DNA from: Candidatus Methylomirabilota bacterium
Lineage (GTDB): Bacteria > Methylomirabilota > Methylomirabilia > Methylomirabilales > Methylomirabilaceae
Assembly (NCBI GenBank): GCA_003104975.1
Contig: PQAM01000015.1
Location: 1 to 64,000 of the forward strand
DNA length: 64,000 bases
Direction of reading: 5' to 3'
Shown one piece after another: positions 1 through 64,000 of this stretch. The position numbers were made by a program, and so were the translations under genes. Each line of letters opens with the position of its first letter. The stretch's first letter is position 1. Under the pieces are notes generated by a model. The model was given only the letters and a program-made list of their open reading frames with translations, was not told where the DNA came from and did no database searches.

Positions 1-23
1 CCGCGCTGCCGGGGGAAGATCAT

Positions 24-218
24 ATGGCCAATCACAAGACTAAACTCGAGCTCACCTGGATCGGGAAGGAGAACCGGCCGAAGCTGGAGCCGCACAGAAC
101 GATACTGATCATTGCCCCAACCGCCCATCTCCGAGATCGAGGGCAAGCAGCAGCACGTCTCGCAGACGGCGCTGTTTTCGATCCGGTGGAGGCTGACATG
201 ACCATTCCGGTAGGGTAG
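24..218 (+). pseudogene. Truncated copy of the 5' end of a type III mod gene
   Basis: The first 23 codons (24 to about 93) encode MANHKTKLELTWIGKENRP followed by KLEP. They match the start of the complete mod gene at 2036 almost residue for residue, with a 37-base stretch identical in DNA. After the shared GAGCCGC the two copies diverge. The rest of the small open frame does not resemble a methyltransferase. A second frame, 109-207, can be read as the tail of another unidentified protein (…KQQHVSQTALFSIRWRLT, stop). The piece therefore looks like a recombination scar. It shows that a second mod start once existed upstream of the ATPase/DUF4276 pair. Confidence 0.7.
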
Positions 219-254
219 CTTTATTTTTGGTTGCAGCCATGCAACAATACGCCC

Positions 255-1349
255 ATGCGGACACTGGAACAGCTAACCGTTAGGAATTTCAAGTCCATTC
301 GCGACCAGACGTTGAGGCTGGGTCGCCTCAACGTGTTTATTGGCGGGAATGGATCTGGCAAGTCCAACCTCATCGGCGTATTTCATTTTCTCAATCGCGT
401 CGTTGCCGGCGAACTTCAAAACTACACCGGTGAAGCGGGCGGGGCAGACAGCATCTTGTACTTCGGACGGAAACAGTCTCCTTCCTTATCGTTAGAATTG
501 GAATTTGTCCAGGGAAACGATGCGAACGGTTATGGTTTCGAGTTGCGTCCTACGGCGGAGGACCGGTTTATCTTTTCCAGCGAAACCATCTGGTATCACG
601 ATCGAAGCCAATATCTGAAACCATACAAGATTACTCTAGGCGCAGGCCATGCTGAAACTTGTATAAAGCAATCGATTCCTCGAGGTATCGCCGGTTACGT
701 GCGTGACGATCTTGACAGTTACCGTATCTACCACTTTCACGACACAAGCAGCTCAGCCCGAGTCAAGCAGACGGGCAATGTAGATGACAACCGCCGATTG
801 CATCCTGATGCCGGGAACTTGGCGGCGTTTTTGTATCGTCTGCAGCGAACACATCCGGGTCATTTCAAGAACATCGAAGATACGGTTAGACAAATCGCTC
901 CATTCTTCGAAGGCTTCCAACTCGAGCCCTCTCGCTTGAATCCGGATAAGATTCGTCTGGAGTGGAAGGAGAAGGGTAGCGATACGTATTTCAACGCCTC
1001 AGCTTTGTCCGATGGCACGTTGAGATTTATGTGTTTGGCCACACTACTCCTACAGCCGGTCTTGCCGGCAGTCGTGCTGCTCGATGAACCGGAACTCGGC
1101 TTGCACCCCGCAGCGATCAGTCTGTTGGCGGATATGCTGGAGTCGGCTTCTCAACAAACCCAGGTCCTGGTGGCGACGCAGTCTGTTACATTGGTCAACC
1201 AATTTACTCCAGAATCCGTCTGGGTCGTGGAGCGCCAGAATCGAGAGTCGGTCTTCAAGCATCTCGAATCTGCTGATATGTCCGCATGGCTGGAGAACTA
1301 CGCCCTCGGTGAACTGTGGGAGAAGAATATCCTTGGTGGCAGACCCTGA
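255..1349 (+). CDS. AAA ATPase (AAA_21/RecF-like), defence-type
   Basis: A 364-residue ATPase of the SMC/RecF-like AAA_21 group. From the ATG at 255 it has the N-terminal beta strand plus NFKS motif, Walker A GGNGSGKS near residues 30-37, a signature-like LSDGTLRF, and Walker B VVLLDEPELGLHP with an ABC-style D-loop. A TTG at 231 is an alternative start; neither has a strong ribosome site. The stop lies 2 bases before the DUF4276 gene, so the two are surely co-translated. ATPase plus Toprim-like partner is the architecture of OLD/Gabija- and PARIS-type anti-phage modules. The exact family cannot be settled by eye. Defence is inferred from the pairing and from the neighbouring type III restriction genes. 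Confidence 0.85.
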   Translation: MRTLEQLTVRNFKSIRDQTLRLGRLNVFIGGNGSGKSNLIGVFHFLNRVVAGELQNYTGEAGGADSILYFGRKQSPSLSLELEFVQGNDANGYGFELRPTAEDRFIFSSETIWYHDRSQYLKPYKITLGAGHAETCIKQSIPRGIAGYVRDDLDSYRIYHFHDTSSSARVKQTGNVDDNRRLHPDAGNLAAFLYRLQRTHPGHFKNIEDTVRQIAPFFEGFQLEPSRLNPDKIRLEWKEKGSDTYFNASALSDGTLRFMCLATLLLQPVLPAVVLLDEPELGLHPAAISLLADMLESASQQTQVLVATQSVTLVNQFTPESVWVVERQNRESVFKHLESADMSAWLENYALGELWEKNILGGRP

Positions 1350-1351
1350 TC

Positions 1352-2020
1352 ATGCGCAAGGTGCTAATTCTGGTTGAGGGTCAAACCGAGGAACGCTTCA
1401 TCAAAGACGTCTTAGAGCCACACCTGAGTAGTGCCGGTGTTTATCCGGTGCCGAAGCTGGCCACGACCAAGCGCGTGAAGCACGGCGCTGACTTCAAGGG
1501 AGGGATTACCGACTTTGGCAAGGTGAAGGACGACCTGCGACGTTTACTTGGAGACACCGATGCGGCTCTGATCACGACCATGATCGATTATTACGGGCTG
1601 CCTAACGACTTTCCGGGGAAGCGAAGTCTCCAAGGACAAAACTCGCGTGAACGCGTGAGGGAGCTGGAAGCGGCATTGGAAGAGCATTTGAATGCCGGCC
1701 CCAGGTTTCTGGCCTATTTCATGATCCATGAATTCGAGGCGCTCCTGTTCTCCGATCCCAAGGTGTTGGCCGAAGTCATGAATCTACCTGAAACACGAAC
1801 ACGCCTCCAGGACATCCGAAACGGTTTCCCGACGCCGGAAGACATCAATGATGACCCACACACCAGGCCGTCAGCTCGTGTGCACACACTCTTTCCCGCC
1901 TATCGTAAGCGTTTGCACGGTCCGATCACGTCGGGGCGGATTGGTTTGGACATCATGCGCCGGGAATGTCCTCATTTCAATCGGTGGGTGAGCCGACTTG
2001 AGAGTCTTAGCGGCTCGTGA
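1352..2020 (+). CDS. DUF4276 family protein, Toprim-like partner of the upstream ATPase
   Basis: A 222-residue protein starting at the ATG 2 bases after the ATPase stop. The longer frame from 1316 would overlap the ATPase. It opens with a beta strand and VEGQTEERF, where the glutamate sits like the catalytic Glu of Toprim-type domains. TTMIDYYGLP supplies an acidic position further on, and FEALLFSD follows. These are the hallmarks I associate with DUF4276, which commonly accompanies AAA_21 ATPases. In analogous systems the Toprim-like subunit is the nuclease effector and the ATPase the sensor; that division of labour is inference here. Mod starts 15 bases downstream, so the pair may be co-transcribed with the restriction genes. 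Confidence 0.75.
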   Translation: MRKVLILVEGQTEERFIKDVLEPHLSSAGVYPVPKLATTKRVKHGADFKGGITDFGKVKDDLRRLLGDTDAALITTMIDYYGLPNDFPGKRSLQGQNSRERVRELEAALEEHLNAGPRFLAYFMIHEFEALLFSDPKVLAEVMNLPETRTRLQDIRNGFPTPEDINDDPHTRPSARVHTLFPAYRKRLHGPITSGRIGLDIMRRECPHFNRWVSRLESLSGS

Positions 2021-2035
2021 AACGTGAGCGGGAAC

Positions 2036-3655
2036 ATGACTGGCAAACAAAAACTCGAATTGACATGGATCGGGAAGGAGAACCGGCCGAAGCTGGAGCC
2101 GCGTATCCTGCTGGAGGACCCGGAGAGGTCCTACCATGCCCCGCACCGGGTCACCGATCACGATCTGTTCGACAACCGCCTGATCTTCGGCGACAACCTG
2201 CTGGCCTTAAAAGCGCTCGAACAGGAGTTCACCGGAAAGGTCAAGTGCGTCTTCATCGACCCACCATACAACACTGGATCTGCCTTCGAGCACTACGATG
2301 ACGGCGTAGAGCACTCTCTCTGGCTGTCGCTTATGCGTGACCGTTTGGAGATCATCCATCGGCTGCTGTCAGAGGATGGCTCGCTGTGGATCACCATCGA
2401 CGATAACGAAGCGCACTATCTCAAGATTGTATGTGACGAGGTATTCGGACGGGCCAACTTCATAGCAAATGTAGTGTGGCAAAAGATCTTTGCGCCCAAG
2501 AGCAGCGCGAGGCACCTCTCGGCGAGTCACGATCATGTCTTGGTGTTTGCGAAGGACGCCGACAAATGGGAACGCAACCTACAGCCAAGGTCTGAAGCGC
2601 ACGACATTCGTTATAAGAATCCGGACAACGATTCTCGCGGTGTATGGGCATCCGATAACCTCACCGCTCGTAACTACTACAGCCTTGGACTATACGCTGT
2701 GAAATGCCCATCAGGGAGAGTGATTGAAGGTCCGCCTAAAGGAACCTATTGGCGAGTCTCAAAAGAAAAGTTTGATGAGATGGACCGTGATAATCGAATC
2801 TGGTGGGGTTCCGACGGTGACAATATGCCCCGCTTAAAACGGTTTCTCTCCGAAGTACAGCAAGGCGTGGTTCCGCAAACAATATGGCTTCACAATGAGG
2901 TTGGGAATACACAAGAGGCAAAGAAAGAAGCTCTTCCCTACGCAACAAGCGTTGACGATATTTTTCAAACCCCCAAACCAGAACGTCTCATCAAGCGTGT
3001 ACTCGATATCGCCACCAATCCCGATGACTGGGTGCTTGACTCCTTCGGCGGTTCAGGTACAACGGGGGCTGTGGCGCACAAGATGGGGCGGCGATGGATC
3101 ATGGTCGAACTTGGCGAGCATTGCCACACGCACATCATCCCGCGACTGAAGAAGGTCATCGATGGTGAGGACACTGGCGGGATCACCGAGGCGGTCGGCT
3201 GGAACGGGGGCGGCGGATTCCAGTACTATCGGCTTGCGCCGTCGTTGCTCGAAAAGGACAAGTGGGGCAACTGGGTGATCAACAAAGCATATAACCCCAC
3301 GATGCTGGCCGAGGCCGTTTGCAAGCTGGAGGGCTTTACCTATGCGCCGAGCGACACGATCTATTGGCAGCACGGCCGTTCCACCGAGCGCGACTTCATC
3401 TATGTCACCACTCAGAACCTGAGCCACGATCAGTTACAGGCGTTGAGCGATGAGGTGGGCGAATCGCGGTCACTGCTGGTGATGTGCACCGCCTTCCGCG
3501 GCAAGCCGGATCGCTACCCGAACCTGACGATCAAGAAGATCCCCAAGACCGTCATGACCCGCTGCGAGTGGGGCAAGGATGACTACAGCCTGCGCGTAGA
3601 GAACCTGCCCAAGGCCCCGCCCCCGCCGAGGCAGATGGAGTTGATTTCACCGTAA
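2036..3655 (+). CDS. mod: Type III restriction-modification DNA methyltransferase (Mod)
   Basis: A 539-residue DNA adenine (N6) methyltransferase of the beta class. Catalytic motif IV DPPYNTG lies near residues 75-81 and precedes the SAM-binding motif I DSFGGSGTTGA near residue 330. The target-recognition region lies between them and a proline-rich tail follows. An upstream in-frame ATG at 2024 is possible. The start at 2036 is preferred because the duplicate fragment at position 24 aligns from this methionine. In type III systems Mod gives sequence recognition and host protection and works with Res, here encoded at 4482. A BrnT/CopG-like toxin-antitoxin pair separates the two genes. Confidence 0.93.
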   Translation: MTGKQKLELTWIGKENRPKLEPRILLEDPERSYHAPHRVTDHDLFDNRLIFGDNLLALKALEQEFTGKVKCVFIDPPYNTGSAFEHYDDGVEHSLWLSLMRDRLEIIHRLLSEDGSLWITIDDNEAHYLKIVCDEVFGRANFIANVVWQKIFAPKSSARHLSASHDHVLVFAKDADKWERNLQPRSEAHDIRYKNPDNDSRGVWASDNLTARNYYSLGLYAVKCPSGRVIEGPPKGTYWRVSKEKFDEMDRDNRIWWGSDGDNMPRLKRFLSEVQQGVVPQTIWLHNEVGNTQEAKKEALPYATSVDDIFQTPKPERLIKRVLDIATNPDDWVLDSFGGSGTTGAVAHKMGRRWIMVELGEHCHTHIIPRLKKVIDGEDTGGITEAVGWNGGGGFQYYRLAPSLLEKDKWGNWVINKAYNPTMLAEAVCKLEGFTYAPSDTIYWQHGRSTERDFIYVTTQNLSHDQLQALSDEVGESRSLLVMCTAFRGKPDRYPNLTIKKIPKTVMTRCEWGKDDYSLRVENLPKAPPPPRQMELISP

Positions 3656-3676
3656 GGACCATACAGGAGACCATGC

Positions 3677-3961
3677 TTGAAGATTTCAGGGATTATCTGG
3701 CTGCCGGAGATTCTGGACAAGATCGATCGTAAACATGGTGTTGCCCAGGACGAAGTGAGGGAGATTCTCAAGGGTTCTTCTCACTTTCGGTTTGTTGAAA
3801 AGGGACATCAAAAAGATGAGAATGTGTATGCGGCGATGGGGCAGACGCACGCGGGTCGCCACCTCATTGTCTTCTTTGTGCACAAGAAGAGCCACGAGGC
3901 CCTCATTCTGTCGGCTCGGCAGATGACCGACAAAGAGAGGAAACGCTATGAAAAGAAGTAA
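3677..3961 (+). CDS. BrnT-like toxin of a type II toxin-antitoxin pair
   Basis: A 94-residue basic protein starting at TTG, with the ribosome site ACAGGAGA 6 bases upstream. It has the compact BrnT/DUF497-like layout: a helix with KIDRKHGV, a REIL segment, an antiparallel sheet (RHLIVFFV), and the terminal SARQMTDKERKRYEKK that typifies these RelE-fold ribonucleases. It overlaps the downstream CopG-type antitoxin by 14 bases, giving the toxin-first order seen for brnTA. Its role as a translation-blocking RNase comes from family knowledge. It lies between mod and res, so it may stabilise the restriction locus. Confidence 0.75.
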   Translation: MKISGIIWLPEILDKIDRKHGVAQDEVREILKGSSHFRFVEKGHQKDENVYAAMGQTHAGRHLIVFFVHKKSHEALILSARQMTDKERKRYEKK

Positions 3962-4250
3962 GAGCTCGATCTCTGAAGCCCGCTCGTACACGGATATCGG
4001 CGAATTCTGGGACACGCATGACCTCAGCGATTTCTGGGCGAAGACGAGAAGAGCGAGGTTCGAGGTCCACATCGAATCTGAGGCGATCTACTACCCCGTG
4101 GAACAGAACTTGTCCAAGAAGATCCAGATGCTGGCTCGTAAGCAGGGGCTTTCTTCCGATACCCTTGTTAATCTTTGGCTTGAGCAGAAAATCAGGGAGC
4201 AAGGGGCGTCAAGTAGAGCGGCGAGAAAATTAATCGCAAAGAACGCATAG
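3948..4250 (+). CDS. CopG/BrnA-like antitoxin
   Basis: A 100-residue antitoxin. The SYTDIGEFWDTHDLSDFW segment is typical of the CopG antitoxin family (DUF3680). The C-terminal half (LSKKIQMLARKQGLSSDTLV) is a ribbon-helix-helix type DNA-binding unit. The start overlaps the toxin gene, which favours translational coupling. The family neutralises a BrnT/RelE-like toxin and represses its own operon; no operator was identified here. Confidence 0.8.
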   Translation: MKRSKSSISEARSYTDIGEFWDTHDLSDFWAKTRRARFEVHIESEAIYYPVEQNLSKKIQMLARKQGLSSDTLVNLWLEQKIREQGASSRAARKLIAKNA

Positions 4251-4279
4251 GACATCCCGGCACGATGCAATAGGGCGTC

Positions 4280-4351
4280 ACCCCCGAATGTTTGTATCGG
4301 GGGTCCAGGTTGTCGGATTCGCCTAGATTCCCGCTTACAACATGCGGGAAT
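4280..4351 (+). repeat. Paired hairpins (repeat family A) between antitoxin and res
   Basis: Two perfect short hairpins stand side by side: ACCCCCGA/TCGGGGGT (4280-4287 with 4297-4304) and ATTCCCGC/GCGGGAAT (4327-4334 with 4344-4351, followed by GACGG). The second matches the GCGGGAATGACGG end of the repeats at 15.5 and 41.6 kb. The first could end transcription of the toxin-antitoxin operon, but it has no T tract. The remaining 130 bases up to res show nothing recognisable. Confidence 0.6.
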
Positions 4352-4481
4352 GACGGACATCCGATTAGTTATCGCAAGGGGCGTAGCACACTACGGGGAA
4401 TGAGCCTCCTATGGATTCAAAGAAGCGAGAATATATGGAAGAGGCCTTCGTGTTCTTGGCGATCTTTGAGGTTCTCGCTCT

Positions 4482-7127
4482 GTGAACCGGCACGTCAATG
4501 CTATTGCCGGTCGGTTGAGCTTGCGGGCGCCTCAGCGCCGGTCGCTGGAGATCCTCGATCGGGTGACGGAGATCGTGCCGCCCCAGAAAGGCGTTGATCT
4601 TAATGCGGCGCTCGCCGCGATCCGGAGCGAGTGTCCGACCGTCACCGATTTTGAGCGTGAGTTTCCCTCGCTCTGCTTCGCCCTTGCCACCGGGGTCGGC
4701 AAGACCCGGCTGATGGGCGCCTTTATCAGCTACCTGCATCTCGCCCATGGCGTCAGACACTTTTTCGTCCTGGCGCCGAACCTCACGATCTACAACAAAC
4801 TCATCACCGACTTTACGCCCAACACGCCCAAGTATGTCTTCAAGGGAATCGCAGAGTTTACCGCCGAGCCGCCCGAGATCATCACCGGCGACAACTACGA
4901 GTCGGGCGTGGGCGTGCGGCGTTCGTTGCTGCCGGGGTTCGAGCGCGAGATCCACGTCAACATCTTCAACATCTCCAAGATCAACTCCGAGGTCCGAGGC
5001 GGCAAGTCGCCACGCATCAAGCGACTGTCCGAGTATATCGGCGAGAGCTACTTTGACTACCTCGCCGGTCTCGACGACCTGGTGCTGCTGATGGACGAAT
5101 CTCACCGCTACCGAGCGTCGGCCGGTGTGCGGGCGATCAATGAGCTGAAGCCGGTGCTGGGGCTGGAACTGACGGCGACCCCCTTTGTAGAGAACAGCCG
5201 CGGCGCTGTCGCCTTCAAAAACGTCATCTACGACTACCCGCTGGCCAAGGCGATGGCGGACGGATTTGTGAAAGAGCCGGCCGTCGTGACGCAGAAGAAT
5301 TTCGATCCCAGCCAATTTACTCAGGCCCAGCTCGAGGAGATCAAGCTCCAAGACGGGATACGGCTACACGAGAACACGAAGGTCGAGCTGGACACCTACG
5401 CCCGTCAGACCGGACAGCGGGTCGTCAAACCGTTCGTATTGATCATCGCCCGCGATACTACGCACGCCGGGCAGCTTATGCAGATCATTCGGTCGGAGCA
5501 GTTCTTTGAGGGGCGCTACGCAGACAAGGTGATTCAGGTGGATTCCAGCAGGACCGGCGCGGAAGAGGACGAGATGGTGCAGCGCCTCCTGGCCGTGGAA
5601 AGCCCGGAGGAGCCGACCGAAATCGTCATCCACGTCAACATGCTCAAGGAAGGCTGGGACGTGACCAACCTCTACACCATCGTCCCTCTTCGGGCCGCCA
5701 ACGCCCGGACCCTGATCGAGCAGTCGATCGGTCGAGGGCTCCGCCTTCCGTACGGCACACGTACGGGGGTGAGTGTTGTGGACCGGCTGAGCATCGTCGC
5801 TCACGATCGGTTTCAGGAGATTATCGATGAGGCCAATCGGCCCGACTCGATCATCCGCCTCGCGCAGGTCGTGCTCGATCCGAACACAGATCTCCAGAAG
5901 ACGACAACGATTGTGATCCAGTCCAATCTTGCGGAGCAGATCGATACCATGGCTGACGAATCGGAACGTCGGATTGCGCAAGCGACCCGCGAGGTAATCC
6001 GACGATACGAGCACCTGCCCGCGTCGGCCGATCTGCTGAAGCCGGAGATTCGGGAGCAGATCGTCCAGGAGGTCACCGAATACGTCCGGTCGGCGCAGCA
6101 GGCGTTGCCGGGTGTGACGGAGCAGCCGGATATTGCGGCGGCGGTGGCGAAGACGACCGAACTCGTGGTCCGGCAGACTATTGATATTCCGCGAATTCTT
6201 GTGGTCCCGAAGGACGAGGTGACCGGCTTTCACCCCTTCACGCTGGATTGCTCCAGCATCCGTTACCAGCCGGTCGAACGGGATCTGCTGATCCAGCATC
6301 TGCGTACGCATGAGCAGGATACGCTCGGCGTGAGCGAGGGCCGGCACCCGGAACAGCGGCTGGAGGATTACCTGGTACGCGGGCTGATCGATTTCGACGA
6401 CATCGCGTATGACGAGCACGCCGACCTGCTCTACGACCTGGCCGGGCAGGTGGTCAGACATCTGCGTTCGTATCTTTCGGAGGAGGATGCGCGGAATGTG
6501 CTGATCTATCGCCAGAAAGAGCTCGCAGCGTCCGTATACGCGCAAATGCAGGCGCACCAGTGGGAACAAGCGGCAGGATATGAGGTGAGGGTGAACAAGG
6601 GATTTATGGAACTCAAGAACAGTGCGTGTACGGCGAATGCCGACGAGCCCCCTCATGACTTCCGGCAGACCATCGAAGACAAGAGCCGAATCTCACGGAT
6701 GGTATTCGGGGGCTTCACGCGATGCCTGTACGCCCTTCAGAAGTTCCAGTCCGATACCGAACGGAGGCTCGCGGTGATCCTCGACCGCGAAACGCACAAG
6801 TGGTTCAAGCCGGTACAGGGGCAGTTCCCAATTACCTACAAGGTGGATGTGGAATACCACGACTATGTCCCGGACTTTGTGGCCGAAACGGCAGCGGCGA
6901 TCTACATGCTGGAGGCCAAGGCGCGAAACGAGATGACCGATGCCGACGTCCTGGCGAAGAAAGATGCAGCGATCCTCTGGTGCAGCCACGCCACGACCCA
7001 CGCTCTCAACAACGGCGGTAAGCCGTGGGCCTATCTCCTCATCCCGCACGACGCGATCACCGAGAACATGACCCTTGGCGGATTCGTCAGTCAGTTCGCC
7101 ACGGCGCCAGATTTGGATACCGGCTGA
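4482..7127 (+). CDS. res: Type III restriction enzyme, helicase-nuclease subunit (Res)
   Basis: An 881-residue superfamily 2 helicase/nuclease. It has Walker A ATGVGKTR near residue 70, a DESH-type motif II (LLMDESHRYRA) near residue 205, SAT-like TATPF, and the motif VI region QSIGRGLRLPYG. The C-terminal domain carries the PD-(D/E)xK nuclease signature: VPDFVAE, then LEAKAR about 13 residues later. Start is GTG at 4482, giving the usual MNRHVNAIAGRLSLR beginning. Together with Mod it would translocate on and cut DNA between inversely oriented sites. The gene is full-length with no visible lesion. Confidence 0.93.
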   Translation: MNRHVNAIAGRLSLRAPQRRSLEILDRVTEIVPPQKGVDLNAALAAIRSECPTVTDFEREFPSLCFALATGVGKTRLMGAFISYLHLAHGVRHFFVLAPNLTIYNKLITDFTPNTPKYVFKGIAEFTAEPPEIITGDNYESGVGVRRSLLPGFEREIHVNIFNISKINSEVRGGKSPRIKRLSEYIGESYFDYLAGLDDLVLLMDESHRYRASAGVRAINELKPVLGLELTATPFVENSRGAVAFKNVIYDYPLAKAMADGFVKEPAVVTQKNFDPSQFTQAQLEEIKLQDGIRLHENTKVELDTYARQTGQRVVKPFVLIIARDTTHAGQLMQIIRSEQFFEGRYADKVIQVDSSRTGAEEDEMVQRLLAVESPEEPTEIVIHVNMLKEGWDVTNLYTIVPLRAANARTLIEQSIGRGLRLPYGTRTGVSVVDRLSIVAHDRFQEIIDEANRPDSIIRLAQVVLDPNTDLQKTTTIVIQSNLAEQIDTMADESERRIAQATREVIRRYEHLPASADLLKPEIREQIVQEVTEYVRSAQQALPGVTEQPDIAAAVAKTTELVVRQTIDIPRILVVPKDEVTGFHPFTLDCSSIRYQPVERDLLIQHLRTHEQDTLGVSEGRHPEQRLEDYLVRGLIDFDDIAYDEHADLLYDLAGQVVRHLRSYLSEEDARNVLIYRQKELAASVYAQMQAHQWEQAAGYEVRVNKGFMELKNSACTANADEPPHDFRQTIEDKSRISRMVFGGFTRCLYALQKFQSDTERRLAVILDRETHKWFKPVQGQFPITYKVDVEYHDYVPDFVAETAAAIYMLEAKARNEMTDADVLAKKDAAILWCSHATTHALNNGGKPWAYLLIPHDAITENMTLGGFVSQFATAPDLDTG

Positions 7128-7165
7128 GAAGCGGTCTATACCATCTATGCTACACTCGAAGTGCT

Positions 7166-7723
7166 ATGGACATCGTGTCGCATGGGCTGTGGGGTGGTAT
7201 TGCCTTCGGACGCGCCAACCGGCGGCGCTTTGGTCTGGCCGTGATGTGGGGTGTACTCCCCGATCTGATCCCGTTCGGCCCCTGGCACGTCACGATGCTC
7301 CTTGGCCTGGCACAGCGGCTGCCGCGAAATGGGTGGGAGCCGCCGGATCCCGCCCTGATCCCGGCGTACGTCAATCACCTATACAACGTGACGCACAGCC
7401 TGGTCGTCTTCCTTGTCCTGTTCGCCGCTATCGGAATCGTATGCCGACGGCCGGTCTGGGAGATGTGCGCCTGGGGACTGCACGTCGGCATGGACATCTT
7501 CACGCACTCCACGCGATTTTTCCCTACGCCGTTTCTCTGGCCGATTTCGTCAGTCACCGTTAACGGCTGGCCGTGGGGGCAGTCGGCGATCTTTATCCCC
7601 AACGTCCTCCTCCTGATACTGCTGTACGCCTGGTTCTGGCGGCATTCGTCGAAAACAAGGGGACGATCCCACACGTCGCAGGGTCGTCCCCTTGATCACA
7701 GCCCGCGCATTACCTTATTGTGA
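7166..7723 (+). CDS. Integral membrane protein, YdjM/DUF457-like
   Basis: A 185-residue polytopic membrane protein starting at the ATG at 7166. The longer frame overlaps res without a good start. It begins MDIVSHGLWGG and contains GVLPDLIPFG, NHLYNVTHSLV and GMDIFTHSTRFF. The His and Asp residues close to membrane segments resemble YdjM-type (DUF457) putative membrane-bound metal-dependent hydrolases. Function is unknown and the hydrolase label is weak. A strong inverted repeat (AAGGGGACGA…GTCGTCCCCTT, 7656-7694) lies inside its last codons and may act as a terminator. Confidence 0.7.
   Translation: MDIVSHGLWGGIAFGRANRRRFGLAVMWGVLPDLIPFGPWHVTMLLGLAQRLPRNGWEPPDPALIPAYVNHLYNVTHSLVVFLVLFAAIGIVCRRPVWEMCAWGLHVGMDIFTHSTRFFPTPFLWPISSVTVNGWPWGQSAIFIPNVLLLILLYAWFWRHSSKTRGRSHTSQGRPLDHSPRITLL
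7656..7694. terminator. Inverted repeat at the end of the DUF457-like gene
   Basis: Arms CAAGGGGACGATCCC and GGGTCGTCCCCTTG can form a stem of about 14 base pairs with a 10-base loop. It overlaps the 3' end of the gene ending at 7723 and faces the small gene converging from the other strand. There is no T run, so intrinsic termination is uncertain. Confidence 0.45.
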
Positions 7724-7825
7724 ATGATGCGTCCGGCGCCGCCACAACGTATAGCCGACCCCGATGATGGCCAGGGTACCGACTACCGCTGCGGCTGCAT
7801 AGGGATTAAGCAGAAACTCCATCAT
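7715..7825 (-). CDS. 36-residue single-pass membrane protein
   Basis: A small ORF beginning MMEFLLNPYAAAAVVG, followed by a hydrophobic run and a basic, His-containing end (WRRRTHHSQ), so one membrane helix with the positive end presumably cytoplasmic. A strong AAGGAAGG ribosome site lies 8-9 bases upstream of the first ATG. Upstream lies the GAACC-type motif shared with the genes at 8187 and 11766, suggesting control by the ECF sigma factor encoded at 9666. I do not recognise a family. Confidence 0.6.
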   Translation of the reverse strand: MMEFLLNPYAAAAVVGTLAIIGVGYTLWRRRTHHSQ

Positions 7826-7849
7826 ACTAAGCCTTCCTTTCTCTCTGTG

Positions 7850-7876
7850 TACACCACAAAAGGGGATGAAAGGTTC
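7850..7876 (-). promoter_or_regulatory. Putative ECF-sigma promoter motif, copy 1
   Basis: Read on the minus strand: GAACCTTTCATCCCCTTT, then TGTGGTGTA. It aligns with the motifs at 8213-8240 and 11792-11819 at most positions (consensus GAACCTTTCAYCSCC, then YTTYGTGRTKTA). GAAC at -35 is characteristic of ECF sigma promoters. This copy lies outside the 244-base duplication, so its resemblance is not a by-product of that duplication. Confidence 0.55.
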
Positions 7877-7917
7877 TGAAACATCCGGTGTAAGAATTGC
7901 CCCTTTCTCGCAGATTA

Positions 7918-7946
7918 GGCCGACCCCGCAGGTCGCGGCATCGGCC
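7918..7946 (-). terminator. Likely terminator of the 71-residue membrane protein gene (copy 1)
   Basis: GGCCGACCCCGC (7918-7929) and GCGGCATCGGCC (7935-7946) pair with two mismatches, 25 bases beyond the stop of the gene ending at 7972. On the minus strand it is followed by TAATCT, a weak U tract. The second gene copy has a similar GGGCCGA…TCGGCCC hairpin. Confidence 0.5.
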
Positions 7947-7971
7947 CGATCCACTTCAGAACCCGAGACGT

Positions 7972-8187
7972 TTACGCCGCCTTACGGAGCTCCTCAGCCG
8001 GTGTCGGCTTCACGGCTCGCGCGGCCTCTTCCTCTCGAGCCTGCGCCCTCTCTGCCTCCTGCCATCGCGGCAGCACAGAAAAGCTGAAGCTGAGAGCGCC
8101 GAGCACCAGTATCGTCAAGAGCATCGTATACGTACGCTCATTGGCGATGAACGCGTCCCACAAATACTGCCCAAAATCAGCCGGCAT
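7972..8187 (-). CDS. 71-residue membrane protein, duplicated (copy 1)
   Basis: Starts at the ATG after AAGGAGGTGATGGCACA, a strong ribosome site; the longer frame to 8301 has no support. The protein has an amphipathic N-terminus (MPADFGQYLWDAFIANER), one membrane helix (MLLTILVLGALSFSF) and a charged coiled-coil-like tail rich in Glu, Ala and Arg. The first 62 residues are identical to the protein at 11551-11766; only the last few differ (TPAEELRKAA here). It lies downstream of the ECF sigma/anti-sigma operon and has the shared GAACC motif. I do not recognise a family. Confidence 0.75.
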   Translation of the reverse strand: MPADFGQYLWDAFIANERTYTMLLTILVLGALSFSFSVLPRWQEAERAQAREEEAARAVKPTPAEELRKAA

Positions 8188-8247
8188 TGTGCCATCACCT
8201 CCTTCACTGAGATAAATCACGAAGGGCGGTGAAAGGTTCCAAAGAAT
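8003..8247. repeat. 244-base duplicated segment, copy 1
   Basis: Nearly identical to 11581-11826, with only a few substitutions (for example AAATCACG versus AAATCGTG). It covers most of the 71-residue gene, its ribosome site and its promoter motif, but not the gene's last codons or terminator. Confidence 0.85.
8213..8240 (-). promoter_or_regulatory. Putative ECF-sigma promoter motif, copy 2
   Basis: Minus strand GGAACCTTTCACCGCCCTT, then CGTGATTTA, ending 26 bases before the start codon at 8187. GGAAC is the classic ECF -35 element. CGTGATTTA lies where a -10 would be expected. Confidence 0.55.
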
Positions 8248-8324
8248 CGCCAGGGGGAATCCGATGCAGGAGGATACAGTTGCCCAAAACCCCTTTGACA
8301 TATCGGAAATCCTGTGGCCTGACG

Positions 8325-9128
8325 TCAGTGACGGTGGAGTTTTTTGATCAGCGGAAACAGATCGTCTTCATCGGAATCGGAGACGAGCGAATAGATGTAC
8401 GGGCCGTCCTGCCACTCCACCGTTCGAAAACCCCGATGGATGGCCCAATAGACCTTACCCGTCAGGCTCATCGGCCGCTCCGGAAACCAGATCCCTGCGC
8501 CAGGAAAGACCAGCAGGGTAATCGGCTGATTGGGCTGCTGGTGGTAGGTCACAGCCAATACCTTCCGATGCAGCAGGTAGCTCACCTGTCCACCGATCAG
8601 ATGATGCTCCTGATCGTCGGGAAATGAAAGCGACCTGGGGAATTCCAATCGTCTCTGATGCCTGATCAACAGCGGTTGTAGTTCACCACCCGGGATCTCG
8701 GGTGGCGCCTCTCGCAGACCGAGTCGAATGTGCTCGTTGATCGACTCCTCAATCAACGGCACAACCACCTGTCGCGCGGACATCATCCAGAGATTCAGGG
8801 GCACCAGAACGAGCAGCACCATGACCGCTCCGAACGCCATCGCCGCTACGGGCTGTTGATGGAAGGCGGCCGGCAAGCGCGCCAACCAACCCATACGCGC
8901 CGTTTTGGGCTCCAACAGGCACGCCATCGCCTCCCGGAAGGCCGCAGGGGCGCCCGGCACGCTCACGCGCTCTCGAACTGCGGCCCGCAGTACCTGCGTT
9001 ATCTCCCACTCCCTCGCGCAGGCACTACAGACAGCGAGGTGCTCGCGTACCTCGGCCGCCTCCGGCCGGCCGAGGCTGTCATCCCGCAGGGCATCCAATA
9101 AATCTTTCACCGCCTCACATCGCATCAT
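8325..9128 (-). CDS. Anti-sigma factor with zinc-finger domain, single-pass membrane protein
   Basis: A 267-residue protein. Residues 1-45 hold a zinc-finger HC2 anti-sigma domain (MMRCEAV, then HLAVCSACAREW, giving the H-x3-C-x2-C ligands). A membrane helix follows (AMAFGAVMVLLVLVPLNLW, residues about 93-111). The rest is a periplasmic domain. The start overlaps the end of the ECF sigma gene by 14 bases, the usual translationally coupled layout. The family binds and silences its cognate sigma until an envelope or redox signal releases it. The signal here is unknown. Confidence 0.88.
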   Translation of the reverse strand: MMRCEAVKDLLDALRDDSLGRPEAAEVREHLAVCSACAREWEITQVLRAAVRERVSVPGAPAAFREAMACLLEPKTARMGWLARLPAAFHQQPVAAMAFGAVMVLLVLVPLNLWMMSARQVVVPLIEESINEHIRLGLREAPPEIPGGELQPLLIRHQRRLEFPRSLSFPDDQEHHLIGGQVSYLLHRKVLAVTYHQQPNQPITLLVFPGAGIWFPERPMSLTGKVYWAIHRGFRTVEWQDGPYIYSLVSDSDEDDLFPLIKKLHRH

Positions 9129-9666
9129 TGCCCGATACTCTACTATAGGCCCGCAACCGACTACGTAGCATCTGACGACCTCTGGCCAATCGGGATTTTA
9201 CCGTACCGTCGGGGACCGCCAGAATCTCAGCCGTCTCCTTGAGGGAAAACCCGTACAGATCAAAGAGCAACACCGCACTCCGATATGCCTCCGGCAGCGC
9301 ACGGAGCCCTTCGTCCAGGTCCTTTTGTAACACCGCTCGAATGAGATCGACCTCGGCCGCCCATTCCCGACCCGAAGCCTCTGGATTGCCCGAGAACGAG
9401 TCGGCTAAGACTTCACGCTGGGCCAGCCCTGCGCGCCGAAACCACTCATGTTTCAATATACTAAAGAGCCAGGCCTTCAGATTGGTTCCAGGTTCGAATT
9501 GGTGAGCGGATCGCAGGGCGCGAAGGCAGGTCTCTTGCACCAGATCCTCGATCTCTTCCCGTCGATGCGTCAGCCACCAGGCGAAGCTATAGAGCGCATC
9601 CAAGTGCGCAAGCAAGGAACGGGCGAATCGGTCCTTTTCGTCCTTTGACAGCGATACACGCTCCAT
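9115..9666 (-). CDS. ECF-type RNA polymerase sigma factor
   Basis: A 183-residue sigma-70 family ECF factor. Region 2 includes FAWWLTHRREEIEDLVQE and lies in residues about 15-85. Region 4 has the helix-turn-helix GFSLKETAEILAVPDGTVKS, with SRLARGRQMLR after it. The ATG at 9666 is preferred over a TTG at 9699. It is followed by its zinc-finger anti-sigma gene. The GAACC-type motifs in front of the three small membrane-protein genes at 7825, 8187 and 11766 make these likely regulon members. No such motif was found in front of the sigma gene itself. Confidence 0.93.
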   Translation of the reverse strand: MERVSLSKDEKDRFARSLLAHLDALYSFAWWLTHRREEIEDLVQETCLRALRSAHQFEPGTNLKAWLFSILKHEWFRRAGLAQREVLADSFSGNPEASGREWAAEVDLIRAVLQKDLDEGLRALPEAYRSAVLLFDLYGFSLKETAEILAVPDGTVKSRLARGRQMLRSRLRAYSRVSGNDAM

Positions 9667-9889
9667 TGCGGACACCGCTAGGTCATCAGACCGGAACAAG
9701 TACGGAGGGACCCGGTAGCGGGGCCACGGAGAACCTGTAGAGGCTCGAGGCTCGCATCATCACGTCCCGCTTGTCCTCAGGCGGCTACTGTCGGGTAATG
9801 GCATCACGCACAGTCAGCGCTTTCAACCCTGGCGAGGTTATTGTACCATATTGAATTTAAGAGCGGTGCCTCGACAAGGAGAGACAACA

Positions 9890-10366
9890 ATGCGATGGTC
9901 CTGGCGATTAGGCGAAGTGGCGGGCATCGCCGTCTATGTCCACGTCACCTTCCTGCTCCTGGTCGGCTGGGTAGCCATCAGCCATTGGCTGACCGAGAGA
10001 AGTGTGGCCGCCGCGCTGGCAGGCGGCGGGTTCATCCTGGCCGGCTCACAACAGGACTTCCCTGTCGTCGAGGGTGATCGCGTGGAGGGGATGCTGCTGC
10101 GGAGTGATCTGCTGGCGGCCCTCGCCTCCCGGGGGCAGGCGGTGGCGGTCGCTGAGGTGATGCGCCGGAATTTCCAACTTGTCGACTCGTCTGGGATGTT
10201 GGAGACAGCGTTTACACGCCTCCAAGGCCGCGACTGTCACACCCTCCCGGTGACGCACGACGGCCGGCTGGTAGGCCTGGTAACGATGGATAATCTCGGC
10301 GAATTCATCTCGATCCGGACGGCGTTAGGGCCAAGACAGCCTAAGACGCAGTCCATCGCCACATGA
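9890..10366 (+). pseudogene. Site-2 protease (Rip3/M50-CBS type) with its catalytic core deleted
   Basis: A 158-residue in-frame ORF with a good ribosome site (AAGGAGAGACAAC). The first 50 residues (MRWSWRLGEVAGIAVYVHVT, then the first membrane helix) are the start of a Rip3-type intramembrane metalloprotease. From GSQQDFPVVEG onward it is the C-terminal CBS-pair region (CHTLPVTHDGRLVGL). The HExxH and second metal-ligand helices, roughly 200 residues in relatives, are absent. The join falls in ATCCTGGCC (10034-10042), a sequence likely present at both ends in the parent, so a short-repeat deletion is plausible. The product cannot be a protease; it might persist as a membrane-anchored CBS protein. 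Confidence 0.8.
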
Positions 10367-10400
10367 GACCGCTCGCAGTCTGGACGGAGCTACTCGTACC

Positions 10401-11492
10401 ATGATCTGGGTGTGGCTGGGATTCATCGCATTTGTCCTGCTCATGCTGGCACTGGACCTGGGCGTCTTCCACCGCAAGGCCCATGTCGTCACTGTCAAGG
10501 AGGCCATCGCCTGGTCCGCGGTATGGCTTACCATGGGGTTGGCCTTTGCCGTGTTCGTGTACGTCACGTACGAGGGTCAGTGGTTCGGCCTTGGCACCGT
10601 CGCCGACCCCGTCGATGGATGGCCCAACGACGGTTCCACGGCAACCGAGAAGTACCTGACCGGCTACGTCGTCGAGAAGTCGCTCAGCGTGGACAACATC
10701 TTCGTCATCGCCATGATCTTCACCTTCTTCGCAGTACCGCCGATCTACCAGCATCGCGTGCTGTTCTGGGGCATCCTGGGCGCGCTGGTCCTGCGCGGCG
10801 TGATGATCGCCCTCGGAGCGAGGTTGATCGCCGAGTTCCACTGGGTTCTGTACCTCTTCGCCGTCTTCCTCATTGTGACCGCGATCAAGATGCTGTTTCT
10901 CAAGACGGAACACACCGATCCGAACAAGAACGTCGTCGTTCGGTTGACGCGGCGGTTGTTCCCAGTGACGGCTCGATTTCACGGCGAGCATTTCATCGTG
11001 CGCGCCGGGGCACCGGCATCATATGAAAGCGAGATCCCGGGTGCGCCCGCGATGCCGGACGAGGTCGTGGAGCACGCCCGCCCGGGCACGCTGCTGCTCA
11101 CGCCTCTGGCGCTGGCACTCGTCATGGTCGAGACGACCGACCTGATCTTCGCGGTGGACTCGATTCCGGCGATCTTTGCCATTACGGGCGACCCGTTCCT
11201 GGTTTTCACCAGCAACGTGTTCGCGATCCTCGGTCTGCGGTCGCTCTACTTTGCATTGGCCGGTATGGTGACGCAGTTCCGCTGTCTCAAGGCCGCGCTT
11301 GCCCTGGTCCTGCTGGTCGTGGGCGTCAAGATGCTGCTTGCCGAATCGCTGAAGCTCGTTCTCGGCAAGCACTTCAACCTCTTCTTGCTCGTGGTAGTGC
11401 TCGCGATCCTGGCAGCCGGGGTCGCCGGTTCCGTGATGGCGGACCGACGAGACCGGCATCGGTCGTGGAGAGAGGTTCCCCCACGCAAATAG
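10401..11492 (+). CDS. TerC/Alx family membrane protein (putative manganese or metal exporter)
   Basis: A 363-residue polytopic protein of the TerC family. It begins MIWVWLGFIAFVLLMLALDL with the family's LDLGVFHRKAH. EKSLSVDNIFVIAMIF carries the conserved acidic SxDN motif, and a second such segment is TDLIFAVDSIPAIFAIT. These buried acidic residues are thought to bind the transported cation; relatives (Alx, MeeF/MeeY) export Mn(II). The length is typical and the gene intact. It starts 34 bases after the protease remnant. A bidirectional hairpin follows its stop. Confidence 0.9.
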   Translation: MIWVWLGFIAFVLLMLALDLGVFHRKAHVVTVKEAIAWSAVWLTMGLAFAVFVYVTYEGQWFGLGTVADPVDGWPNDGSTATEKYLTGYVVEKSLSVDNIFVIAMIFTFFAVPPIYQHRVLFWGILGALVLRGVMIALGARLIAEFHWVLYLFAVFLIVTAIKMLFLKTEHTDPNKNVVVRLTRRLFPVTARFHGEHFIVRAGAPASYESEIPGAPAMPDEVVEHARPGTLLLTPLALALVMVETTDLIFAVDSIPAIFAITGDPFLVFTSNVFAILGLRSLYFALAGMVTQFRCLKAALALVLLVVGVKMLLAESLKLVLGKHFNLFLLVVVLAILAAGVAGSVMADRRDRHRSWREVPPRK

Positions 11493-11494
11493 AT

Positions 11495-11527
11495 CGGGCC
11501 GACCCCGTCACTCAAGGGATCGGCCCG
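11495..11527. terminator. Bidirectional terminator between terC-like gene and the small membrane-protein gene
   Basis: CGGGCCGACCCC and GGGATCGGCCCG pair over 12 positions with one mismatch and a 9-base loop. They lie 3 bases after the TerC-like stop and 24 bases beyond the stop of the converging gene at 11551. On the plus strand it is followed by TCTTCCCCC. Confidence 0.7.
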
Positions 11528-11550
11528 TCTTCCCCCACAACCCGAGGTAG

Positions 11551-11766
11551 TTAGGCCGCCTTCGGAAGTCCCACAACCCGCGTCGGCTTCACGGCTCGCG
11601 CGGCCTCTTCCTCTCGAGCCTGCGCCCTCTCTGCCTCCTGCCATCGCGGCAGCACAGAAAAGCTGAAGCTGAGAGCGCCGAGCACCAGTATCGTCAAGAG
11701 CATCGTATACGTACGCTCATTGGCGATGAACGCGTCCCACAAATACTGCCCAAAATCAGCCGGCAT
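11551..11766 (-). CDS. 71-residue membrane protein, duplicated (copy 2)
   Basis: Identical to the protein at 7972-8187 through residue 62; the tail differs (TRVVGLPKAA). It has the same strong ribosome site (AAGGAGGTGATGGCACA) and the same upstream GAACC motif. One membrane helix near residues 20-35 is followed by a charged tail. The divergence is confined to the 3' end, where the duplicated block stops. Dosage increase or divergence of an envelope-stress effector is possible but not shown. Confidence 0.75.
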   Translation of the reverse strand: MPADFGQYLWDAFIANERTYTMLLTILVLGALSFSFSVLPRWQEAERAQAREEEAARAVKPTRVVGLPKAA

Positions 11767-11826
11767 TGTGCCATCACCTCCTTCACTGAGATAAATCGTG
11801 AAGGGCGGTGAAAGGTTCCAGAGAAT
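11581..11826. repeat. 244-base duplicated segment, copy 2
   Basis: Partner of 8003-8247. The two copies lie in the same orientation about 3.6 kb apart and flank the sigma/anti-sigma, protease-remnant and TerC-like genes. Recombination between them could delete or amplify that whole block. Confidence 0.85.
11792..11819 (-). promoter_or_regulatory. Putative ECF-sigma promoter motif, copy 3
   Basis: Minus strand GGAACCTTTCACCGCCCTT, then CACGATTTA. It differs from copy 2 at two positions. It is spaced 26 bases from the start codon at 11766. Confidence 0.55.
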
Positions 11827-11859
11827 CGGCTCAAGGTTCTACACGCACCTCCCCGTTAC

Positions 11860-14679
11860 TTACACAAGCCTTTTGCTCAGTACGGGTTCTTCACCCGTCA
11901 GACGCGCGATCGCGGTTCGGGTGAGGTCCCGGAGTCGCAAGATCTCTTGCCACTCACTGCCTTGGGGCACGATCGGCGCCCCGATCGTCATCGTAATTGG
12001 GCTGCGCGTGGGCAGCCACGTGCCGTCAGACAGAAACTCGCGGGTCCCCTTCAGTCCGACGGGAATGACAGGACATCCTGCCTCAGCCGCCGCTTTAAAC
12101 GCCCCAGGTCGAAACGGCAGCAGCCCGGGAGACCGAAAGAAGGTGCCTTCCGGGAAGAAGACGAGGGAGGTCCCGTCGCGGAGGATGGCCGTAGTGCGCT
12201 CAACGACGGCCACGCGTTGGGCGGGATCGACCCGCTCGACGGTCAGGTGGCCCCCTCTCCGAATTACCGTTCCGATAAACGGATAGGCGGTGAGTCCGGC
12301 CTTGGCGACGAAGCGAAACTCTCCGGGAAGGGCCGCGAGGACGATACCCGCATCCACATAACTGGCGTGGTTCACAACGAAGACCGCAGGGGCCGTTCCG
12401 CGGAGGTGCTCAATCCCTTCGACGCGCAGTGGGCAGCCCGACAGGGCCAGTGCCAGGCGCAGGTAGCCTCTTACAAGTCGGTTCACTGCTTTCCCCCTCG
12501 GCACGATAAGCAGGAGCGTCCACAGGAACGGTAGCGGTGCCATCGCAAGCGCCCAGATGTACGAACCGTAAGCCAGCGCTGCGAGTCGGCCGCTGAACCG
12601 TCGAAGGCGAGCAGCCGCAACCTGGAGGTGCAGCCGCGCCCACTGCGTCGTCAGAGATGGGCGCCGACGCTCGATCTGCCCTCGCAGATAGGCCTCGCGC
12701 GTGGCGTACCGCCGGACCTTTCCGCTCGACGTCTTCAGAACGGCCCCAGGCCGGGTAATGACGAGCGTGTCCGGCGGAAGGCCGATCATCGTGACAATCT
12801 GGTCGAGTACACGCGTTCGGATCTCTTCGAGACGCTCCGGCGCGTTTTCCCGGCTCTCAGCGACGACGACGAGCCGTTCCGTACCGCCTTCCGGGTCGCC
12901 GACCCCGAAGGCGGCCACACACCCCTTCCGAATGCCGGGAACATCCCCTACGACCTCTTCCACCTCCTGCGGATACAGGTTGCGCCCGGCCTTGATAATG
13001 ATGTCCTTTTCTCGACCCGTGATGAATAGCTCCCCCTCCGCCCGATAGCCGCGGTCGCCGGAGTCCAGCCACTCGTCGTGCAGGACCGTTCGTGTCGCTT
13101 CAGGGTTCCGAAAGTAGCCGCTCATCACCGAGGGACCGCGGAATTCAATACGGCCTTCGATCCGTTCGGCGACGAGGCGACCGGCTCCGTCTACGATGCG
13201 GACCTCATGTCCAGGCAGTGGACGTCCGCATGAGACGAAGCGAAGCGGGGTCGAGTCCTCCGGCAGGGCGGGACGCGCCTCCCGCACGCGCTCAAAGGCG
13301 TCCCTGGTCACCCGATCGACCCGTGGCGGATAGCCGAGAGGCGGGACGGTGAGGGACACGGCACACTCGGCCAGGCCGTAGACCGGACACATCGTCTCCG
13401 CCTTGAAGCCATACGGAGCAAATCGCCGGGTGAAGCGCTCGATCGTCTCCGGGCTGACCGGCTCAGAGCCATTAAAGGCCAACCGCCATGAGCTCAGGTC
13501 GAGGCCCTCAAGTTCGGCGTCGCTCACCTTTCGGACGCAGAGATCAAAGGCGAAGTTCGGCGCCGCCGACAGGGTTGCCCGGTGACTGTGAATCGCCCAG
13601 AGCCATCGCGACGGCCGTGCAAGGAAGGCGATAGGCGACAGGATGGCAATCGGAAACCCAAAGTACAGCGAGGTGAGCCAGGATCCGATCAACCCCATAT
13701 CGTGGTAGAGCGGCAGCCAGCTTACGCCGATGTCGTTCGGACTGATGGCGATTGCCTTGCCGATGGCCCGAATATTCGCCAGGATGTTCGCGTGGGAGAG
13801 GCGTACGCCCTTCGGATCGCCCGTACTACCGGACGTATACTGGACAAGCGCCGGATTGTCGCCCCGATGACCGCGCGCCGATACCCCTGTCTCCGGCGTC
13901 GCGATCTGTTCAATCGCGGTGACCTCTTTCAGTGAGGGTACGCGGCCACGCAACAGCCGCGCCACACGCTTGACCTCTCCGAAGGCGATGAGGAGGCTGG
14001 CTTCGGCGTTATGCAGAATCCGGATCTGACGTCTCGCGTATTCTTCGAGACGATCAAGCCGAAACGGCGGATAGATCGGGACAGGTACCGCCCCGGCCAG
14101 CAACGTACCGAAAAACGCCTCAAAGAAGGCCGCCTCGGTCCTGAGCATCAGCGCCACCGAGTGTCCGAGGCCAAGTCCCCGTTGACGCAGTCCCGCCGCA
14201 ACCGCCGCCGCCCGATTCCACAGTGCCCCATAACGAATCGGCTGCTCGGTTCCGTCTTCTTGCCGGAGGAAGATGTGTATCCGCTCAGGATGGGTCTCGG
14301 CATGCCAGCGGAGGACCTCGACAAGCGTTCGCGCGTCCGACGGGGCGGCTACGCCAGGACCAACTGGTGGATGGGTGTCGCGGACGCTCTCCGGCTTCGT
14401 GGGTACGGCAACTCGGATCGCCTCAGCGAGGTCGCGTGGGCTTTCGGCCTCGGCCATCACGGCATCCGGCAGCAGGACGCCGAAGGCCTCTTCGAGCCGG
14501 ACCAGTAACTCCACACGCTCGAGACTGCCGATGCTGAGATCACGGTCAAGTATGCTGTCTGCGGTTATGGGCCCGCGGAACGCCGGTCCACCGAGTTCAG
14601 CAACGAGTTCCTCGACGATGGTGAGCACTCGGCGCTCGATCGCGTCGTATCCGGTCGGCTTCGCAGACGCAGTATCCAC
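11860..14679 (-). CDS. ACP - fatty-acyl-AMP ligase - PlsC acyltransferase fusion
   Basis: A 939-residue three-domain protein. Residues 10-95 form an acyl carrier domain with the phosphopantetheine serine in DLSIGSLERVE (Ser52). Residues about 120-690 are an AMP-forming acyl ligase of the FAAL/FadD type, with P-loop YTSGSTGDPKGV, SWLPLYHDMGLIGSW and the late motif KIIIKAGRN-like DIIIKAGRNLYP. The C-terminal about 230 residues are a PlsC/LPLAT acyltransferase with NHASYVDAG and FPEGTFF, after membrane segments. The logic is to activate a fatty acid, load it on the built-in ACP and transfer it to a lipid acceptor. Acceptor and pathway are unknown. Confidence 0.88.
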   Translation of the reverse strand: MDTASAKPTGYDAIERRVLTIVEELVAELGGPAFRGPITADSILDRDLSIGSLERVELLVRLEEAFGVLLPDAVMAEAESPRDLAEAIRVAVPTKPESVRDTHPPVGPGVAAPSDARTLVEVLRWHAETHPERIHIFLRQEDGTEQPIRYGALWNRAAAVAAGLRQRGLGLGHSVALMLRTEAAFFEAFFGTLLAGAVPVPIYPPFRLDRLEEYARRQIRILHNAEASLLIAFGEVKRVARLLRGRVPSLKEVTAIEQIATPETGVSARGHRGDNPALVQYTSGSTGDPKGVRLSHANILANIRAIGKAIAISPNDIGVSWLPLYHDMGLIGSWLTSLYFGFPIAILSPIAFLARPSRWLWAIHSHRATLSAAPNFAFDLCVRKVSDAELEGLDLSSWRLAFNGSEPVSPETIERFTRRFAPYGFKAETMCPVYGLAECAVSLTVPPLGYPPRVDRVTRDAFERVREARPALPEDSTPLRFVSCGRPLPGHEVRIVDGAGRLVAERIEGRIEFRGPSVMSGYFRNPEATRTVLHDEWLDSGDRGYRAEGELFITGREKDIIIKAGRNLYPQEVEEVVGDVPGIRKGCVAAFGVGDPEGGTERLVVVAESRENAPERLEEIRTRVLDQIVTMIGLPPDTLVITRPGAVLKTSSGKVRRYATREAYLRGQIERRRPSLTTQWARLHLQVAAARLRRFSGRLAALAYGSYIWALAMAPLPFLWTLLLIVPRGKAVNRLVRGYLRLALALSGCPLRVEGIEHLRGTAPAVFVVNHASYVDAGIVLAALPGEFRFVAKAGLTAYPFIGTVIRRGGHLTVERVDPAQRVAVVERTTAILRDGTSLVFFPEGTFFRSPGLLPFRPGAFKAAAEAGCPVIPVGLKGTREFLSDGTWLPTRSPITMTIGAPIVPQGSEWQEILRLRDLTRTAIARLTGEEPVLSKRLV

Positions 14680-14756
14680 TTTTCACTGTCCGACAATTAC
14701 ACGACGAAGTCCTATTGAGGCTGGAGCTTTTCTGCCGCGCACCCCTCTGCTTCACC

Positions 14757-15264
14757 CTACTGCCTTTTACAGGATTCTGCAAGTCCGGTTCTAAGGAGTT
14801 GTACCGAAAGGGGCTTCAGATCGCGGAGGAAGATGCGGGTGGTGACAGGACCTATGCCCTTGAATTCCTGGAGGCGCGTGGCGAGATCTTTCCTGTTGCG
14901 TGATTGCCTGAACAGGTTCGCGAGGGAGCCATAGCGATCAATGAGGAGGCGTGAGATATCAAGGAGTTTCGTGGCCGTCGAAAAATCGAAGCGAACATAA
15001 TGGCCGCGGTCCAACACACTGACCAGTCGATCCCACCCCGCTTCGAGGATCGCTTCCGGGGTCACCAGCCCCTCGCCGACGAATTCCGGATAGGCGCCGC
15101 CTCCCCACCTCCTGTTGAATCGGTTTGCCGAACAAGAGGCCGGCCAAAAACCATTTGAAGCGCTCACCCTCCGCCCCGGACTCGAGGTCAATCCCAAGGT
15201 CTCGCGCGCGGATGGTACGCTTGGCCTTCGTCTGTGGTCGCGTGTGTGACGGGGAGCGGACCAT
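14757..15264 (-). pseudogene. Frameshifted HhH-GPD-like DNA glycosylase/endonuclease III-type gene
   Basis: Two overlapping minus-strand frames join to make one protein. The upstream frame, starting at the ATG at 15264, gives RARDLGIDLESGAEGERFKW, then FLAGLLFGKPIQQEV. The downstream frame gives YPEFVGEGLVTPEAILEAGW, and later FKGIGPVTTRIFLRDLKP with the helix-hairpin-helix GIGP. The switch lies at about 15094-15100, where AGGCGGCGCCTAT carries one base too many; removing one C restores …VGRRAYPEF. Relatives are single short proteins of this fold. It could be a recent pseudogene or a sequencing error. Confidence 0.65.
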
Positions 15265-15301
15265 AGTCCCTTCACCCCCATCGGTATCTGTAAAGTAGCC
15301 C

Positions 15302-15400
15302 TTACTTCTTGGAAAGAATTCGTATGACAATCCACCACACGGTGTATCCGATCACTAAGACGCCGATCACAACCCCCCAAATAATGTAGTCTATATCCAT
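15302..15400 (-). CDS. 32-residue single-pass membrane protein
   Basis: The ORF MDIDYIIWGVVIGVLVIGYT continues with VWWIVIRILSKK and stops. It is a clean hydrophobic helix with a basic C-terminus. An AGAGG ribosome site precedes the ATG. A sigma-70-like TTGACA (minus strand, about 60 bases upstream) is followed after 17 bases by AACATC. It resembles the small anchor peptides that accompany respiratory or transport complexes. No family recognised. Confidence 0.5.
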   Translation of the reverse strand: MDIDYIIWGVVIGVLVIGYTVWWIVIRILSKK

Positions 15401-15518
15401 CAATGCGCCTCTCGTGGTGTGAGATTACCGACCAAGATGATGTTGCCCGCACCTGCCGTCCTGTCAAATCCTAATCGCCAGTTCAATCTATACATGACGC
15501 CACAAATCTCAGACAGTT

Positions 15519-15583
15519 TGTCATTCCGTGCTTGACCCGGAATCCAGGGCCTTTATGGATTCCCGCTTTCGCGGGAATGACGG
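15519..15583. repeat. Palindromic intergenic repeat, family A
   Basis: Begins TGTCATTCCG and ends CGGGAATGACGG, with an internal GGATTCCCGC/GCGGGAAT hairpin. Related copies lie at 4327-4351, 29247-29330, 41631-41697 and 57685-57730. The rest of the 15401-15620 interval shows only the candidate promoter for the 32-residue gene. Confidence 0.65.
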
Positions 15584-15621
15584 CTATTGTTGCGATTTAT
15601 GACGCCCTGTATATTGATATG

Positions 15622-16038
15622 GCCGAAGTCGGTCTATAAGCCGGATCCTGTACGGCCGGGCCGTGCAGCCCGGCCGGATGACCATTCCTCTAGGCCCGAC
15701 GTTGCCGCCGGGCTCAAGCAGCCTACCCGTCCCGCCTGCCCCAAAAGAGACACGAGCGCGGGCCGCCCTCTGCATAATGCGGCGGGATCTATTTGGCCTT
15801 GCTCCGGGTGGGGTTTGCCAAGCCGACATGTCGCCACGCCGCTGGTGCGCTCTTACCGCACCTTTTCACCCTTACCCACGGGGCCTCGCGGCCGATACGA
15901 CAACGTGGGCGGTATCTTTTCTGTGGCACTGTCCGTAAGGTCACCCTCCCTGGGCGTTACCCAGCACCCTACCCTGCGGAGTCCGGACTTTCCTCCCGTC
16001 CGCCAAAGGCGAACCGGCGGCCATCCGACCGACTTCGA
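15622..16038 (-). ncRNA. rnpB: RNase P RNA (class A)
   Basis: The catalytic RNA of RNase P, which matures tRNA 5' ends. Read on the minus strand, the 5' part has GAAGTCGGTC, then GGGAGGAAAGTCCGGACTCC (the P4/CR-I signature), then GGGTGCTGGGTAACGCCCAG. The 3' end has GGATCCGGCTTATAGACCGA (CR-V) and CTTCGG. The first GAAGTCGGTC pairs with GACCGACTTC at the other end to close P1, which sets both ends within a few bases. The length of about 417 fits a bacterial type A RNA. It lies downstream of, and on the same strand as, the SDR gene. Confidence 0.95.
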
Positions 16039-16126
16039 CCACCACCACCCTACCGTATACCGGCGCAATTTGCAACGGGGTTCCTCGCCACACATAACGG
16101 TGCGCCGCACAATGTCACCCTCGAGG

Positions 16127-17032
16127 TCAGGCGTACTGCGTCGCTTTCCACGACTGGAAATAGGCCTCCACCCCATCAGTAAACCCGTGATGTTTCGGTT
16201 GCCATCCCAACAGGCGCCCGGCCTTGCCCGAATCTACACGCTGATCCAGGGCCAGACATTCGGCGAAACCATCAAGGGTATACGAGGCCTCGTCTGCCGG
16301 AACGAATTGCGTCTGCCCGGTATATCCGGTGACCCGTGCGACAGCATCGGCCATCTCCCGCACCGTGGCACTTGAGTGATCCGTGAGATTGAAGATCTCG
16401 CCGCCGAGTCCCCGCTCCGCCGCCCGTAGATACCCTTCGGCCAGATCGTCGACATGCACCATCGCCCAATGATTGTGGCCGTCGCCGATCACCTGCAGCG
16501 GTCTGCCTTTGTCGGGACCGTCGAACCACATCCCGGTCAGGCCGCCTTGCCGACCATAGACACAGCCGGGTCGCACAACAACTCCACGAACGTCGGATAC
16601 ACCCAGCACCATCTGTTCGATATCGGGACGGGCGGCCACCAACGGCGCCGGCTTCAGGGGTGCACCCTCATCAACGGCCGTACCGCAGGTATCGCCATAT
16701 ACCCACGACCCACTTGTGTACACCACGGTTTTCGGTTGCAATCCACGTGCGCCGGACGCCAGCAAGACCTCCATCGTGCGCCGGTCCAGGGAAAAGGTAT
16801 CAGCCTGGTAATCCACTGCAGCGTGGATCAGTATGGCGCATTGTTCGGCAATCTGCTGGTAACTCTCCGGATGTTGCATACTTCCGATGATCGGACGGAT
16901 CTCGTGCATTGCGATGAAGTGCGCCTTCTTTTCGCTCCGAACCAGCCCCCACACCTGATGGCCGGCCCGACGAAAGGCTGAGGCGACCTGAAAACCGATA
17001 TAGCCGTTGGCGCCAGTCACAAATACCTTCAT
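16127..17032 (-). CDS. NAD(P)-dependent epimerase/dehydratase-like protein (atypical extended SDR)
   Basis: A 301-residue extended SDR with the nucleotide-binding GANGYIG near residues 7-13 and the YTSGSWVYG segment near residue 108. The usual catalytic YxxxK is not evident at its expected place, which reads PLVAARPDIEQMV. It therefore belongs to the atypical SDR subgroups that bind NAD(P) but may have altered chemistry. The substrate is unknown. It is downstream of the ArsA-like gene and the small Cys-rich protein on the same strand and may share their transcript. Confidence 0.8.
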   Translation of the reverse strand: MKVFVTGANGYIGFQVASAFRRAGHQVWGLVRSEKKAHFIAMHEIRPIIGSMQHPESYQQIAEQCAILIHAAVDYQADTFSLDRRTMEVLLASGARGLQPKTVVYTSGSWVYGDTCGTAVDEGAPLKPAPLVAARPDIEQMVLGVSDVRGVVVRPGCVYGRQGGLTGMWFDGPDKGRPLQVIGDGHNHWAMVHVDDLAEGYLRAAERGLGGEIFNLTDHSSATVREMADAVARVTGYTGQTQFVPADEASYTLDGFAECLALDQRVDSGKAGRLLGWQPKHHGFTDGVEAYFQSWKATQYA

Positions 17033-17080
17033 TCTCCCTCCCTGTATCTGTTGTCGATGGTCGGTTTGATCTCTCTACCT

Positions 17081-17326
17081 CTATTCGACGGTAATTCGCT
17101 GGGCCTTCCGGCGTGGGCCCGGTCTTGACTCGGACGCTGCCGTCCACAGCCCCTTGTCACACAATGCCTGAACCGCGAGAAGCAGTTCATGCCCCGCCTG
17201 ATTGACGTGTTCGCTCACCTCAGAGGGTATGCACTGCTTGATGCCTCGCTGCAATCCCTCCTGCGCCTCGTACAGCGCACACAACGGACAGCGATGCGGG
17301 CAATGCGCCTTTTCCTTCTTAGCCAT
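17081..17326 (-). CDS. Small cysteine-containing protein coupled to the ArsA-like ATPase
   Basis: An 81-residue protein starting at the ATG at 17326, which overlaps the ArsA-like stop by 8 bases. Its N-terminus MAKKEKAHCPHRCPLCALYE has three cysteines and a histidine in the CPHRCPLC pattern of a metal or iron-sulfur site. A helical middle and a basic tail follow. The tight overlap implies co-translation with the ATPase. I do not recognise the family; a metal-binding helper is only a possibility. Confidence 0.65.
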   Translation of the reverse strand: MAKKEKAHCPHRCPLCALYEAQEGLQRGIKQCIPSEVSEHVNQAGHELLLAVQALCDKGLWTAASESRPGPRRKAQRITVE

Positions 17327-18512
17327 CTTTTTCCTCCTTGGGGCTCCCATCCTGGCCAAACCGTACCACCAGATAGCCCTCCTCAAGTCTCGCTCGCTTC
17401 ACCGTCAGGTCGGCCAGCGCCCTGGGCAGCACCAGGTCTCTTCGAAAGTTGCCGACCGAGACCACCAGTTCATCGCCCCGCTTCAAAAGCGACAACTCCT
17501 CCTTCTGAAGGAAGGGAAGCCGCAACCGGAGATAGTAGTGACCCCCTTTCTTGCGAACCGTCTGGATCGGACCCGACATCCAGATCTGCAGCGGATCCTG
17601 ATCGGCGAAGATGCTCCTGCCCATGCGCTCCAGCATGGGGAGACCGACCACCTCGCGGTCAAAGAACGGGATCTCCCAGATCGGGATCGGCGAAAAACCG
17701 CGCTGGATCATCTCCCGGTACCGACCCTGGATGTGACTCCACTCGGCAAAATAGCCGTGCTCAAGTTGTCGGGGGAAGACGCGATTACAGATGACGGCAT
17801 CGGTGACGTAGCCGTAGAGGTTGAGATAGGTCAGCGCCCGCTGCGCCTCCTTGATGACCATCTTCTCCGGATTGAGGACCAGTCGGATGCTGGAACGTTT
17901 CGGATCGCACAGCACCTCTTTCATCCCGTCGATACGGGTAAAGAGGACCTCGATGGCCGCATACACATTATCTTTGGGAAGGGGGACCGGGACGAAGGGC
18001 TGGACGATGGGCCCCATGGCGGTGACGATCCGACGCTCCCATGGAAAGAGCTTCTCCATATACCAGCGCGCCACATCGGGAAAACTCAACAGGCGCATCG
18101 TCTCCCCGGTCGGCGCGCAGTCGACGATGAGACAGTCGAAGCGCCCCTCCTCGCCCCGCAGCCGGATCTGCAGGAGACTGCACAGCTCCTCCAGTCCAGG
18201 GAAGACCGCCATCTCCTCGGCGATCACCTCTTCGACGCCGCGTGTGGCAAACAGGACCGTCAGATAGTCCTTGACCTCGCCCCAGTGGGTCCGGATCTCC
18301 TCCAGGACATTGATCTCCTGGCCCCAGAGACGGTCGGTAATCCGGGTCGGCTCAGGTCCAAGCGATCGATCGAAGGCATCCGCCAGACTGTGGGCCGGAT
18401 CGGTGCTGATCACCAGGGTGCGGTGGCCTCGCTCGGCCGCCATCAGCGCCGTGGCCGCCGAGACGGTGGTCTTCCCGACCCCCCCTTTGCCGGTGTACAG
18501 AATGATGCGCAT
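17319..18512 (-). CDS. ArsA/GET3-family ATPase with C-terminal HSP20-like domain
   Basis: A 397-residue deviant Walker A ATPase: KGGVGKTT near residues 8-15, switch I STDPAHSLADAF, and DCAPTGETMRLL, all characteristic of ArsA/GET3/TRC40. The last 80-90 residues have the beta-sandwich look of the ArsA HSP20-like domain (YYLRLRLPFLQKEEL). No arsB or arsD lies nearby, so arsenite export is unlikely. A role in metal handling or tail-anchored protein targeting is possible from the family alone. It follows glnE by 14 bases. Confidence 0.88.
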   Translation of the reverse strand: MRIILYTGKGGVGKTTVSAATALMAAERGHRTLVISTDPAHSLADAFDRSLGPEPTRITDRLWGQEINVLEEIRTHWGEVKDYLTVLFATRGVEEVIAEEMAVFPGLEELCSLLQIRLRGEEGRFDCLIVDCAPTGETMRLLSFPDVARWYMEKLFPWERRIVTAMGPIVQPFVPVPLPKDNVYAAIEVLFTRIDGMKEVLCDPKRSSIRLVLNPEKMVIKEAQRALTYLNLYGYVTDAVICNRVFPRQLEHGYFAEWSHIQGRYREMIQRGFSPIPIWEIPFFDREVVGLPMLERMGRSIFADQDPLQIWMSGPIQTVRKKGGHYYLRLRLPFLQKEELSLLKRGDELVVSVGNFRRDLVLPRALADLTVKRARLEEGYLVVRFGQDGSPKEEKDG

Positions 18513-18526
18513 GATCGGCCCGTGCG

Positions 18527-21500
18527 TCAGTGTCCCGGTTCACCGCTATTATACCGACGGAAGGTCGCCTCGTAAATCCCCCGCACCTGTTCCGTATAAC
18601 GCTGGTAGTCGGTCAACAGCCGTTGTCCCGGACTTTCATCCCCACCTGCGCGATATCCAAGACGTCGCGCCAGACGATTCACTCGACCCGGGTCCTGCGG
18701 CAGCACGGAGGTTTCCCGATCGGCGGCGATCCGAAGACGATTCTGCACCGTCCGAAGGAATCGGTAGGCATCGCGGAGCTGCGAGACATCCGCGTCGGCC
18801 AGCAGACCCCCTTGACGCGCCGCTTCCAGGGCAACGAGCGTGTTGTGTGTCCGTAGGGCTGGGTGGGTCGACCCGTACGCAAGCTGGAAAAACTGGGCAA
18901 TGAACTCAATGTCAACGATCCCGCCACTCCCCAACTTGACATGGCGCTCGCCGCTCTTCTCTCTGGTGAGCTCCAGTTCCATCCGGCGCCGCATTGCCGT
19001 GATGTAGGCCGCGAGGCTCTCCGCCTGAATCGGTCGATAGATCAGATCGGATAACGCAGCGATCAACGGCCCTGCGATGTCGGGATCGCCCGCGATCGGC
19101 CGTGCCCGCAAATACGCCTGACGCTCCCACACCTCGGCCGTATGGGTGAAGTGCGTTTCAAACGCGGCGAACGACTGCGCCATCCTGCCGGCCGATCCGC
19201 CCGGTCGCAATCGGATATCAACCCGGTAGGCCGTACCCTCCTTGGTAATGGTCGTCAGCGTCTTGCAGATCCGGTCGGCCAGGCGCTCGTAATAGTCGGC
19301 ATGGGTCACATCCCGAGATCCGCCTGTCGTCGTGCCCTCTTGTGCGTAGGCAAAGGCAAGATCAAGATCGGACCCATACCCCATCTCCTCGGCCCCGCAT
19401 TTACCCAGGCCCAACACCACGAACCCGCCGGAGGACGGAAGCCCGTACTGTGACTGCAGATCTTCCCGGGCCAACCAACAGGCTGTCAGCACACACGCAT
19501 CGGACAGACGGGTCAGGGCGCGGCTGACATCAGCCAGATCGGCCTTTCCCAGCAGGTCCAGGACGCCGATTCGAAACTCCTCAGCCTGCTTCAATCGCCG
19601 CAACGCGTCCAATCGGGCGCTCCCCGGCGGCGCAGCAGCGACCATGTTCAGGCATTCCTCGGCCACCCGACCGGATCGATTGTGGTCGGCCTGTTCAGGG
19701 AGGAGCAGCAGGTCCATCAGCGCCGGGTGTCGAATCAGAATCTGCGACAGAAACTCACTCGAGCCGAAGATACGCATCAGGTCGACGAGCGCGGGCGGCG
19801 CCTGCTTGAAGAGGTCGTACAGACCGGCGCTGGACCCAACCCCTTCAATAAACCGCTCGCACTGCAGAAGGGCCAGGTCCGGATCCGGCGCCAGGCTCAG
19901 GCCCTCCATCAGCGTAGGGGCCAACGCGGCCAGGGTTCGGCGGACGCCGGCTGTCGTATGCTTGAAGGGCGGACCGTCGCGCAAGATGAGGAGCGTTCGA
20001 AGCGCGCGATCAATATCCGCCACCCCGGATGCCGCCAACGGCTCACGTACAACCCCCTCATCCGCCCGTCCATCCAGAAAATCAGCGAGCGGATGGGAGG
20101 GGATCGCCTCTTCACCCGGAGTGGGCTCCCGCAACAGGCAGTCGTAGGCCCGTCGGACCCCCTGGATATGCCGCTGATAATCCTGCCGGAAGGCCGACAC
20201 CGGGTCAGGCGTCCGATCAGGGGAGTACCCGAGGCGCCGAGCCAGTTTGACAACCCCATCCTGATCGGTCGGCAGGGTATGGGTTTGCAGATGGTGGAGG
20301 ATCTGGAGACGATGCTCGACCGTCCGAAGAAAGGTATAGGCCTCCGCCAACGTCGCATGCTGGTCGGTCGTAATGTGCCCGCGATCAGCCAGTCGCTGCA
20401 GCGCGCGGAGTGTATTGGGCTCACGGATCCATGGGTCTCCGCCACCATACAGAAGTTGAAAGGTCTGAACAATAAATTCGACCTCACGGATCCCGCCATA
20501 GCCCAACTTGACGTGACGGAAGGTCTCCTGACCCCGTCCGATCTTGGTATCGATCCGGTCCTTCATCGCCCGGATCTCTCCAATGGCGCTGTAATCCAGC
20601 GACCGACGATAGATAAACGGTGCGACGAGCTTGACGAACGCGTCTCCCAGCAGCGGATCGCCGGCCACCGGTCTGGCCTTGATCAGGGCCATACGTTCCC
20701 ACGTCTGTCCCCATGATTCGTAATAGAGTTCATACCCCCTGAGCGAATAGACCAACGGACCCGACCGCCCCTCTGGTCGAAGCCGCATATCGACCCTGAA
20801 GACGCGTCCCTCCCCCGTCAGGTCGCCGATCGCTTGAATCACGCCCTCCCCCAGGCGAGCGAAGAACTCGTGGTTGCTTACCCTGCCGATGAGCGCGCCT
20901 GATGGGCCGATGACCCCCGCGGTCTCCCCCTCTGCCTCATAGATGAACATCAGATCGATGTCCGAACTGAAGTTCAGCTCCTCGCCGCCCAGCTTCCCCA
21001 TCCCGATAATCGTAAATCCGCAGCCCTCATTCCCAGAAGAGCCCTCGCACCGCGGCTCACCATGCCGGCGCACAAGTTCGGCGCGACAGAGTTCATAGGC
21101 GCGCTGCAAGGCTACGTCGGCCACGAGCGACAGTTGCTGCGTGACGCCCGTAAGATTCAGGTTGCCGAGGAGATCCTGCAGCCCGATCCGCAGGGTCTCC
21201 CGCATCTTGAATCGCCGAAGCGCCATCCACACCCGCGCCCGGCTGGTCGCCCGCGAGAGTAGCCCATCCAGTTCGTCGATCAGCTCCTCTTTAGACCTCG
21301 CCCGCCGGAGCAGCCCGGGCTCCAACAACCAGTGCAGGTCTTGGGGATAGCGGATCAGGCCGTCGGAGAGATGCTGCGAACTGCCGAAGAGCGTGAGCAA
21401 CAGATCGAGTGACTTTGGACTGTCGCGGAAGAGCGAAAAGAGAAATCCCCGGTCGATGACCGCGTCGGCGTAACGTTCCAGGTTATTCAGCGCCATATCC

Positions 21501-21667
21501 GGATCGGCCAGATTGGCCAGACGATCCAGCAGCAGCGGAAGAATCGATTGAAGCGACGCCAGGTGCAACGGGCCGGCCAGGCGCTGCAGATTCTGGCTGG
21601 CCTGTTCGGGATGTCGGCAACCGGCGGCCGCCAGCACCTCAACGCCTGGTACCACCGGCGTATTCAT
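18527..21667 (-). CDS. glnE: Bifunctional glutamine synthetase adenylyltransferase/deadenylylase
   Basis: A 1046-residue GlnE. Two nucleotidyltransferase halves are visible: GMGKLGGEELNFSSDIDLMF near residue 240 (deadenylylase half) and GLGKCGAEEMGYGSDLDLAF near residue 755 (adenylyltransferase half), each followed by the RLRPEG/RLRPGG motif and a PII/GS-interacting helical region. It attaches or removes AMP on the tyrosine of GlnA in response to PII (GlnB) and glutamine. Both targets are encoded just upstream at 22.4-24.2 kb. The gene is intact. Confidence 0.97.
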   Translation of the reverse strand: MNTPVVPGVEVLAAAGCRHPEQASQNLQRLAGPLHLASLQSILPLLLDRLANLADPDMALNNLERYADAVIDRGFLFSLFRDSPKSLDLLLTLFGSSQHLSDGLIRYPQDLHWLLEPGLLRRARSKEELIDELDGLLSRATSRARVWMALRRFKMRETLRIGLQDLLGNLNLTGVTQQLSLVADVALQRAYELCRAELVRRHGEPRCEGSSGNEGCGFTIIGMGKLGGEELNFSSDIDLMFIYEAEGETAGVIGPSGALIGRVSNHEFFARLGEGVIQAIGDLTGEGRVFRVDMRLRPEGRSGPLVYSLRGYELYYESWGQTWERMALIKARPVAGDPLLGDAFVKLVAPFIYRRSLDYSAIGEIRAMKDRIDTKIGRGQETFRHVKLGYGGIREVEFIVQTFQLLYGGGDPWIREPNTLRALQRLADRGHITTDQHATLAEAYTFLRTVEHRLQILHHLQTHTLPTDQDGVVKLARRLGYSPDRTPDPVSAFRQDYQRHIQGVRRAYDCLLREPTPGEEAIPSHPLADFLDGRADEGVVREPLAASGVADIDRALRTLLILRDGPPFKHTTAGVRRTLAALAPTLMEGLSLAPDPDLALLQCERFIEGVGSSAGLYDLFKQAPPALVDLMRIFGSSEFLSQILIRHPALMDLLLLPEQADHNRSGRVAEECLNMVAAAPPGSARLDALRRLKQAEEFRIGVLDLLGKADLADVSRALTRLSDACVLTACWLAREDLQSQYGLPSSGGFVVLGLGKCGAEEMGYGSDLDLAFAYAQEGTTTGGSRDVTHADYYERLADRICKTLTTITKEGTAYRVDIRLRPGGSAGRMAQSFAAFETHFTHTAEVWERQAYLRARPIAGDPDIAGPLIAALSDLIYRPIQAESLAAYITAMRRRMELELTREKSGERHVKLGSGGIVDIEFIAQFFQLAYGSTHPALRTHNTLVALEAARQGGLLADADVSQLRDAYRFLRTVQNRLRIAADRETSVLPQDPGRVNRLARRLGYRAGGDESPGQRLLTDYQRYTEQVRGIYEATFRRYNSGEPGH

Positions 21668-21694
21668 CGGATACCTCCGGCCATGTCATAACTC

Positions 21695-21735
21695 AAAAAC
21701 AACGAGCGGAAACAGCGCGACTGTCTCCGCTCGTA
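21695..21735 (-). terminator. Intrinsic terminator downstream of the glycine-zipper lipoprotein
   Basis: On the minus strand ACGAGCGGAGACAG and CTGTTTCCGCTCGT form a stem of about 14 base pairs (one G-U) around TCGCG, followed by TGTTTTTG. It lies between the lipoprotein gene and glnE, so these are probably separate transcripts. Confidence 0.85.
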
Positions 21736-21765
21736 AAAAGCCACAGGTCCGCTCAAAGACCAAGG

Positions 21766-22191
21766 TTATCGTACTACGTACCCTCGTGCGGTCATGCAGG
21801 CCGCGTAGGCCCGATCGTACCCATCCTTGTTCCGCGCGTAGGCGCCGCTCCCACCGCTCAGGGCGCCGCCGATCCCGCCGGTCGCCGCGCCGATCGCCGC
21901 ACCTCGACCCGCACTCCCGGTCGCCGCACCGATGGCGGCGCCTGCCGCCGTACCCACAACTGCGCCGACCACCGCACCTACCCCCGCGCCCTTCGCCGTC
22001 TCCGCGCCGGATGGATCAAACCCGCTCTGTTGTTTCGCCCACTCCTGGCACTCGTATTGATCGCGGCTGATCTGCTCGGCGGTCTGCCCTTTCTGGGGAT
22101 AGGCATAATAGCCGGGCCGCTCCGTTGTGGCGCAACCCGCAACCGAGATCCCGAAGGTCAGCAGAACCAGCCATACACCTGCACGCTTCAT
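21766..22191 (-). CDS. Glycine-zipper lipoprotein
   Basis: A 141-residue protein from the ATG at 22191, preceded by AGGAGGAGCAAAG. A signal peptide ends in a lipobox VAGC (Cys about 20). A short DQYECQEWAKQQ region with QSGFDP follows. A long Gly/Ala segment (AVVGAVVGTAAGAAIGAA, then more repeats) gives the YMGG/Gly-zipper membrane-spanning motif, and the end ACMTARGYVVR is typical of this family. It probably sits in the outer membrane or periplasm. Function unknown. Confidence 0.85.
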   Translation of the reverse strand: MKRAGVWLVLLTFGISVAGCATTERPGYYAYPQKGQTAEQISRDQYECQEWAKQQSGFDPSGAETAKGAGVGAVVGAVVGTAAGAAIGAATGSAGRGAAIGAATGGIGGALSGGSGAYARNKDGYDRAYAACMTARGYVVR

Positions 22192-22329
22192 CTTTGCTCC
22201 TCCTCTTCGGATTGAGGCCGAACGTCGGCTACCCCCAGACAGCCTCATATTATCACGGCGACTCCGGGTCTCACAAGTCGCGTCGATGGTCCGGGAATGC
22301 GATGACCGGCATTGGTCCTTACACCCGGA

Positions 22330-22371
22330 AAAAGCAAAACGGTCCAGGATGGTCTATCCGGGACCGTTTAG
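22330..22371 (-). terminator. Intrinsic terminator of glnA
   Basis: Minus strand AAACGGTCC…GGACCGTTT with a short additional stem, followed by TGCTTTTTCC. It lies 23 bases after the glnA stop. Confidence 0.8.
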
Positions 22372-22393
22372 CGGCGAGCAGAGGCAGCGGCGG

Positions 22394-23809
22394 TCAGATA
22401 TCGAAGTAGAGGGCGAACTCCCAGGGGTGAGGGCGAAGCCGGATCGGATCGACCTCGTTCTTCCGCTTGTAGTCGATCCACGTATCGATCAGGTCCGAGG
22501 TGAAGACGTCGCCCTTCAGGAGGAACTCATGATCGGTCTCCAGCACATCCAGGACCTCGCCGAGGCTCCCCGGCAACTGCTTGATCTCCATGGCCTCTTC
22601 CGGTTCCAACTCATACAGGTCCTTATCGATCGGCTGGCCGGGGTCGATCTTATTTTGAATACCGTCGATACCCGCCATCAGCAGCGCGCTGAAGGCCAGA
22701 TAGGCGTTGCAACTTGGGTCCGGCGTCCGAAACTCAATCCGCTTGGCCTTCTCGCTCTTGGAATAGAGGGGGATCCTGGCGGCGGCCGATCGGTTGCGCT
22801 GGCTATACACCAGGTTGATCGGCGCCTCATAGCCGGGGACCAACCGTCGGTACGAATTCGTCGTCGGGGCGATGAAGGCGCAGAGCGCGGGCGCATGCTT
22901 CAGCAGTCCCCCGATGTAGTAGCGGGCGGTCGCCGAGAGATCACCGTACCCTCCAAGCTCCCAGAAGGTATTCCTGCCCCCCTTCCAGAGACTCTGGTGG
23001 ACGTGCATGCCGGAGCCATTATCCTGAAAGATCGGCTTCGGCATGAAGGTCACGGTCTTGCCGTGTTTGCGGGCGGTATTCTTGACGCAATACTTATACC
23101 ACAGGACCTTGTCCGCCATCCTGGTGAGCGTATCGAACCGCATGTCGATCTCGCACTGGCCGGCAGTCGCCACCTCATGGTGGTGGACCTCAATCGGTAT
23201 CCCGACCGACTCGAGCGCCAGCATCATCTCCGAGCGAAGGTCCTGGAGCTTATCCATCGGGGGTACGGGGAAATAGCCTTGCTTATAGCGGGGCTTGTAG
23301 GCCAAGTTCGGCTTTTCGTCCTTCCCCGCGTTCCAAAACCCTTCCTCCGAGTCGATGAAGTAGTAGCCGTGCTGGAAGCTCTGATCGAATCGGACATCGT
23401 CAAAGACGAAGAACTCCAACTCCGGGCCGAAGTAGGAGGTATCCGCTATAGCCGTTGACTTGAGGTAGGCCTCGGCCTTTTGCGCAATATACCGCGGGTC
23501 CCGGCTGTAGAGCTGCCGCGTCACCGGATCCATGACATTGCAGATCAGAACCAGGGTAGGAACGCCAGCAAAGGGGTCCATCATCGCCGTGGCCGGATCG
23601 GGAATCAGGAGCATATCCGACTCGTGGATCTGCTGGAAACCACGGATCGAGGAGCCGTCGAACCCGATCCCATCCGTAAACAGATCCTCCGTCAGCTCCT
23701 GAGCGGACATAGAAAAATGCTGCCACAGACCCGGCAGGTCAATGAACCTGAAATCAACGATCTTCGCTCCACGCTCGTTCGCCAGCTTGACGACATCCTT
23801 CGGTGTCAT
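22394..23809 (-). CDS. glnA: Glutamine synthetase type I
   Basis: A 471-residue GlnA converting glutamate, ammonia and ATP to glutamine. It shows the GSI motifs: [11 protein letters not shown] near residue 50, the ATP-site region [14 protein letters not shown], and NRSAAARIP. The adenylylation tyrosine is present in [10 protein letters not shown], so the enzyme is of the GlnE-regulated (GSI-beta) kind, matching glnE downstream. The gene is 84 bases downstream of glnB on the same strand and probably co-transcribed. The spacer contains a direct repeat GAACAGTTCA. Confidence 0.97.
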
Positions 23810-23893
23810 AGGATTGCCTTTCCTCCTTCTCGGATCGAACAGTTCACCGTTGAACAGTTCATGGAGCGGTCAGGTCCACTCCGCTGCTCCCCC

Positions 23894-24355
<462 letters not shown>

Positions 24356-24508
24356 CTACTTCTCGATCTACTCCACGCTGCGGGATCGCACTGCGACCCA
24401 CTAAAATACTCTATTTGACGCCTCACCGGTAATGTTCCCGCTTATTGAACCTCCGATCGTGCCTAATGGTTTGGCACTCATTCGTCGATCTGCTCACTTA
24501 TCAGGCAA

Positions 24509-25507
24509 TCAGAGTCGCGCCTCACGAAGATGTTTGGCCGCATCCTCCGGAAGAACAGGATTAATGTAAAAGCCTGTCCCCCACTCAAAACCTGCGACCT
24601 TGACAAGCGTCGGCATAATCTCGATGTGCCAGTGGTAGTGATTCGTAGCGGTCTCCTGAAGCGGTGTGCTGTGAATCAGGTAATTGTACGGTGGATTCCC
24701 GAGCACCTGATTCATTCTTCCAAGAACCTCCTTCAGGATTCGTGAGCAGCTCACCATATCGTATTTCTGCGCATCATGAAAGAACGGCTCATGCCTTCTG
24801 GGAAGAATCCACGTTTCAAACGGGAAGCGCGAGGCAAACGGCGCAATGGCCACAAACTCGTCATTTCTGGCGATCACCCTCAGCGCTTGTTTCAATTCCT
24901 GGCGAATCATGTCGCAGAAGATACATCGGTCCTTATACTCAAAGTAGGCCTTGGCGCCATCCACCTCCTCTCTCGCCCGCTTTGGAACGATAGGGGTGGC
25001 AATAAGCTGCGAGTGAGGATGTTCCAGGGAGGCACCGGCCTGTTCGCCGTGGTTCTTGAAGATCAAGATGTACTGAAAACGATCGTCCTTTTTCAGATCG
25101 AGTATCCGATCCCGGTAGGCCCAGAGGACATCTTCCACCTGTTGCTCCGGCATGGCGGAGAGGACGTCATTGTGGTTAGGGGACTCGATGATCACCTCGT
25201 GAGCCCCTAACCCGTGCATCTTATCGTAGATCCCGTCACCGGCCCGATCCAGCTCCCCCTCGATCTGGAGTGCAGGAAACTTGTTGGGGACAACCCGCAG
25301 ACTCCAGCCCGTACGATCCAAGGCGTTCCCGTTCTTCCGATACGCCAGGACCTCGGGGGGTGTCTTGTCTTCATTGCCCGGACAAAACGGGCAAAATCCC
25401 ACCTGTCTGGACGGCGGCGGAACCGGAAAGTCCAACGGGCGCTTTCCCCGTTCGGTCGAAATGATCACCCATCGTGACGTAATAGGATCCTTACGGAGCT
25501 GCGGCAT
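24509..25507 (-). CDS. galT: Galactose-1-phosphate uridylyltransferase
   Basis: A 332-residue GalT of the HIT superfamily exchanging UMP between UDP-glucose and galactose-1-phosphate. Zinc-binding CPFCPGNE near residue 38 and the catalytic EHPHSQL (His-Pro-His) near residue 160 are present, with the second half ending NHYHWHIEIMP. It starts MPQLRKDPITSRWVI, the standard opening. No galK or galE is adjacent, so a role in NDP-sugar supply for glycans or glycogen metabolism is as likely as galactose use. Confidence 0.93.
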   Translation of the reverse strand: MPQLRKDPITSRWVIISTERGKRPLDFPVPPPSRQVGFCPFCPGNEDKTPPEVLAYRKNGNALDRTGWSLRVVPNKFPALQIEGELDRAGDGIYDKMHGLGAHEVIIESPNHNDVLSAMPEQQVEDVLWAYRDRILDLKKDDRFQYILIFKNHGEQAGASLEHPHSQLIATPIVPKRAREEVDGAKAYFEYKDRCIFCDMIRQELKQALRVIARNDEFVAIAPFASRFPFETWILPRRHEPFFHDAQKYDMVSCSRILKEVLGRMNQVLGNPPYNYLIHSTPLQETATNHYHWHIEIMPTLVKVAGFEWGTGFYINPVLPEDAAKHLREARL

Positions 25508-25626
25508 CCGGTTCTACGTCTCCTCTCGCTCGAGATCTCCTGGCCGACAAACCGTATTACACTAAATCACGGCCTCGGGAATGTCAATGGAAAGGCGCTG
25601 AATGCATACCGTCGGCGCGTCACCAT

Positions 25627-26046
25627 CTATCGGCGCGTCACCGGGATCCGCACCCGCAACGCGTTGCTCGTGTGACTTCGTTCATCCATCACGAATACCT
25701 CGACGATCTTGATCCCCTCCGTGTCCCACTTGAGGGTTGTTTCGACCTTCCCGACGGCCAGGCCGTACGTGTCGGTTTTGAGACTCACGACTTTCGGCGC
25801 AAACGCCGGCCTGTAGACCCACTCACGAACCTCGGACGGAAAGATATGAGCCTCTACCACATCGGCATCGGTATCCTCAAAGTCGAAGGTAACCCTCACC
25901 GTCTCTCCAACCCTCGCCTTCGCCGGTTCGACCTGGAGGTTCGAAATAATCGGTACGCCCGGTCCCGCCGCGGTGGGCTGTATTCGCCAGCTTGCGCATG
26001 CCGACAACATTAACACGCCGACGCCCGCCGGCATGAGCCGCTTCAT
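25627..26046 (-). CDS. Hypothetical lipoprotein with Ig-like domain
   Basis: A 139-residue protein whose ATG at 26046 gives MKRLMPAGVGVLMLSACAS, a lipoprotein signal with lipobox LSAC. After the Cys a beta-rich domain follows (ISNLQVEPAKARVGETVRVT, then FDFEDTDADVV), reminiscent of bacterial Ig-like/CARDB folds. Longer starts up to 26085 would overlap pxpC. Function unknown. Confidence 0.7.
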   Translation of the reverse strand: MKRLMPAGVGVLMLSACASWRIQPTAAGPGVPIISNLQVEPAKARVGETVRVTFDFEDTDADVVEAHIFPSEVREWVYRPAFAPKVVSLKTDTYGLAVGKVETTLKWDTEGIKIVEVFVMDERSHTSNALRVRIPVTRR

Positions 26047-26068
26047 CACACTGCATCCCATCAACCCG

Positions 26069-27172
26069 TTATAGCTCTTCTGCATCCTCGGATGTCCTCT
26101 CCACCCCCCCTAGACTGACTCGGTACGTCCTGCCCTCGTTCTCGACGCCAACCTGATACGATCCGGCCCCAAGGGATAACCTGTAGCTGCTCCGTGGTCT
26201 CGACAGACCTCGCCATGTCCGGCCCAATGTCTCAAATCGTTCCTCGTAGCGTCTGAGAGCGACGCATGCCTCGGCCAGGGAGATCCGGCGGAACCGGACA
26301 ACCTGGCCCGGTCTCGCCTGGCCCAGCCGATAGATGTCTTCCTGAATCACCACTGCGATCTTGGTGTAACCGCCGGTCGTTTGTCGATCTGCCAAGAGGA
26401 TCATCGGCTGACCGTCGGCCGCCACCTGCACCGCCCCCAGCGGGGTCGAGTCGGAGACAATATCCGCACTCGATCGATGGGCGATCGGCGGTCCCTGAAG
26501 CCTGGCGCCCATACGGTCCATCTGCGAGGTACAACGATAGGATCCATCTAAAAAGGCGCGAATCCCCTCCGGGGTAACGTGATCGTCTTGCAACCCAAGG
26601 ACTACACGCACCGTCAGGGGCTGACCTGTCGGCTTCAGCCACCCCTGAGGCAGCCGCCGGTCACCGACCGTCCAAGGTTGCCGTCCCGCCGGGCCGATCG
26701 CAAGGCGATCACCCCGACGCAGCGCCCGGCCCTGGAAACCGCCGAATGCGGCGGGAAGGCAGGTGGAACGGCTGCCGAGCACAACCGGCACATCGATCCC
26801 CCCGGCAACAGCGAGATAGGCGCGTAACCCGTGCCGGGCGCGCTGAAGTTGCAGGATCTGCCCGCCATGGATCCCGACAGCCGCTCCGTACTCAACCTGA
26901 CTTCCGTCCACACGCGGCTGCATGTCGGCCCCCACGATCGCCACCGTTACATCGGTCAGCACGCGAAGCGTCGGCCCCTCCATCGTCGCCTCTAACCCTG
27001 CGCATCCCTCCTCATTCCCAAGCAGGAGATTGGCGGCCCGCAACGCAGTCCGGTCCATCGCGCCGGAGGTCGGTACGCCGTATTGCTGATAGCCGGTCCG
27101 ACCGAGATCCTGGACCGTCGTCAGCACCCCCGGCTCCATCACCTCAAAGGCGTCCAGGCTCGCCCCCTGCAC
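26069..27172 (-). CDS. pxpC: 5-oxoprolinase subunit C / biotin-dependent carboxyltransferase family (KipA)
   Basis: A 367-residue PxpC/KipA family protein: FEVMEPGVLTTVQDLGRTGY at the start, GVPTSGAMD, and the large carboxyltransferase-like fold with ILLADRQTTGGYTKIAVV. With PxpA and PxpB it forms the ATP-dependent bacterial 5-oxoprolinase that opens pyroglutamate to glutamate. The GTG start at 27172 overlaps pxpB by 29 bases; an internal ATG at 27139 directly after the pxpB stop is also possible. Gene order A-B-C on one strand supports the assignment. Confidence 0.9.
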   Translation of the reverse strand: MQGASLDAFEVMEPGVLTTVQDLGRTGYQQYGVPTSGAMDRTALRAANLLLGNEEGCAGLEATMEGPTLRVLTDVTVAIVGADMQPRVDGSQVEYGAAVGIHGGQILQLQRARHGLRAYLAVAGGIDVPVVLGSRSTCLPAAFGGFQGRALRRGDRLAIGPAGRQPWTVGDRRLPQGWLKPTGQPLTVRVVLGLQDDHVTPEGIRAFLDGSYRCTSQMDRMGARLQGPPIAHRSSADIVSDSTPLGAVQVAADGQPMILLADRQTTGGYTKIAVVIQEDIYRLGQARPGQVVRFRRISLAEACVALRRYEERFETLGRTWRGLSRPRSSYRLSLGAGSYQVGVENEGRTYRVSLGGVERTSEDAEEL

Positions 27173-27830
27173 AGGGCCACTGCGTAATCGGGACGAATCT
27201 GACCCGGTCGCCCGGCAGCAGCAGTGTCGGCTTCGCCGCAGACGGGTCGAAGAGACGAAGGGGTGTCCGACCGATGATGCGCCAGCCCCCCGGGCTCTCG
27301 ATCGGGTAGATGCCGGTCTGTCCCCCGCCGATCCCCACGGAGCCGGCCGGCACCTTCAGCCGCGGCGTGGAGAGTCGAGGGGCCGCAAGTCGTGCCGGAA
27401 GGTCGCCAAGATAGGGAAACCCCGCCATGAAGCCCAGCATGTACACATGGTAGGTCGGATCCGCGTGGAGACGGACGACCTCGTCCGGTGAAAGGCCGTT
27501 ACGGCAAGCCACAAATTCGAGGTCGGGGCCATATGCCCCACCATAGATCGTCGGGATCTCCATCAACCTGGGCGGCTGCTCAACCAGGCTCTCGACCGAA
27601 TCGTCGAGCCGGCCGATCCATTGTCTCAAGGCCTCGCGGCTGATCACGAGCGGATTGTAATAGATCGCAAGCGATCGATAGGTAGGCACCGCTTCCACGA
27701 CCCCTTTTACCCTTGCCTGTTCGAGCGCCAGGCCCAGTGCCCGAACCCGCCGGTTCAAGGCGATGTCAATGGTGTCGCCCAACTCCGCCACCAGACAGCT
27801 CTCTCCGCCGTCAAGAAACCTGACCGACAA
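27144..27830 (-). CDS. pxpB: 5-oxoprolinase subunit B (KipI family)
   Basis: A 228-residue PxpB/KipI protein with the family signatures GFMAGFPYLGDLP, LKVPAGSVGIGGGQTGIYP and ESPGGWRIIGRT. The best start is TTG at 27830, set 4 bases after GGAGGAG and giving LSVRFLDGGES. It overlaps the end of pxpA by 20 bases. The longer ATG frame to 27923 would add a tail unlike the family. It acts with PxpA and PxpC in pyroglutamate hydrolysis. Confidence 0.88.
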   Translation of the reverse strand: MSVRFLDGGESCLVAELGDTIDIALNRRVRALGLALEQARVKGVVEAVPTYRSLAIYYNPLVISREALRQWIGRLDDSVESLVEQPPRLMEIPTIYGGAYGPDLEFVACRNGLSPDEVVRLHADPTYHVYMLGFMAGFPYLGDLPARLAAPRLSTPRLKVPAGSVGIGGGQTGIYPIESPGGWRIIGRTPLRLFDPSAAKPTLLLPGDRVRFVPITQWPCAGGEPGRL

Positions 27831-28587
27831 GAAGCTCCTCCAACGCCATGGTTTGGACCCCCGCCGATGCGAGCCGCTCGCGGAGTCTCTTCGCAATAGC
27901 GGGCGCCCCGGGGGTGTCTCCATGCAGGCAGACGGTATCCACCGCTATAGGGATCATGCGACCGGTAATGGCCCGGACCTTTCCCTCGGCCATCATCAAT
28001 ACCTGATCGGCGACCGCATTAGGATCGGTAAGCAGGGCGCCGGGCACCGATCGAGATACCAGGCTCCCGTCTTCGTTATACGCGCGGTCGCCGAACCCTT
28101 CCCGCGCTACCCGTAGTCCAGCCGCCTGTCCGGCCTTCACAAGTTCGGAGTCTGGAGGCCCTATCAGGATCAAGGCGGGGTCAACCTCGGCGACCGCTTG
28201 CGAAATAGCCTCGGACAGGTGCCGATTATGAGCTGCCATATGATAGAACGCACCATGAGGCTTGACATGCTGAAGATGCATCCCCTCCGCCTGTACAAAG
28301 GCCCGGAGCGCCCCGACCTGGTAGACCAGATAGTCTCTTGCCTCCTCCGGAGAAAGCTGCATCGACCGCCGACCAAAACCAATCAGATCCGGAAGCCCCG
28401 GATGCGCTCCCACCTTGACATCATGAGCCTTTGCAAGCCTGATACTCTGTCGCATCACCCGCGGATCCCCGCCGTGCCATCCGCAGGCAATGCTCGCCGA
28501 TGTCAGATAGGGCATCAGCGCCTCGTCATTCCCTGTTGTCCAGACGCCAAAGCTCTCTCCGACGTCGCTATTCAGATCAAGTCGCAC
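27811..28587 (-). CDS. pxpA: 5-oxoprolinase subunit A (LamB/YcsF family)
   Basis: A 258-residue PxpA. It opens RLDLNSDVGESFG, the family's metal/substrate-binding start, then SIACGWHGGDP, VGAHPGLPDLIGFGRR and VKPHGAFYHMAA. GTG at 28587 is chosen over GTG at 28638 because relatives begin here and GAGG lies 6 bases upstream. It provides the catalytic TIM-barrel-like subunit for ATP-dependent 5-oxoproline hydrolysis. Confidence 0.92.
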   Translation of the reverse strand: MRLDLNSDVGESFGVWTTGNDEALMPYLTSASIACGWHGGDPRVMRQSIRLAKAHDVKVGAHPGLPDLIGFGRRSMQLSPEEARDYLVYQVGALRAFVQAEGMHLQHVKPHGAFYHMAAHNRHLSEAISQAVAEVDPALILIGPPDSELVKAGQAAGLRVAREGFGDRAYNEDGSLVSRSVPGALLTDPNAVADQVLMMAEGKVRAITGRMIPIAVDTVCLHGDTPGAPAIAKRLRERLASAGVQTMALEELLVGQVS

Positions 28588-28660
28588 CGCCGCCTCAGTA
28601 TGGATGGCTCCCGTAGCTACCTTCTGCCACCACTGCACCCCGTTTCACGCCTTGAAGCAG

Positions 28661-28689
28661 TTGACATAGGGTGAATTTTACAATATCGT
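28661..28689 (+). promoter_or_regulatory. Sigma-70 promoter for the ACT-domain gene
   Basis: TTGACA (28661-28666), a 17-base spacer and TATCGT (28684-28689), about 110 bases upstream of the start. It is divergent from pxpABC. Confidence 0.5.
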
Positions 28690-28744
28690 GGCAATCAATT
28701 AAAGCTCTTTGAGCAGAAGCGTGCCGGGCGATCAGAGCGCCGGG

Positions 28745-28761
28745 TGTTCCATGATGGAACA
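28745..28761. promoter_or_regulatory. Perfect palindrome in the leader of the ACT-domain gene
   Basis: TGTTCCA-TGA-TGGAACA: 7-base arms and a 3-base centre, 39 bases upstream of the start codon and downstream of the promoter. It has the size of an operator for a dimeric regulator. The regulator is unknown. Confidence 0.45.
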
Positions 28762-28799
28762 GTACCGTCCAACACAACACCTACTGAAAGGAGACGACC

Positions 28800-29210
28800 A
28801 TGGCTGAAACGATTACCCGTGTCGATTACTTCTACATTGAGACCCCCAACAAGCCCGGCGAGGCGGCGCGTGCGCTGAATGCCATCAAGGAGTCGGGGAT
28901 CAATCTGCTGGCCTTCTCAGGGTTTCCCAAGGGACGGCGAGCCCAACTCGATTTCATCCCCGCCGATTCGGCGGCCTTTACGAAGTGCGCTCGAAAGGCC
29001 GGGTGCAAGTTGAGTAAGAAGAAGAGCGGCTTTCTTATTCAGGGCGAGAATCGGATCGGCGCCGTCGCCGACGTTCTGACCAAGCTCGCCGATGCCAAGA
29101 TCAACGTCACCGCCGCCACGGCCGTCAGCGCCGGCGCGGGCCGGTACGGCGCCATCCTCTGGGTCAAGCAACCGGACCTCCGGCGCGCGGCCAAGGTCCT
29201 CGGCGTCTAG
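28800..29210 (+). CDS. Tandem ACT-domain regulatory protein
   Basis: A 136-residue protein made of two ACT-like halves: YFYIETPNKPGEAARALNAI at the start, then ENRIGAVADVLTKLADAKIN, each followed by beta-rich segments. ACT domains bind amino acids or other small ligands and regulate metabolism. The ligand is unknown. AAAGGAGACGACC provides a strong ribosome site. It stands alone between pxpABC, transcribed away, and a repeat-rich gap. Confidence 0.8.
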   Translation: MAETITRVDYFYIETPNKPGEAARALNAIKESGINLLAFSGFPKGRRAQLDFIPADSAAFTKCARKAGCKLSKKKSGFLIQGENRIGAVADVLTKLADAKINVTAATAVSAGAGRYGAILWVKQPDLRRAAKVLGV

Positions 29211-29246
29211 TGTCGCGGGTCTGACATCCGTCGCAGAAATCCGGAC

Positions 29247-29330
29247 GTCATTCCGGCTCACGCCTGCGCACGCGGGCGTGAGCCGGAACCCAGTCTTCCT
29301 GTGTTGGATTCCTCATTTCGCGGAAATACC
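29247..29330. repeat. Palindromic intergenic repeat, family A
   Basis: GTCATTCCGG start, a perfect 12-base-pair hairpin CCGGCTCACGCC/GGCGTGAGCCGG (29253-29264 with 29275-29286), then GGATTCCTC…GCGGAAAT. Belongs to the family found at 15.5, 41.6 and 57.7 kb. It fills the first part of the 29211-29542 gap. Confidence 0.65.
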
Positions 29331-29394
29331 GCATGCGCCACTGGTGAGCCCACGGGGATGACAGTTTGTTGCAAGCCTATCCCGTCACTGGCTG

Positions 29395-29494
29395 GTCATT
29401 GCGAGCGACCAACGGGAGCGCGGCAATCTCACCGTTTTTGATGCTGTGAAAAACGGTGAGATTGCTTCGGTCGCTACGCTCCCTCGCAATGACA
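29395..29494. repeat. Palindromic intergenic repeat, family B (MITE-like)
   Basis: About 100 bases with complementary ends: TCATTGCGAGCGACC…GCAATCTCACCGTTTTT and AAAAACGGTGAGATTGC…CTCGCAATGACA. The whole element can fold into one long imperfect stem. The copy at 37458-37547 is complete, and that at 57409-57460 has only the left half. Confidence 0.8.
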
Positions 29495-29542
29495 CGGGAG
29501 ACTTTCGGAACTATACTACGGATCGCCACAGGAAGGAGTGCG

Positions 29543-29791
29543 TTGATCACGAGAGTTCAGAAGTGGGGCAACAGTCAAGGGATCCGCTTGAGCAAGCAAC
29601 TGCTCTCGGAGGTCGAAATTAAGATCGGCGATGCAGTAGATGTCGCAGTGCGTAACAGTACTCTCGTTGTGACCGCGCTGCGCCGAGTGCGAGGCGGACA
29701 CAACTTGCGCGAACTGGTCCGGCGCATCCCAAAGGATTACAAGGCGAAAGAACTCGACTGGAGGTATCCCGTCGGTCGAGAGATCTGGTAG
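29543..29791 (+). CDS. MazE/AbrB-family antitoxin (orphan)
   Basis: An 82-residue swapped-hairpin AbrB protein: ITRVQKWGNSQGIRLSKQLL is the canonical MazE DNA-binding opening. The TTG start at 29543 follows AGGAAGGAG. It should neutralise a MazF-type RNase. The next gene starts at the base after its stop but is only a remnant (see 29792), so the antitoxin is now without its toxin. Confidence 0.82.
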   Translation: MITRVQKWGNSQGIRLSKQLLSEVEIKIGDAVDVAVRNSTLVVTALRRVRGGHNLRELVRRIPKDYKAKELDWRYPVGREIW

Positions 29792-29871
29792 ATGGCGGAG
29801 TATGTCCCCCGAAAGGGGGATCGCGTGTCTCTATTGAGCGCAAAGTCGCAGGGAGGATGCCGTGAGGCTCA
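29792..29871 (+). pseudogene. MazF toxin remnant
   Basis: The ATG directly follows the antitoxin stop and gives MAEYVPRKGDRV, the usual MazF/PemK N-terminus. The reading frame then loses all resemblance to the toxin family. A deletion has joined it to the PfpI remnant at 29872, so the toxin is not functional. Confidence 0.55.
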
Positions 29872-29927
29872 CCGGCAAGCGCGTTGCGATTCTGGCGGAG
29901 AATCTGTATCAGGAAATGGAGCTCTGA
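29872..29927 (+). pseudogene. PfpI/DJ-1 family protease N-terminal remnant
   Basis: GTG start after GGGAGGATGCC gives MRLTGKRVAILAENLYQEME, then L and stop. The first 20 residues match the opening of PfpI/YhbO-type class I amidotransferase-like proteins, but the gene ends there. The remnant lies between the MazF remnant and the ispH promoter. Confidence 0.55.
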
Positions 29928-29933
29928 GGGGTT

Positions 29934-29962
29934 TTGACAGTCTCGTCCGCCCTTGCTATGAT
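29934..29962 (+). promoter_or_regulatory. Consensus sigma-70 promoter of ispH
   Basis: TTGACA (29934-29939), exactly 17 bases, then TATGAT (29957-29962). It gives a leader of about 40-57 bases to the ispH start. Confidence 0.8.
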
Positions 29963-30025
29963 GCCTGCGATGTTCGTGATCCGCGTTCACTGAGTCTGAA
30001 TGGAGCCATGAGTTGCTACGGGGGT

Positions 30026-30988
30026 ATGTCGGTGACCGTTGAAAAGTTGATCCTGGCCACGCCGAGAGGATTCTGTGCCGGGGTGGACCGCGCCATCGAT
30101 GTGGTGAAGATCGCCCTCGAACTGTACGACGAACAGGTCTACGTCCGGAAGGAGATCGTACACAACCGCCACGTCGTTGATGAGCTTCGGAAAAAGGGCG
30201 CCATCTTCGTCGATGACCTGGACGAGGTTCCCGATGGGGCGCTGGTCATCTATAGCGCCCACGGCGTCTCTCCGGAGGTCCGCGCGCAGGCGGCCGCCAA
30301 ACAGTTGAAGGTCATCGATGCGACCTGCCCGTTGGTCACAAAGGTCCATAATGAGGCGATCAAGTTTGCCCAGGAGGGTCGTTCGATCATCCTGGTCGGC
30401 CACAAGGGACACGATGAGGTAATCGGGACAACCGGCGAGGCCCTGGACGCCATCACCGTCATCGGGTCGGTGGAGCAGTTGGAGGAGTTGAACGTTCCCG
30501 ATCCTACCAAGGTCGCGGTGATTACGCAAACTACGCTCAGCCTGGACGACACCAGAGGGATTATTGACGCCCTCAAACACAAGTTCCCGGCGTTGGCCGC
30601 ACCGCCCAAGGACGATATCTGTTATGCTACCCAGAATCGTCAGACCGCGCTGAAGGAGCTGGCCTCGCGTGTCGATCTGATCCTGGCCCTGGGCTCACAG
30701 AACAGCTCGAACTCCAAACGGTTGATCGAGGTCGCCAAAGGGGTCGGGGTTCAGGCCTACCTGATCGACGATGTCAGCGAGATCAACCCGGCCTGGCTCA
30801 AGGGAACGCGGGTCATTGGGGTGACAGCCGGAGCATCAGCCCCCGAACACCTGGTCCAGGGTGTCGTCAGCTATTTCAAAGAACTGGGCGTAACTAATAT
30901 CGAAGAGATCGAACCAATCAAGGAGGAGGTCAATTTCGGCCTGCCTCAAGAACTCATTATGGAACGACAAGCGTGCGGCAGATCCTGA
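30026..30988 (+). CDS. ispH: 4-hydroxy-3-methylbut-2-enyl diphosphate reductase
   Basis: A 320-residue IspH, the last enzyme of the MEP isoprenoid pathway, reducing HMBPP to IPP and DMAPP with a [4Fe-4S] cluster. It shows ATPRGFCAGVDRAI (first cluster Cys), DATCPLVTKVH (second Cys), GHKGHDEVIGT, and the third Cys in DDICYATQNRQ. GVTAGASAPE supplies substrate-binding Ser/Asn residues. The ATG at 30026 is used; an in-frame ATG at 30008 with GGAG is an alternative. The promoter at 29934 rules out the much longer frame from 29792. Confidence 0.97.
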   Translation: MSVTVEKLILATPRGFCAGVDRAIDVVKIALELYDEQVYVRKEIVHNRHVVDELRKKGAIFVDDLDEVPDGALVIYSAHGVSPEVRAQAAAKQLKVIDATCPLVTKVHNEAIKFAQEGRSIILVGHKGHDEVIGTTGEALDAITVIGSVEQLEELNVPDPTKVAVITQTTLSLDDTRGIIDALKHKFPALAAPPKDDICYATQNRQTALKELASRVDLILALGSQNSSNSKRLIEVAKGVGVQAYLIDDVSEINPAWLKGTRVIGVTAGASAPEHLVQGVVSYFKELGVTNIEEIEPIKEEVNFGLPQELIMERQACGRS

Positions 30989-31098
30989 TCATTACCCTCG
31001 CATACGGCATCACGCCGGCATTAATGGGGCTGACGGTCGTGCTGGCTTGGTGGATGGCCAACCGACGAGATGACGCACCAGGGGAAGAAGAGAGGTGA
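30973..31098 (+). CDS. 41-residue single-pass membrane protein overlapping the end of ispH
   Basis: GTG start 16 bases inside ispH in another frame gives VRQILIITLAYGITPALMGL, then TVVLAWWMANRRDDAP and an acidic tail. It has one clear membrane helix with Arg-Arg after it. It ends 10 bases before the downstream lipoprotein start, so the three would be translated in sequence. No family recognised; a chance frame is possible. Confidence 0.4.
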   Translation: MRQILIITLAYGITPALMGLTVVLAWWMANRRDDAPGEEER

Positions 31099-31108
31099 AA
31101 ACAGTCAC

Positions 31109-31561
31109 ATGCGCCCTCGAAACCGCCGATCAATCCTGATGCTGTCACTGCTGCTGGCGATAACCGGCTGCGCGACCCTTGCCGGAACCGGTCGAGTCGT
31201 CAAGTCGTACCCGCGCCCTGCGAAGGAGACGCTTGTGGCCGTCAACCTGGCGCTTCGCGATCTTCACTTTTTTCCGACCGATCTGCTGCCAAGCCACTCC
31301 AATCCCCGCCTGACGTACGTCTCTACGGCCTATCGGGAACAGAGCCTCGGAGAAATCGTGTATGTCGCTGTCCGGGATATGGGACCTGCGCAATCGCAAG
31401 TGGAGGTCCTGACGAGGGGCGATCTTTCGGGGGTCTGGACCTGGTCTGTCTGGTGGCCGCCCCTGATCTTCGAGCAGACCGATCGTCGGATTCGGGCTAC
31501 CCTGCCGCCACAGGCGGCGCCCACACCACCCCCGCCCCTGCCCGACCGCTTAGCCCTCTGA
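31109..31561 (+). CDS. Hypothetical lipoprotein (DUF3568-like)
   Basis: A 150-residue protein from the ATG at 31109. MRPRNRRSILMLSLLLAITG leads to a lipobox ITGC. The mature part has VVKSYPRPAKETLVAVNLAL, a small alpha-beta fold seen in short outer-membrane lipoproteins, and a proline-rich end. Function unknown. It is followed after 13 bases by ompH, suggesting an envelope role. Confidence 0.7.
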   Translation: MRPRNRRSILMLSLLLAITGCATLAGTGRVVKSYPRPAKETLVAVNLALRDLHFFPTDLLPSHSNPRLTYVSTAYREQSLGEIVYVAVRDMGPAQSQVEVLTRGDLSGVWTWSVWWPPLIFEQTDRRIRATLPPQAAPTPPPPLPDRLAL

Positions 31562-31574
31562 TGGAACCGAACCG

Positions 31575-32132
31575 ATGAAGATGAGATCGCGTGCTGCCGG
31601 CATATTCGCCGGATGCGCCATCGCCTGCGCGGTACCGAACCTCGCCTTTGCAGCCCAGAAGACGGTATCCGGTCAGCAGGCTCTCAAGCTTGGCGTCGTG
31701 GACTTTCGGGAGGTCGCCCTTGGCTCCAAAGCCGGAAAGGCCGCCAAGGCCCGTTTGGAAAAGCTGGCGGAAAAGCTGCAAAAGGAGATGAAGGCCGAGC
31801 AGGCCAAGCTGACCGCGCGCCAGAAGGAGCTTGACGCGGCGCTGCCTCGGCTCACGGTTGCAGAACGAGAGGACCGCACCGCGTCGCTGGAGCGTGACGG
31901 CGCAACCTTTCAGCGTCTCCTCGAGGATAAGACGGAGGAGTTGAAAAACGCCGAGACGGAGAGCATCCAGGATCTGGCCAACCGCTTCGATGGGATCCTG
32001 AAAGCCTACGCCGCTGAAAAAGGCTTTACCGTCATTCTGGAGGCGCAGCGCCCCGGTATTCTGTATTTCGACAAGAACCTCGACATCAGCTCCGAGGTGA
32101 TTAAGCGGTTCGATCGAACCTCGCCGAAATGA
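31575..32132 (+). CDS. OmpH/Skp family periplasmic chaperone
   Basis: A 185-residue protein with a signal peptide (cleavage near AFAAQ, residue 27), the short beta strand LKLGVVDFREV, a long charged coiled-coil (residues about 50-135), and the returning FTVILEAQRPGILYFDKNLD. Skp trimers hold unfolded outer-membrane proteins in the periplasm. This supports a two-membrane cell. No bamA or lpxD is adjacent, which differs from the classic order. Confidence 0.88.
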   Translation: MKMRSRAAGIFAGCAIACAVPNLAFAAQKTVSGQQALKLGVVDFREVALGSKAGKAAKARLEKLAEKLQKEMKAEQAKLTARQKELDAALPRLTVAEREDRTASLERDGATFQRLLEDKTEELKNAETESIQDLANRFDGILKAYAAEKGFTVILEAQRPGILYFDKNLDISSEVIKRFDRTSPK

Positions 32133-32156
32133 CCAATCCCCCCGATCTCCGCACCC

Positions 32157-32435
32157 TCAGTAACCGCCGGCAATAGCCGGCACAATGGAGACGAGATCAC
32201 CCGGCTTGAGCGGCGTTGAGACACCCTGCAGAAATCGGATATCTTCCTCGTTCACATAGATATTGATGAAGCGGCGAATGCTGCCGGAATCGTCACAGAT
32301 CCGCTCCCGTAAACCGACATACGACTGCTCCAGATTTTCAATCAGCTCATTGATGGAATTACCCTGTCCCTCAACCTCCCCCTGTCCGCTGGTCAGACCA
32401 CGCAATGGGGTTGGAATGCGCACCTTGACACTCAT
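32157..32435 (-). CDS. MoaD/ThiS-family sulfur-carrier protein with a GGY tail
   Basis: A 92-residue ubiquitin-fold protein, MSVKVRIPTPLRGLTSGQGE, ending IVPAIAGGY. The family works through a C-terminal Gly-Gly that an E1-like enzyme adenylates and turns into a thiocarboxylate. Here one extra tyrosine follows the diglycine and must be removed first, a job for the JAMM peptidase encoded at 41741. The closest relative in view is the N-terminal domain of the E1 fusion at 44807 (shared RIPTP/YIPTP, RGLT, NIYVN/NVYVN, AGG). It is the last gene of the SAM-riboswitch operon NIL-thrC-carrier. Confidence 0.88.
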   Translation of the reverse strand: MSVKVRIPTPLRGLTSGQGEVEGQGNSINELIENLEQSYVGLRERICDDSGSIRRFINIYVNEEDIRFLQGVSTPLKPGDLVSIVPAIAGGY

Positions 32436-32506
32436 CGATTCGGCTCCTTTCCATGATCCCTTGCCACGATACCTGTGATTTCGCAGTGCCGAGCTCTTTC
32501 CATACG

Positions 32507-33760
32507 CTATCGTGGCGTCACGTCAAGATCGTGAGACGCCATCGCTTCGTCGAATGATCGAAGGGTCGGTTTGATGTGCAGTCGAACCTTCAATGATGAG
32601 GCTACCGCCTCCTGGGTCTTCAGCCCGTTACCCGTAATACAGAGCACCAGGCTCTCGTCCCGGGGAATCCGTCCCTGCTCGATCAGCCGCTTAGCTGCCG
32701 CAACGGTCACCCCGCCCGCCGTCTCCGCAAAGATCCCTTCGGTGCGGGCCAACAGCTTCATTCCCTCTACGATCTCCTCATCCGTGGCATGTTCGCCATA
32801 CCCGCCGCTCTCCGTGACGGCCTTATAGGCGTAATAGCCGTCCGCAGGGTTGCCAATGGCCAGCGACTTGGCGATGGTCCGCGGCTTAACAGGCTTGATG
32901 ATCTCGCTCTTGGCCTTGATGGCGGTCACAATGGGGCCGCACCCTTCAGCCTGAGCCACGTACATCCGCGTATGGCACCCGCCATCCAGGAGACCCAGCC
33001 GATCGAACTCTTTCAGCCCCTTCAAGATCTTGGTGACCAGCGACCCTCCGGCCGCCGGCACCACAATATGCTGAGGCGCCCGCCAGCCGAGTTGCTCAGC
33101 CACCTCGTAGCCAAAGGTCTTGGAACCCTCGGCGTAGTAGGGCCGGATGTTGATATTCACGAATGCCCACCCGTATTTGTCGGCAATCTCGCTGCACAGC
33201 CGATTGACCTCGTCGTAGTTGCCGTCGACGGCTACCAGCTTCGGATTGTAGATCAAGGTCCCCAATACCTTGCCCTGTTCAAGATCGGCCGGCACAAAGA
33301 CAAAACTTGGCAGTCCGCCTTCGGCGGCATGAGCCGCCACCGAGTTGGCCAGATTGCCGGTCGAGGCGCAGGCGATCACCTTGAAATCGAATTCTACAGC
33401 CTTGGTGACGGCGACCGCCACCACCCGATCCTTGAATGAGAAGGTGGGATGGCTGACGGTGTCGTTCTTGACATAGACCTCCCGCATCCCCAGCGCGCGC
33501 GCCAGGTTGTCGGCTCGTACCAGGGGCGTCATCCCGCAATACCGTCCGACTGCCGGTTCCCCCTCGATCGGCAGCAGCGCCTTGTAGCGCCAGATGCTGG
33601 GCGGTCCCGCCTCAATTGCCTTTCTGGTCAGTCTGCCCCGCAGCGCGTCATAATCGTAGTCCACCTCGAGCGGCCCGAAACAGTACTCACAGACGTGCAG
33701 GGGATCCGCGGGGTACGGCCTGCCGCACTCCCTGCACTTCAATCCTTTTACCAGCGCCAT
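32507..33760 (-). CDS. thrC: Threonine-synthase-like PLP enzyme under SAM-riboswitch control
   Basis: A 417-residue fold-type II PLP enzyme. An N-terminal zinc-ribbon (CRECG, then CEYC; residues 9-28) is followed by the catalytic-lysine motif HPTFSFKDR (residues about 107-115), CASTGNLANS and the PLP-phosphate loop AAGGSLV. By family it converts O-phosphohomoserine to threonine. Its place between a NIL-domain gene and a sulfur carrier, under a SAM riboswitch, fits methionine synthesis better. It may catalyse, or have been recruited for, sulfur transfer to O-phosphohomoserine. That is inference; a plain threonine synthase remains possible. Confidence 0.88.
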   Translation of the reverse strand: MALVKGLKCRECGRPYPADPLHVCEYCFGPLEVDYDYDALRGRLTRKAIEAGPPSIWRYKALLPIEGEPAVGRYCGMTPLVRADNLARALGMREVYVKNDTVSHPTFSFKDRVVAVAVTKAVEFDFKVIACASTGNLANSVAAHAAEGGLPSFVFVPADLEQGKVLGTLIYNPKLVAVDGNYDEVNRLCSEIADKYGWAFVNINIRPYYAEGSKTFGYEVAEQLGWRAPQHIVVPAAGGSLVTKILKGLKEFDRLGLLDGGCHTRMYVAQAEGCGPIVTAIKAKSEIIKPVKPRTIAKSLAIGNPADGYYAYKAVTESGGYGEHATDEEIVEGMKLLARTEGIFAETAGGVTVAAAKRLIEQGRIPRDESLVLCITGNGLKTQEAVASSLKVRLHIKPTLRSFDEAMASHDLDVTPR

Positions 33761-33761
33761 C

Positions 33762-33998
33762 TCAGCATCCCTTCCCCGGAGTCGGCTCTACCCTGATCCC
33801 CAAACCGGCCAGGTAGGCAATCCCCTTATTCAATGCATCCTCCTCGCCGTCCAGTTCCAGCATCACCTCGCCCGTCTGCTCGGTCACCCGTGCCCGACGG
33901 ACCGTCGGGATGAGTTTGAATTGCCTCGACAGGCGATAGATGACCGGCTCTTTGATGAGTGCCTGCGGGTAGATGAGCGTAATCATCCGTTTTGGCAT
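33762..33998 (-). CDS. NIL-domain protein (first of two)
   Basis: A 78-residue NIL domain: MPKRMITLIYPQALIKEPVI, then RLSRQFKLIPTVRRARVTEQ and TGEVMLELDGEED. NIL domains sense methionine on MetNI transporters and occur in the NIL-ferredoxin proteins of an alternative homocysteine route. AAGGGGACACGAG precedes the ATG. It is the first gene after the SAM riboswitch and ends 1 base before thrC, so translation is coupled. A regulatory or sulfur-shuttling partner of the ThrC-like enzyme is likely. Confidence 0.88.
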   Translation of the reverse strand: MPKRMITLIYPQALIKEPVIYRLSRQFKLIPTVRRARVTEQTGEVMLELDGEEDALNKGIAYLAGLGIRVEPTPGKGC

Positions 33999-34017
33999 CT
34001 CGTGTCCCCTTCGCTCA

Positions 34018-34053
34018 AATGAAAAACCCCTTCTCACTGTTGCGAGAAGGGGC
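34018..34053 (-). terminator. Riboswitch expression-platform terminator
   Basis: On the minus strand CCCCTTCTC and GAGAAGGGG pair around an 8-base loop, followed by TTTTTCATTT. The left arm CCTTCTC can alternatively pair with GAGAAGG in the 3' strand of riboswitch P1 to form an antiterminator. That predicts SAM-bound = off. Confidence 0.92.
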
Positions 34054-34071
34054 TGTCGAAATCGACGGCTT

Positions 34072-34198
34072 CCTTCTCATCTCTCATCCCGCCCTGTGTA
34101 GGGATGTAGGAGTTGGCACCACTGTTTGCGAATACAAGCTGCAAACCGGTTGCCGTGGCTTCGCAGGGCCAGTCCCTCAGCCACTCTGGATGAAAAGG
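34072..34198 (-). promoter_or_regulatory. SAM-I riboswitch (S-box)
   Basis: Read on the minus strand: P1 CCTTTTCATC, AGAGTGGCTGAGGGACTGGC, CCTGCGAAGCCACGGCAACC, then GGTTTGC/GCAAAC (P3 region), GTGGTGCCAACTCCTAC (P4 region), and the closing P1 strand GATGAGAAGG. All the invariant S-box elements are present. It precedes the terminator at 34018-34053 and the NIL-thrC-sulfur-carrier operon. Confidence 0.96.
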
Positions 34199-34209
34199 CC
34201 AACGGCGCT

Positions 34210-34239
34210 TATATAATCAAACCCGCTTTCCGCTGTCAA
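34210..34239 (-). promoter_or_regulatory. Sigma-70 promoter of the SAM-riboswitch operon
   Basis: Minus strand TTGACA (34234-34239), a spacer of 17-18 bases, then TTATAT/TATATA. The predicted start lies just before riboswitch P1. Confidence 0.8.
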
Positions 34240-34255
34240 GCACAAATGAAGCACC

Positions 34256-34495
34256 TCACGAAACGACGTCCTGCTCGATCGGCGCCACATGGACCCCGCG
34301 ATCCTCCAGCCACCTGATCCCATTCTCAAGCGACTGCTGATCTCCCTCGAGTTCGGCCATGATCCATCCGATCCCCTCGGTGAAATCGGCCTGACGAATA
34401 TTGAAGACCAGATCGAACGTCTGACTCAACTGCCACAGAATCGGCTCCTCGGTGAGCTTTCCGGTAAACGTCAGGTGCACACGCCTTTTTGTCAT
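34256..34495 (-). CDS. NIL-domain protein (second)
   Basis: A 79-residue NIL domain, MTKRRVHLTFTGKLTEEPIL, then WQLSQTFDLVFNIRQADFTE. It is a paralogue of the protein at 33762 but lies upstream of the SAM riboswitch with its own start. Possibly it binds methionine or a sulfur species as a stand-alone sensor. Confidence 0.85.
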   Translation of the reverse strand: MTKRRVHLTFTGKLTEEPILWQLSQTFDLVFNIRQADFTEGIGWIMAELEGDQQSLENGIRWLEDRGVHVAPIEQDVVS

Positions 34496-34624
34496 TGCGT
34501 CTCTCGCATCTCGACCGTATAGGTTCTACGTACTCCCCGTGTATATGGTACAATGTAAATTATCGTAAGCATCTCGTAAAGCCCGATCCTTCCCGCAACG
34601 GCACTGATGAGGAGCAACGGCACC

Positions 34625-35278
34625 ATGAGGATCGACGGGCCGACCTTTACGCCACATCAGATCATGGGCGCATTAAAGACCGGCGCCCTGCTGATCGATC
34701 TGCGGCCGCACGAGCAGTTTGCCTCGGGTCATATCCCGGGAAGCATCAGCGTCGTCTTCAGCCGTAAGAGCCTCTCGCAGCGTATCGCAACCGCGATTCC
34801 GCCCGGTCCTCCGATCATCCTGTTCGCCGACGATGCGGGTATCGCCGAAGCAGCCCATGACGCCCTTTATGGAGTGCAACGAAATCCTCTTCTTGGCCTC
34901 GCGACAACGGGCATCGCCCCGTGGCATGGCACAGGGCTTCCGCTCGCTACGCTGCCACGGATATCCGTCGCCGTGCTCCAGCAACACCTCACCGCTCCAG
35001 ATACCACGCTGTCGCTGATCGACGTCCGCGAGCCCTTTGAATGGGAGTTGGGCTACATCAACGGCTCACTGCTTATCCCGCTTGGCGAAATCCGGCATCG
35101 CATCGCGTCGCTCGATCCCGGCAACCAGATCGTCCTGATCTGCCAGGAAGGCTTACGCAGCGCGACCGCGGCCAGCATCCTGCTGCATCACCACTTTTCA
35201 AGGGTCAGTCACGTCACCGGGGGTCTGGGTAGCTGGCTTGACGCCGACTACCCGACCGTCCGACCAACCCGGGAGTGA
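34625..35278 (+). CDS. Tandem rhodanese-domain protein
   Basis: A 217-residue protein with two rhodanese folds. The first (residues about 5-95) has LIDLRPHEQFASGHIPGS but lacks the active-site Cys (ILFADDAG). The second (residues about 115-210) has DVREPFEWELGYINGS and the catalytic loop LICQEGLRSATAA. It can carry persulfide sulfur on that single Cys. It lies on the opposite strand inside the sulfur island, between the NIL gene and sat. The ATG at 34607 is an alternative start. Confidence 0.88.
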   Translation: MRIDGPTFTPHQIMGALKTGALLIDLRPHEQFASGHIPGSISVVFSRKSLSQRIATAIPPGPPIILFADDAGIAEAAHDALYGVQRNPLLGLATTGIAPWHGTGLPLATLPRISVAVLQQHLTAPDTTLSLIDVREPFEWELGYINGSLLIPLGEIRHRIASLDPGNQIVLICQEGLRSATAASILLHHHFSRVSHVTGGLGSWLDADYPTVRPTRE

Positions 35279-35354
35279 TTAGTGACTAGTGTTTAGTGGT
35301 TAGTGGCTCGGGGCCGGCTACTGATCACGAGTCACTTAACACTGCCTTCACTCA

Positions 35355-36548
35355 TCACACCCCCTGCATCCACTCCGCCAGAATCTCGGAAACCTCAGGA
35401 CGCGTAAACTCTTCCGGCAGCGGCTCGCCGCTTCGAAGAAGTTCCCGAACACGCGTACCGCTCAACGTGACCCGCTCGGAGGCGTCATGCGGACAGGTCT
35501 TGGCCGAGGCCATGCCATCGCAGCGACGGCAGAAGAATGCCTCGTCAAAGAAGAGCGGGGTGATATCCAGCTCGTCGCGCGTGAGACTGAGAAAGAGGTC
35601 GCGGGCCGCGTACGGATGATAGTAGCCGCCGACCCCGGCCGGGTCCCGCCCGACGATGAAGTGGGTACAGCCATAGTTCTTTCGGACCAGGGCATGAAAG
35701 ACCGCCTCCCGCGGACCCGCATATCGCATGGCGCCCGGGAAGACGCTCAACATCACCCGCTCCTTCGGAAAATATCGTTCCTCAAGCGCACGATAGCAGC
35801 GAAGCCGGATTTCCGAAGGGACATCGTCGAGCTTGGTCCGACCGACCAGCGGGTGGATCAGCAGTCCGTCCATCAACTCCAAGGCGCACTTTTGAATGTA
35901 CTCGTGCGACCGATGAATCGGGTTCCGAGTCTGAAACCCAACAATCGTCTGCCATCCCCGCTCTTTGAATCGTCGGCGCGTCTCGGCCGGAACGCCGTAA
36001 TAGTCCTCAAACCCCGGCAGCGACGGCGGGCGGATCAGGCTGACGGTCCCGCCGATCAGAAGATCGCCACGCTGGTAGAGGTACTGCACACCGGGATGGC
36101 GGGTCTCTTCAGTGCGGTAGACCTGGCACGCCTCCGCTCGCTTATCGTACGGAAAGATCTCCTCCACCGACAGCAGGCCCAGCAGCTCGCCGTCCGAGTC
36201 CAGCAGCGCCGCCTCGCCTCCCTCTTTGAGCGTTGCCACCTCATCCTGAGGCGCGGCCAGGGTGATGGGGAGCGTCCACAGGATGCCGCTCTTCAGGCGC
36301 ATGTCATGAACGACCCCCTCATAGTCGGCCCGAGTCATGAACCCTTCGAGCGGACTGAACACACCGGTGGCCAGACACTCTACATCAGAGATGGCTCTCG
36401 CATTCAGCGAGATGACCGGCAGATCCCGCGCCCTGCCGACCGCATCGGCCCTGGCCTCCCCCGTCAGCACCCGCGAGACGAGCCGCCCACCATGAGGCGC
36501 GATCGGCGTCGACGCTCCGTTCCTCGACACTTCTATCGATTCCGCCAT
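35355..36548 (-). CDS. sat: Sulfate adenylyltransferase (ATP sulfurylase)
   Basis: A 397-residue homomeric ATP sulfurylase making adenosine 5'-phosphosulfate (APS) from sulfate and ATP. Key motifs: QTRNPIHRSHEY (QTRNP and the HxxH signature) near residue 200, and GRDPAGVGGYY near residue 285. The FFCRRCDGMASAKTCPH zinc site is also visible. It follows the APS reductase gene by 32 bases on the same strand, so the two steps are co-expressed. The 70 bases after its stop contain short TTAGTG repeats of no clear role. Confidence 0.96.
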   Translation of the reverse strand: MAESIEVSRNGASTPIAPHGGRLVSRVLTGEARADAVGRARDLPVISLNARAISDVECLATGVFSPLEGFMTRADYEGVVHDMRLKSGILWTLPITLAAPQDEVATLKEGGEAALLDSDGELLGLLSVEEIFPYDKRAEACQVYRTEETRHPGVQYLYQRGDLLIGGTVSLIRPPSLPGFEDYYGVPAETRRRFKERGWQTIVGFQTRNPIHRSHEYIQKCALELMDGLLIHPLVGRTKLDDVPSEIRLRCYRALEERYFPKERVMLSVFPGAMRYAGPREAVFHALVRKNYGCTHFIVGRDPAGVGGYYHPYAARDLFLSLTRDELDITPLFFDEAFFCRRCDGMASAKTCPHDASERVTLSGTRVRELLRSGEPLPEEFTRPEVSEILAEWMQGV

Positions 36549-36580
36549 AATCTCTTCTCCCCCGATTTCGGCTGCTCGCC

Positions 36581-37366
36581 TTAGCTGTTCTGACCGTGAT
36601 CGCCCTTCCGGCTGTCAAGATGCAATCCGCACTCCTTCGTCACGGGGCTTTCCCACCACCAACGGCCCGCCCGTACATCTTCGCCCGGCTTGATCGCCCG
36701 CGTACAGGGCGAGCAACCGATGCTGGGAAATCCCTGGTCATGAAGGGTGTTATAGGGCACATCGTGCTCGCGGATATAGGCCCAGACCTGCGGCTCGGTC
36801 CAATCCGCGAGGGGATTGATCTTGGCGATGGAGCCGTGGCTCGCATCGATCTCCACGATATCGATGCCGGTGCGGGTGGCTGCCTGCTCGCGTCGCAATC
36901 CGGTGATCCACGCGTCAACACCCTGTAGCGCCCGGCCGAGCGGCTCGACCTTTCGGACGAAGCAGCAGAACTTTCGCTCCTCGACACTCTGCCGGAAGGA
37001 GTAGAATCCGCGCTCCCGCTCCAGCGCCTCCACGGCATCTCGCCCCGGAAAGTAGCTTTGGATCGCCACCGTGTACCGCTCTCTGGTCCGCTCCATCACA
37101 TCGTACGTCTCCTCATGCAGGCGGCCCGTATCCAGCGTAAAGATCGCAACCGGCGGCTCGATCTTCGACAGCATATCAGTGACCACCATATCTTCAGCCC
37201 CAAAACTGTTGGCGAACGCCAGCTTGGAGCCGAAGGTCTCAATGGCCCATCGAAGTATCGTCTGGGGTGTCGCGCCCCGAAACCGTTGATTCAGTTCCGC
37301 CACGTCCTCTGCAGACCACCTTCGACTGTGTTGACTTGTCTCCTGAATTCCCGATTGTCCTCCCAT
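36581..37366 (-). CDS. cysH: Assimilatory APS reductase (CysH type with [4Fe-4S])
   Basis: A 261-residue adenylyl-sulfate reductase using thioredoxin to make sulfite. Relevant motifs are SFGAEDMVV (nucleotide loop), LDTGRLHEET and ITGLRREQAATR. The cluster cysteines (KFCCFVRKV, then GCSPCTRA) mark the APS-specific, iron-sulfur class. The catalytic Cys is in KECGLH. ATG at 37366 after GGAGGAATC is chosen because the longer frame runs into a repeat element. Confidence 0.95.
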   Translation of the reverse strand: MGGQSGIQETSQHSRRWSAEDVAELNQRFRGATPQTILRWAIETFGSKLAFANSFGAEDMVVTDMLSKIEPPVAIFTLDTGRLHEETYDVMERTRERYTVAIQSYFPGRDAVEALERERGFYSFRQSVEERKFCCFVRKVEPLGRALQGVDAWITGLRREQAATRTGIDIVEIDASHGSIAKINPLADWTEPQVWAYIREHDVPYNTLHDQGFPSIGCSPCTRAIKPGEDVRAGRWWWESPVTKECGLHLDSRKGDHGQNS

Positions 37367-37457
37367 GATTCCTCCTTGTTGGAATACTCCAATGTGTGCG
37401 CCATTTACGCACTCATACGCCAGATCACAACCATATCGTTGTCCCGAAGTCTCCCAT

Positions 37458-37547
37458 GTCATTGCGAGGCGCAGCCGAAGCAATCTCACAGTCCTCCAGG
37501 ACAACGACGGTGAGATTGCCGCACTCCCGTTGGTCGCTCGCAATGAC
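37458..37547. repeat. Palindromic intergenic repeat, family B (MITE-like)
   Basis: GTCATTGCGAGGCGCAGCCG…ends GGTCGCTCGCAATGAC. Complementary arms of about 40 bases around GTCCTCCAGGACAACGAC. Same family as 29395-29494. It occupies the 263-base gap between cysH and the beta-propeller gene, along with a TTGGA/TCCAA palindrome just before cysH. Confidence 0.8.
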
Positions 37548-37629
37548 GACCGTAACGCGGGAGTCCTCGCCTCGGACTTTCATACTCATCGGTGTATTCG
37601 CTATTGCAAGTGACGGATACGCGCGTGGT

Positions 37630-38613
37630 TTAGTGGTGACTCGCAGGAAGTACCGCGATCCCGTGCGGATCTTTGCCAGCCGGGATCTCGGCGATAATCT
37701 TGTCCGTGAGCGTATCGATAGCAATGACGCTGTTCGTATCACGACTGGTCACGTACAGACGACGACCATCCGGCGTGATGGTCAGGATGTCGATCCGCTT
37801 ACCCGCCGGGATATCTTTAATGATCTTTAACGCCTTACAATCGATGACCGATACCACATTGGCCTTACGATTGGCCACATACGCCTGCTTGCCGTCAGGC
37901 GAGATCACCAGGCCATGCGGCTCGCCCTCGCGCGCAATCCTGGCGGCAACCTGGTGATTCATAAGATGTATGACATCGATCTGATCCACATCGCCGGCGG
38001 TCACCAGCAAAAGCTTGCCGTCCCACGTGACGTCCGTTCCCATGGCGCCCTTGCCCGCCTCGATGGTCGTCATGATCTTACGGCTTTTCACATCGATCAC
38101 CGACAGGTCTCCCGATCCTCCGTTACTGACATAGGCTCGCGTACCCTTCGGGTCGAAGACCACAAGCGCTGGAGCCTTCCCGACGGCGATCGTATCGACC
38201 GTCTGCCTTGACTCCAAATCGATGACCGTCACATCATTGGACCCCGGGTTCGCCACCCAAAGCTGTCGGCCATCCGGTGTGACGGCGGGACCGTGGGCTC
38301 TGATCCCAGCGGGTAATGTGGCAACCGGCTTTCTCGACCTGGTGTCGACCATGCTCACATCGTTGGACGCGGCATTCGCAATGAAGGCATAGGCGCCGTC
38401 GGGCGAAAAGGCGATATTATGCGGCTTCTTACCGCCCGGCGTGATCGTATCGATCACCCTATTGGTCTCGGTATCGATCACGATGACGGTATGATCCTCC
38501 TGATTCGTCACCCACGCTTCGTACGCCCACGCCTGACTGACCCATGATGTGATGCCCACGACTAAGGCCAGTCCGGTAACAAACAGGACCAGCCTGACAA
38601 TCTGTCTCTTCAT
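37630..38613 (-). CDS. YVTN-family beta-propeller protein, exported
   Basis: A 327-residue protein with a signal peptide (to about WAYEAW) and seven or so propeller repeats of the form PDGxxxxVxNxxSNDVSVID (SPDGAYAFIANAASNDVSM, TPDGRQLWVANPGSNDVTV and others). Relatives are periplasmic or secreted and of unclear function, some associated with redox enzymes. It sits between the sulfite reductase and the APS reductase genes on the same strand, 68 bases after the former. Confidence 0.88.
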   Translation of the reverse strand: MKRQIVRLVLFVTGLALVVGITSWVSQAWAYEAWVTNQEDHTVIVIDTETNRVIDTITPGGKKPHNIAFSPDGAYAFIANAASNDVSMVDTRSRKPVATLPAGIRAHGPAVTPDGRQLWVANPGSNDVTVIDLESRQTVDTIAVGKAPALVVFDPKGTRAYVSNGGSGDLSVIDVKSRKIMTTIEAGKGAMGTDVTWDGKLLLVTAGDVDQIDVIHLMNHQVAARIAREGEPHGLVISPDGKQAYVANRKANVVSVIDCKALKIIKDIPAGKRIDILTITPDGRRLYVTSRDTNSVIAIDTLTDKIIAEIPAGKDPHGIAVLPASHH

Positions 38614-38681
38614 TCCTTCTCCCCTCACTGTTGTTGTATGCTGCCTGCTCCGATCGTTTCCACCACCTGGTAATCCGACCG

Positions 38682-40511
38682 CTACGACGCGCACTCGCCC
38701 GGTCCGATATGAATCGAAAATGCCTCTTCGGCATTGTAGTCGAGATATTGATCCGGCGCCTCAGAGACCGCCGGCAGGTCCGTAAACGGCGCCAGGACCT
38801 TCTTCACCGATTCCAGTCCAACACGGTCCAGAAAGCCGTTGAACGATTCCCCATCCTCTCGCGTCCTCTGATAAAGTTGCAAGACCGTTTCCACCGCATC
38901 AGGGACATTTTTCGCCGGAATCCGCGCCACCGGTCTGGCGTAACTCGCCTGGCCCGGCGTGAGCCGCGCGCCCAGCAACATCTCGTAGGTCGGCACCTGC
39001 CGACCGTTGAACTTCTTCGCGCCGCCGTATAATCCGATATCCGCAAGATGATGCTGGCCGCACGAGTTAGGGCAGGCGGAGATCTTGATCCGAAGCCCCG
39101 TCTCATCCGCCAGATCTTTCAACTCGTCATCGAACAGGGCGCCCATCGCCGCGCCTAAACCGCGAGACGAGGTAATGCCGAGCTGGCAGGTCTCGGCGCC
39201 TGGGCAGGCCGTAATATCGGCCAGCCGTTCAGCGGAGGGCGCGGCCAGGCCGACTACGCTCAGCACCCGGTAAAGTGCCGGAAGGCGCTCTGCCGGAATC
39301 CACCTGAGGGCAAAGTTCTGCTGGTTCGTACTTCGGACCGTGCCGTCTCCAAACTCACGCGCCACGAACGCGAGGGTTCGGATCTGCGCGGAGGTGATAT
39401 CCCCAAGATCGAGACGGATCGTGACCATGACGTACCCGACCTGCTTCTGTTGCGACACATTGGTGGCCCGCCACCGCCGATAGGCAGGATCGGCCGGCTC
39501 TGCTGCTGTACTTGGCGACCCGGACGGGGTGCGCTGAAGCGGGACGGCGTCCCATTCAACAACCGTGGGAAATCGGCCGGCCATCGTCGACTCGAGGCCG
39601 GTCCGCTCCTGGAATACCAGCACCCGAAACGCCTCGATCCCCAGCTTGTTCAGGACAAATTTCATCCTGGCCTTGTGCCGGTCCTCACGGTTGCCGAGGC
39701 GGTCAAAGACGCGTACAATGGCCGCAACGGTCGACAGTAACCGATCCGCCGGCGTAAACTCCTCAAGCAGTTCAGCGAGGCGCGGCATGGGACCGAGGCC
39801 GCCCCCGACATAGAGCTCGAAACCCCGCTCCTCGCGGCCAGCCGCTGATCGGATGACCGCGCGGGCGCCGATATCCTGCATCGGACTCAGGCCGAGATCG
39901 TCGGGACAACCGGAGAAGGCGATCTTGAACTTCCTGGGCAGGTTCTGGTTCATCGGATTACGCAAGAGAAATCGCGCAACCGTCTCGGCATACGGGGTCA
40001 CATCGAACAGTTCTCGCGGGCAGACCCCCGCGCAGTGCCCGACCACGACGTTACGAACGGTATTGCCGCAGGCCTCTCGAGTCGTCAGGCCGACCGTGGC
40101 CAGACCTCGCATCAGTGCCGCCACCTGATCAAGTTTGATGAAGTGAAGTTGGATATTCTGGCGGGTCGTGACGTGGGCCACGCCGTTCGGCGCCTTCGCC
40201 GCAAGTTCGGCGAGCAGTTCCAGTTGCGCCGCGCTCAAGCCGCCCCACGGGATCTTGATCCGGAACATCTGCTCCCCTTCTTGCCGCTGCCCATAGATCC
40301 CGTTCTGCAATCGGAACCGCTTGAATTCATCCGGCGCGATTTCGCCCTTCCAGAACCGCTGGACGAACTGATCGAAGGTGTCGATGTCCTCCTCGCTGGC
40401 CCAGGACGACCGACTGATCGACGAGACCTTCGATTGACTGACCTGCCCCTCGGCGGGAGTGGCGGTATTCAGCGATTGCTCAACAGCCTCCAGTTCGTTC
40501 GTATCATGCAT
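38682..40511 (-). CDS. Ferredoxin-dependent sulfite (or nitrite) reductase
   Basis: A 609-residue siroheme/[4Fe-4S] reductase with the duplicated ferrite-reductase fold. TTRQNIQLHFI and GNTVRNV lie in the first half. The metal-centre motifs ACPGAETCQLG (C-x5-C) and SACPNSCGQHH (C-x3-C) lie in the second half. The motif cannot separate sulfite from nitrite as substrate. The sat-cysH context and the adjacent TauE/SafE gene favour six-electron reduction of sulfite to sulfide. No flavoprotein partner is encoded, so ferredoxin is the likely donor. Confidence 0.93.
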   Translation of the reverse strand: MHDTNELEAVEQSLNTATPAEGQVSQSKVSSISRSSWASEEDIDTFDQFVQRFWKGEIAPDEFKRFRLQNGIYGQRQEGEQMFRIKIPWGGLSAAQLELLAELAAKAPNGVAHVTTRQNIQLHFIKLDQVAALMRGLATVGLTTREACGNTVRNVVVGHCAGVCPRELFDVTPYAETVARFLLRNPMNQNLPRKFKIAFSGCPDDLGLSPMQDIGARAVIRSAAGREERGFELYVGGGLGPMPRLAELLEEFTPADRLLSTVAAIVRVFDRLGNREDRHKARMKFVLNKLGIEAFRVLVFQERTGLESTMAGRFPTVVEWDAVPLQRTPSGSPSTAAEPADPAYRRWRATNVSQQKQVGYVMVTIRLDLGDITSAQIRTLAFVAREFGDGTVRSTNQQNFALRWIPAERLPALYRVLSVVGLAAPSAERLADITACPGAETCQLGITSSRGLGAAMGALFDDELKDLADETGLRIKISACPNSCGQHHLADIGLYGGAKKFNGRQVPTYEMLLGARLTPGQASYARPVARIPAKNVPDAVETVLQLYQRTREDGESFNGFLDRVGLESVKKVLAPFTDLPAVSEAPDQYLDYNAEEAFSIHIGPGECAS

Positions 40512-40558
40512 AATTGCCCTCTCCATCATTCCTCGCTCCCCAACTGTCGGGGTAAGAC

Positions 40559-41500
40559 TTACGTAGACAGATCATCCGGGGTGACAGCCGGCGACTTCTG
40601 AGGAATCAGCCTCCCACTTCCGTCTGGGGCGTTGACGCCCAAGGCGGGCGTCCCGGACTCCGATCCCCGCATGAAAAATCCGTAGAGCAACGTCAGATCG
40701 ATCAGGATCACAGCCAGCCAGACCAGGTAGCCGGTCGGGCTGGTCATCAACCTGAGATCGATCAGGACCTTGGACAGACCAAAACCGACCACCCAGGCAT
40801 CAAAGCTCATACAAATCCGTCGAAATGTTTCGGCATTCAGCCGCCCGATGATGTAGGCCCCTATCGGAATCCCGATGGCGACACTTGGAACGATCAACCA
40901 CAGGAGCCCCGTGCTCTCCGCCGTGTACACTCCCAGAAAGTAATATGCGGTTGCCGTCACGGTCGACTCGATCACCCTGATCAGCCCCAGCGCAGCCCGA
41001 AATTCGCCCTTGACGAAGCCCTGGTTGTTGAACAGAAGCGCCAGCGGAGGGCCGGAGATAGTGGTCGTTGAGTAGAGGACACCAACGCCGACACCGAACG
41101 GAACACCGATGAGCTGTTCGGATCGAATCGGCCGTCTGACCCCCGCGGCCTGCAGCAGGATCAGGGGCAACACAATCAGATACGTGATCAGCTTAAGCCA
41201 TTCCGGTCCCACCATCGAAAGTGCATAGCTCCCCCCGATGATGCCGGGGATAAGGCCGCACACGATCGGCAGCACCCGCTTCCAGATCTTTCGGATGCTC
41301 TTCCAGTTGACGAGCAACACATAGCTATTCAGCGCGACCTCCAGCAATACCAGGGCGGGGTTCAAGATCCTGTTGGCATAAAAGATCAGTGCGACGGGGA
41401 CGGTCAACGATGAAAATCCGTACCCCAAAGCCCCGTTGACAGCGGCCGCAAAGACCGTGATGCCGATGAGCGTAATCTGCCCGATATCAAGGTTCATCAT
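40559..41500 (-). CDS. TauE/SafE family membrane transporter (sulfite/sulfate-type)
   Basis: A 313-residue polytopic protein with the two TauE/SafE halves: AAAVNGALGYGFSSLTVPVA at the start and YSTTTISGPPLALLFNNQG in the middle. About eight membrane segments are visible. The family exports or imports sulfite, sulfoacetate and similar anions. It is upstream of the sulfite reductase, 47 bases apart, so sulfite or sulfate movement linked to assimilation is the natural reading. The direction of transport cannot be told. Confidence 0.88.
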   Translation of the reverse strand: MMNLDIGQITLIGITVFAAAVNGALGYGFSSLTVPVALIFYANRILNPALVLLEVALNSYVLLVNWKSIRKIWKRVLPIVCGLIPGIIGGSYALSMVGPEWLKLITYLIVLPLILLQAAGVRRPIRSEQLIGVPFGVGVGVLYSTTTISGPPLALLFNNQGFVKGEFRAALGLIRVIESTVTATAYYFLGVYTAESTGLLWLIVPSVAIGIPIGAYIIGRLNAETFRRICMSFDAWVVGFGLSKVLIDLRLMTSPTGYLVWLAVILIDLTLLYGFFMRGSESGTPALGVNAPDGSGRLIPQKSPAVTPDDLST

Positions 41501-41630
41501 GCCCTCGGCGTCTGCTCATTGTGCGACCATCTCTCACTTTCGAACGTCACCCACCACGTCCGGTCCCCTACGCCGTCCTCAACGAGGCGTCAGCGCTCTA
41601 TTGCACAAGTCAGCGATACAACTATGAGCC

Positions 41631-41697
41631 GTCACCCCGGCGAAAGCCGGGGTCCAGAAACTTATGAACACTGGATTCCTGCTTCCGCAGGAATGAC
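41631..41697. repeat. Palindromic intergenic repeat, family A
   Basis: GTCACCCCGGCGAAAGCCGG hairpin, then CTGGATTCCTGCTTCCGCAG hairpin ending GAATGAC. Same family as 15519-15583. The surrounding 41501-41740 gap shows nothing else. Confidence 0.7.
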
Positions 41698-41740
41698 GAC
41701 AGGGTTGTTAGAGTAAGACGAGTACTCACGCAATGAGACA

Positions 41741-42214
41741 CTAGTCGATTGCACCGACAGTCGATGCTTCTTCTCTGAACTGTTTCTCGGTACTGTCCCA
41801 ACTGAAGATCCTGGAATAGGCGACCTTGCCGTTTTTTACCGACACCACGAGATAGCGTAGATGCGGCCATACCGGTTCGTCGCCGAACAGCGCCAGCTCT
41901 CGATCGGTCTCGGAGAAGTAGGCTTCGTGATCCGGGTGCGAATGATAGAGCAGAACAAACTCCACACCCTTCGCATCAGCGTCGCTCTGAATCCGCAGCA
42001 GATCCTTCGGATCCATGATGTAGGCAGTCTTCGCGTCTCTCGGATTCCGAATCGGGTCATCCAGGTGAAACTGATTTGCAAGATTGCCGCATCGACGTAC
42101 CGCATGCGTATCCTGATCGTCCGGCTTTCCGATGACGATCCCGCAGGCCTCCTCGGGATACGCCTCTTCAGCGTGTGCAAATATTTCCTTCAGCTCTCGT
42201 TCTGTCAGGACCAT
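41741..42214 (-). CDS. JAMM/MPN+ metallopeptidase (Mec+-like, M67)
   Basis: A 157-residue zinc peptidase with the complete JAMM motif: the catalytic Glu in YPEEACGIVIG and the zinc ligands in YHSHPDHEAYFSETD (H-x-H-x7-SxxD type). In M. tuberculosis Mec+ frees cysteine from the CysO-Cys adduct. In Wolinella succinogenes HcyD trims the sulfur carrier tail. The gene starts at 42214, directly after the Mtb-type cysM. Its likely substrates here are the GGY carrier at 32157 and/or the carrier domain of the E1 fusion. Confidence 0.92.
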   Translation of the reverse strand: MVLTERELKEIFAHAEEAYPEEACGIVIGKPDDQDTHAVRRCGNLANQFHLDDPIRNPRDAKTAYIMDPKDLLRIQSDADAKGVEFVLLYHSHPDHEAYFSETDRELALFGDEPVWPHLRYLVVSVKNGKVAYSRIFSWDSTEKQFREEASTVGAID

Positions 42215-42239
42215 GTATTCGACGCCGCTCCCCGCAGGC

Positions 42240-43175
42240 CTACCACCAGAGGTGGCTGTACATGTTCTCGCCAAACTCCGGAAACTCCTTATGCCACACG
42301 CCCAGGCTGATATACTTCCATCCGGTATCGCAGAGGATCACGACGATGTTGCCCTTCTCCATCCGGTGCGCCGTCCTGATCGCTACATGAACCACTGCGC
42401 CCGATGAGACCCCCGCGAAGATCCCTTCCTTGTTGGTCAGATCCTTGGTCGCCGCAAACGCGCAGCGGGAATCGACCATGATCTTGCTGTCCAGGAGACT
42501 GGTATCGAGAATCGGAGGAATGAACCCCTCGTCCAGGCTCCGAAGCCCCTGGACCAGATCGCCCGGGTGCGGCTCTACGGCAATGACCTTGGTCTTAGGA
42601 TTATGTTCCTTCAGCCGTCGACCGACGCCCATCAGCGTGCCGCCGGTGCCGAGTCCGGCCACAAAGACATCGACGTCCGGAAGGACGTTCAAGATCTCCG
42701 TACCGGTCGTTTCATAGTGGGCCATCGGGTTGGCCGGATTGCCGTACTGAAACGGCATATAGAGGGTCGGGTCCTGCGCCACCAGTTTCTGAGCCAACTC
42801 GATGGCGCCGTTACTCCCTTTCGTCCCATCCGAGTAGATCAACTCGGCGCCAAAAATCTCCAGAAGCTGGCGTCGCTCCGGGGTCGCGTTTTCCGGGATG
42901 ACGACCTTGACCTTATACCCCTTCCGTTTCCCGATCATGGCCAAGGCGATACCGGTATTGCCGCTCGTCGGCTCCAGGATCGTCTTGTCCTTCGTCAATT
43001 CGCCGCTCCGCTCGGCCTGTTCAAGCATGTACTTGACGATTCGATCCTTCAGGCTGCCGGTCGGGTTGGTTCCCTCCAGCTTGGCGAAGATCCGGATTCC
43101 CTTCTTGGGGCTCATTCGCGGCAGCTCTACCAGCGGTGTGTTCCCGATTGCGTCAAGAATATCGTCTGATTTCAT
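42240..43175 (-). CDS. cysM: CysM-type cysteine synthase (thiocarboxylate/O-phosphoserine type)
   Basis: A 311-residue fold-type II PLP enzyme: catalytic Lys in NPTGSLKDR (residue about 43), substrate loop EPTSGNTGI, and phosphate loop GLGTGGTLMG. Unlike ordinary CysK it has the C-terminal extension ending DTGWKYISLG…YSHLWW. The corresponding GWKYLS…LWA tail marks M. tuberculosis CysM, which uses O-phosphoserine and the thiocarboxylate of CysO. The adjacent JAMM gene and the E1 fusion support this thiocarboxylate-dependent route. Confidence 0.93.
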   Translation of the reverse strand: MKSDDILDAIGNTPLVELPRMSPKKGIRIFAKLEGTNPTGSLKDRIVKYMLEQAERSGELTKDKTILEPTSGNTGIALAMIGKRKGYKVKVVIPENATPERRQLLEIFGAELIYSDGTKGSNGAIELAQKLVAQDPTLYMPFQYGNPANPMAHYETTGTEILNVLPDVDVFVAGLGTGGTLMGVGRRLKEHNPKTKVIAVEPHPGDLVQGLRSLDEGFIPPILDTSLLDSKIMVDSRCAFAATKDLTNKEGIFAGVSSGAVVHVAIRTAHRMEKGNIVVILCDTGWKYISLGVWHKEFPEFGENMYSHLWW

Positions 43176-43226
43176 TCATATCCTCATTTGTCGGCTGGCT
43201 CGTTTCCGGCCTGCCCTTACGTGGGG

Positions 43227-43487
43227 TCAGGCCTTTTGTACCGTAATCGCCCAGTCGGTATCGTTCAGTTGCGTCACGTCAAGAACGACGTGTCCCTCAC
43301 TACGCAGGCTCCGGGGAACGTTCGCCGCCGAGCCGGGGTTATCTACAATCACCCTCAGCATCCGGCCGCTGTCCAGCTCCTCTAACGCCAATTTGGCCTT
43401 GACAAACGTGTAGGGGCACACCTCGCCCTTCAGATCAAGGGACTCCACCACCTGCTCAGGCGCCCCACTCATCATCCCCTCCTCCAC
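43227..43487 (-). CDS. TusA-family sulfur-transfer protein (first)
   Basis: An 86-residue TusA-like protein: LDLKGEVCPYTFVKAKLALE with the persulfide-carrying CPxx motif, then DNPGSAANVPRSLRSEGH. Starts GVG/MEEGMM are close together; an internal ATG at 43472 is possible. It works downstream of the TsuA/YeeE transporter to pass sulfane sulfur on the protein Cys. It is separated from its paralogue by 9 bases. Confidence 0.9.
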   Translation of the reverse strand: MEEGMMSGAPEQVVESLDLKGEVCPYTFVKAKLALEELDSGRMLRVIVDNPGSAANVPRSLRSEGHVVLDVTQLNDTDWAITVQKA

Positions 43488-43496
43488 CCCTCCACA

Positions 43497-43724
43497 TCAG
43501 ACCTTCTCCAGGACGATTTCCCACTGGGTTCCGCCGACCTCGGAGATGGCCACAACCGAGTGCCCTTCCTCCTTCGCCCACCGTGGGATATCCTCGACCG
43601 ATTTCGCGTAATCGACCATTACCACCAACTGGTCGCCGGTCGTAAGCGTTCCCATCTTCTGCTTGGTCAGCATCAACGGATACGGGCAGATCTCTCCGGT
43701 CACGTCAAGGGAGTACTTTGTCAT
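43497..43724 (-). CDS. TusA-family sulfur-transfer protein (second)
   Basis: A 75-residue TusA-like protein: YSLDVTGEICPYPLMLTKQK with the active Cys in CPYP, then DYAKSVEDIPRWAKEEGH. The yeeE-tusA pairing (TsuA/TsuB) is established for thiosulfate uptake; here two tusA copies follow the transporter. Confidence 0.92.
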   Translation of the reverse strand: MTKYSLDVTGEICPYPLMLTKQKMGTLTTGDQLVVMVDYAKSVEDIPRWAKEEGHSVVAISEVGGTQWEIVLEKV

Positions 43725-43772
43725 CGCGCCTCCACACCCTCCCTCTTACCATCAACATCACACCCGGGGACA

Positions 43773-44789
43773 CTACGCCCGCTGGGCGCCGCGTACACCA
43801 CGCTCAAACGCCACACTACCGAATAAGAGATAGACGCCGGCCCACACGCCCACTATCACGCTGAAGGTCGCGGTCAGACTGCTCAGCGCAAACAGCGGCA
43901 CGCCGGTCAGTCCGTGGCCGATGTTACAGCCGCCCGCGATGGCCGCCCCCACCCCCATCAGCAGCCCACCGCCGAGCGCCTGGAGCAGGCGCTGCGCACC
44001 CGGGGCGCGCCAGGCGAACTCGCCGTGCGACCGCGAGGCTGCGTACGCCCCCGCGATCAGTCCCAGCCACATGAAACTACCCCAGGTCAGGCGATCGGTC
44101 TCGCCCGTAAACAGGTATCCCGAAATAGTTCGGATCGGTTCGGTTACCGACAACCCGTACTCCCGTCCGGTCAGGGCGGACATCGGCCAGGCCGCTGTCG
44201 CAATCAGACCGATGGTGATGCCGCTTCTCACCCAACTCCATCCTCGCTGATACCCGCCGGACGGGCTTCTCAGCAGCCACCATCCGCCGAGCATCACACA
44301 GACCACAACCAGGACCCAGGGATTAACGCCCAACAGCCGATCCAAGGTTGCCGGCTGTCCGTCAATCTCGATCACCCGGCTCCGAAACGCGGCCTGCACC
44401 GGCTCCAACACGCCGTCATTCGTCATGGTCATCCCGAACACAAACCCGATTAATGCGATGATCGAGCCCACCATCCCCTCACCCGACCGATAGGTGCTTC
44501 CGCTGGCGCAGCCGCCCGACAAGGCCATGCCGAGACCGAAGACGAATCCGCCGAACAGCGTCGCCATCCAGAAAAAGGGCGCCATACCCAGCCCAAACAG
44601 GCCCAGCGTCGCCATGACTCGCACCCCGACCATCTGAATCAAGAGCGCCAGCAGGTAGGCCCGCAACAGCGTCAGATCCCGCGACAACAGGATATCGCGA
44701 AACGTCGAGTTCATGCAGAACCGACCGCGCTGCAGGGCGTAGCCGAAGGCAACGCCCACAGGCAGACCCAGACCGATCATGGGGATCAT
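43773..44789 (-). CDS. YeeE/YedE family thiosulfate permease (TsuA-like)
   Basis: A 338-residue membrane protein with the two pseudo-symmetric halves of TsuA. The conserved cysteines are visible in GRFCMNSTF, SGGCASGSTYR and AGGCNIGHGLTG. These Cys residues relay thiosulfate through the membrane in TsuA. Followed by two TusA genes and preceded by the E1-fusion gene (17 bases). It gives the cell a second sulfur source beside sulfate. Confidence 0.92.
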   Translation of the reverse strand: MIPMIGLGLPVGVAFGYALQRGRFCMNSTFRDILLSRDLTLLRAYLLALLIQMVGVRVMATLGLFGLGMAPFFWMATLFGGFVFGLGMALSGGCASGSTYRSGEGMVGSIIALIGFVFGMTMTNDGVLEPVQAAFRSRVIEIDGQPATLDRLLGVNPWVLVVVCVMLGGWWLLRSPSGGYQRGWSWVRSGITIGLIATAAWPMSALTGREYGLSVTEPIRTISGYLFTGETDRLTWGSFMWLGLIAGAYAASRSHGEFAWRAPGAQRLLQALGGGLLMGVGAAIAGGCNIGHGLTGVPLFALSSLTATFSVIVGVWAGVYLLFGSVAFERGVRGAQRA

Positions 44790-44806
44790 GGTTGCGCCTC
44801 ACATCC

Positions 44807-45955
44807 TCAGTGGCCACCGCCAGGCACTCCGCAGAACTCGTGGTAATCGATCAGATCGGTAATGGTCGGACGGTCGCCGCAGACCGGGCAGTCGGCATCG
44901 CGTCGCACCTTGACCTGCCTGAACTCCATTCCCAACGAGTCGAAAAAGAGGAGCCGCCCGGCCAACGAATCGCCGATCCCAAGCAGCAGCTTGATCGCCT
45001 CGATCGCCTGTAGACTGCCGACGATACCGCACAGCACCCCGAGTACCCCGGCCTCCTGACAGCTCGGCACGAGCCCCGGTGGCGGGGGCGCCGGGTACAG
45101 ACACCGATAACACCCCTGACCGGGGAGAAAGACCGTCACCTGCCCTTCGAACTTAAAGATGCTTCCATCCACAAGCGGTTTCTTCAGCAGGACGCAGGCA
45201 TCGTTGACCAGGTATCGGGTCGGAAAGTTGTCGCAGCCGTTCACGACTACGTCATACTGGCTGATGACCTCCTTCGCGTTCTCCGAGGAGAGCAAGGCCT
45301 GAATCGGCTCCACCTTCACGTCGGGATTGATCTGACCGATCGTCTCGACCGCCGAGACCACCTTTGGCCGCCCCACATCATCCACGTGGTGCAGGATCTG
45401 TCGCTGCAGATTGCTCAGATCGACCACATCGGCATCGATGATGCCGAGGCGCCCGACACCGGCCGCGGCCAGGTAGAGCGCCGCAGGAGAGCCCAGACCG
45501 CCGGCCCCCACGAGCAGCGCGGAACTGTTCAGCAGCTTGCGCTGTCCCCTCCCGCCCACCTCAGGAAGGATGATATGGCGGCTGTAGCGGCGGATCTGCT
45601 CCTCGTTAAACGGTCCTGCTCCCCCTGCCATGGCCGGGATCAACGCGACCTCATCGCCATCCTTGAGCGCAGTCCGCTTCCCGCCCAACTCCTCGACCGC
45701 TACGTTGTTGACATAGACGTTAAGATGACGATGCAGCTCGCCCATCTGATCGAACACCAGCGGGTGGAGCCCAGGAAAACGCCGCTCCAGATCCTCCAGC
45801 AGTTCCACGAGATCGTCCCCTCGTCCTTCGACACGGGGCTGATTCCGGGTCAGTCCCCGATAGGGGGTCGGGATATACACGCGGATCGCCGCATTGCGAT
45901 TGCTCTCCGCCGATGTATGGGCTTGAGAGACCTTCATGTCAGGCCAGCCATTCAT
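44807..45955 (-). CDS. Sulfur-carrier (MoaD/ThiS/CysO-like) fused to MoeB/ThiF-type E1 enzyme
   Basis: A 382-residue fusion. Residues about 22-112 are a ubiquitin-fold sulfur carrier (RVYIPTPYRGLT…LIPAMAGG). The diglycine, residues 111-112, is followed at once by AGPFNEEQIRRYSRHI, the E1 domain. That domain has GAGGLGSPA (150-158), DLSNLQRQILH, and the zinc cysteines CYRC and CPVC. As written the carrier's diglycine is internal and cannot be activated unless cut. AGGGAGCATACGT precedes the ATG. It probably adenylates the carriers for cysteine and/or methionine synthesis. Confidence 0.93.
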   Translation of the reverse strand: MNGWPDMKVSQAHTSAESNRNAAIRVYIPTPYRGLTRNQPRVEGRGDDLVELLEDLERRFPGLHPLVFDQMGELHRHLNVYVNNVAVEELGGKRTALKDGDEVALIPAMAGGAGPFNEEQIRRYSRHIILPEVGGRGQRKLLNSSALLVGAGGLGSPAALYLAAAGVGRLGIIDADVVDLSNLQRQILHHVDDVGRPKVVSAVETIGQINPDVKVEPIQALLSSENAKEVISQYDVVVNGCDNFPTRYLVNDACVLLKKPLVDGSIFKFEGQVTVFLPGQGCYRCLYPAPPPPGLVPSCQEAGVLGVLCGIVGSLQAIEAIKLLLGIGDSLAGRLLFFDSLGMEFRQVKVRRDADCPVCGDRPTITDLIDYHEFCGVPGGGH

Positions 45956-45973
45956 ACGTATGCTCCCTATAGG

Positions 45974-46900
45974 TCACAGTGAAACCGACAGATATCGCTC
46001 TCCCGTATCTGGGAGGAGCGTCACTACGGCCTTTTTTGCGTCCAGCCGTTCGGCCACGATGGCTGCGGCGAAGACGTTGGCGCCCGCTGAGATTCCCACC
46101 AGCAAGCCCTCTTCCTTACCCAGACGAGCGGCCATCCGATAGGCGTCCTCGTCCTCGACCCCGATAATCTCATCAATCACCTGCATGTTCAACACGCCGG
46201 GAACAAAACTTGCCCCGATCCCCTGAATGCCGTGGGGCCTGGCTCTCCCTCCTTGCAATACGGGCGATCTGGCCGGCTCTACCGCAATGATTTGCACGTG
46301 CGGGACCTCACGTTTCAGCACTTCACCCACACCGGTAATCGTCCCGCCGGTCCCGACACCGGCCACAAAGGCATCGATCTGACCGTCGGTCGCCTTCAGG
46401 AGCTCTTGAGCCGTTGTCCGGCGATGGACCTCCGGGTTGGTCGGATTGACAAACTGTTGCGGCATGAAGTAGCCCGGATGTTGCGCCACCAGCGATTCCG
46501 CCGCGTAGACCGCTCCGCTCATCCCCTCGATCGCCGGGGTGAGGATGACCTCGGCCCCCAGTCGACCGACTAACTTTCGCCGTTCAGCGCTCATATCCTC
46601 CGGCATCGTCAGAATCAGACGGTATCCCTTGACGGCCGCCACCATCGCCAGCCCGATCCCGGTATTCCCCGAGGTCGGCTCGACAATCGTGTCGCCCGGC
46701 TTCAGGCACCCGCTCCGCTCTGCCTCCTCGATCATCGCCAGCGCGATTCGGTCCTTGACGCTTCCACCCGGATTCAACGACTCTAACTTCGCGAGAATAC
46801 AAGCCGAACCGCGACGCGGTATCCGCTGCAACTGCACCAGCGGCGTATCGCCGATCAACTCCAGTATGTTTCGAACCAATCGTGGCATCGATGCGTTCAA
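45974..46900 (-). CDS. cysK: O-acetylserine sulfhydrylase (cysteine synthase)
   Basis: A 308-residue CysK: catalytic Lys in NPGGSVKDRIA (residue about 49), EPTSGNTGIG, and GVGTGGTITG near residue 180, with the terminal LPDTGERYLS typical of CysK. It makes cysteine from O-acetylserine and free sulfide, complementing the CysM-type enzyme downstream. It follows the Rrf2 regulator by 21 bases, the cymR-cysK-like pairing of known sulfur regulons. Confidence 0.94.
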   Translation of the reverse strand: MNASMPRLVRNILELIGDTPLVQLQRIPRRGSACILAKLESLNPGGSVKDRIALAMIEEAERSGCLKPGDTIVEPTSGNTGIGLAMVAAVKGYRLILTMPEDMSAERRKLVGRLGAEVILTPAIEGMSGAVYAAESLVAQHPGYFMPQQFVNPTNPEVHRRTTAQELLKATDGQIDAFVAGVGTGGTITGVGEVLKREVPHVQIIAVEPARSPVLQGGRARPHGIQGIGASFVPGVLNMQVIDEIIGVEDEDAYRMAARLGKEEGLLVGISAGANVFAAAIVAERLDAKKAVVTLLPDTGERYLSVSL

Positions 46901-46921
46901 CCTCTCGGCGGTCCAGACCCG

Positions 46922-47371
46922 TCAGATCTGATAGCTGACCCCCCCTCGCTCCTGTTTCGACCGGATCTTCCCGCAGAGGTCTTCCAGGGTCATATGATCG
47001 ACGATCCGACTGACGGCGTCGCGCACATCGGCCCAAATGTCTCGCAGAGAGCAGAGGGACTCCTCGATGCAGACCTCCCGTGGGCCGCTCCCAACGCAGA
47101 AAATCGGCACGATCGGACCCTCTGTGGCCCGAATGATGGCACCGACGGTGATCTCCCGGGGATGTTTGGCCAAGTAGTACCCCCCGCTCATCCCACGCTT
47201 GCTCTCGAGAAATCCCGCCCGTTTGAGGTTCAAAAGGATCTGCTCGAGATACCGGGTCGGAAGGTGCTGTCGCCGGGCGATATCCTCGATCTGGATCGGC
47301 CCCTGGTCGTAGTGAAGGGCCAGATCCTGCATCGCCCGCGTTGCGTAATCACCCTTTGTCGAAATCTTCAT
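46922..47371 (-). CDS. Rrf2-family transcriptional regulator (CymR/IscR-like)
   Basis: A 149-residue winged-helix regulator: MKISTKGDYATRAMQDLALH, then recognition region LPTRYLEQILLNLKRAG, and KRGMSGGYYLAK wing. Three cysteines (FCVGSGPREVC, then LC) are spaced C-x8-C-x5-C, looser than IscR's C-x5-C-x5-C, so an Fe-S or redox switch is possible but not certain. Heading the cysK-E1-tsuA-tusA-cysM-JAMM operon, it is the likely controller of sulfur supply and of itself. A CGACTAGGTCAATCGACTT segment just after the promoter may be its operator. Confidence 0.9.
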   Translation of the reverse strand: MKISTKGDYATRAMQDLALHYDQGPIQIEDIARRQHLPTRYLEQILLNLKRAGFLESKRGMSGGYYLAKHPREITVGAIIRATEGPIVPIFCVGSGPREVCIEESLCSLRDIWADVRDAVSRIVDHMTLEDLCGKIRSKQERGGVSYQI

Positions 47372-47420
47372 TTTCAATCATCTGCAGAATATTGAGTAAG
47401 TCGATTGACCTAGTCGTGTT

Positions 47421-47449
47421 TTTATACAAATTCTTACTGGGCGTGTCAA
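47421..47449 (-). promoter_or_regulatory. Consensus sigma-70 promoter of the Rrf2-cysK operon
   Basis: Minus strand TTGACA (47444-47449), exactly 17 bases, then TATAAA (47421-47426). It is almost perfect and about 50 bases upstream of the rrf2 start. A repeated CGACT element follows and would suit a repressor site. Confidence 0.85.
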
Positions 47450-47545
47450 GAATTTTTTTCGGCGTAATAACCAACCGCGTGACATACGACGAACTCCGAG
47501 GACCCGTAGCGCCCGTCGTCTGTTCTCGGTATCTCCGCAATCCGC

Positions 47546-47573
47546 TTGCCCCATACCGGCCTTTTTGTTATCT
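47546..47573 (+). promoter_or_regulatory. Candidate promoter of the pur operon
   Basis: TTGCCC, 16 bases, TTATCT, some 55 bases upstream of the proposed purN start. Divergent from the Rrf2 promoter. Confidence 0.4.
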
Positions 47574-47628
47574 TGAATTATCAACCTTAGCCACGGAGAC
47601 GGTAGACGAGCGGGGCATCGGGTTCACG

Positions 47629-48300
47629 GTGAACAGTCGACAAAAGATACGTCTTGGCGTACTGATTTCCGGTCGAGGGAGCAATCTGCAGGCGATCATC
47701 GACGCCAGTGAGACCGGAATGATTGCCGCGCGCGTCGTCATCGTCATCAGCGACGTAGCCGATGCCCGTGCGTTGGAGCTGGCTCGACGGCACGACATTG
47801 AGACAAGCTTCATCGATCCGCGCCTGCATGATACGGGGGAGGCGTTCGACGCGACGGTCATTGACCTGCTGCGGAAGTGCGAGGTTGAGTTGGTCTGCCT
47901 GGCCGGGTTCATGCGTCTGCTGAGCCCTCATTTCATTCGGGAGTATCGGAACAGGATCATGAATATTCACCCGGCACTCCTCCCGGCGTTCCGAGGGCCG
48001 CACGCCCAGCGCCAGGCGCTCCGGTACGGCGCAAAGGTCTCCGGCTGTACGGTGCACTTTGTCGATGAGGGGGTCGATACCGGCCCCATCATTATTCAGG
48101 CCGCCGTCCCGGTGCTGGACGATGACACCGAAGAGAGTCTCTCGGCCCGCATTCTCACCTATGAACATCGGATCTACCCGCGAGCTATCCAACTGTTTGC
48201 CGAGGGGCGGTTGACAATCGAAGGTCGTCGGGTAGTGTGCGATGGTGCCGATACCCGACAGCCGCATGAACAACAAGCCTGGGGGGTCATCAACCCGTGA
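47629..48300 (+). CDS. purN: Phosphoribosylglycinamide formyltransferase (PurN)
   Basis: A 223-residue folate-dependent GAR transformylase: LGVLISGRGSNLQAII at the start, then CLAGFMRLLS, NIHPALLPAFRG (catalytic Asn-His-Pro) and HFVDEGVDTGPII (catalytic Asp). Start is uncertain; GTG at 47629 matches the family length, while the open frame continues to 47341. It overlaps purH by 4 bases (GTGA), opening the purN-H-D-E operon. Confidence 0.93.
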   Translation: MNSRQKIRLGVLISGRGSNLQAIIDASETGMIAARVVIVISDVADARALELARRHDIETSFIDPRLHDTGEAFDATVIDLLRKCEVELVCLAGFMRLLSPHFIREYRNRIMNIHPALLPAFRGPHAQRQALRYGAKVSGCTVHFVDEGVDTGPIIIQAAVPVLDDDTEESLSARILTYEHRIYPRAIQLFAEGRLTIEGRRVVCDGADTRQPHEQQAWGVINP

Positions 48301-49901
48301 CGGTGTCACACGCAGATACAGGCCACAAAGGGTTGGTGCGTGTTCGACGGGCCCTGATCAGCGTTTCCGATAAGACGGGACTGATTGAACTGGCGTCGAT
48401 ACTGCATGGGCTGTCCGTTCGGATCATCTCGACCGGCGGAACGGCTCGTGCCCTTCGGGAAGCCGGGATCCCGGTAGTAGATGTCGCCGACGTCACAGGT
48501 TTTCCTGAGATGATGGACGGGCGGGTCAAAACCCTCCATCCAAAGATCCATGCCGGCATCCTGGCGAAACGAGGCGACCCAGACCACCAGCAGCGGCTGC
48601 AAGAGCTGGACATCTCACCCATTGACCTCGTCGTCGTCAACCTGTACCCCTTCGAAGCGACGGTCTCCAAGGCCGACACCACGCTGGATGAGGCTGTCGA
48701 ACAGATCGATATCGGCGGACCAAGCCTCATCCGGGCTGCCGCAAAAAACTTTGAGGATGTCGCGGTTGTTGTTGATCCGGCCGATTACGCCACGGTCGGC
48801 GCAGAACTGCGGCAGGACCAAGGCGGGTTATTCCGGACCCGTCGGTTCCATTTGGCGGCGAAGGCCTTCGGGCACGTGGCCCGCTATGACGCGCTGATCG
48901 CCGCCTATCTGGAGCGGCAGTGCAGCAACGGAGATCAATCGATACTCCCCGATCGCCTCGATCTTCGCCTGATGAAGCTGAGGCCGCTCCGTTACGGCGA
49001 AAATCCGCACCAGCATGCCGCCCTGTATGGCGACCGCCTCACGCGCGAACCCTCTGTGGCGGGGGCAACGCAGCTTCAGGGGAAGGAGCTTTCCTTCAAC
49101 AATTATCTGGATCTTGATGCCGCCTTCGCCATGGTTGTCGCGTTCGATGAACCGGTCGCTGTTGTGGTGAAGCACACCAATCCTTGCGGCGTCGGTATCG
49201 GGTCCCGACTGGAAGAGGCGTATAAACGCGCCATGGCCGCCGATCCGGTCTCGGCCTTCGGCGGGGTCGTTGGGCTCAATCGCCCTGTCGATGCCGACAC
49301 CGCGCGGGAACTGGCGGCAACCTTTGTGGAGGCAGTCATTGCCCCGGGATGCCATGAGGCGGCACTCGCCATCCTGAAAGATAAGAAGGCTCTTCGGCTC
49401 CTGCTGGTTGAACCGTGGCCGGCAACCACGCCAGCCGACCGGGCTACTCTGGAGTTCCGACCGATCGCCCATGGGATGCTGGTCCAGGAACGCGATCAGA
49501 TCGATCTCGATCCCGACGCCCTCCGCGTGATGACGCAACGCGCACCCAGCGATGCTGAGATGCGGGCGCTTCGGTTCGCGTGGCGCGTCGCGAAGCATGT
49601 GAAGTCCAATGCCATCGTCCTGACGAACGAACACGCGACGGTAGGGATCGGCGCCGGGCAGATGAGCCGGGTCGACGCCTGTCGACTGGCGATTATGAAG
49701 GCAGCCTCACCGACCAAGGGGACGGTCCTGGCATCCGACGCCTTCTTTCCGTTTCGGGATGGGATTGATGTCGCCGCCGCAGCCGGCGTGACGGCGATCA
49801 TCCAGCCGGGCGGCTCCATTCGCGACGCGGAGGCGATCGCTGCAGCGGACGAGGCCGGCATGGTCATGATCTTTACCGGCATTCGGCACTTTCGCCATTG
49901 A
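48297..49901 (+). CDS. purH: Bifunctional AICAR transformylase/IMP cyclohydrolase
   Basis: A 534-residue PurH catalysing the last two steps of IMP synthesis. The N-terminal cyclohydrolase (residues 15-210) has ISVSDKTGL, STGGTARALRE and DGRVKTLHPKIH. The transformylase part has RYGENPHQHAALY, the catalytic KHTNPCGVG and the final AIIQPGGSIRD. GTG start at 48297. The full-length gene overlaps purN and is followed by purD after 23 bases. Confidence 0.97.
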   Translation: MTVSHADTGHKGLVRVRRALISVSDKTGLIELASILHGLSVRIISTGGTARALREAGIPVVDVADVTGFPEMMDGRVKTLHPKIHAGILAKRGDPDHQQRLQELDISPIDLVVVNLYPFEATVSKADTTLDEAVEQIDIGGPSLIRAAAKNFEDVAVVVDPADYATVGAELRQDQGGLFRTRRFHLAAKAFGHVARYDALIAAYLERQCSNGDQSILPDRLDLRLMKLRPLRYGENPHQHAALYGDRLTREPSVAGATQLQGKELSFNNYLDLDAAFAMVVAFDEPVAVVVKHTNPCGVGIGSRLEEAYKRAMAADPVSAFGGVVGLNRPVDADTARELAATFVEAVIAPGCHEAALAILKDKKALRLLLVEPWPATTPADRATLEFRPIAHGMLVQERDQIDLDPDALRVMTQRAPSDAEMRALRFAWRVAKHVKSNAIVLTNEHATVGIGAGQMSRVDACRLAIMKAASPTKGTVLASDAFFPFRDGIDVAAAAGVTAIIQPGGSIRDAEAIAAADEAGMVMIFTGIRHFRH

Positions 49902-49924
49902 TTCGAACGTCCCCAGGAGACCTT

Positions 49925-51202
49925 ATGCAGATTCTTGTGATTGGATCGGGCGGCCGGGAACATGCGCTCGCATGGAAGATCGCTCAGAGTCCCAAGGTGA
50001 CGAAGGTCTGGGCGGCGCCGGGCAACGCCGGGATCGGTGAGGTGGCCGAGTGTATACCGATCAGCGCCTCCGATATCCGCCTCCTGGCCGACTTCGCCGA
50101 ACGCAGTCGGATCGATCTGACCGTCGTGGGACCCGAGCTGCCGCTGACCCTTGGCATCGTGGACGAGTTTGAGCGTCGCGGACTTCGGATCTTCGGACCC
50201 CGCAAGGAGGCGGCCGTCATCGAAGGAAGTAAAGTTTTCGCCAAGGGATTGATGCGGAGGCATCATATCCCCTCCGGCTTCTTTCAGACCTTCGAGTCGC
50301 CCGAGGAGGCGCAGCGATACATCCGGGAGATTGGAACCCCACTGGTCATTAAGGCTGATGGCCTGGCGGCAGGCAAGGGGGTCATTATTTGCCGCGAACT
50401 GTCTGAGGCCCTGGATGCGGTCAAGAAGATTATGGAAGAGCGGCTCTTCGGCGATGCCGGCCAGCGGATCGTCATCGAGGAGTACCTGGAGGGGGAGGAG
50501 GCCTCGTTTCACGCGTTGACCGACGGAGAAACCGTTCTACCGCTGGCATCGTCTCAGGATCATAAACGCGTCTTTAATGGGGATCAGGGGCCCAACACCG
50601 GAGGCATGGGCGCTTACTCCCCGGCCCCGATCATTACGGAGTCTATCCACCGGCAGATTATGGAACGGGTCATGATGCCGGCCGTCGCAGGGATGGCGAC
50701 GGAAGGGCGGCCATACAGGGGCGTCCTGTACGCAGGGTTAATGATCAACAGGGGGGAGATCAAGGTGCTCGAGTTTAATGCCAGATTCGGTGACCCTGAG
50801 ACGCAACCGCTGCTGTTGCGACTGCGGTCCGATCTGGTCCCGCTGCTGGAGGCAGTCGTGGACGGCCGATTGCGGGATCAGATCATCGACTGGAGACCCG
50901 ACGCAAGTGTCTGCGTGGTCATGGCATCAAAAGGCTATCCCGGCCCGTACGATCACGGCGCCCGGATCGATGGGCTCGCAGAGGCCGCTACCGAACCAGG
51001 TGTGATGATCTTCCATGCCGGGACGAGCAGGGTCAATGAAGACATCGTGACCGGCGGCGGACGGGTCCTTGGTGTCACCGGGCTCGGACGAGACATTCAG
51101 GCGGCCATCGCCACCACCTACCGAGCGGTGAAGCAGATCCATTGGGAGGGCGCGCACTACCGAACCGACATCGGCGCCCACGCCCTCGGCACAGTCTCAT
51201 AA
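49925..51202 (+). CDS. purD: Phosphoribosylamine-glycine ligase
   Basis: A 425-residue ATP-grasp enzyme joining phosphoribosylamine and glycine: MQILVIGSGGREHALAWKI, GPELPLTLGI, KADGLAAGKGV (ATP-grasp), DHKRVFNGDQGPNTGGMGAY and FNARFGDPETQ (Mg site). ATG at 49925 follows AGGAGACCTT. Third gene of the pur operon. Confidence 0.97.
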   Translation: MQILVIGSGGREHALAWKIAQSPKVTKVWAAPGNAGIGEVAECIPISASDIRLLADFAERSRIDLTVVGPELPLTLGIVDEFERRGLRIFGPRKEAAVIEGSKVFAKGLMRRHHIPSGFFQTFESPEEAQRYIREIGTPLVIKADGLAAGKGVIICRELSEALDAVKKIMEERLFGDAGQRIVIEEYLEGEEASFHALTDGETVLPLASSQDHKRVFNGDQGPNTGGMGAYSPAPIITESIHRQIMERVMMPAVAGMATEGRPYRGVLYAGLMINRGEIKVLEFNARFGDPETQPLLLRLRSDLVPLLEAVVDGRLRDQIIDWRPDASVCVVMASKGYPGPYDHGARIDGLAEAATEPGVMIFHAGTSRVNEDIVTGGGRVLGVTGLGRDIQAAIATTYRAVKQIHWEGAHYRTDIGAHALGTVS

Positions 51203-51248
51203 GCGCACAGCAACGTACCATGAGAATCCGGATGGGAAGGAGCGACAG

Positions 51249-51773
51249 GTGACCACTCACCACAATACGACAACGCACCCCGTGGTCGGGATCATCATGG
51301 GCAGCGACTCTGATCTGGCGGTGATGGAACTGACCGCAAAGGCCCTGGAACGATTTGAGATCCCGTTCGAGTTGAAAATCAGCTCTGCCCATCGTTCCCT
51401 CGACGCAACACTGGACTATATCCGGAAGGCTGAGGCACGAGGGATCAAGGTGATCGTCGCCGGCGCCGGGGCCGCAGCGCACCTTGCCGGGGTCATTGCG
51501 GGCCAGACGACGCTTCCGGTCATCGGGGTGCCGCTGGCCTCGAGCTCGCTGAAGGGTCTGGACGCGCTGCTCTCTATCGTGCAGATGCCCGGCGGTGTGC
51601 CGGTCGCCACGATGGCGATCGGCGAGGCGGGCGCGAAGAACGCCGCCATCCTGGCCGCGCGGATTCTGGCGCTGTCGGACGAGCGGCTCCAGCGCAAGCT
51701 GCAATCGTTCAAGGAGGCGCTCGCCTCTGAAGTGGAGGAAAAAGATCGCACGCTCCAGAAGCGCCGCGCCTGA
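51249..51773 (+). CDS. purE: N5-carboxyaminoimidazole ribonucleotide mutase
   Basis: A 174-residue class I Pur[21 protein letters not shown], the catalytic region [13 protein letters not shown] (usually SAHRTP), [14 protein letters not shown] and [20 protein letters not shown]. The HRS in place of HRT is a mild variation. GTG start at 51249 after GGAAGGAGCGACAG. Usually paired with purK, which is not in the window. Confidence 0.95.
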
Positions 51774-51849
51774 ACTCCCCCTCTCACGCGAGACCGCTCG
51801 CTTTGAGGGATCGTTCCTGGCCGGGACGCACCGGGCGAGTGTTCGGTGG

Positions 51850-53373
51850 GTGTCGCTGTACTGCCTGCTCTTCGTCGGTCTTGTGACCGCCTTTCACCTC
51901 TGGTTCATCAGCTCGGGACGGTTCGATCTGGCGCCGGACGAGGCCCACTATTGGACCTGGTCGAAGCGGTTGGACTGGAGCTACTACAGTAAAGGGCCGA
52001 TGGTGGCCTACCTGATTGCCCTTTCTACATGGTTTGGGGGCGATACCGAATTTTTTGTCCGGCTACCGGCGGTTGTGCTCTCAACCGGCACGCTCTTCCT
52101 CACGTTCCTGCTGGCGAATCGACTCTGCCGCTCCAGATGGGCCGGCCTGGAAGCGGTGCTTCTGCTTGCCGCCATACCGCTCGCGCAGGCGGGTGCGATT
52201 TTAATGACGATCGATGCCCCGCTCGCATTCTTCTGGTCCCTCACGCTGCTACTCATCCACCGCGCGCTCACCGCAGAGGGTCACGCCTGGTGGCTCCTCG
52301 CAGGGATCGGCCTCGGGCTTGGTTTGCTCAGCAAGTACACGATGGCCATCATGGTACCGCAGATGTTCCTCTATCTCATATTATCCCGACACCACCGGTT
52401 CTGGATGCGGCGGCCGGGTCCCTACCTCATGTTGGGCGTCGGCCTGCTCATCTTTACCCCGGTTATCTTGTGGAGCGCCACGCATCACTTTGTCTCATTT
52501 CGTCACCTCCTGGAACAGCTTGGTGCAAGCGGACACGGGGTGATGCCGCTGAAGAGCACAGGGGAATTCGTCGCATCTCAGGTCGGCGTCGTGACCCCTG
52601 TCCTGTTGGCACTCCTGATGCTCGGACTCCGGGAGGCCGGTCGGGCCGGACTCGTTCGACGGACCGATGATACCTCGCTGTTTCTCTTGTGCGCCTCAGT
52701 ACCCCTCTTGGCGGTCTGTCTCATGACCAGTCTGTGGACGAAGGTACAAGCCAACTGGGCCGCGCCGGCCTATATCGCGGCCGCCGTCGCCGTCGCCAGG
52801 TGGCGACACGGCTCACTCGCCGACGACATCCCGGCCTGGCGATGGACGCGCAGCCGCGCCCTGCTCGCCTGCGCGTTAGCGACCGGTTTCCTGGTCGGCG
52901 CGATCGGCCATTTTCCGCATGCGCCGGCCTCAGTGGGCCTGCCGCTCCCTCGCAAGCTCGATCTGACCAGGCGGCTCAGGGGATGGGCAGAACTCGGGGC
53001 GCGGGTCAATACGATCTACGAAGAGATGAGTCAAACCGGCCCGACGTTCCTCTTCAGCGACCGGTATCAGGTCGCGAGCGAGGTACAGTTCTATGTACCC
53101 GCCCATCCGAAGACGTACAACATTCAACTTGGCCGACGAATGAATCAGTTTGACGTCTGGGGCGGAACCGAGGAAGTACAGGGCTGGAACGCCATCTATG
53201 TCACGGATCGATCGGCGCCGCCCGATGCGGTGCTCCGTTCCTTCGACAGGGTGGCTCCGGAGCGTCCGATCCACCTCTCGGATGGCGGACAGACGACCCA
53301 GCCCAACCCGTGGTTCATCTTCCGCTGCTATGGTTTCCACCAATTCCCTCCGGCTGAGCAGATCGGATACTAG
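51850..53373 (+). CDS. ArnT/PMT-like membrane glycosyltransferase (GT83 type)
   Basis: A protein of about 507 residues with a dozen hydrophobic segments. The first periplasmic loop carries the acidic [20 protein letters not shown] motif typical of ArnT-type lipid-sugar transferases (the D-E pair is catalytic). The start is uncertain: GTG at 51850 puts the first membrane helix at the N-terminus; the frame is open into purE. It precedes a polyprenyl-phosphate GT2 gene by one base, the usual donor-acceptor arrangement for adding a sugar to lipid A or a glycan. Confidence 0.87.
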
Positions 53374-54399
53374 ATGCGGGACGACTCGCCCCATCGCGCC
53401 GCATGCGACGATCTTCGACAGGCACCATGGCTGTCCGTCGTGATCCCCTTTTACAACGAGGAAGAGAGCATCCGTCCCCTTCATGACCAAATCGCCGAGG
53501 TCCTGGATGGGCTCGGACGAGCGTACGAGGTGGTCGCCGTCGACGATGGCAGCACCGATCGGACGCCCGCCGTTCTCGAGGCGATCGTGAAAGAGGATCC
53601 GCGGTGGAGGATTGTGGTACTTCGGCGGAACTTCGGCCAGACGGCCGCCCTTTCCGCGGGCTTTGATCATGCGACGGGCGACGTGATCGTGACCCTCGAT
53701 GGAGACCTCCAGAACGACCCGGCCGACATTCCGAGGCTCTTGGAGCGTATCCAGGATTATGACGTGGTCAGCGGCTGGCGGGCCGATCGTCAGGATCCTT
53801 TCCTGTCAAGGCGACTACCCTCAATGATCGCGAACTGGCTTATCTCCGTCACAACCGGCGTTCGGCTGCACGACTACGGATGTACGCTGAAGGCGTATCG
53901 ACGGGTCGTCGTAGAGAACCTCCGGCTGTACGGGGAGTTGCATCGGTTTATCCCGGCCATTGCCAGTTGGATGGGCGTTGCCATCGCTGAGGTAAAAATC
54001 AACCACCATCCAAGACGATTCGGACGTTCCAAGTACTCCATTGTTCGAACGGTACGGGTCCTCCTGGATCTGATCGCCGTCAAGTTCCTCCTTCGTTTCA
54101 GCACCTCGCCGATCCAGATCTTCGGCGGGTTGGGACTCGCCATCGGCACCGCCGGGGGAGGATTGCTTCTGTACCTGGCCGGCATCAAGCTCCTCATGAA
54201 CCAATCGATCGGCGGCAGGCCGCTCTTACTGCTCGCGATCCTTCTCCTCATCCTGGGGGTCCAGCTTGTCGGTATGGGCCTGCTCGGCGAGATGGTCGCG
54301 CGCGTCTATCATGAAACACAGCGCAAACCGATCTACATGGTCCACCGGATCATCCGTGAGGTCAAGACTGCAGGAGACGGCATTGAACTCGACCAATAG
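53374..54399 (+). CDS. Polyprenyl-phosphate glycosyltransferase (ArnC/DPM-like GT2)
   Basis: A 341-residue GT2 enzyme: WLSVVIPFYNEEESI, VAVDDGSTDRT, VTLDGDLQNDPADI (metal-binding DxD-like) in the first 130 residues, then two C-terminal membrane helices (from about residue 240). It loads a sugar onto undecaprenyl phosphate at the inner face. The neighbouring ArnT-like transferase and flippase-like protein can complete transfer on the outer face. ATG immediately follows the preceding stop. Confidence 0.92.
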   Translation: MRDDSPHRAACDDLRQAPWLSVVIPFYNEEESIRPLHDQIAEVLDGLGRAYEVVAVDDGSTDRTPAVLEAIVKEDPRWRIVVLRRNFGQTAALSAGFDHATGDVIVTLDGDLQNDPADIPRLLERIQDYDVVSGWRADRQDPFLSRRLPSMIANWLISVTTGVRLHDYGCTLKAYRRVVVENLRLYGELHRFIPAIASWMGVAIAEVKINHHPRRFGRSKYSIVRTVRVLLDLIAVKFLLRFSTSPIQIFGGLGLAIGTAGGGLLLYLAGIKLLMNQSIGGRPLLLLAILLLILGVQLVGMGLLGEMVARVYHETQRKPIYMVHRIIREVKTAGDGIELDQ

Positions 54400-54412
54400 G
54401 ACAGCAACAAAG

Positions 54413-55357
54413 ATGTGGCAGTTCGGCCTGAAGCTCGCCGTCAGCATCGCGTTACTGGCCTTACTCTTATCCAGGACCGATCTGCAGGCCCTCGCTACCC
54501 TCTTTCGCTCCCTGCGTTTTCCGATCTTTTTCGGATCTGTACTGTTGTATCTGCTGGTTCAGTTACTCAGCACTATTCGCTGGAGATGTCTGCTTCAGGC
54601 CGAACAGATCCATCTCCCGTTCTGGCGTCTCATTCTCCTGTACTATGAGGGGATGTTCTTTAACCTGATGCTGCCGACGGCGATCGGCGGCGATGTGGTC
54701 AGAGGCTATCGGGTCTCACGGCTGACCGAACGACGCGAGGCGTCGTTGGCCTCGATCCTTGTTGAGCGACTCTCCGGTTTTGTCGCGATGGCCATTATCG
54801 CCTGCATCGCCGTGGTCCCCGCCTATGCCCACCTAAGCGACCCGTTGATTATGTGGTTGACAGCCGGCTCGGCGGTCGGGATGGTCGTCCTCGTCGCATC
54901 ATTGCTCAGCGATCGACTTCAGGCGCTGTTCTTCAGGTTGCTTCACGGCGTCGGTCTGGGCAGATTTCACGAAACCCTCCATCGTCTGTATGAAGCGGTT
55001 CAACAGTACTGGGCCCACCGAGCAACCCTCTTACTCGCACTGGGGCTCTCGTTGGTCTTGCAGTCCCTGGTCATCACGATCTTCTACCTGATCTCGCAGG
55101 CGCTCAACCTCTCCGTCCCCTTTCACTATTTTTTTCTGTTTGTCCCGTTGATGAGCGTGATTTCGATGGTGCCGATCTCGATTGCCGGCCTCGGGCTTCG
55201 AGAAGGGAGCGCCGTCTATCTCTTCACCAAGGTCGGTCTGGATGCCGCCGGCGCCATCAGCCTGTCGCTGCTCTGGTTCGTCGTCACGGCTCTTTGCAGC
55301 GGGTTGGGGGGAATCGTGTTTCTGGTCGGTCCCTCAGAGCACCGAATAGACACGTAA
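54413..55357 (+). CDS. Lysylphosphatidylglycerol synthase TM-region/AglD-like membrane protein
   Basis: A 314-residue polytopic protein of the LPG_synthase_TM/UPF0104 family: FWRLILLYYEGMFFNLMLPT, IGGDVVRGYRVSR, and SIAGLGLREGSAVYLF are its typical cytoplasmic-loop motifs. The family includes flippases or helpers for lipid-linked sugars. The longer frame from 54266 overlaps the GT2 gene in another frame and is not used. Confidence 0.87.
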   Translation: MWQFGLKLAVSIALLALLLSRTDLQALATLFRSLRFPIFFGSVLLYLLVQLLSTIRWRCLLQAEQIHLPFWRLILLYYEGMFFNLMLPTAIGGDVVRGYRVSRLTERREASLASILVERLSGFVAMAIIACIAVVPAYAHLSDPLIMWLTAGSAVGMVVLVASLLSDRLQALFFRLLHGVGLGRFHETLHRLYEAVQQYWAHRATLLLALGLSLVLQSLVITIFYLISQALNLSVPFHYFFLFVPLMSVISMVPISIAGLGLREGSAVYLFTKVGLDAAGAISLSLLWFVVTALCSGLGGIVFLVGPSEHRIDT

Positions 55358-55372
55358 GCGCCGAATCCGATC

Positions 55373-55984
55373 ATGCTTGCCACATCATGGCTGGAACGAT
55401 TGCACGAGTGGGACGAGGCGGGATTCTACGTGATTACCCGTACCCTCCGGAATCCGATCTTCGACCTTCTGATGCCCTTCATTACTGATAAGTGGAACTT
55501 CGTCCTGCCGGCGGCCGCGCTGCTCGGGTACGTATTGCTCTTCCGACCAAAGCGTGATCGGATCATCGCCTTGGCCGCGATTGCCGTCATTCTTCTTGCC
55601 GATGAAACCAGCCAGCTCTTGAAGGATCTCTTTGAACGGACCAGGCCTTTTCATCCCCTCAGAGACCTGACGCGTCCCGTTTCGTTCTCGTTTCCCTCAA
55701 ACCACGCCAGCAACACGTTTGCTTTGGCTACATTTCTCTCCTATAATTATTCACGATCAGGATGGCTGTGCTTCCCTGCGGCGGTCCTCGTGGGCTATTC
55801 CCGGGTCTATGTCGGCTCCCATTATCCGTTTGATGTCGTGGGTGGAGCGCTCTGGGGGATCCTGATCGGACTTCTCGGCGTCACAGTGGTCCGGTATGTG
55901 ATGCGGATCGTCGGAATCGACGCAACGGGCAACGCGAGAGACAACAAAAACCAGCCGACCTACGAACCCGATACGTTTCAGTAG
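55373..55984 (+). CDS. PAP2-family membrane phosphatase
   Basis: A 203-residue phosphatase with the three PAP2 motifs: KDLFERTRPF (K-x6-RP), PSNHASNTF (PSxH variant PSNH) and SRVYVGSHYPFDVVGG (SRx5HxxxD). Five to six membrane helices are visible. Likely substrates are undecaprenyl pyrophosphate or other lipid phosphates released by the preceding glycosyltransferases. Fifteen bases after the flippase-like gene. Confidence 0.92.
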   Translation: MLATSWLERLHEWDEAGFYVITRTLRNPIFDLLMPFITDKWNFVLPAAALLGYVLLFRPKRDRIIALAAIAVILLADETSQLLKDLFERTRPFHPLRDLTRPVSFSFPSNHASNTFALATFLSYNYSRSGWLCFPAAVLVGYSRVYVGSHYPFDVVGGALWGILIGLLGVTVVRYVMRIVGIDATGNARDNKNQPTYEPDTFQ

Positions 55985-56003
55985 TTGCCTAAGGAGTGCA
56001 ACC

Positions 56004-57053
56004 ATGAGTGGCCAACAGATTCGACTGACGTCGTTGTCGCACGGGGCCGGCTGAGCCTGTAAAATCAGCCCTGCTGATCTGGCTCAGGTGCTGGGCCAGC
56101 TTCCACAATTTGACGACTCGCGCATTCTTGTGGGGGCCGAGACCTCCGACGATGCCGCCGTGTACCAACTCGACGGCGGACAGGCCATCGTCCAGACCGT
56201 CGACTATATCACTCCCGTCGTCGACGACCCCTACAGTTGCGGTCAGATCGCCGCCGCCAACTCGCTGAGCGACATCTATGCGATGGGTGCGACCCCGCTC
56301 TTCGCCCTGAACATTGTCGGGTTTCCCGTGGGATCGCTATCCTTGGATATCCTGGCGGAGATCCTTCGCGGCGGCGCCGATAAGGTTCGGGAGGCCGGGA
56401 TCCCGATCATCGGAGGCCACAGCATTGACGATCCGGAGCCCAAATACGGCCTCGTTGTCACCGGACTGATCCATCCTGCAAAAATCTATAAGAACTCGAC
56501 TGCCCTGATCGGCGATGATCTGGTGTTGACCAAACCTCTCGGCATCGGGATTATCACAACGGCGATTAAGCGCGGCAAGGCCGCACCATCAACGATCGAT
56601 GCGGCCGTCGCATTGATGGCAACGCTGAATAAAGACGCATCGGAGGCCATGGTCGCGGTAGGCGCCCACGCCTGTACGGATGTGACCGGTTTCGGACTGC
56701 TCGGCCACCTGCATGAGATGACGACAGGGAGCAAGATGGGCGCGCGGGTGTGGCTTTCGAAGATCCCCGTCCTGCCGGAGGCCTGGGATCTGGTCAGACA
56801 AGGGGTCTGCCCTGGTGGAACAAAACGCAATTATGACTCGCTGCAATCCGCCGTTACATGGGATCCAGGGATTGATGAAGAGGCCCGACTGATGCTCTGC
56901 GACGCCCAGACCTCCGGCGGCCTCCTGATCGCTGTCCCGAAGGACAGGACGGCGGCCCTTGTGCGGCGCCTGAATGAGCGCAAGACACCGGTCGCGGCCC
57001 TCATCGGCGAAATCATCGAGGACCAAGAGGGCCGGATCCGCGTGGAGCCGTAG
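56004..57053 (+). CDS. selD: Selenide, water dikinase; a selenoprotein (Sec at residue 17)
   Basis: A 349-residue SelD making selenophosphate from selenide and ATP. ATG at 56004 (after AAGGAGTGCAACC) gives MSGQQIRLTSLSHGAG, then TGA at 56052-56054, then ACKISPADLAQVLG. The TGA stands exactly where the catalytic Cys/Sec of the family lies (GAG-U-xCK), so it is read as selenocysteine. Further motifs: the ATP-site lysine CK, DDAAVYQLDG, VDYITPVVDDPY and CTDVTGFGLLGH. A caller unaware of Sec would start at 56088 and lose the active site. SelA, SelB and tRNA-Sec must be elsewhere in the genome. Confidence 0.93.
56052..56086 (+). promoter_or_regulatory. Bacterial SECIS-type hairpin in selD
   Basis: Starting with the UGA itself: TGAGCC (56052-56057) pairs with GGCTCA (56081-56086), and ATCAGC (56064-56069) with GCTGAT (56073-56078) around a 3-base loop. 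A two-part stem directly at the UGA is the bacterial SECIS layout, bound by SelB in known systems. Confidence 0.8.
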
Positions 57054-57100
57054 CTTCGATTCCCTCTCGGTAAGAAGTGTCAGGAGATGAGGAGTCGCAT

Positions 57101-57346
57101 ATGAAGGAACACTACACAGCGGTCATCAAGCAGAGAGGTCAGTGGTGGATCGGATGGGTTGAGGAGGTTCCGGGCGTAAACTGCCAGGAGGCTACAAGGG
57201 ACAAGTTACTTGAAAGCCTTCGGATAACGCTTCGGGAAGCATTGGAGTTCAATCGCCGCGAGGCGCTGGAGGCAGTACATCGGACCCTCATGAAAATCCC
57301 CACCGACATCGGTCTCACTGTCGAAGAACTGCTTCAATACAGGTAG
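57101..57346 (+). CDS. HicB-like antitoxin (orphan)
   Basis: An 81-residue protein MKEHYTAVIKQRGQWWIGWV, with EVPGVNCQEATRDKLLESLR: the HicB-type RNase-H-like half domain. A GAGGAG site precedes the ATG. No HicA gene stands on either side, and no DNA-binding tail is seen, so it is an orphan or a stand-alone UPF0150 protein. Confidence 0.75.
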   Translation: MKEHYTAVIKQRGQWWIGWVEEVPGVNCQEATRDKLLESLRITLREALEFNRREALEAVHRTLMKIPTDIGLTVEELLQYR

Positions 57347-57408
57347 TTCGTCCACCCAATACCCATACGCTAGTAGCCGACTCATGGTCATAATAGCCCC
57401 CCGACCCT

Positions 57409-57460
57409 GTCATTGCGAGCGACCGAAGGGAGTGCGGCAATCTCATTGTCTTTGGTTAGA
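57409..57460. repeat. Half copy of palindromic repeat family B
   Basis: GTCATTGCGAGCGACCGAAG…GCGGCAATCTCATTGTCTTT matches the left arm of the elements at 29395 and 37458. The right arm is missing. Confidence 0.6.
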
Positions 57461-57465
57461 AAGTC

Positions 57466-57565
57466 CCTCCTCACCCCCGCCCTCTCCTCCAAAGGAGGCG
57501 AGGGGAACCAAAAAAGACCTCCTCTCCCCCAATGGGGGGGGGAGGATAAAGGTGAGGGGGATTTT
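57466..57565. repeat. G/C-tract palindromic repeat
   Basis: CCCTCCTCACCCCCGCCCTC…GGAGGATAAAGGTGAGGGGG, with an inner CTCCTCCAAAGGAGGCGAG and CCTCTCCCCC/GGGGGGGGAGG hairpins. It resembles the CTCACCCCC…GGTGAGGGGG elements common in bacterial intergenic DNA and is a third repeat type in this gap. Confidence 0.6.
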
Positions 57566-57684
57566 TCGGAGCAACGATCCCATCCGGCGTCTGGCTTTCT
57601 ACCCCGGACCTTCATCCTCACGGACAGACTACAGGTGCAAGCGGTAATAGTGTCCTGTTCTAAAATTCGTCGCATATTTTTCGA

Positions 57685-57730
57685 CGTCATTCCGGCCAAG
57701 CCCGCAAAGCGGGCGCGAGCCGGCATCCAG
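57685..57730. repeat. Partial copy of palindromic repeat family A
   Basis: CGTCATTCCGGCCAAGCCCG, AAAGCGGGCGCGAGCCGGCA, TCCAG: hairpin arms GCCCGC/GCGGGC. Together with the two repeats above it makes up most of the 57347-57897 gap, where no gene was found. Confidence 0.6.
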
Positions 57731-57897
57731 AAAATAAGCCGACAAGACCCGCCGTATCTGTAAGAGGGCGTAGAGTCCACAAATCGCTTGCTAACGGCTG
57801 GATCCGATTCTACAATTCGCCATCACTATAGAAGTCTTTGGCGCGAATAGGCTGACCAATCTACGTAATAGTTGAGCCTCATCAAAGGAGAAATAGC

Positions 57898-58203
57898 ATG
57901 GACCCCAAACTCCTTGAACTCGCAAAAACATACGCCTTCATTGACCTTTGGTATAACTGGACGATTCGATACGGCGATGAAATGTCCAAGAGACAGCACG
58001 TGGGGTTCGGTTATAGAGCGGGGGTTTTTTATCCCAACGGAGCCAAGTTCGGCCAACATCACGACGACTGGCCCGCCTTTTTTAACGCCATGGCGGTTCT
58101 CGGAGTTCCGTACACAGGCATCAATGCGCTTTACTCATACTTGAATCATCCATCTTTCAAGACTTACTGGGATACAGGTGGCGTTATTTTTAATTTCCCG
58201 TAA
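57898..58203 (+). CDS. Hypothetical protein of 101 residues
   Basis: ATG at 57898 after AAAGGAGAAATAGC. The protein, MDPKLLELAKTYAFIDLWYN, is rich in aromatics, Gly and His (GQHHDDWPAFFNAMAVLG), with no signal peptide or membrane helix. I do not recognise it. It is flanked by repeats and restriction-system debris, so accessory origin is likely. Base composition around it is lower in GC than its neighbours. Confidence 0.55.
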   Translation: MDPKLLELAKTYAFIDLWYNWTIRYGDEMSKRQHVGFGYRAGVFYPNGAKFGQHHDDWPAFFNAMAVLGVPYTGINALYSYLNHPSFKTYWDTGGVIFNFP

Positions 58204-58361
58204 TACCATAGTCTTTTGTGTGCACTGACATCAAACCGCCCATAGTCTATAGACCTTCTGATGCCTGACGTAGGCATACGGCGGACTCGCTCCGCTCGCC
58301 GTTGATGCTGGGCGTTGGCCTCCTTACCCAGGGCGTGGCGAAAATGCGAGGTAGGTGATCG

Positions 58362-58718
58362 ATGGCACGAGGAAAGAAGAGCGAATCGAAACGCCCCATT
58401 GAGTCGTACGAGCACAAGGGCAAGGAGCGGATCAACAACCCGCCGGTCGGGTTGGTGACGCCGGAGACTGACCCGGACGCCGGACAGAAGAAGACTTACG
58501 CTTACGACCCACATCTCGAACCGCAACTGCAATGGGCCGGGAAGGCTGAGCATACCTCATTTGAAGTCCCCACCGTCTCGCTCCCCGTCCACGAGCGGAT
58601 CGAAGCCTACCGGGGGACGGAGTCGCTGCCCTTCGAGGTGGGCGAACACAAACGCGTTGCTGTTAAGATCGTGGACGACCGAGGCATCGAGCGCCTGAAG
58701 ATTCCGGAGGTGGAGTAA
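58362..58718 (+). pseudogene. Internally deleted type III Mod methyltransferase (second system)
   Basis: A 118-residue ORF. The first 80 or so residues (SYEHKGKERINNPPVGLVTP, TYAYDPHLEPQLQWAGKAEH, TSFEVPTVSL) match the N-terminus of a different type III adenine methyltransferase family. The last 35 ([20 protein letters not shown]) look like the far C-terminal end. The catalytic DPPY and FxGxG motifs are absent, so an in-frame deletion removed about 80 per cent of the gene. Its stop overlaps the MntA start (TAATG), so the pieces still form one transcript. Confidence 0.65.
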
Positions 58719-59029
58719 TGCCGCACATCTCGATCGATCAGGAGCGCCTGGCGGATTTCTGCCGACGATGGCGAATCACCGAACTGGCATTGTTCGGATC
58801 GGTCCTGCGGAAGGATTTCAGTCCCGAAAGCGATGTGGATGTGCTCGTCGTATTTGGGCCAGACGCAGATTGGCGGTATGAGCATTTTCTGACGATGGAA
58901 GAGGAATTGGAAGCCCTGTGCGGCCGAAAGGTCGATCTGGTTGAGAAGCGGTTGGTGGAACAAAGCGAGAATTACATTCGACGCAAGCACATATTGACAC
59001 ACTTGGAACCGCTCTATGTGGCGAGATGA
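58718..59029 (+). CDS. MntA-like nucleotidyltransferase antitoxin
   Basis: A 103-residue minimal nucleotidyltransferase: [20 protein letters not shown] shows the GSx10DxD active site, followed by [13 protein letters not shown] with the third Asp. In HEPN-MNT toxin-antitoxin systems MntA AMPylates the tyrosine of HepT and so blocks its RNase activity. Starts on the TAATG of the Mod remnant and overlaps hepT by 14 bases. Confidence 0.9.
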
Positions 59030-59369
59030 CGCGTATTTGCTGGACATTCTGATCGCCGCCAGGCGCGCCTCAGAGTTCACTCGCGAGATCACCTGGGACC
59101 AGTTTCGCCAAAGCCATTTGCACCAGCATGCCATTGCAAAAGCCCTCGAGAACATCGGCGAGGCCGCCAGGAAGGTATCTGATGAAACCAAGGCTGCCCA
59201 CCCGACCATTCCCTGGGATCAAATGATTGCCATGCGACATCGGATCGCCCACGACTATTTTCGTCATGTCGCGGGTGGTGCAGCATATCTGGGACGCGAT
59301 ACGGTGGGAGAACAGCGAGAGACTCACGCCGGTCTTCGACTGCGACCATCCTATCCGCTCAACGGCTGA
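59016..59369 (+). pseudogene. HepT-like HEPN toxin with lost C-terminus
   Basis: The first 84 residues are a normal HepT/DUF86 domain: [20 protein letters not shown], then [10 protein letters not shown], containing the Rx4HxY motif with the tyrosine that MntA modifies. From about 59264 the DNA is that of a res gene, read in the wrong frame ([12 protein letters not shown]…), replacing the last 20-25 residues. The catalytic motif is intact, so residual activity cannot be excluded. The fusion junction shows a deletion between hepT and res. Confidence 0.7.
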
Positions 59370-59790
59370 GATGCGCGCCTGGTATACCGGTAAGCCGTAT
59401 GAGCGCACCCACAGATCGCACATCCACGTGTGCGTCTATGACAGTACGTGGGAAGCTTCCGACGCCTTTGTGTTGGACGACAGCGATCACGTCTCTGCCT
59501 GGGTAAAGAACGACCACCTAGGCTTCGAGGTGTTGTATGTCTATCGTGGCGTGGTGCGAAAGTACCGGCCCGACTTCCTGGTTCGTCTCGCCAACGGCGA
59601 GATGCTCGTGCTGGAAACTAAGGGGCAGGATACGGAGCAGGACCAGGTCAAGCAGCGCTATCTGAACGAGTGGACGCAGGCCGTCAACGCGCACGGCGGG
59701 TTTGGGCGCTGGCGCGTGGCGGTGGCCCCGCGGCCTGGCGAGATTCGAGATATTGTGATGCGGACTACAGCAGCGGACGACAGCGCACGG
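59266..59790 (+). pseudogene. C-terminal fragment of a type III Res subunit (second system)
   Basis: In the frame open from 59227, residues from [20 protein letters not shown] through RSHIHVCVYDSTWEASDAFV and VVRKYRPDFLVRLANGEMLV, LETKGQDTEQDQVK match the nuclease end of Res proteins: PDF and ETK are the PD-(D/E)xK residues. The helicase part and any start are gone. Similarity fades near RDIVM; the frame stays open to 60045, where it is antisense to the IPTL-CTERM gene. Confidence 0.75.
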
Positions 59791-59801
59791 ACATCGTCGT
59801 G

Positions 59802-60584
59802 TTATCGGACCGTCGGCGGACGACGACGATGGCGGATCAGGATGCGCCGGCCGGAGATCCGTAGGGCGAGCGCAGCAGCCATCGCGGCCAAGAACAACGA
59901 CAGGGCGCCGTCCGACAGCGTCGGAACGCCTGAGACGTTCGCGGAGTTGAACGCAACCCCTGTTGGAGCCGTTCCCACCACGATCGGGCTGCCGACCACA
60001 CTGTTGGTGGCGGTCGCGATGACCGAGACGGTGTTCGAGCCTTGATTCGGCACGTAGACCGACAGACCGTCCGGGCTCGCAGCAAGAAAGTCAGGTCTCT
60101 GTCCCACCGGGATCGTGGTTGTGACCGTGTTGGTGGCGGTGGCGATGACCGAGACATTGTCAGATACGAAGTTGGCCACATAGGCGAAGGCGCCGTTCGG
60201 GGTGATGGCGATGCCGGCCGGGTTAGATCCCACCGGGATCGTGGTCGTGACCGTGTTGGTGGCGGTGGCGATGACCGAGACGGTGTTGGAGCCGGAGTTG
60301 GCGACATAGGCGAAGGCGCCGTTCGGGGTCACGGCAATCTGCTCAGGGGTCGGCCCGACTGAGATCGTCGTCAGTACGGAGTGTGTTGCGGTATCAATGA
60401 CCGAGACACTGGCCGAGCCGGAATTCGTCACATACGACAGAGCCGACGCATCCGCAGCCTGTAGTCCCAAGAGCGTCGCCACCATCAGACAGATGATGGT
60501 CGCCATGACGCCCCACCGGCGCAGCGCACCGTTTCCCAACGTCTGTAATTGCTTATATCTGATCAGTGCAGATGCCTCTATCAT
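59802..60584 (-). CDS. YVTN beta-propeller protein with IPTL-CTERM sorting signal
   Basis: About 260 residues. A signal peptide (VMATIICLMVATLLGLQAAD region) is followed by repeats of about 42 residues (ITPNGAFAYVANSGSNTVSV and variants), nearly identical at DNA level at 60110-60330. A C-terminal VPTLSDGALSLFLAAMAAAL helix and Arg-rich end form an IPTL-CTERM sorting signal, processed by an exosortase-type enzyme in families known to carry it. The start is uncertain (ATG at 60584 or 60506). The gene converges on, and its end overlaps, the Res remnant, which may have altered its final residues. Confidence 0.8.
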   Translation of the reverse strand: MIEASALIRYKQLQTLGNGALRRWGVMATIICLMVATLLGLQAADASALSYVTNSGSASVSVIDTATHSVLTTISVGPTPEQIAVTPNGAFAYVANSGSNTVSVIATATNTVTTTIPVGSNPAGIAITPNGAFAYVANFVSDNVSVIATATNTVTTTIPVGQRPDFLAASPDGLSVYVPNQGSNTVSVIATATNSVVGSPIVVGTAPTGVAFNSANVSGVPTLSDGALSLFLAAMAAALALRISGRRILIRHRRRPPTVR

Positions 60585-60711
60585 CACACGCGGTAACGAC
60601 CGGACCCCCACCCGTCTCGTGCACGATCTCCTGATCCCAACGTCGCCCCAAGCTTGAAGAACAGTAATCAAGCTGATCAACGTTTGTCAAGGAAATTCGC
60701 TAGTTCGCCGC

Positions 60712-61515
60712 TTATGTGACAATCAGTCCGGCGTAGCCGACGACGCTGGAGTAATCTTTGGTGATGTCGCCTGAATGAGCGTAGCGGACCAGTTCCGTTG
60801 AGGTAGCCCCAAGCTCTTTAGCCGCAATCAGCATGGCCGTGGTCGGATGAAATCCACACATGGTGATACCTTCGCGTCGTACGACTCGATGCAGGCGCTC
60901 TGGATCGCACGCCAGGATCGCATCGATTGCGTGGCGATCTTTTACCTGAGCCTGTTCCCGGCTGACGTAATGACTCATGTCGGTGCTGGCCACCATCAGT
61001 ACCGATCGATCCGACTCTTGGATGGTCCGAGCCACCGCCAACCCAACGTCCCGGCAGACGGCATATTCGCTGCTGAAGAGGCAGATCGGCACGAAAGAGA
61101 AGGACCGGCCGGACGCCTGAAGCAGGGGGAGCTGTACCTCGATCGAGTGCTCGCGCCGGTGCCCAAGATCATCCTCCTCGATCGTCTGGGAGTATCGTAG
61201 GATTGCTTGAGCCAACTCTGTATCAACGGGCACCTGTCCCAGGGGCGTTTCCCATGCGCCCTCGGTCATAATCGCCACCCCCGCTCCTACGCCGGTGTGG
61301 TTCGGCCCCAGAAGAACCACCACATCCGGAACGATGAGCCTGGCATAGACGGCTCCGGCCACCCTCCCGGAATACATATAGCCGGCATGAGGGACAACGG
61401 CCCCGATCGCCCGGACCCTGGGGGACTCCCCTGCGATCAAGTCGGCGGCCTGCGCTTGCAACCGGTCGGGTATCCCCGGATAGAACGAGCCGGCTACGAC
61501 CGCCCGTCGAATCAT
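60712..61515 (-). CDS. amrB: MEMO1/AmmeMemoRadiSam system protein B
   Basis: A 267-residue MEMO-family protein: RRAVVAGSFYPGIPDRLQAQ, the metal-ligand region VVPHAGYMYSG, LGPNHTGVG, EHSIEVQLPLLQ and ASTDMSHYV. His and Asp residues form the dioxygenase-like iron site of the fold. In bacteria it usually occurs with an AMMECR1 protein and a radical SAM enzyme; neither partner is in the window. Its reaction is unknown. Confidence 0.9.
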   Translation of the reverse strand: MIRRAVVAGSFYPGIPDRLQAQAADLIAGESPRVRAIGAVVPHAGYMYSGRVAGAVYARLIVPDVVVLLGPNHTGVGAGVAIMTEGAWETPLGQVPVDTELAQAILRYSQTIEEDDLGHRREHSIEVQLPLLQASGRSFSFVPICLFSSEYAVCRDVGLAVARTIQESDRSVLMVASTDMSHYVSREQAQVKDRHAIDAILACDPERLHRVVRREGITMCGFHPTTAMLIAAKELGATSTELVRYAHSGDITKDYSSVVGYAGLIVT

Positions 61516-61551
61516 CGTCGATTCCTCACGGCCCGCTCAGCGCTCCACATC

Positions 61552-62658
61552 CTACCGTGTCGATAACGAACGATCCACACCGGCTCGACAGGCCGGACCC
61601 GCACTGAGGAGCGTTGCAGCCGCTTCGATGACCTGCTCGACCGAGATCGATTGCATACACAGACGATCTGTTTCGATCAGACACCGTCGCTTTGAACAGG
61701 GGCTGCACGGCAAGGGCACCCGCAGCACGACCCCTTCACCCCCATAGGGACCGACAAGTCGCGGATCGGTCGGGCCAAAGAGCGCAACCAGGGGCGTACC
61801 GAGGGCGGCTGCCAGGTGCATAGGACCGGAATCCACCGTTACCAGAAGGTCGATCCGCTGAAGGAGTGCAATCAGATCCTTAAGGTCGGTCCGACCGGTG
61901 GCCACGAACGGTGGTGGGTTCATGCGACGCGCCAGACGCCTGGCAATCGGAAGGTCCGCGGAGGATCCGATAAAAATGATCCTGGCCCCATACCGATGAG
62001 CCAGTATCTCCCCCACGTGCGCGAACTCCCCCTCTCCCCAGAGTTTCGTGCGCCAACGCGCCTGAGGATTGAGGGCGATCACCGGCATATTCGGCCCGAC
62101 CCCTGCCTCCGCCAGGAGCGCCTCCGCCCTCGCCCCGTCGTCTGGCCTGGAAGCGAATACAAAGGTCTTCACCAGCGGTTCTGCGCCCAGAAACCTGGCA
62201 GCCTCCAGGTACCGGTCTACGGCATGCACAGGCCCGGGCGGAAGCGGCACCACGTGCGTCAACGCGCGCCCGCTCCCCTCGCGGCCCCCCGCGAGGCCGA
62301 CCCGGAATGGTGCACCGGCGCAGAGCACCATCAGCGCGCTCTTCAGCAATCCCTGCAAATCAATCACCAGGTCGTACTGACCGCGACGGAGTTCCGCGAT
62401 CAGCGCCGCGACCTCCCGCAGCGTCCCCGACCCGTGAAGGGGCGATCGCACCGCTCTTCCCCACCGCCTGCGGCCTGACACGATGACCCGATCCAGCAGG
62501 GGATGACCCAGCAGCAGCCCTGCCGCCTCCTCCTCTATCAGCCACGCGATATATCGATCGGGGTACCGTCGTCTGAGCGAGCTGAGAAACGGCAGCGCAT
62601 GGACCACATCGCCGAGCGAACTCGGCTTGATGATGAGGATGCGCTGTACCCGGTCCAT
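61552..62658 (-). CDS. LPS heptosyltransferase (GT9)
   Basis: A 368-residue GT9 enzyme: RILIIKPSSLGDVVHALPFL opening (KPSSLGD), LVIDLQGLLKSAL, the nucleotide-sugar region LNPQARWRTKLW, and VDSGPMHLAAALGTPLVALF, FGPTDP. It adds ADP-heptose to the LPS core (heptosyltransferase I-like). The ATG at 62658 matches the family start. It lies 29 bases after the next heptosyltransferase fusion, so an LPS-core operon. Confidence 0.92.
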   Translation of the reverse strand: MDRVQRILIIKPSSLGDVVHALPFLSSLRRRYPDRYIAWLIEEEAAGLLLGHPLLDRVIVSGRRRWGRAVRSPLHGSGTLREVAALIAELRRGQYDLVIDLQGLLKSALMVLCAGAPFRVGLAGGREGSGRALTHVVPLPPGPVHAVDRYLEAARFLGAEPLVKTFVFASRPDDGARAEALLAEAGVGPNMPVIALNPQARWRTKLWGEGEFAHVGEILAHRYGARIIFIGSSADLPIARRLARRMNPPPFVATGRTDLKDLIALLQRIDLLVTVDSGPMHLAAALGTPLVALFGPTDPRLVGPYGGEGVVLRVPLPCSPCSKRRCLIETDRLCMQSISVEQVIEAAATLLSAGPACRAGVDRSLSTR

Positions 62659-62687
62659 CGGTACAGGGTCACGTCGGGATGGGGCGC

Positions 62688-64000
62688 TCATCCCTGGTGG
62701 CGCCTTTGCGCAATCCACTCGGCAGCCTCCAGCAGATCGCTCGCCGTATGGGCGGGCATCGGACCCCCTGCTGCGCGCAGGCGCTCCAACGACTCCCGCC
62801 CGTAGCCTGTCAGCACCAGCACCGCAGGGAGACCCAGCCGATCCGCCAGCCGCATGTCGCTGACCTTGTCCCCAACCACATACGACCGTTCCAGGTCCAC
62901 CTGTTGCTCAGCGGCCGCCTGCTGAACCAATCCGGGTTCAGGCTTCCGACACAGACAGCCGCGTCTGTACGGGAATCGTCCTTCCCGAGGATGGTGAGGA
63001 CAGTAGTAAAAGGCGTCGGTCTCTCCACCATCCGCTTGGAGCAGTTGCAGAAGCCGTCGATGCACCGCTTCGACCGACTTCTCAGTGGCGTCCCCCCTGG
63101 CGACTCGCGCCTGGTTACTGACGACGATCCGCAGATACCCTGCTTCGCCAAGGCGTTTCAATGCCGCCGCTGCGCCGGGGATCGGTCTCATCAGCTCGGG
63201 GTGTTGGATCGCCCCGATCTCCTCATTGATGGTGCCGTCCCTGTCCAGAAAGACCGCAGGGGCTCGCCGGATAGTCTGCTCGACGGAAAGGGGCACACGC
63301 GTGAGCAGCGCCTCCGCCGCAGCCACGACCCGTTCCACGTCCAGCCCCTGCATGCATCGATGATCGATCGGGCAGTCGCGGTAGCGGCACGGGCTGCAGG
63401 TCGGTGGATTCTGAACAACCTGATGACCGATACCGAGAGGGGCTGTGTGGCGAGGATCCGTAGGACCGAATAGCGCGACGCAAGGGATCCCCAAGGCGGA
63501 GGCCAGATGCATCGTCCCCGTATCGTTCGTTAGTAAGAGCGTACACCGCTTCAGCAGGCTGGCCAACTCAGTCAGACCCGTCCGGCCGCCGAAATCGATC
63601 ACCGTCCCGCGGATCCGATCGCGAAGGATTTTCGTTAGTGACGCCTCCCGCGATGAGCCGAACAGCAAGGCAATCGCATCAAACCGATCGGCCAGACGCT
63701 CGGCGACAGCCGCAAATCGCTCGATGGGCCAGCGCTTTGCCGTCCCATAGCTGGCCCCCGGTGTGATGCCGATGACCAGGGAGTGAGGGGGAAGGCCCGA
63801 TTCAGTGAGCAGCTTCTCGGCCTCCGCGTCGCTCTCCGGCGGCAGCAGGAACCCGCCGGGCCGGACCCACGCATCCCACTTGAGCGCCCGCAGCAATCCA
63901 AGGTAGGCCTCAGCCTGATGGAGCACGGCCCCGCTCGATGGCCGCACCCCGACCGTCAACAGCGGGCCCCGCCCGTCGGCGATATAGCCGATACGATGCG
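62688..64000 (-). CDS. Heptosyltransferase II - GmhB phosphatase fusion (5' end outside window)
   Basis: The frame runs open past the window edge; the codons before 63959 continue RIGYIADGRGPLLT, part of the WaaF fold. The C-terminal end of a GT9 heptosyltransferase (GITPGASYGTAKRWPIERFA, NDTGTMHLASALGIP) is followed by a HAD phosphatase of about 185 residues (VFLDRDGTINEEIG, VVSNQARVARG, CLCRKPEPGLVQ, YVVGDKVSDM). This resembles GmhB, which dephosphorylates heptose-1,7-bisphosphate. Joining precursor synthesis to transfer in one chain is unusual. Confidence 0.92.
   Translation of the reverse strand, partial: HRIGYIADGRGPLLTVGVRPSSGAVLHQAEAYLGLLRALKWDAWVRPGGFLLPPESDAEAEKLLTESGLPPHSLVIGITPGASYGTAKRWPIERFAAVAERLADRFDAIALLFGSSREASLTKILRDRIRGTVIDFGGRTGLTELASLLKRCTLLLTNDTGTMHLASALGIPCVALFGPTDPRHTAPLGIGHQVVQNPPTCSPCRYRDCPIDHRCMQGLDVERVVAAAEALLTRVPLSVEQTIRRAPAVFLDRDGTINEEIGAIQHPELMRPIPGAAAALKRLGEAGYLRIVVSNQARVARGDATEKSVEAVHRRLLQLLQADGGETDAFYYCPHHPREGRFPYRRGCLCRKPEPGLVQQAAAEQQVDLERSYVVGDKVSDMRLADRLGLPAVLVLTGYGRESLERLRAAGGPMPAHTASDLLEAAEWIAQRRHQG

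Follow-up and report, generated by a model that had tools for sequence, protein, structure and literature searches.

The selD gene (selenide water dikinase, also known as selenophosphate synthetase) at positions 56004–57053 of the forward strand of the window, the 64,000-nucleotide stretch of Candidatus Methylomirabilota DNA that was analysed, contains an in-frame UGA codon. The locus raises the question of whether SelD in this bacterium is itself a selenoprotein and, if so, which RNA element directs the decoding of the UGA. The evidence described below supports the proposal of the earlier note on this DNA that SelD is a selenoprotein, with the catalytic-site UGA kept in relatives and the full selenocysteine (Sec) machinery encoded in the genome. 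The gene product is almost certainly an active selenophosphate synthetase, with its UGA decoded via a hairpin at 56079–56099.

The SelD frame extends from ATG 56004, located 7 nt downstream of a putative ribosome-binding site, AAGGAG (55991–55996, forward strand), that was read from the sequence, to the stop codon TAG at 57051–57053, and comprises 349 amino acids including Sec17. The single in-frame stop is the TGA at 56052–56054 (codon 17), such that the coding frame is open both before and after the UGA, as had been claimed. With the UGA read as U, the N-terminus is MSGQQIRLTSLSHGAGU17ACK20ISPADLAQ. The product gives a full-length match to the SelD profile (NCBIfam TIGR00476; E = 1.7e-125, 418 bits against a cut-off of 125, residues 7–315) and aligns end to end with Escherichia coli SelD (PDB 3u0o; residues 1–348, E = 2.9e-87). 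In this alignment, U17 falls on the catalytic Cys17 and K20 falls on K20, a residue that is invariant in the SelD alignment. The two proteins thus align over their full length and share Lys20 and the catalytic position 17; they differ in that the catalytic residue is Cys from a sense codon in E. coli and is encoded by UGA in the window SelD. By the profile match and the presence of both catalytic Cys/Sec17 and Lys20, the product of 56004–57053 is a predicted member of the SelD family, and the view that the UGA replaces the active-site Cys holds, all the more as this alignment column contains only U and C. Mechanical open reading frame (ORF) calling yields a 321-aa ORF from GTG 56088 to 57053, without the catalytic loop and residue, exactly the truncation that the earlier note expected from automated callers. 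This GTG (56088–56090) is a spurious start that coincides with the apical loop of the hairpin at 56079–56099. The annotation is corrected accordingly, given that standard callers would truncate selD and lose the catalytic residue.

The UGA is conserved among the relatives of this bacterium. The search covered 60 genomes, comprising the window's own together with relatives at the level of genus, order and class. In 58 of them (counted from the search rows), the SelD match contains one TGA and no more; of the two exceptions, one has a SelD fragment that lacks its N-terminal part, and the other is a 63%-complete genome in which no SelD match exceeds the cut-off. In direct readings of 30 of these SelD loci, U is present at the site in 29, and the remaining locus, with Cys, is an additional SelD copy that lies in a long open frame of genome G028. 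The 80 nearest SelD sequences from named genomes, which represent many phyla and among which the closest to the window gene is from Candidatus Methylomirabilota, in line with Methylomirabilis as the probable genus of the host, have UGA (54) or Cys (26) at this column and nothing else. Altogether, the alignment-based tally of this column across 110 sequences is 83 U and 27 C, with no other residue. Thus, the in-frame UGA of selD occupies a conserved Sec/Cys site and is kept in relatives. In a quick tree of the 110 SelD sequences, used only for the grouping of the window SelD and the clustering of Sec/Cys labels, the window gene belongs to a Methylomirabilota clade of Sec forms, and the labels cluster, with only four label changes needed.

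Two further forms of SelD were observed among these sequences. The Cys-type SelD of G028 (locus L027, contig C155), a genome that also encodes a Sec-type SelD, lies in a 773-aa open frame and resembles the known fused SelD class. A second type of Sec-SelD carries the motif CAGUASK or CAGUAAK, not HGAGUACK, and is represented by three loci of class relatives (L044, L046 and L047) as well as named Chloroflexi, Nitrospirae and other loci; the three class relatives have hairpins at other positions (17 nt) or none.

The genome that holds selD (G000; 19 contigs, 3.0 Mb, 99.99% complete) also encodes SelB (380 bits, over the cut-off, with the C-terminal winged-helix domains SelB-wing_2 and wing_3), SelA (591 bits) and a canonical tRNA-Sec (65 bits) with the anticodon UCA (TCA), encoded CCA and G73. 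These genes reside on contigs C8, C6 and C19, and the window contig is C15. Thus, selA, selB, selC and selD, the gene set by which the Sec trait is recognized, are present in one genome. Family searches reading through stops reveal four more genes with an in-frame UGA in Sec-type motifs, each with a hairpin whose 3-nt loop begins with G and lies about 20 nt downstream of the UGA. One is FwdB, with U124 in the motif SSVUHGP (TIGR03129, 533 bits over a cut-off of 328); the others are two thioredoxin-like genes, with WUGYC (L142, 1408–2031, reverse strand) and SKUPHC (L143, 1420–1917, forward strand), and an AhpD-like gene with CHYU (L138, 1249–1791, reverse strand). The earlier note had inferred a Sec-decoding organism, had suggested a search for selA, selB, selC and other UGA genes, and had regarded the absence of selB or selC from a complete genome as fatal to its claim; the search recovered all of these genes, and the organism is confirmed as one with the Sec-decoding apparatus. 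FlpD and SelW-like proteins were searched for in this genome and not found. FdhA was considered as the driver of Sec use here and rejected because its high-scoring match contains no internal stop.

Two overlapping hairpins can form downstream of the Sec codon, and they are mutually exclusive, sharing positions 56079–56086. The published model of the bacterial SECIS element (bSECIS) specifies a loop of 3–9 nt with a G in the first two positions, a stem of 4–16 bp, a spacing of 16–37 nt and an energy of at most −7.5 kcal/mol (PMC13188914). The hairpin at 56079–56099 on the forward strand (CUGGCUCAG-GUG-CUGGGCCAG) has a 9-bp stem, a 3-nt loop GUG, a UGA-to-loop distance of 33 nt and an energy of −13.3 kcal/mol, and so conforms to all four published rules; its stem, GU-start loop, spacing and energy resemble the consensus, and nothing in it goes beyond the published ranges (PMC13188914). 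The other hairpin, the one described in the earlier note, starts at the UGA itself (56052–56086, forward strand; TGAGCC...ATCAGC CCT GCTGAT...GGCTCA, with the apical part AUCAGC-CCU-GCUGAU at 56064–56078). The minimum-energy fold of 56046–56100 is the hairpin at 56079–56099 and not the one starting at the UGA; for the 60 nt from the UGA, the reverse is the case. An Rfam scan of the SelD region gave no match.

Comparative evidence points to the hairpin at 56079–56099. The best bSECIS-like hairpin, compared with synonymous recodings, has a mean z of −1.86 in Sec-SelD (n = 83) and of 0.03 in Cys-SelD (n = 27; Mann-Whitney p = 4e-11 for the difference in hairpin strength), figures that are inflated by shared ancestry, which is not fully removed. 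The best hairpin is positioned at exactly 33 nt in 45 of the 83 Sec-SelD, and the structure of 56079–56099, when no more than one disrupted pair is allowed, is retained in 43 of the 80 distinct Sec rows and in none of the 27 Cys rows. Its pairing amounts to 75.6%, against 50.4% or less for slid partners. The pair between columns 33 and 43 takes the forms C-G, G-C and U-A, with 25, 15 and 14 rows, respectively. In 51 of 63 rows, compared with 20.4 expected in shuffles (p <= 5e-5), the base at column 33, a synonymous third codon position, can pair with the base that opens the codon at column 43; when the rows are restricted to named genomes of the wider collection, the count is 29 of 40, compared with 11.3 expected. 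Shared ancestry likewise inflates these counts. Chance is nevertheless an unlikely origin of this signal because the Cys forms contrast with the Sec forms and three different base pairs occur. Thus, a hairpin at 33 nt recurs, with compensatory changes, in Sec-SelD from many phyla and is absent from the 27 Cys-SelD. It is not universal, given that other positions are used in about half of the Sec-SelD.

Could the functional SECIS be the hairpin that starts at the UGA? This hairpin is foldable, with an energy of −14.8 kcal/mol and z = −2.7, such that only 4 of 200 shuffles and 2% of synonymous recodings fold as well, and, within the order, both partners have changed in some of its pairs. However, it violates two of the four bSECIS rules because its apical loop, CCU, lacks a G in the first two positions and is located 15 nt after the UGA (PMC13188914), and the UGA itself would be base-paired. 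Within the order, only 85% of the cells pair; overall, at most one pair is broken in 7 of 80 Sec rows, compared with the 43 of 80 for 56079–56099, and RNAalifold on 38 columns did not recover this structure. A functional role of this hairpin as the SECIS is therefore unlikely: of the original observation, the hairpin that begins at the UGA stands as a possible fold but is not the conserved one. The best-supported predicted SECIS of selD is the hairpin at 56079–56099.

By analogy with the known families, from which the actual Sec insertion, SelB binding and enzyme activity are deduced, SelB carrying Sec-tRNA-Sec (anticodon UCA) would bind the mRNA hairpin 56079–56099 as the ribosome reaches the UGA at 56052–56054, resulting in insertion of Sec17, with the apical loop of the hairpin lying 33 nt downstream. 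Sec17 and Lys20 would then act in the production of selenophosphate from selenide and ATP, and selenophosphate would be used by SelA to make more Sec-tRNA. Because selenophosphate feeds Sec-tRNA synthesis, SelD would require its own product for its full synthesis, and SelD of this NC10-type lineage appears to depend on its own product.

Alternative readings of the UGA and of the gene can be assessed against the same evidence. A sequencing or assembly error converting TGC or TGT to TGA, which the earlier note set as a possible refutation, would make SelD an ordinary Cys enzyme, in keeping with the 26 of 80 named relatives that have Cys at the site. However, the single TGA appears independently in SelD of the 58 related genomes, the hairpin downstream of the site is a feature specific to the Sec forms and the genome carries the full Sec machinery, so this reading is so improbable that it can be practically discarded; the conserved TGA already refutes it. 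The ORF starting at 56088 that mechanical calling yields could be taken to mean that selD is a pseudogene, or that the true start is GTG 56088 and the protein lacks the catalytic residue. This is extremely improbable, considering that the residues RLTSLSHGAG upstream of the UGA are conserved in relatives at the protein level, the frame is otherwise intact, selA, selB and selC require a SelD, and the TIGR00476 scan of the same genome shows no other match over the cut-off among the matches listed.

A different possibility involves a second tRNA-Sec-like gene with a UCA anticodon (genome G000, C3:50105–50202, or L148 4606–4703; reverse strand; 54 bits with the tRNA-Sec model), which might insert Cys at the selD UGA. 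This gene is present here and in three relatives (G014 C18:9326–9423, G008 C49:3626–3723 and G001 C9:2638–2735), shows a compensatory change in the acceptor stem, and combines a 7/5 fold with U73 as in selC* tRNA-Cys; tRNA-Cys(UCA) of tRNA-Sec-like form is known elsewhere (PMC7609411). Against this, the genome has a canonical tRNA-Sec with G73 as well as SelA and SelB, the SelD UGA is kept in most relatives although no match to the second tRNA is seen in them, and the copies in the relatives do not retain the encoded CCA. Reading of the selD UGA as Cys by this tRNA is accordingly very improbable. It also seems quite improbable that the UGA has two readers, the Sec-tRNA and the second UCA/U73 tRNA, with SelD and other proteins receiving Sec or Cys depending on the selenium supply. 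The reading that accommodates the data best is Sec at position 17 of SelD.

In its general features, this finding agrees with what is already known. That SelD can be a selenoprotein is textbook knowledge, with the Sec form accounting for about 19% of prokaryotic SelD (PMC4561486), and selenoproteins of Methylomirabilota have already been reported: according to a review, 63 selenoprotein genes are predicted in one Methylomirabilota MAG. A search for literature naming Methylomirabilis or Rokubacteria with selenoproteins found nothing specific. The window SelD resembles the known Sec-SelD/SPS2 (e.g., SelD of Pasteurellales) in family, single Sec position, SECIS within the coding region and the Sec trait, and differs only in the host, a Methylomirabilis-type NC10 bacterium, with the HGAGUACK motif and the 33-nt SECIS spacing. 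The selD SECIS signature in the NC10-type lineage, a hairpin of 9 bp with the loop G-U-N at a distance of 33 nt from the UGA, could help gene callers, being found across many phyla and not in Cys forms. Biologically, selD is ordinary here; the second UCA tRNA and the Sec/Cys pair of FwdB are more interesting.

FwdB, of the formylmethanofuran dehydrogenase subunit B family, is encoded in two copies in genome G000, both on the reverse strand. The Sec copy, with the UGA at position 124 (UHGP), is located at C6:145604–146920 (L147 1105–2421), near a gene resembling that of a tungstate-binding protein, and the Cys copy (CHAP) is at C3:46675–47994 (L205). The UGA copy is represented in six genomes of the genus, and Sec and Cys copies occur together in several. 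The second UCA tRNA-like gene has a long variable arm in addition to its 7/5 fold and U73 in all four genomes of the genus, among which the acceptor-stem compensation is observed, but it is not called as tRNA-Sec by ARAGORN. It resembles the selC* tRNA-Cys(UCA) class (PMC7609411) only in the anticodon, discriminator and long variable arm, and is possibly tRNA-Cys(UCA)-like. In G000, this gene is upstream of genes resembling fae and an MtdB-type dehydrogenase, names assigned only from reading the translations, and adjoins a shortened egtB-like frame (L148, reverse strand, about 4745–5261). In this frame, an N-terminal part is joined to a C-terminal YNGKFMANQMVLRGGSC part, with TAG where Trp is usual, and it looks like a decayed gene. 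Finally, the intergenic region at 57400–57780 of the window, downstream of a HicB-like ORF, contains short inverted low-complexity segments (CCCTCTCCTCCAAAGGAGGCGAGGGG and similar).
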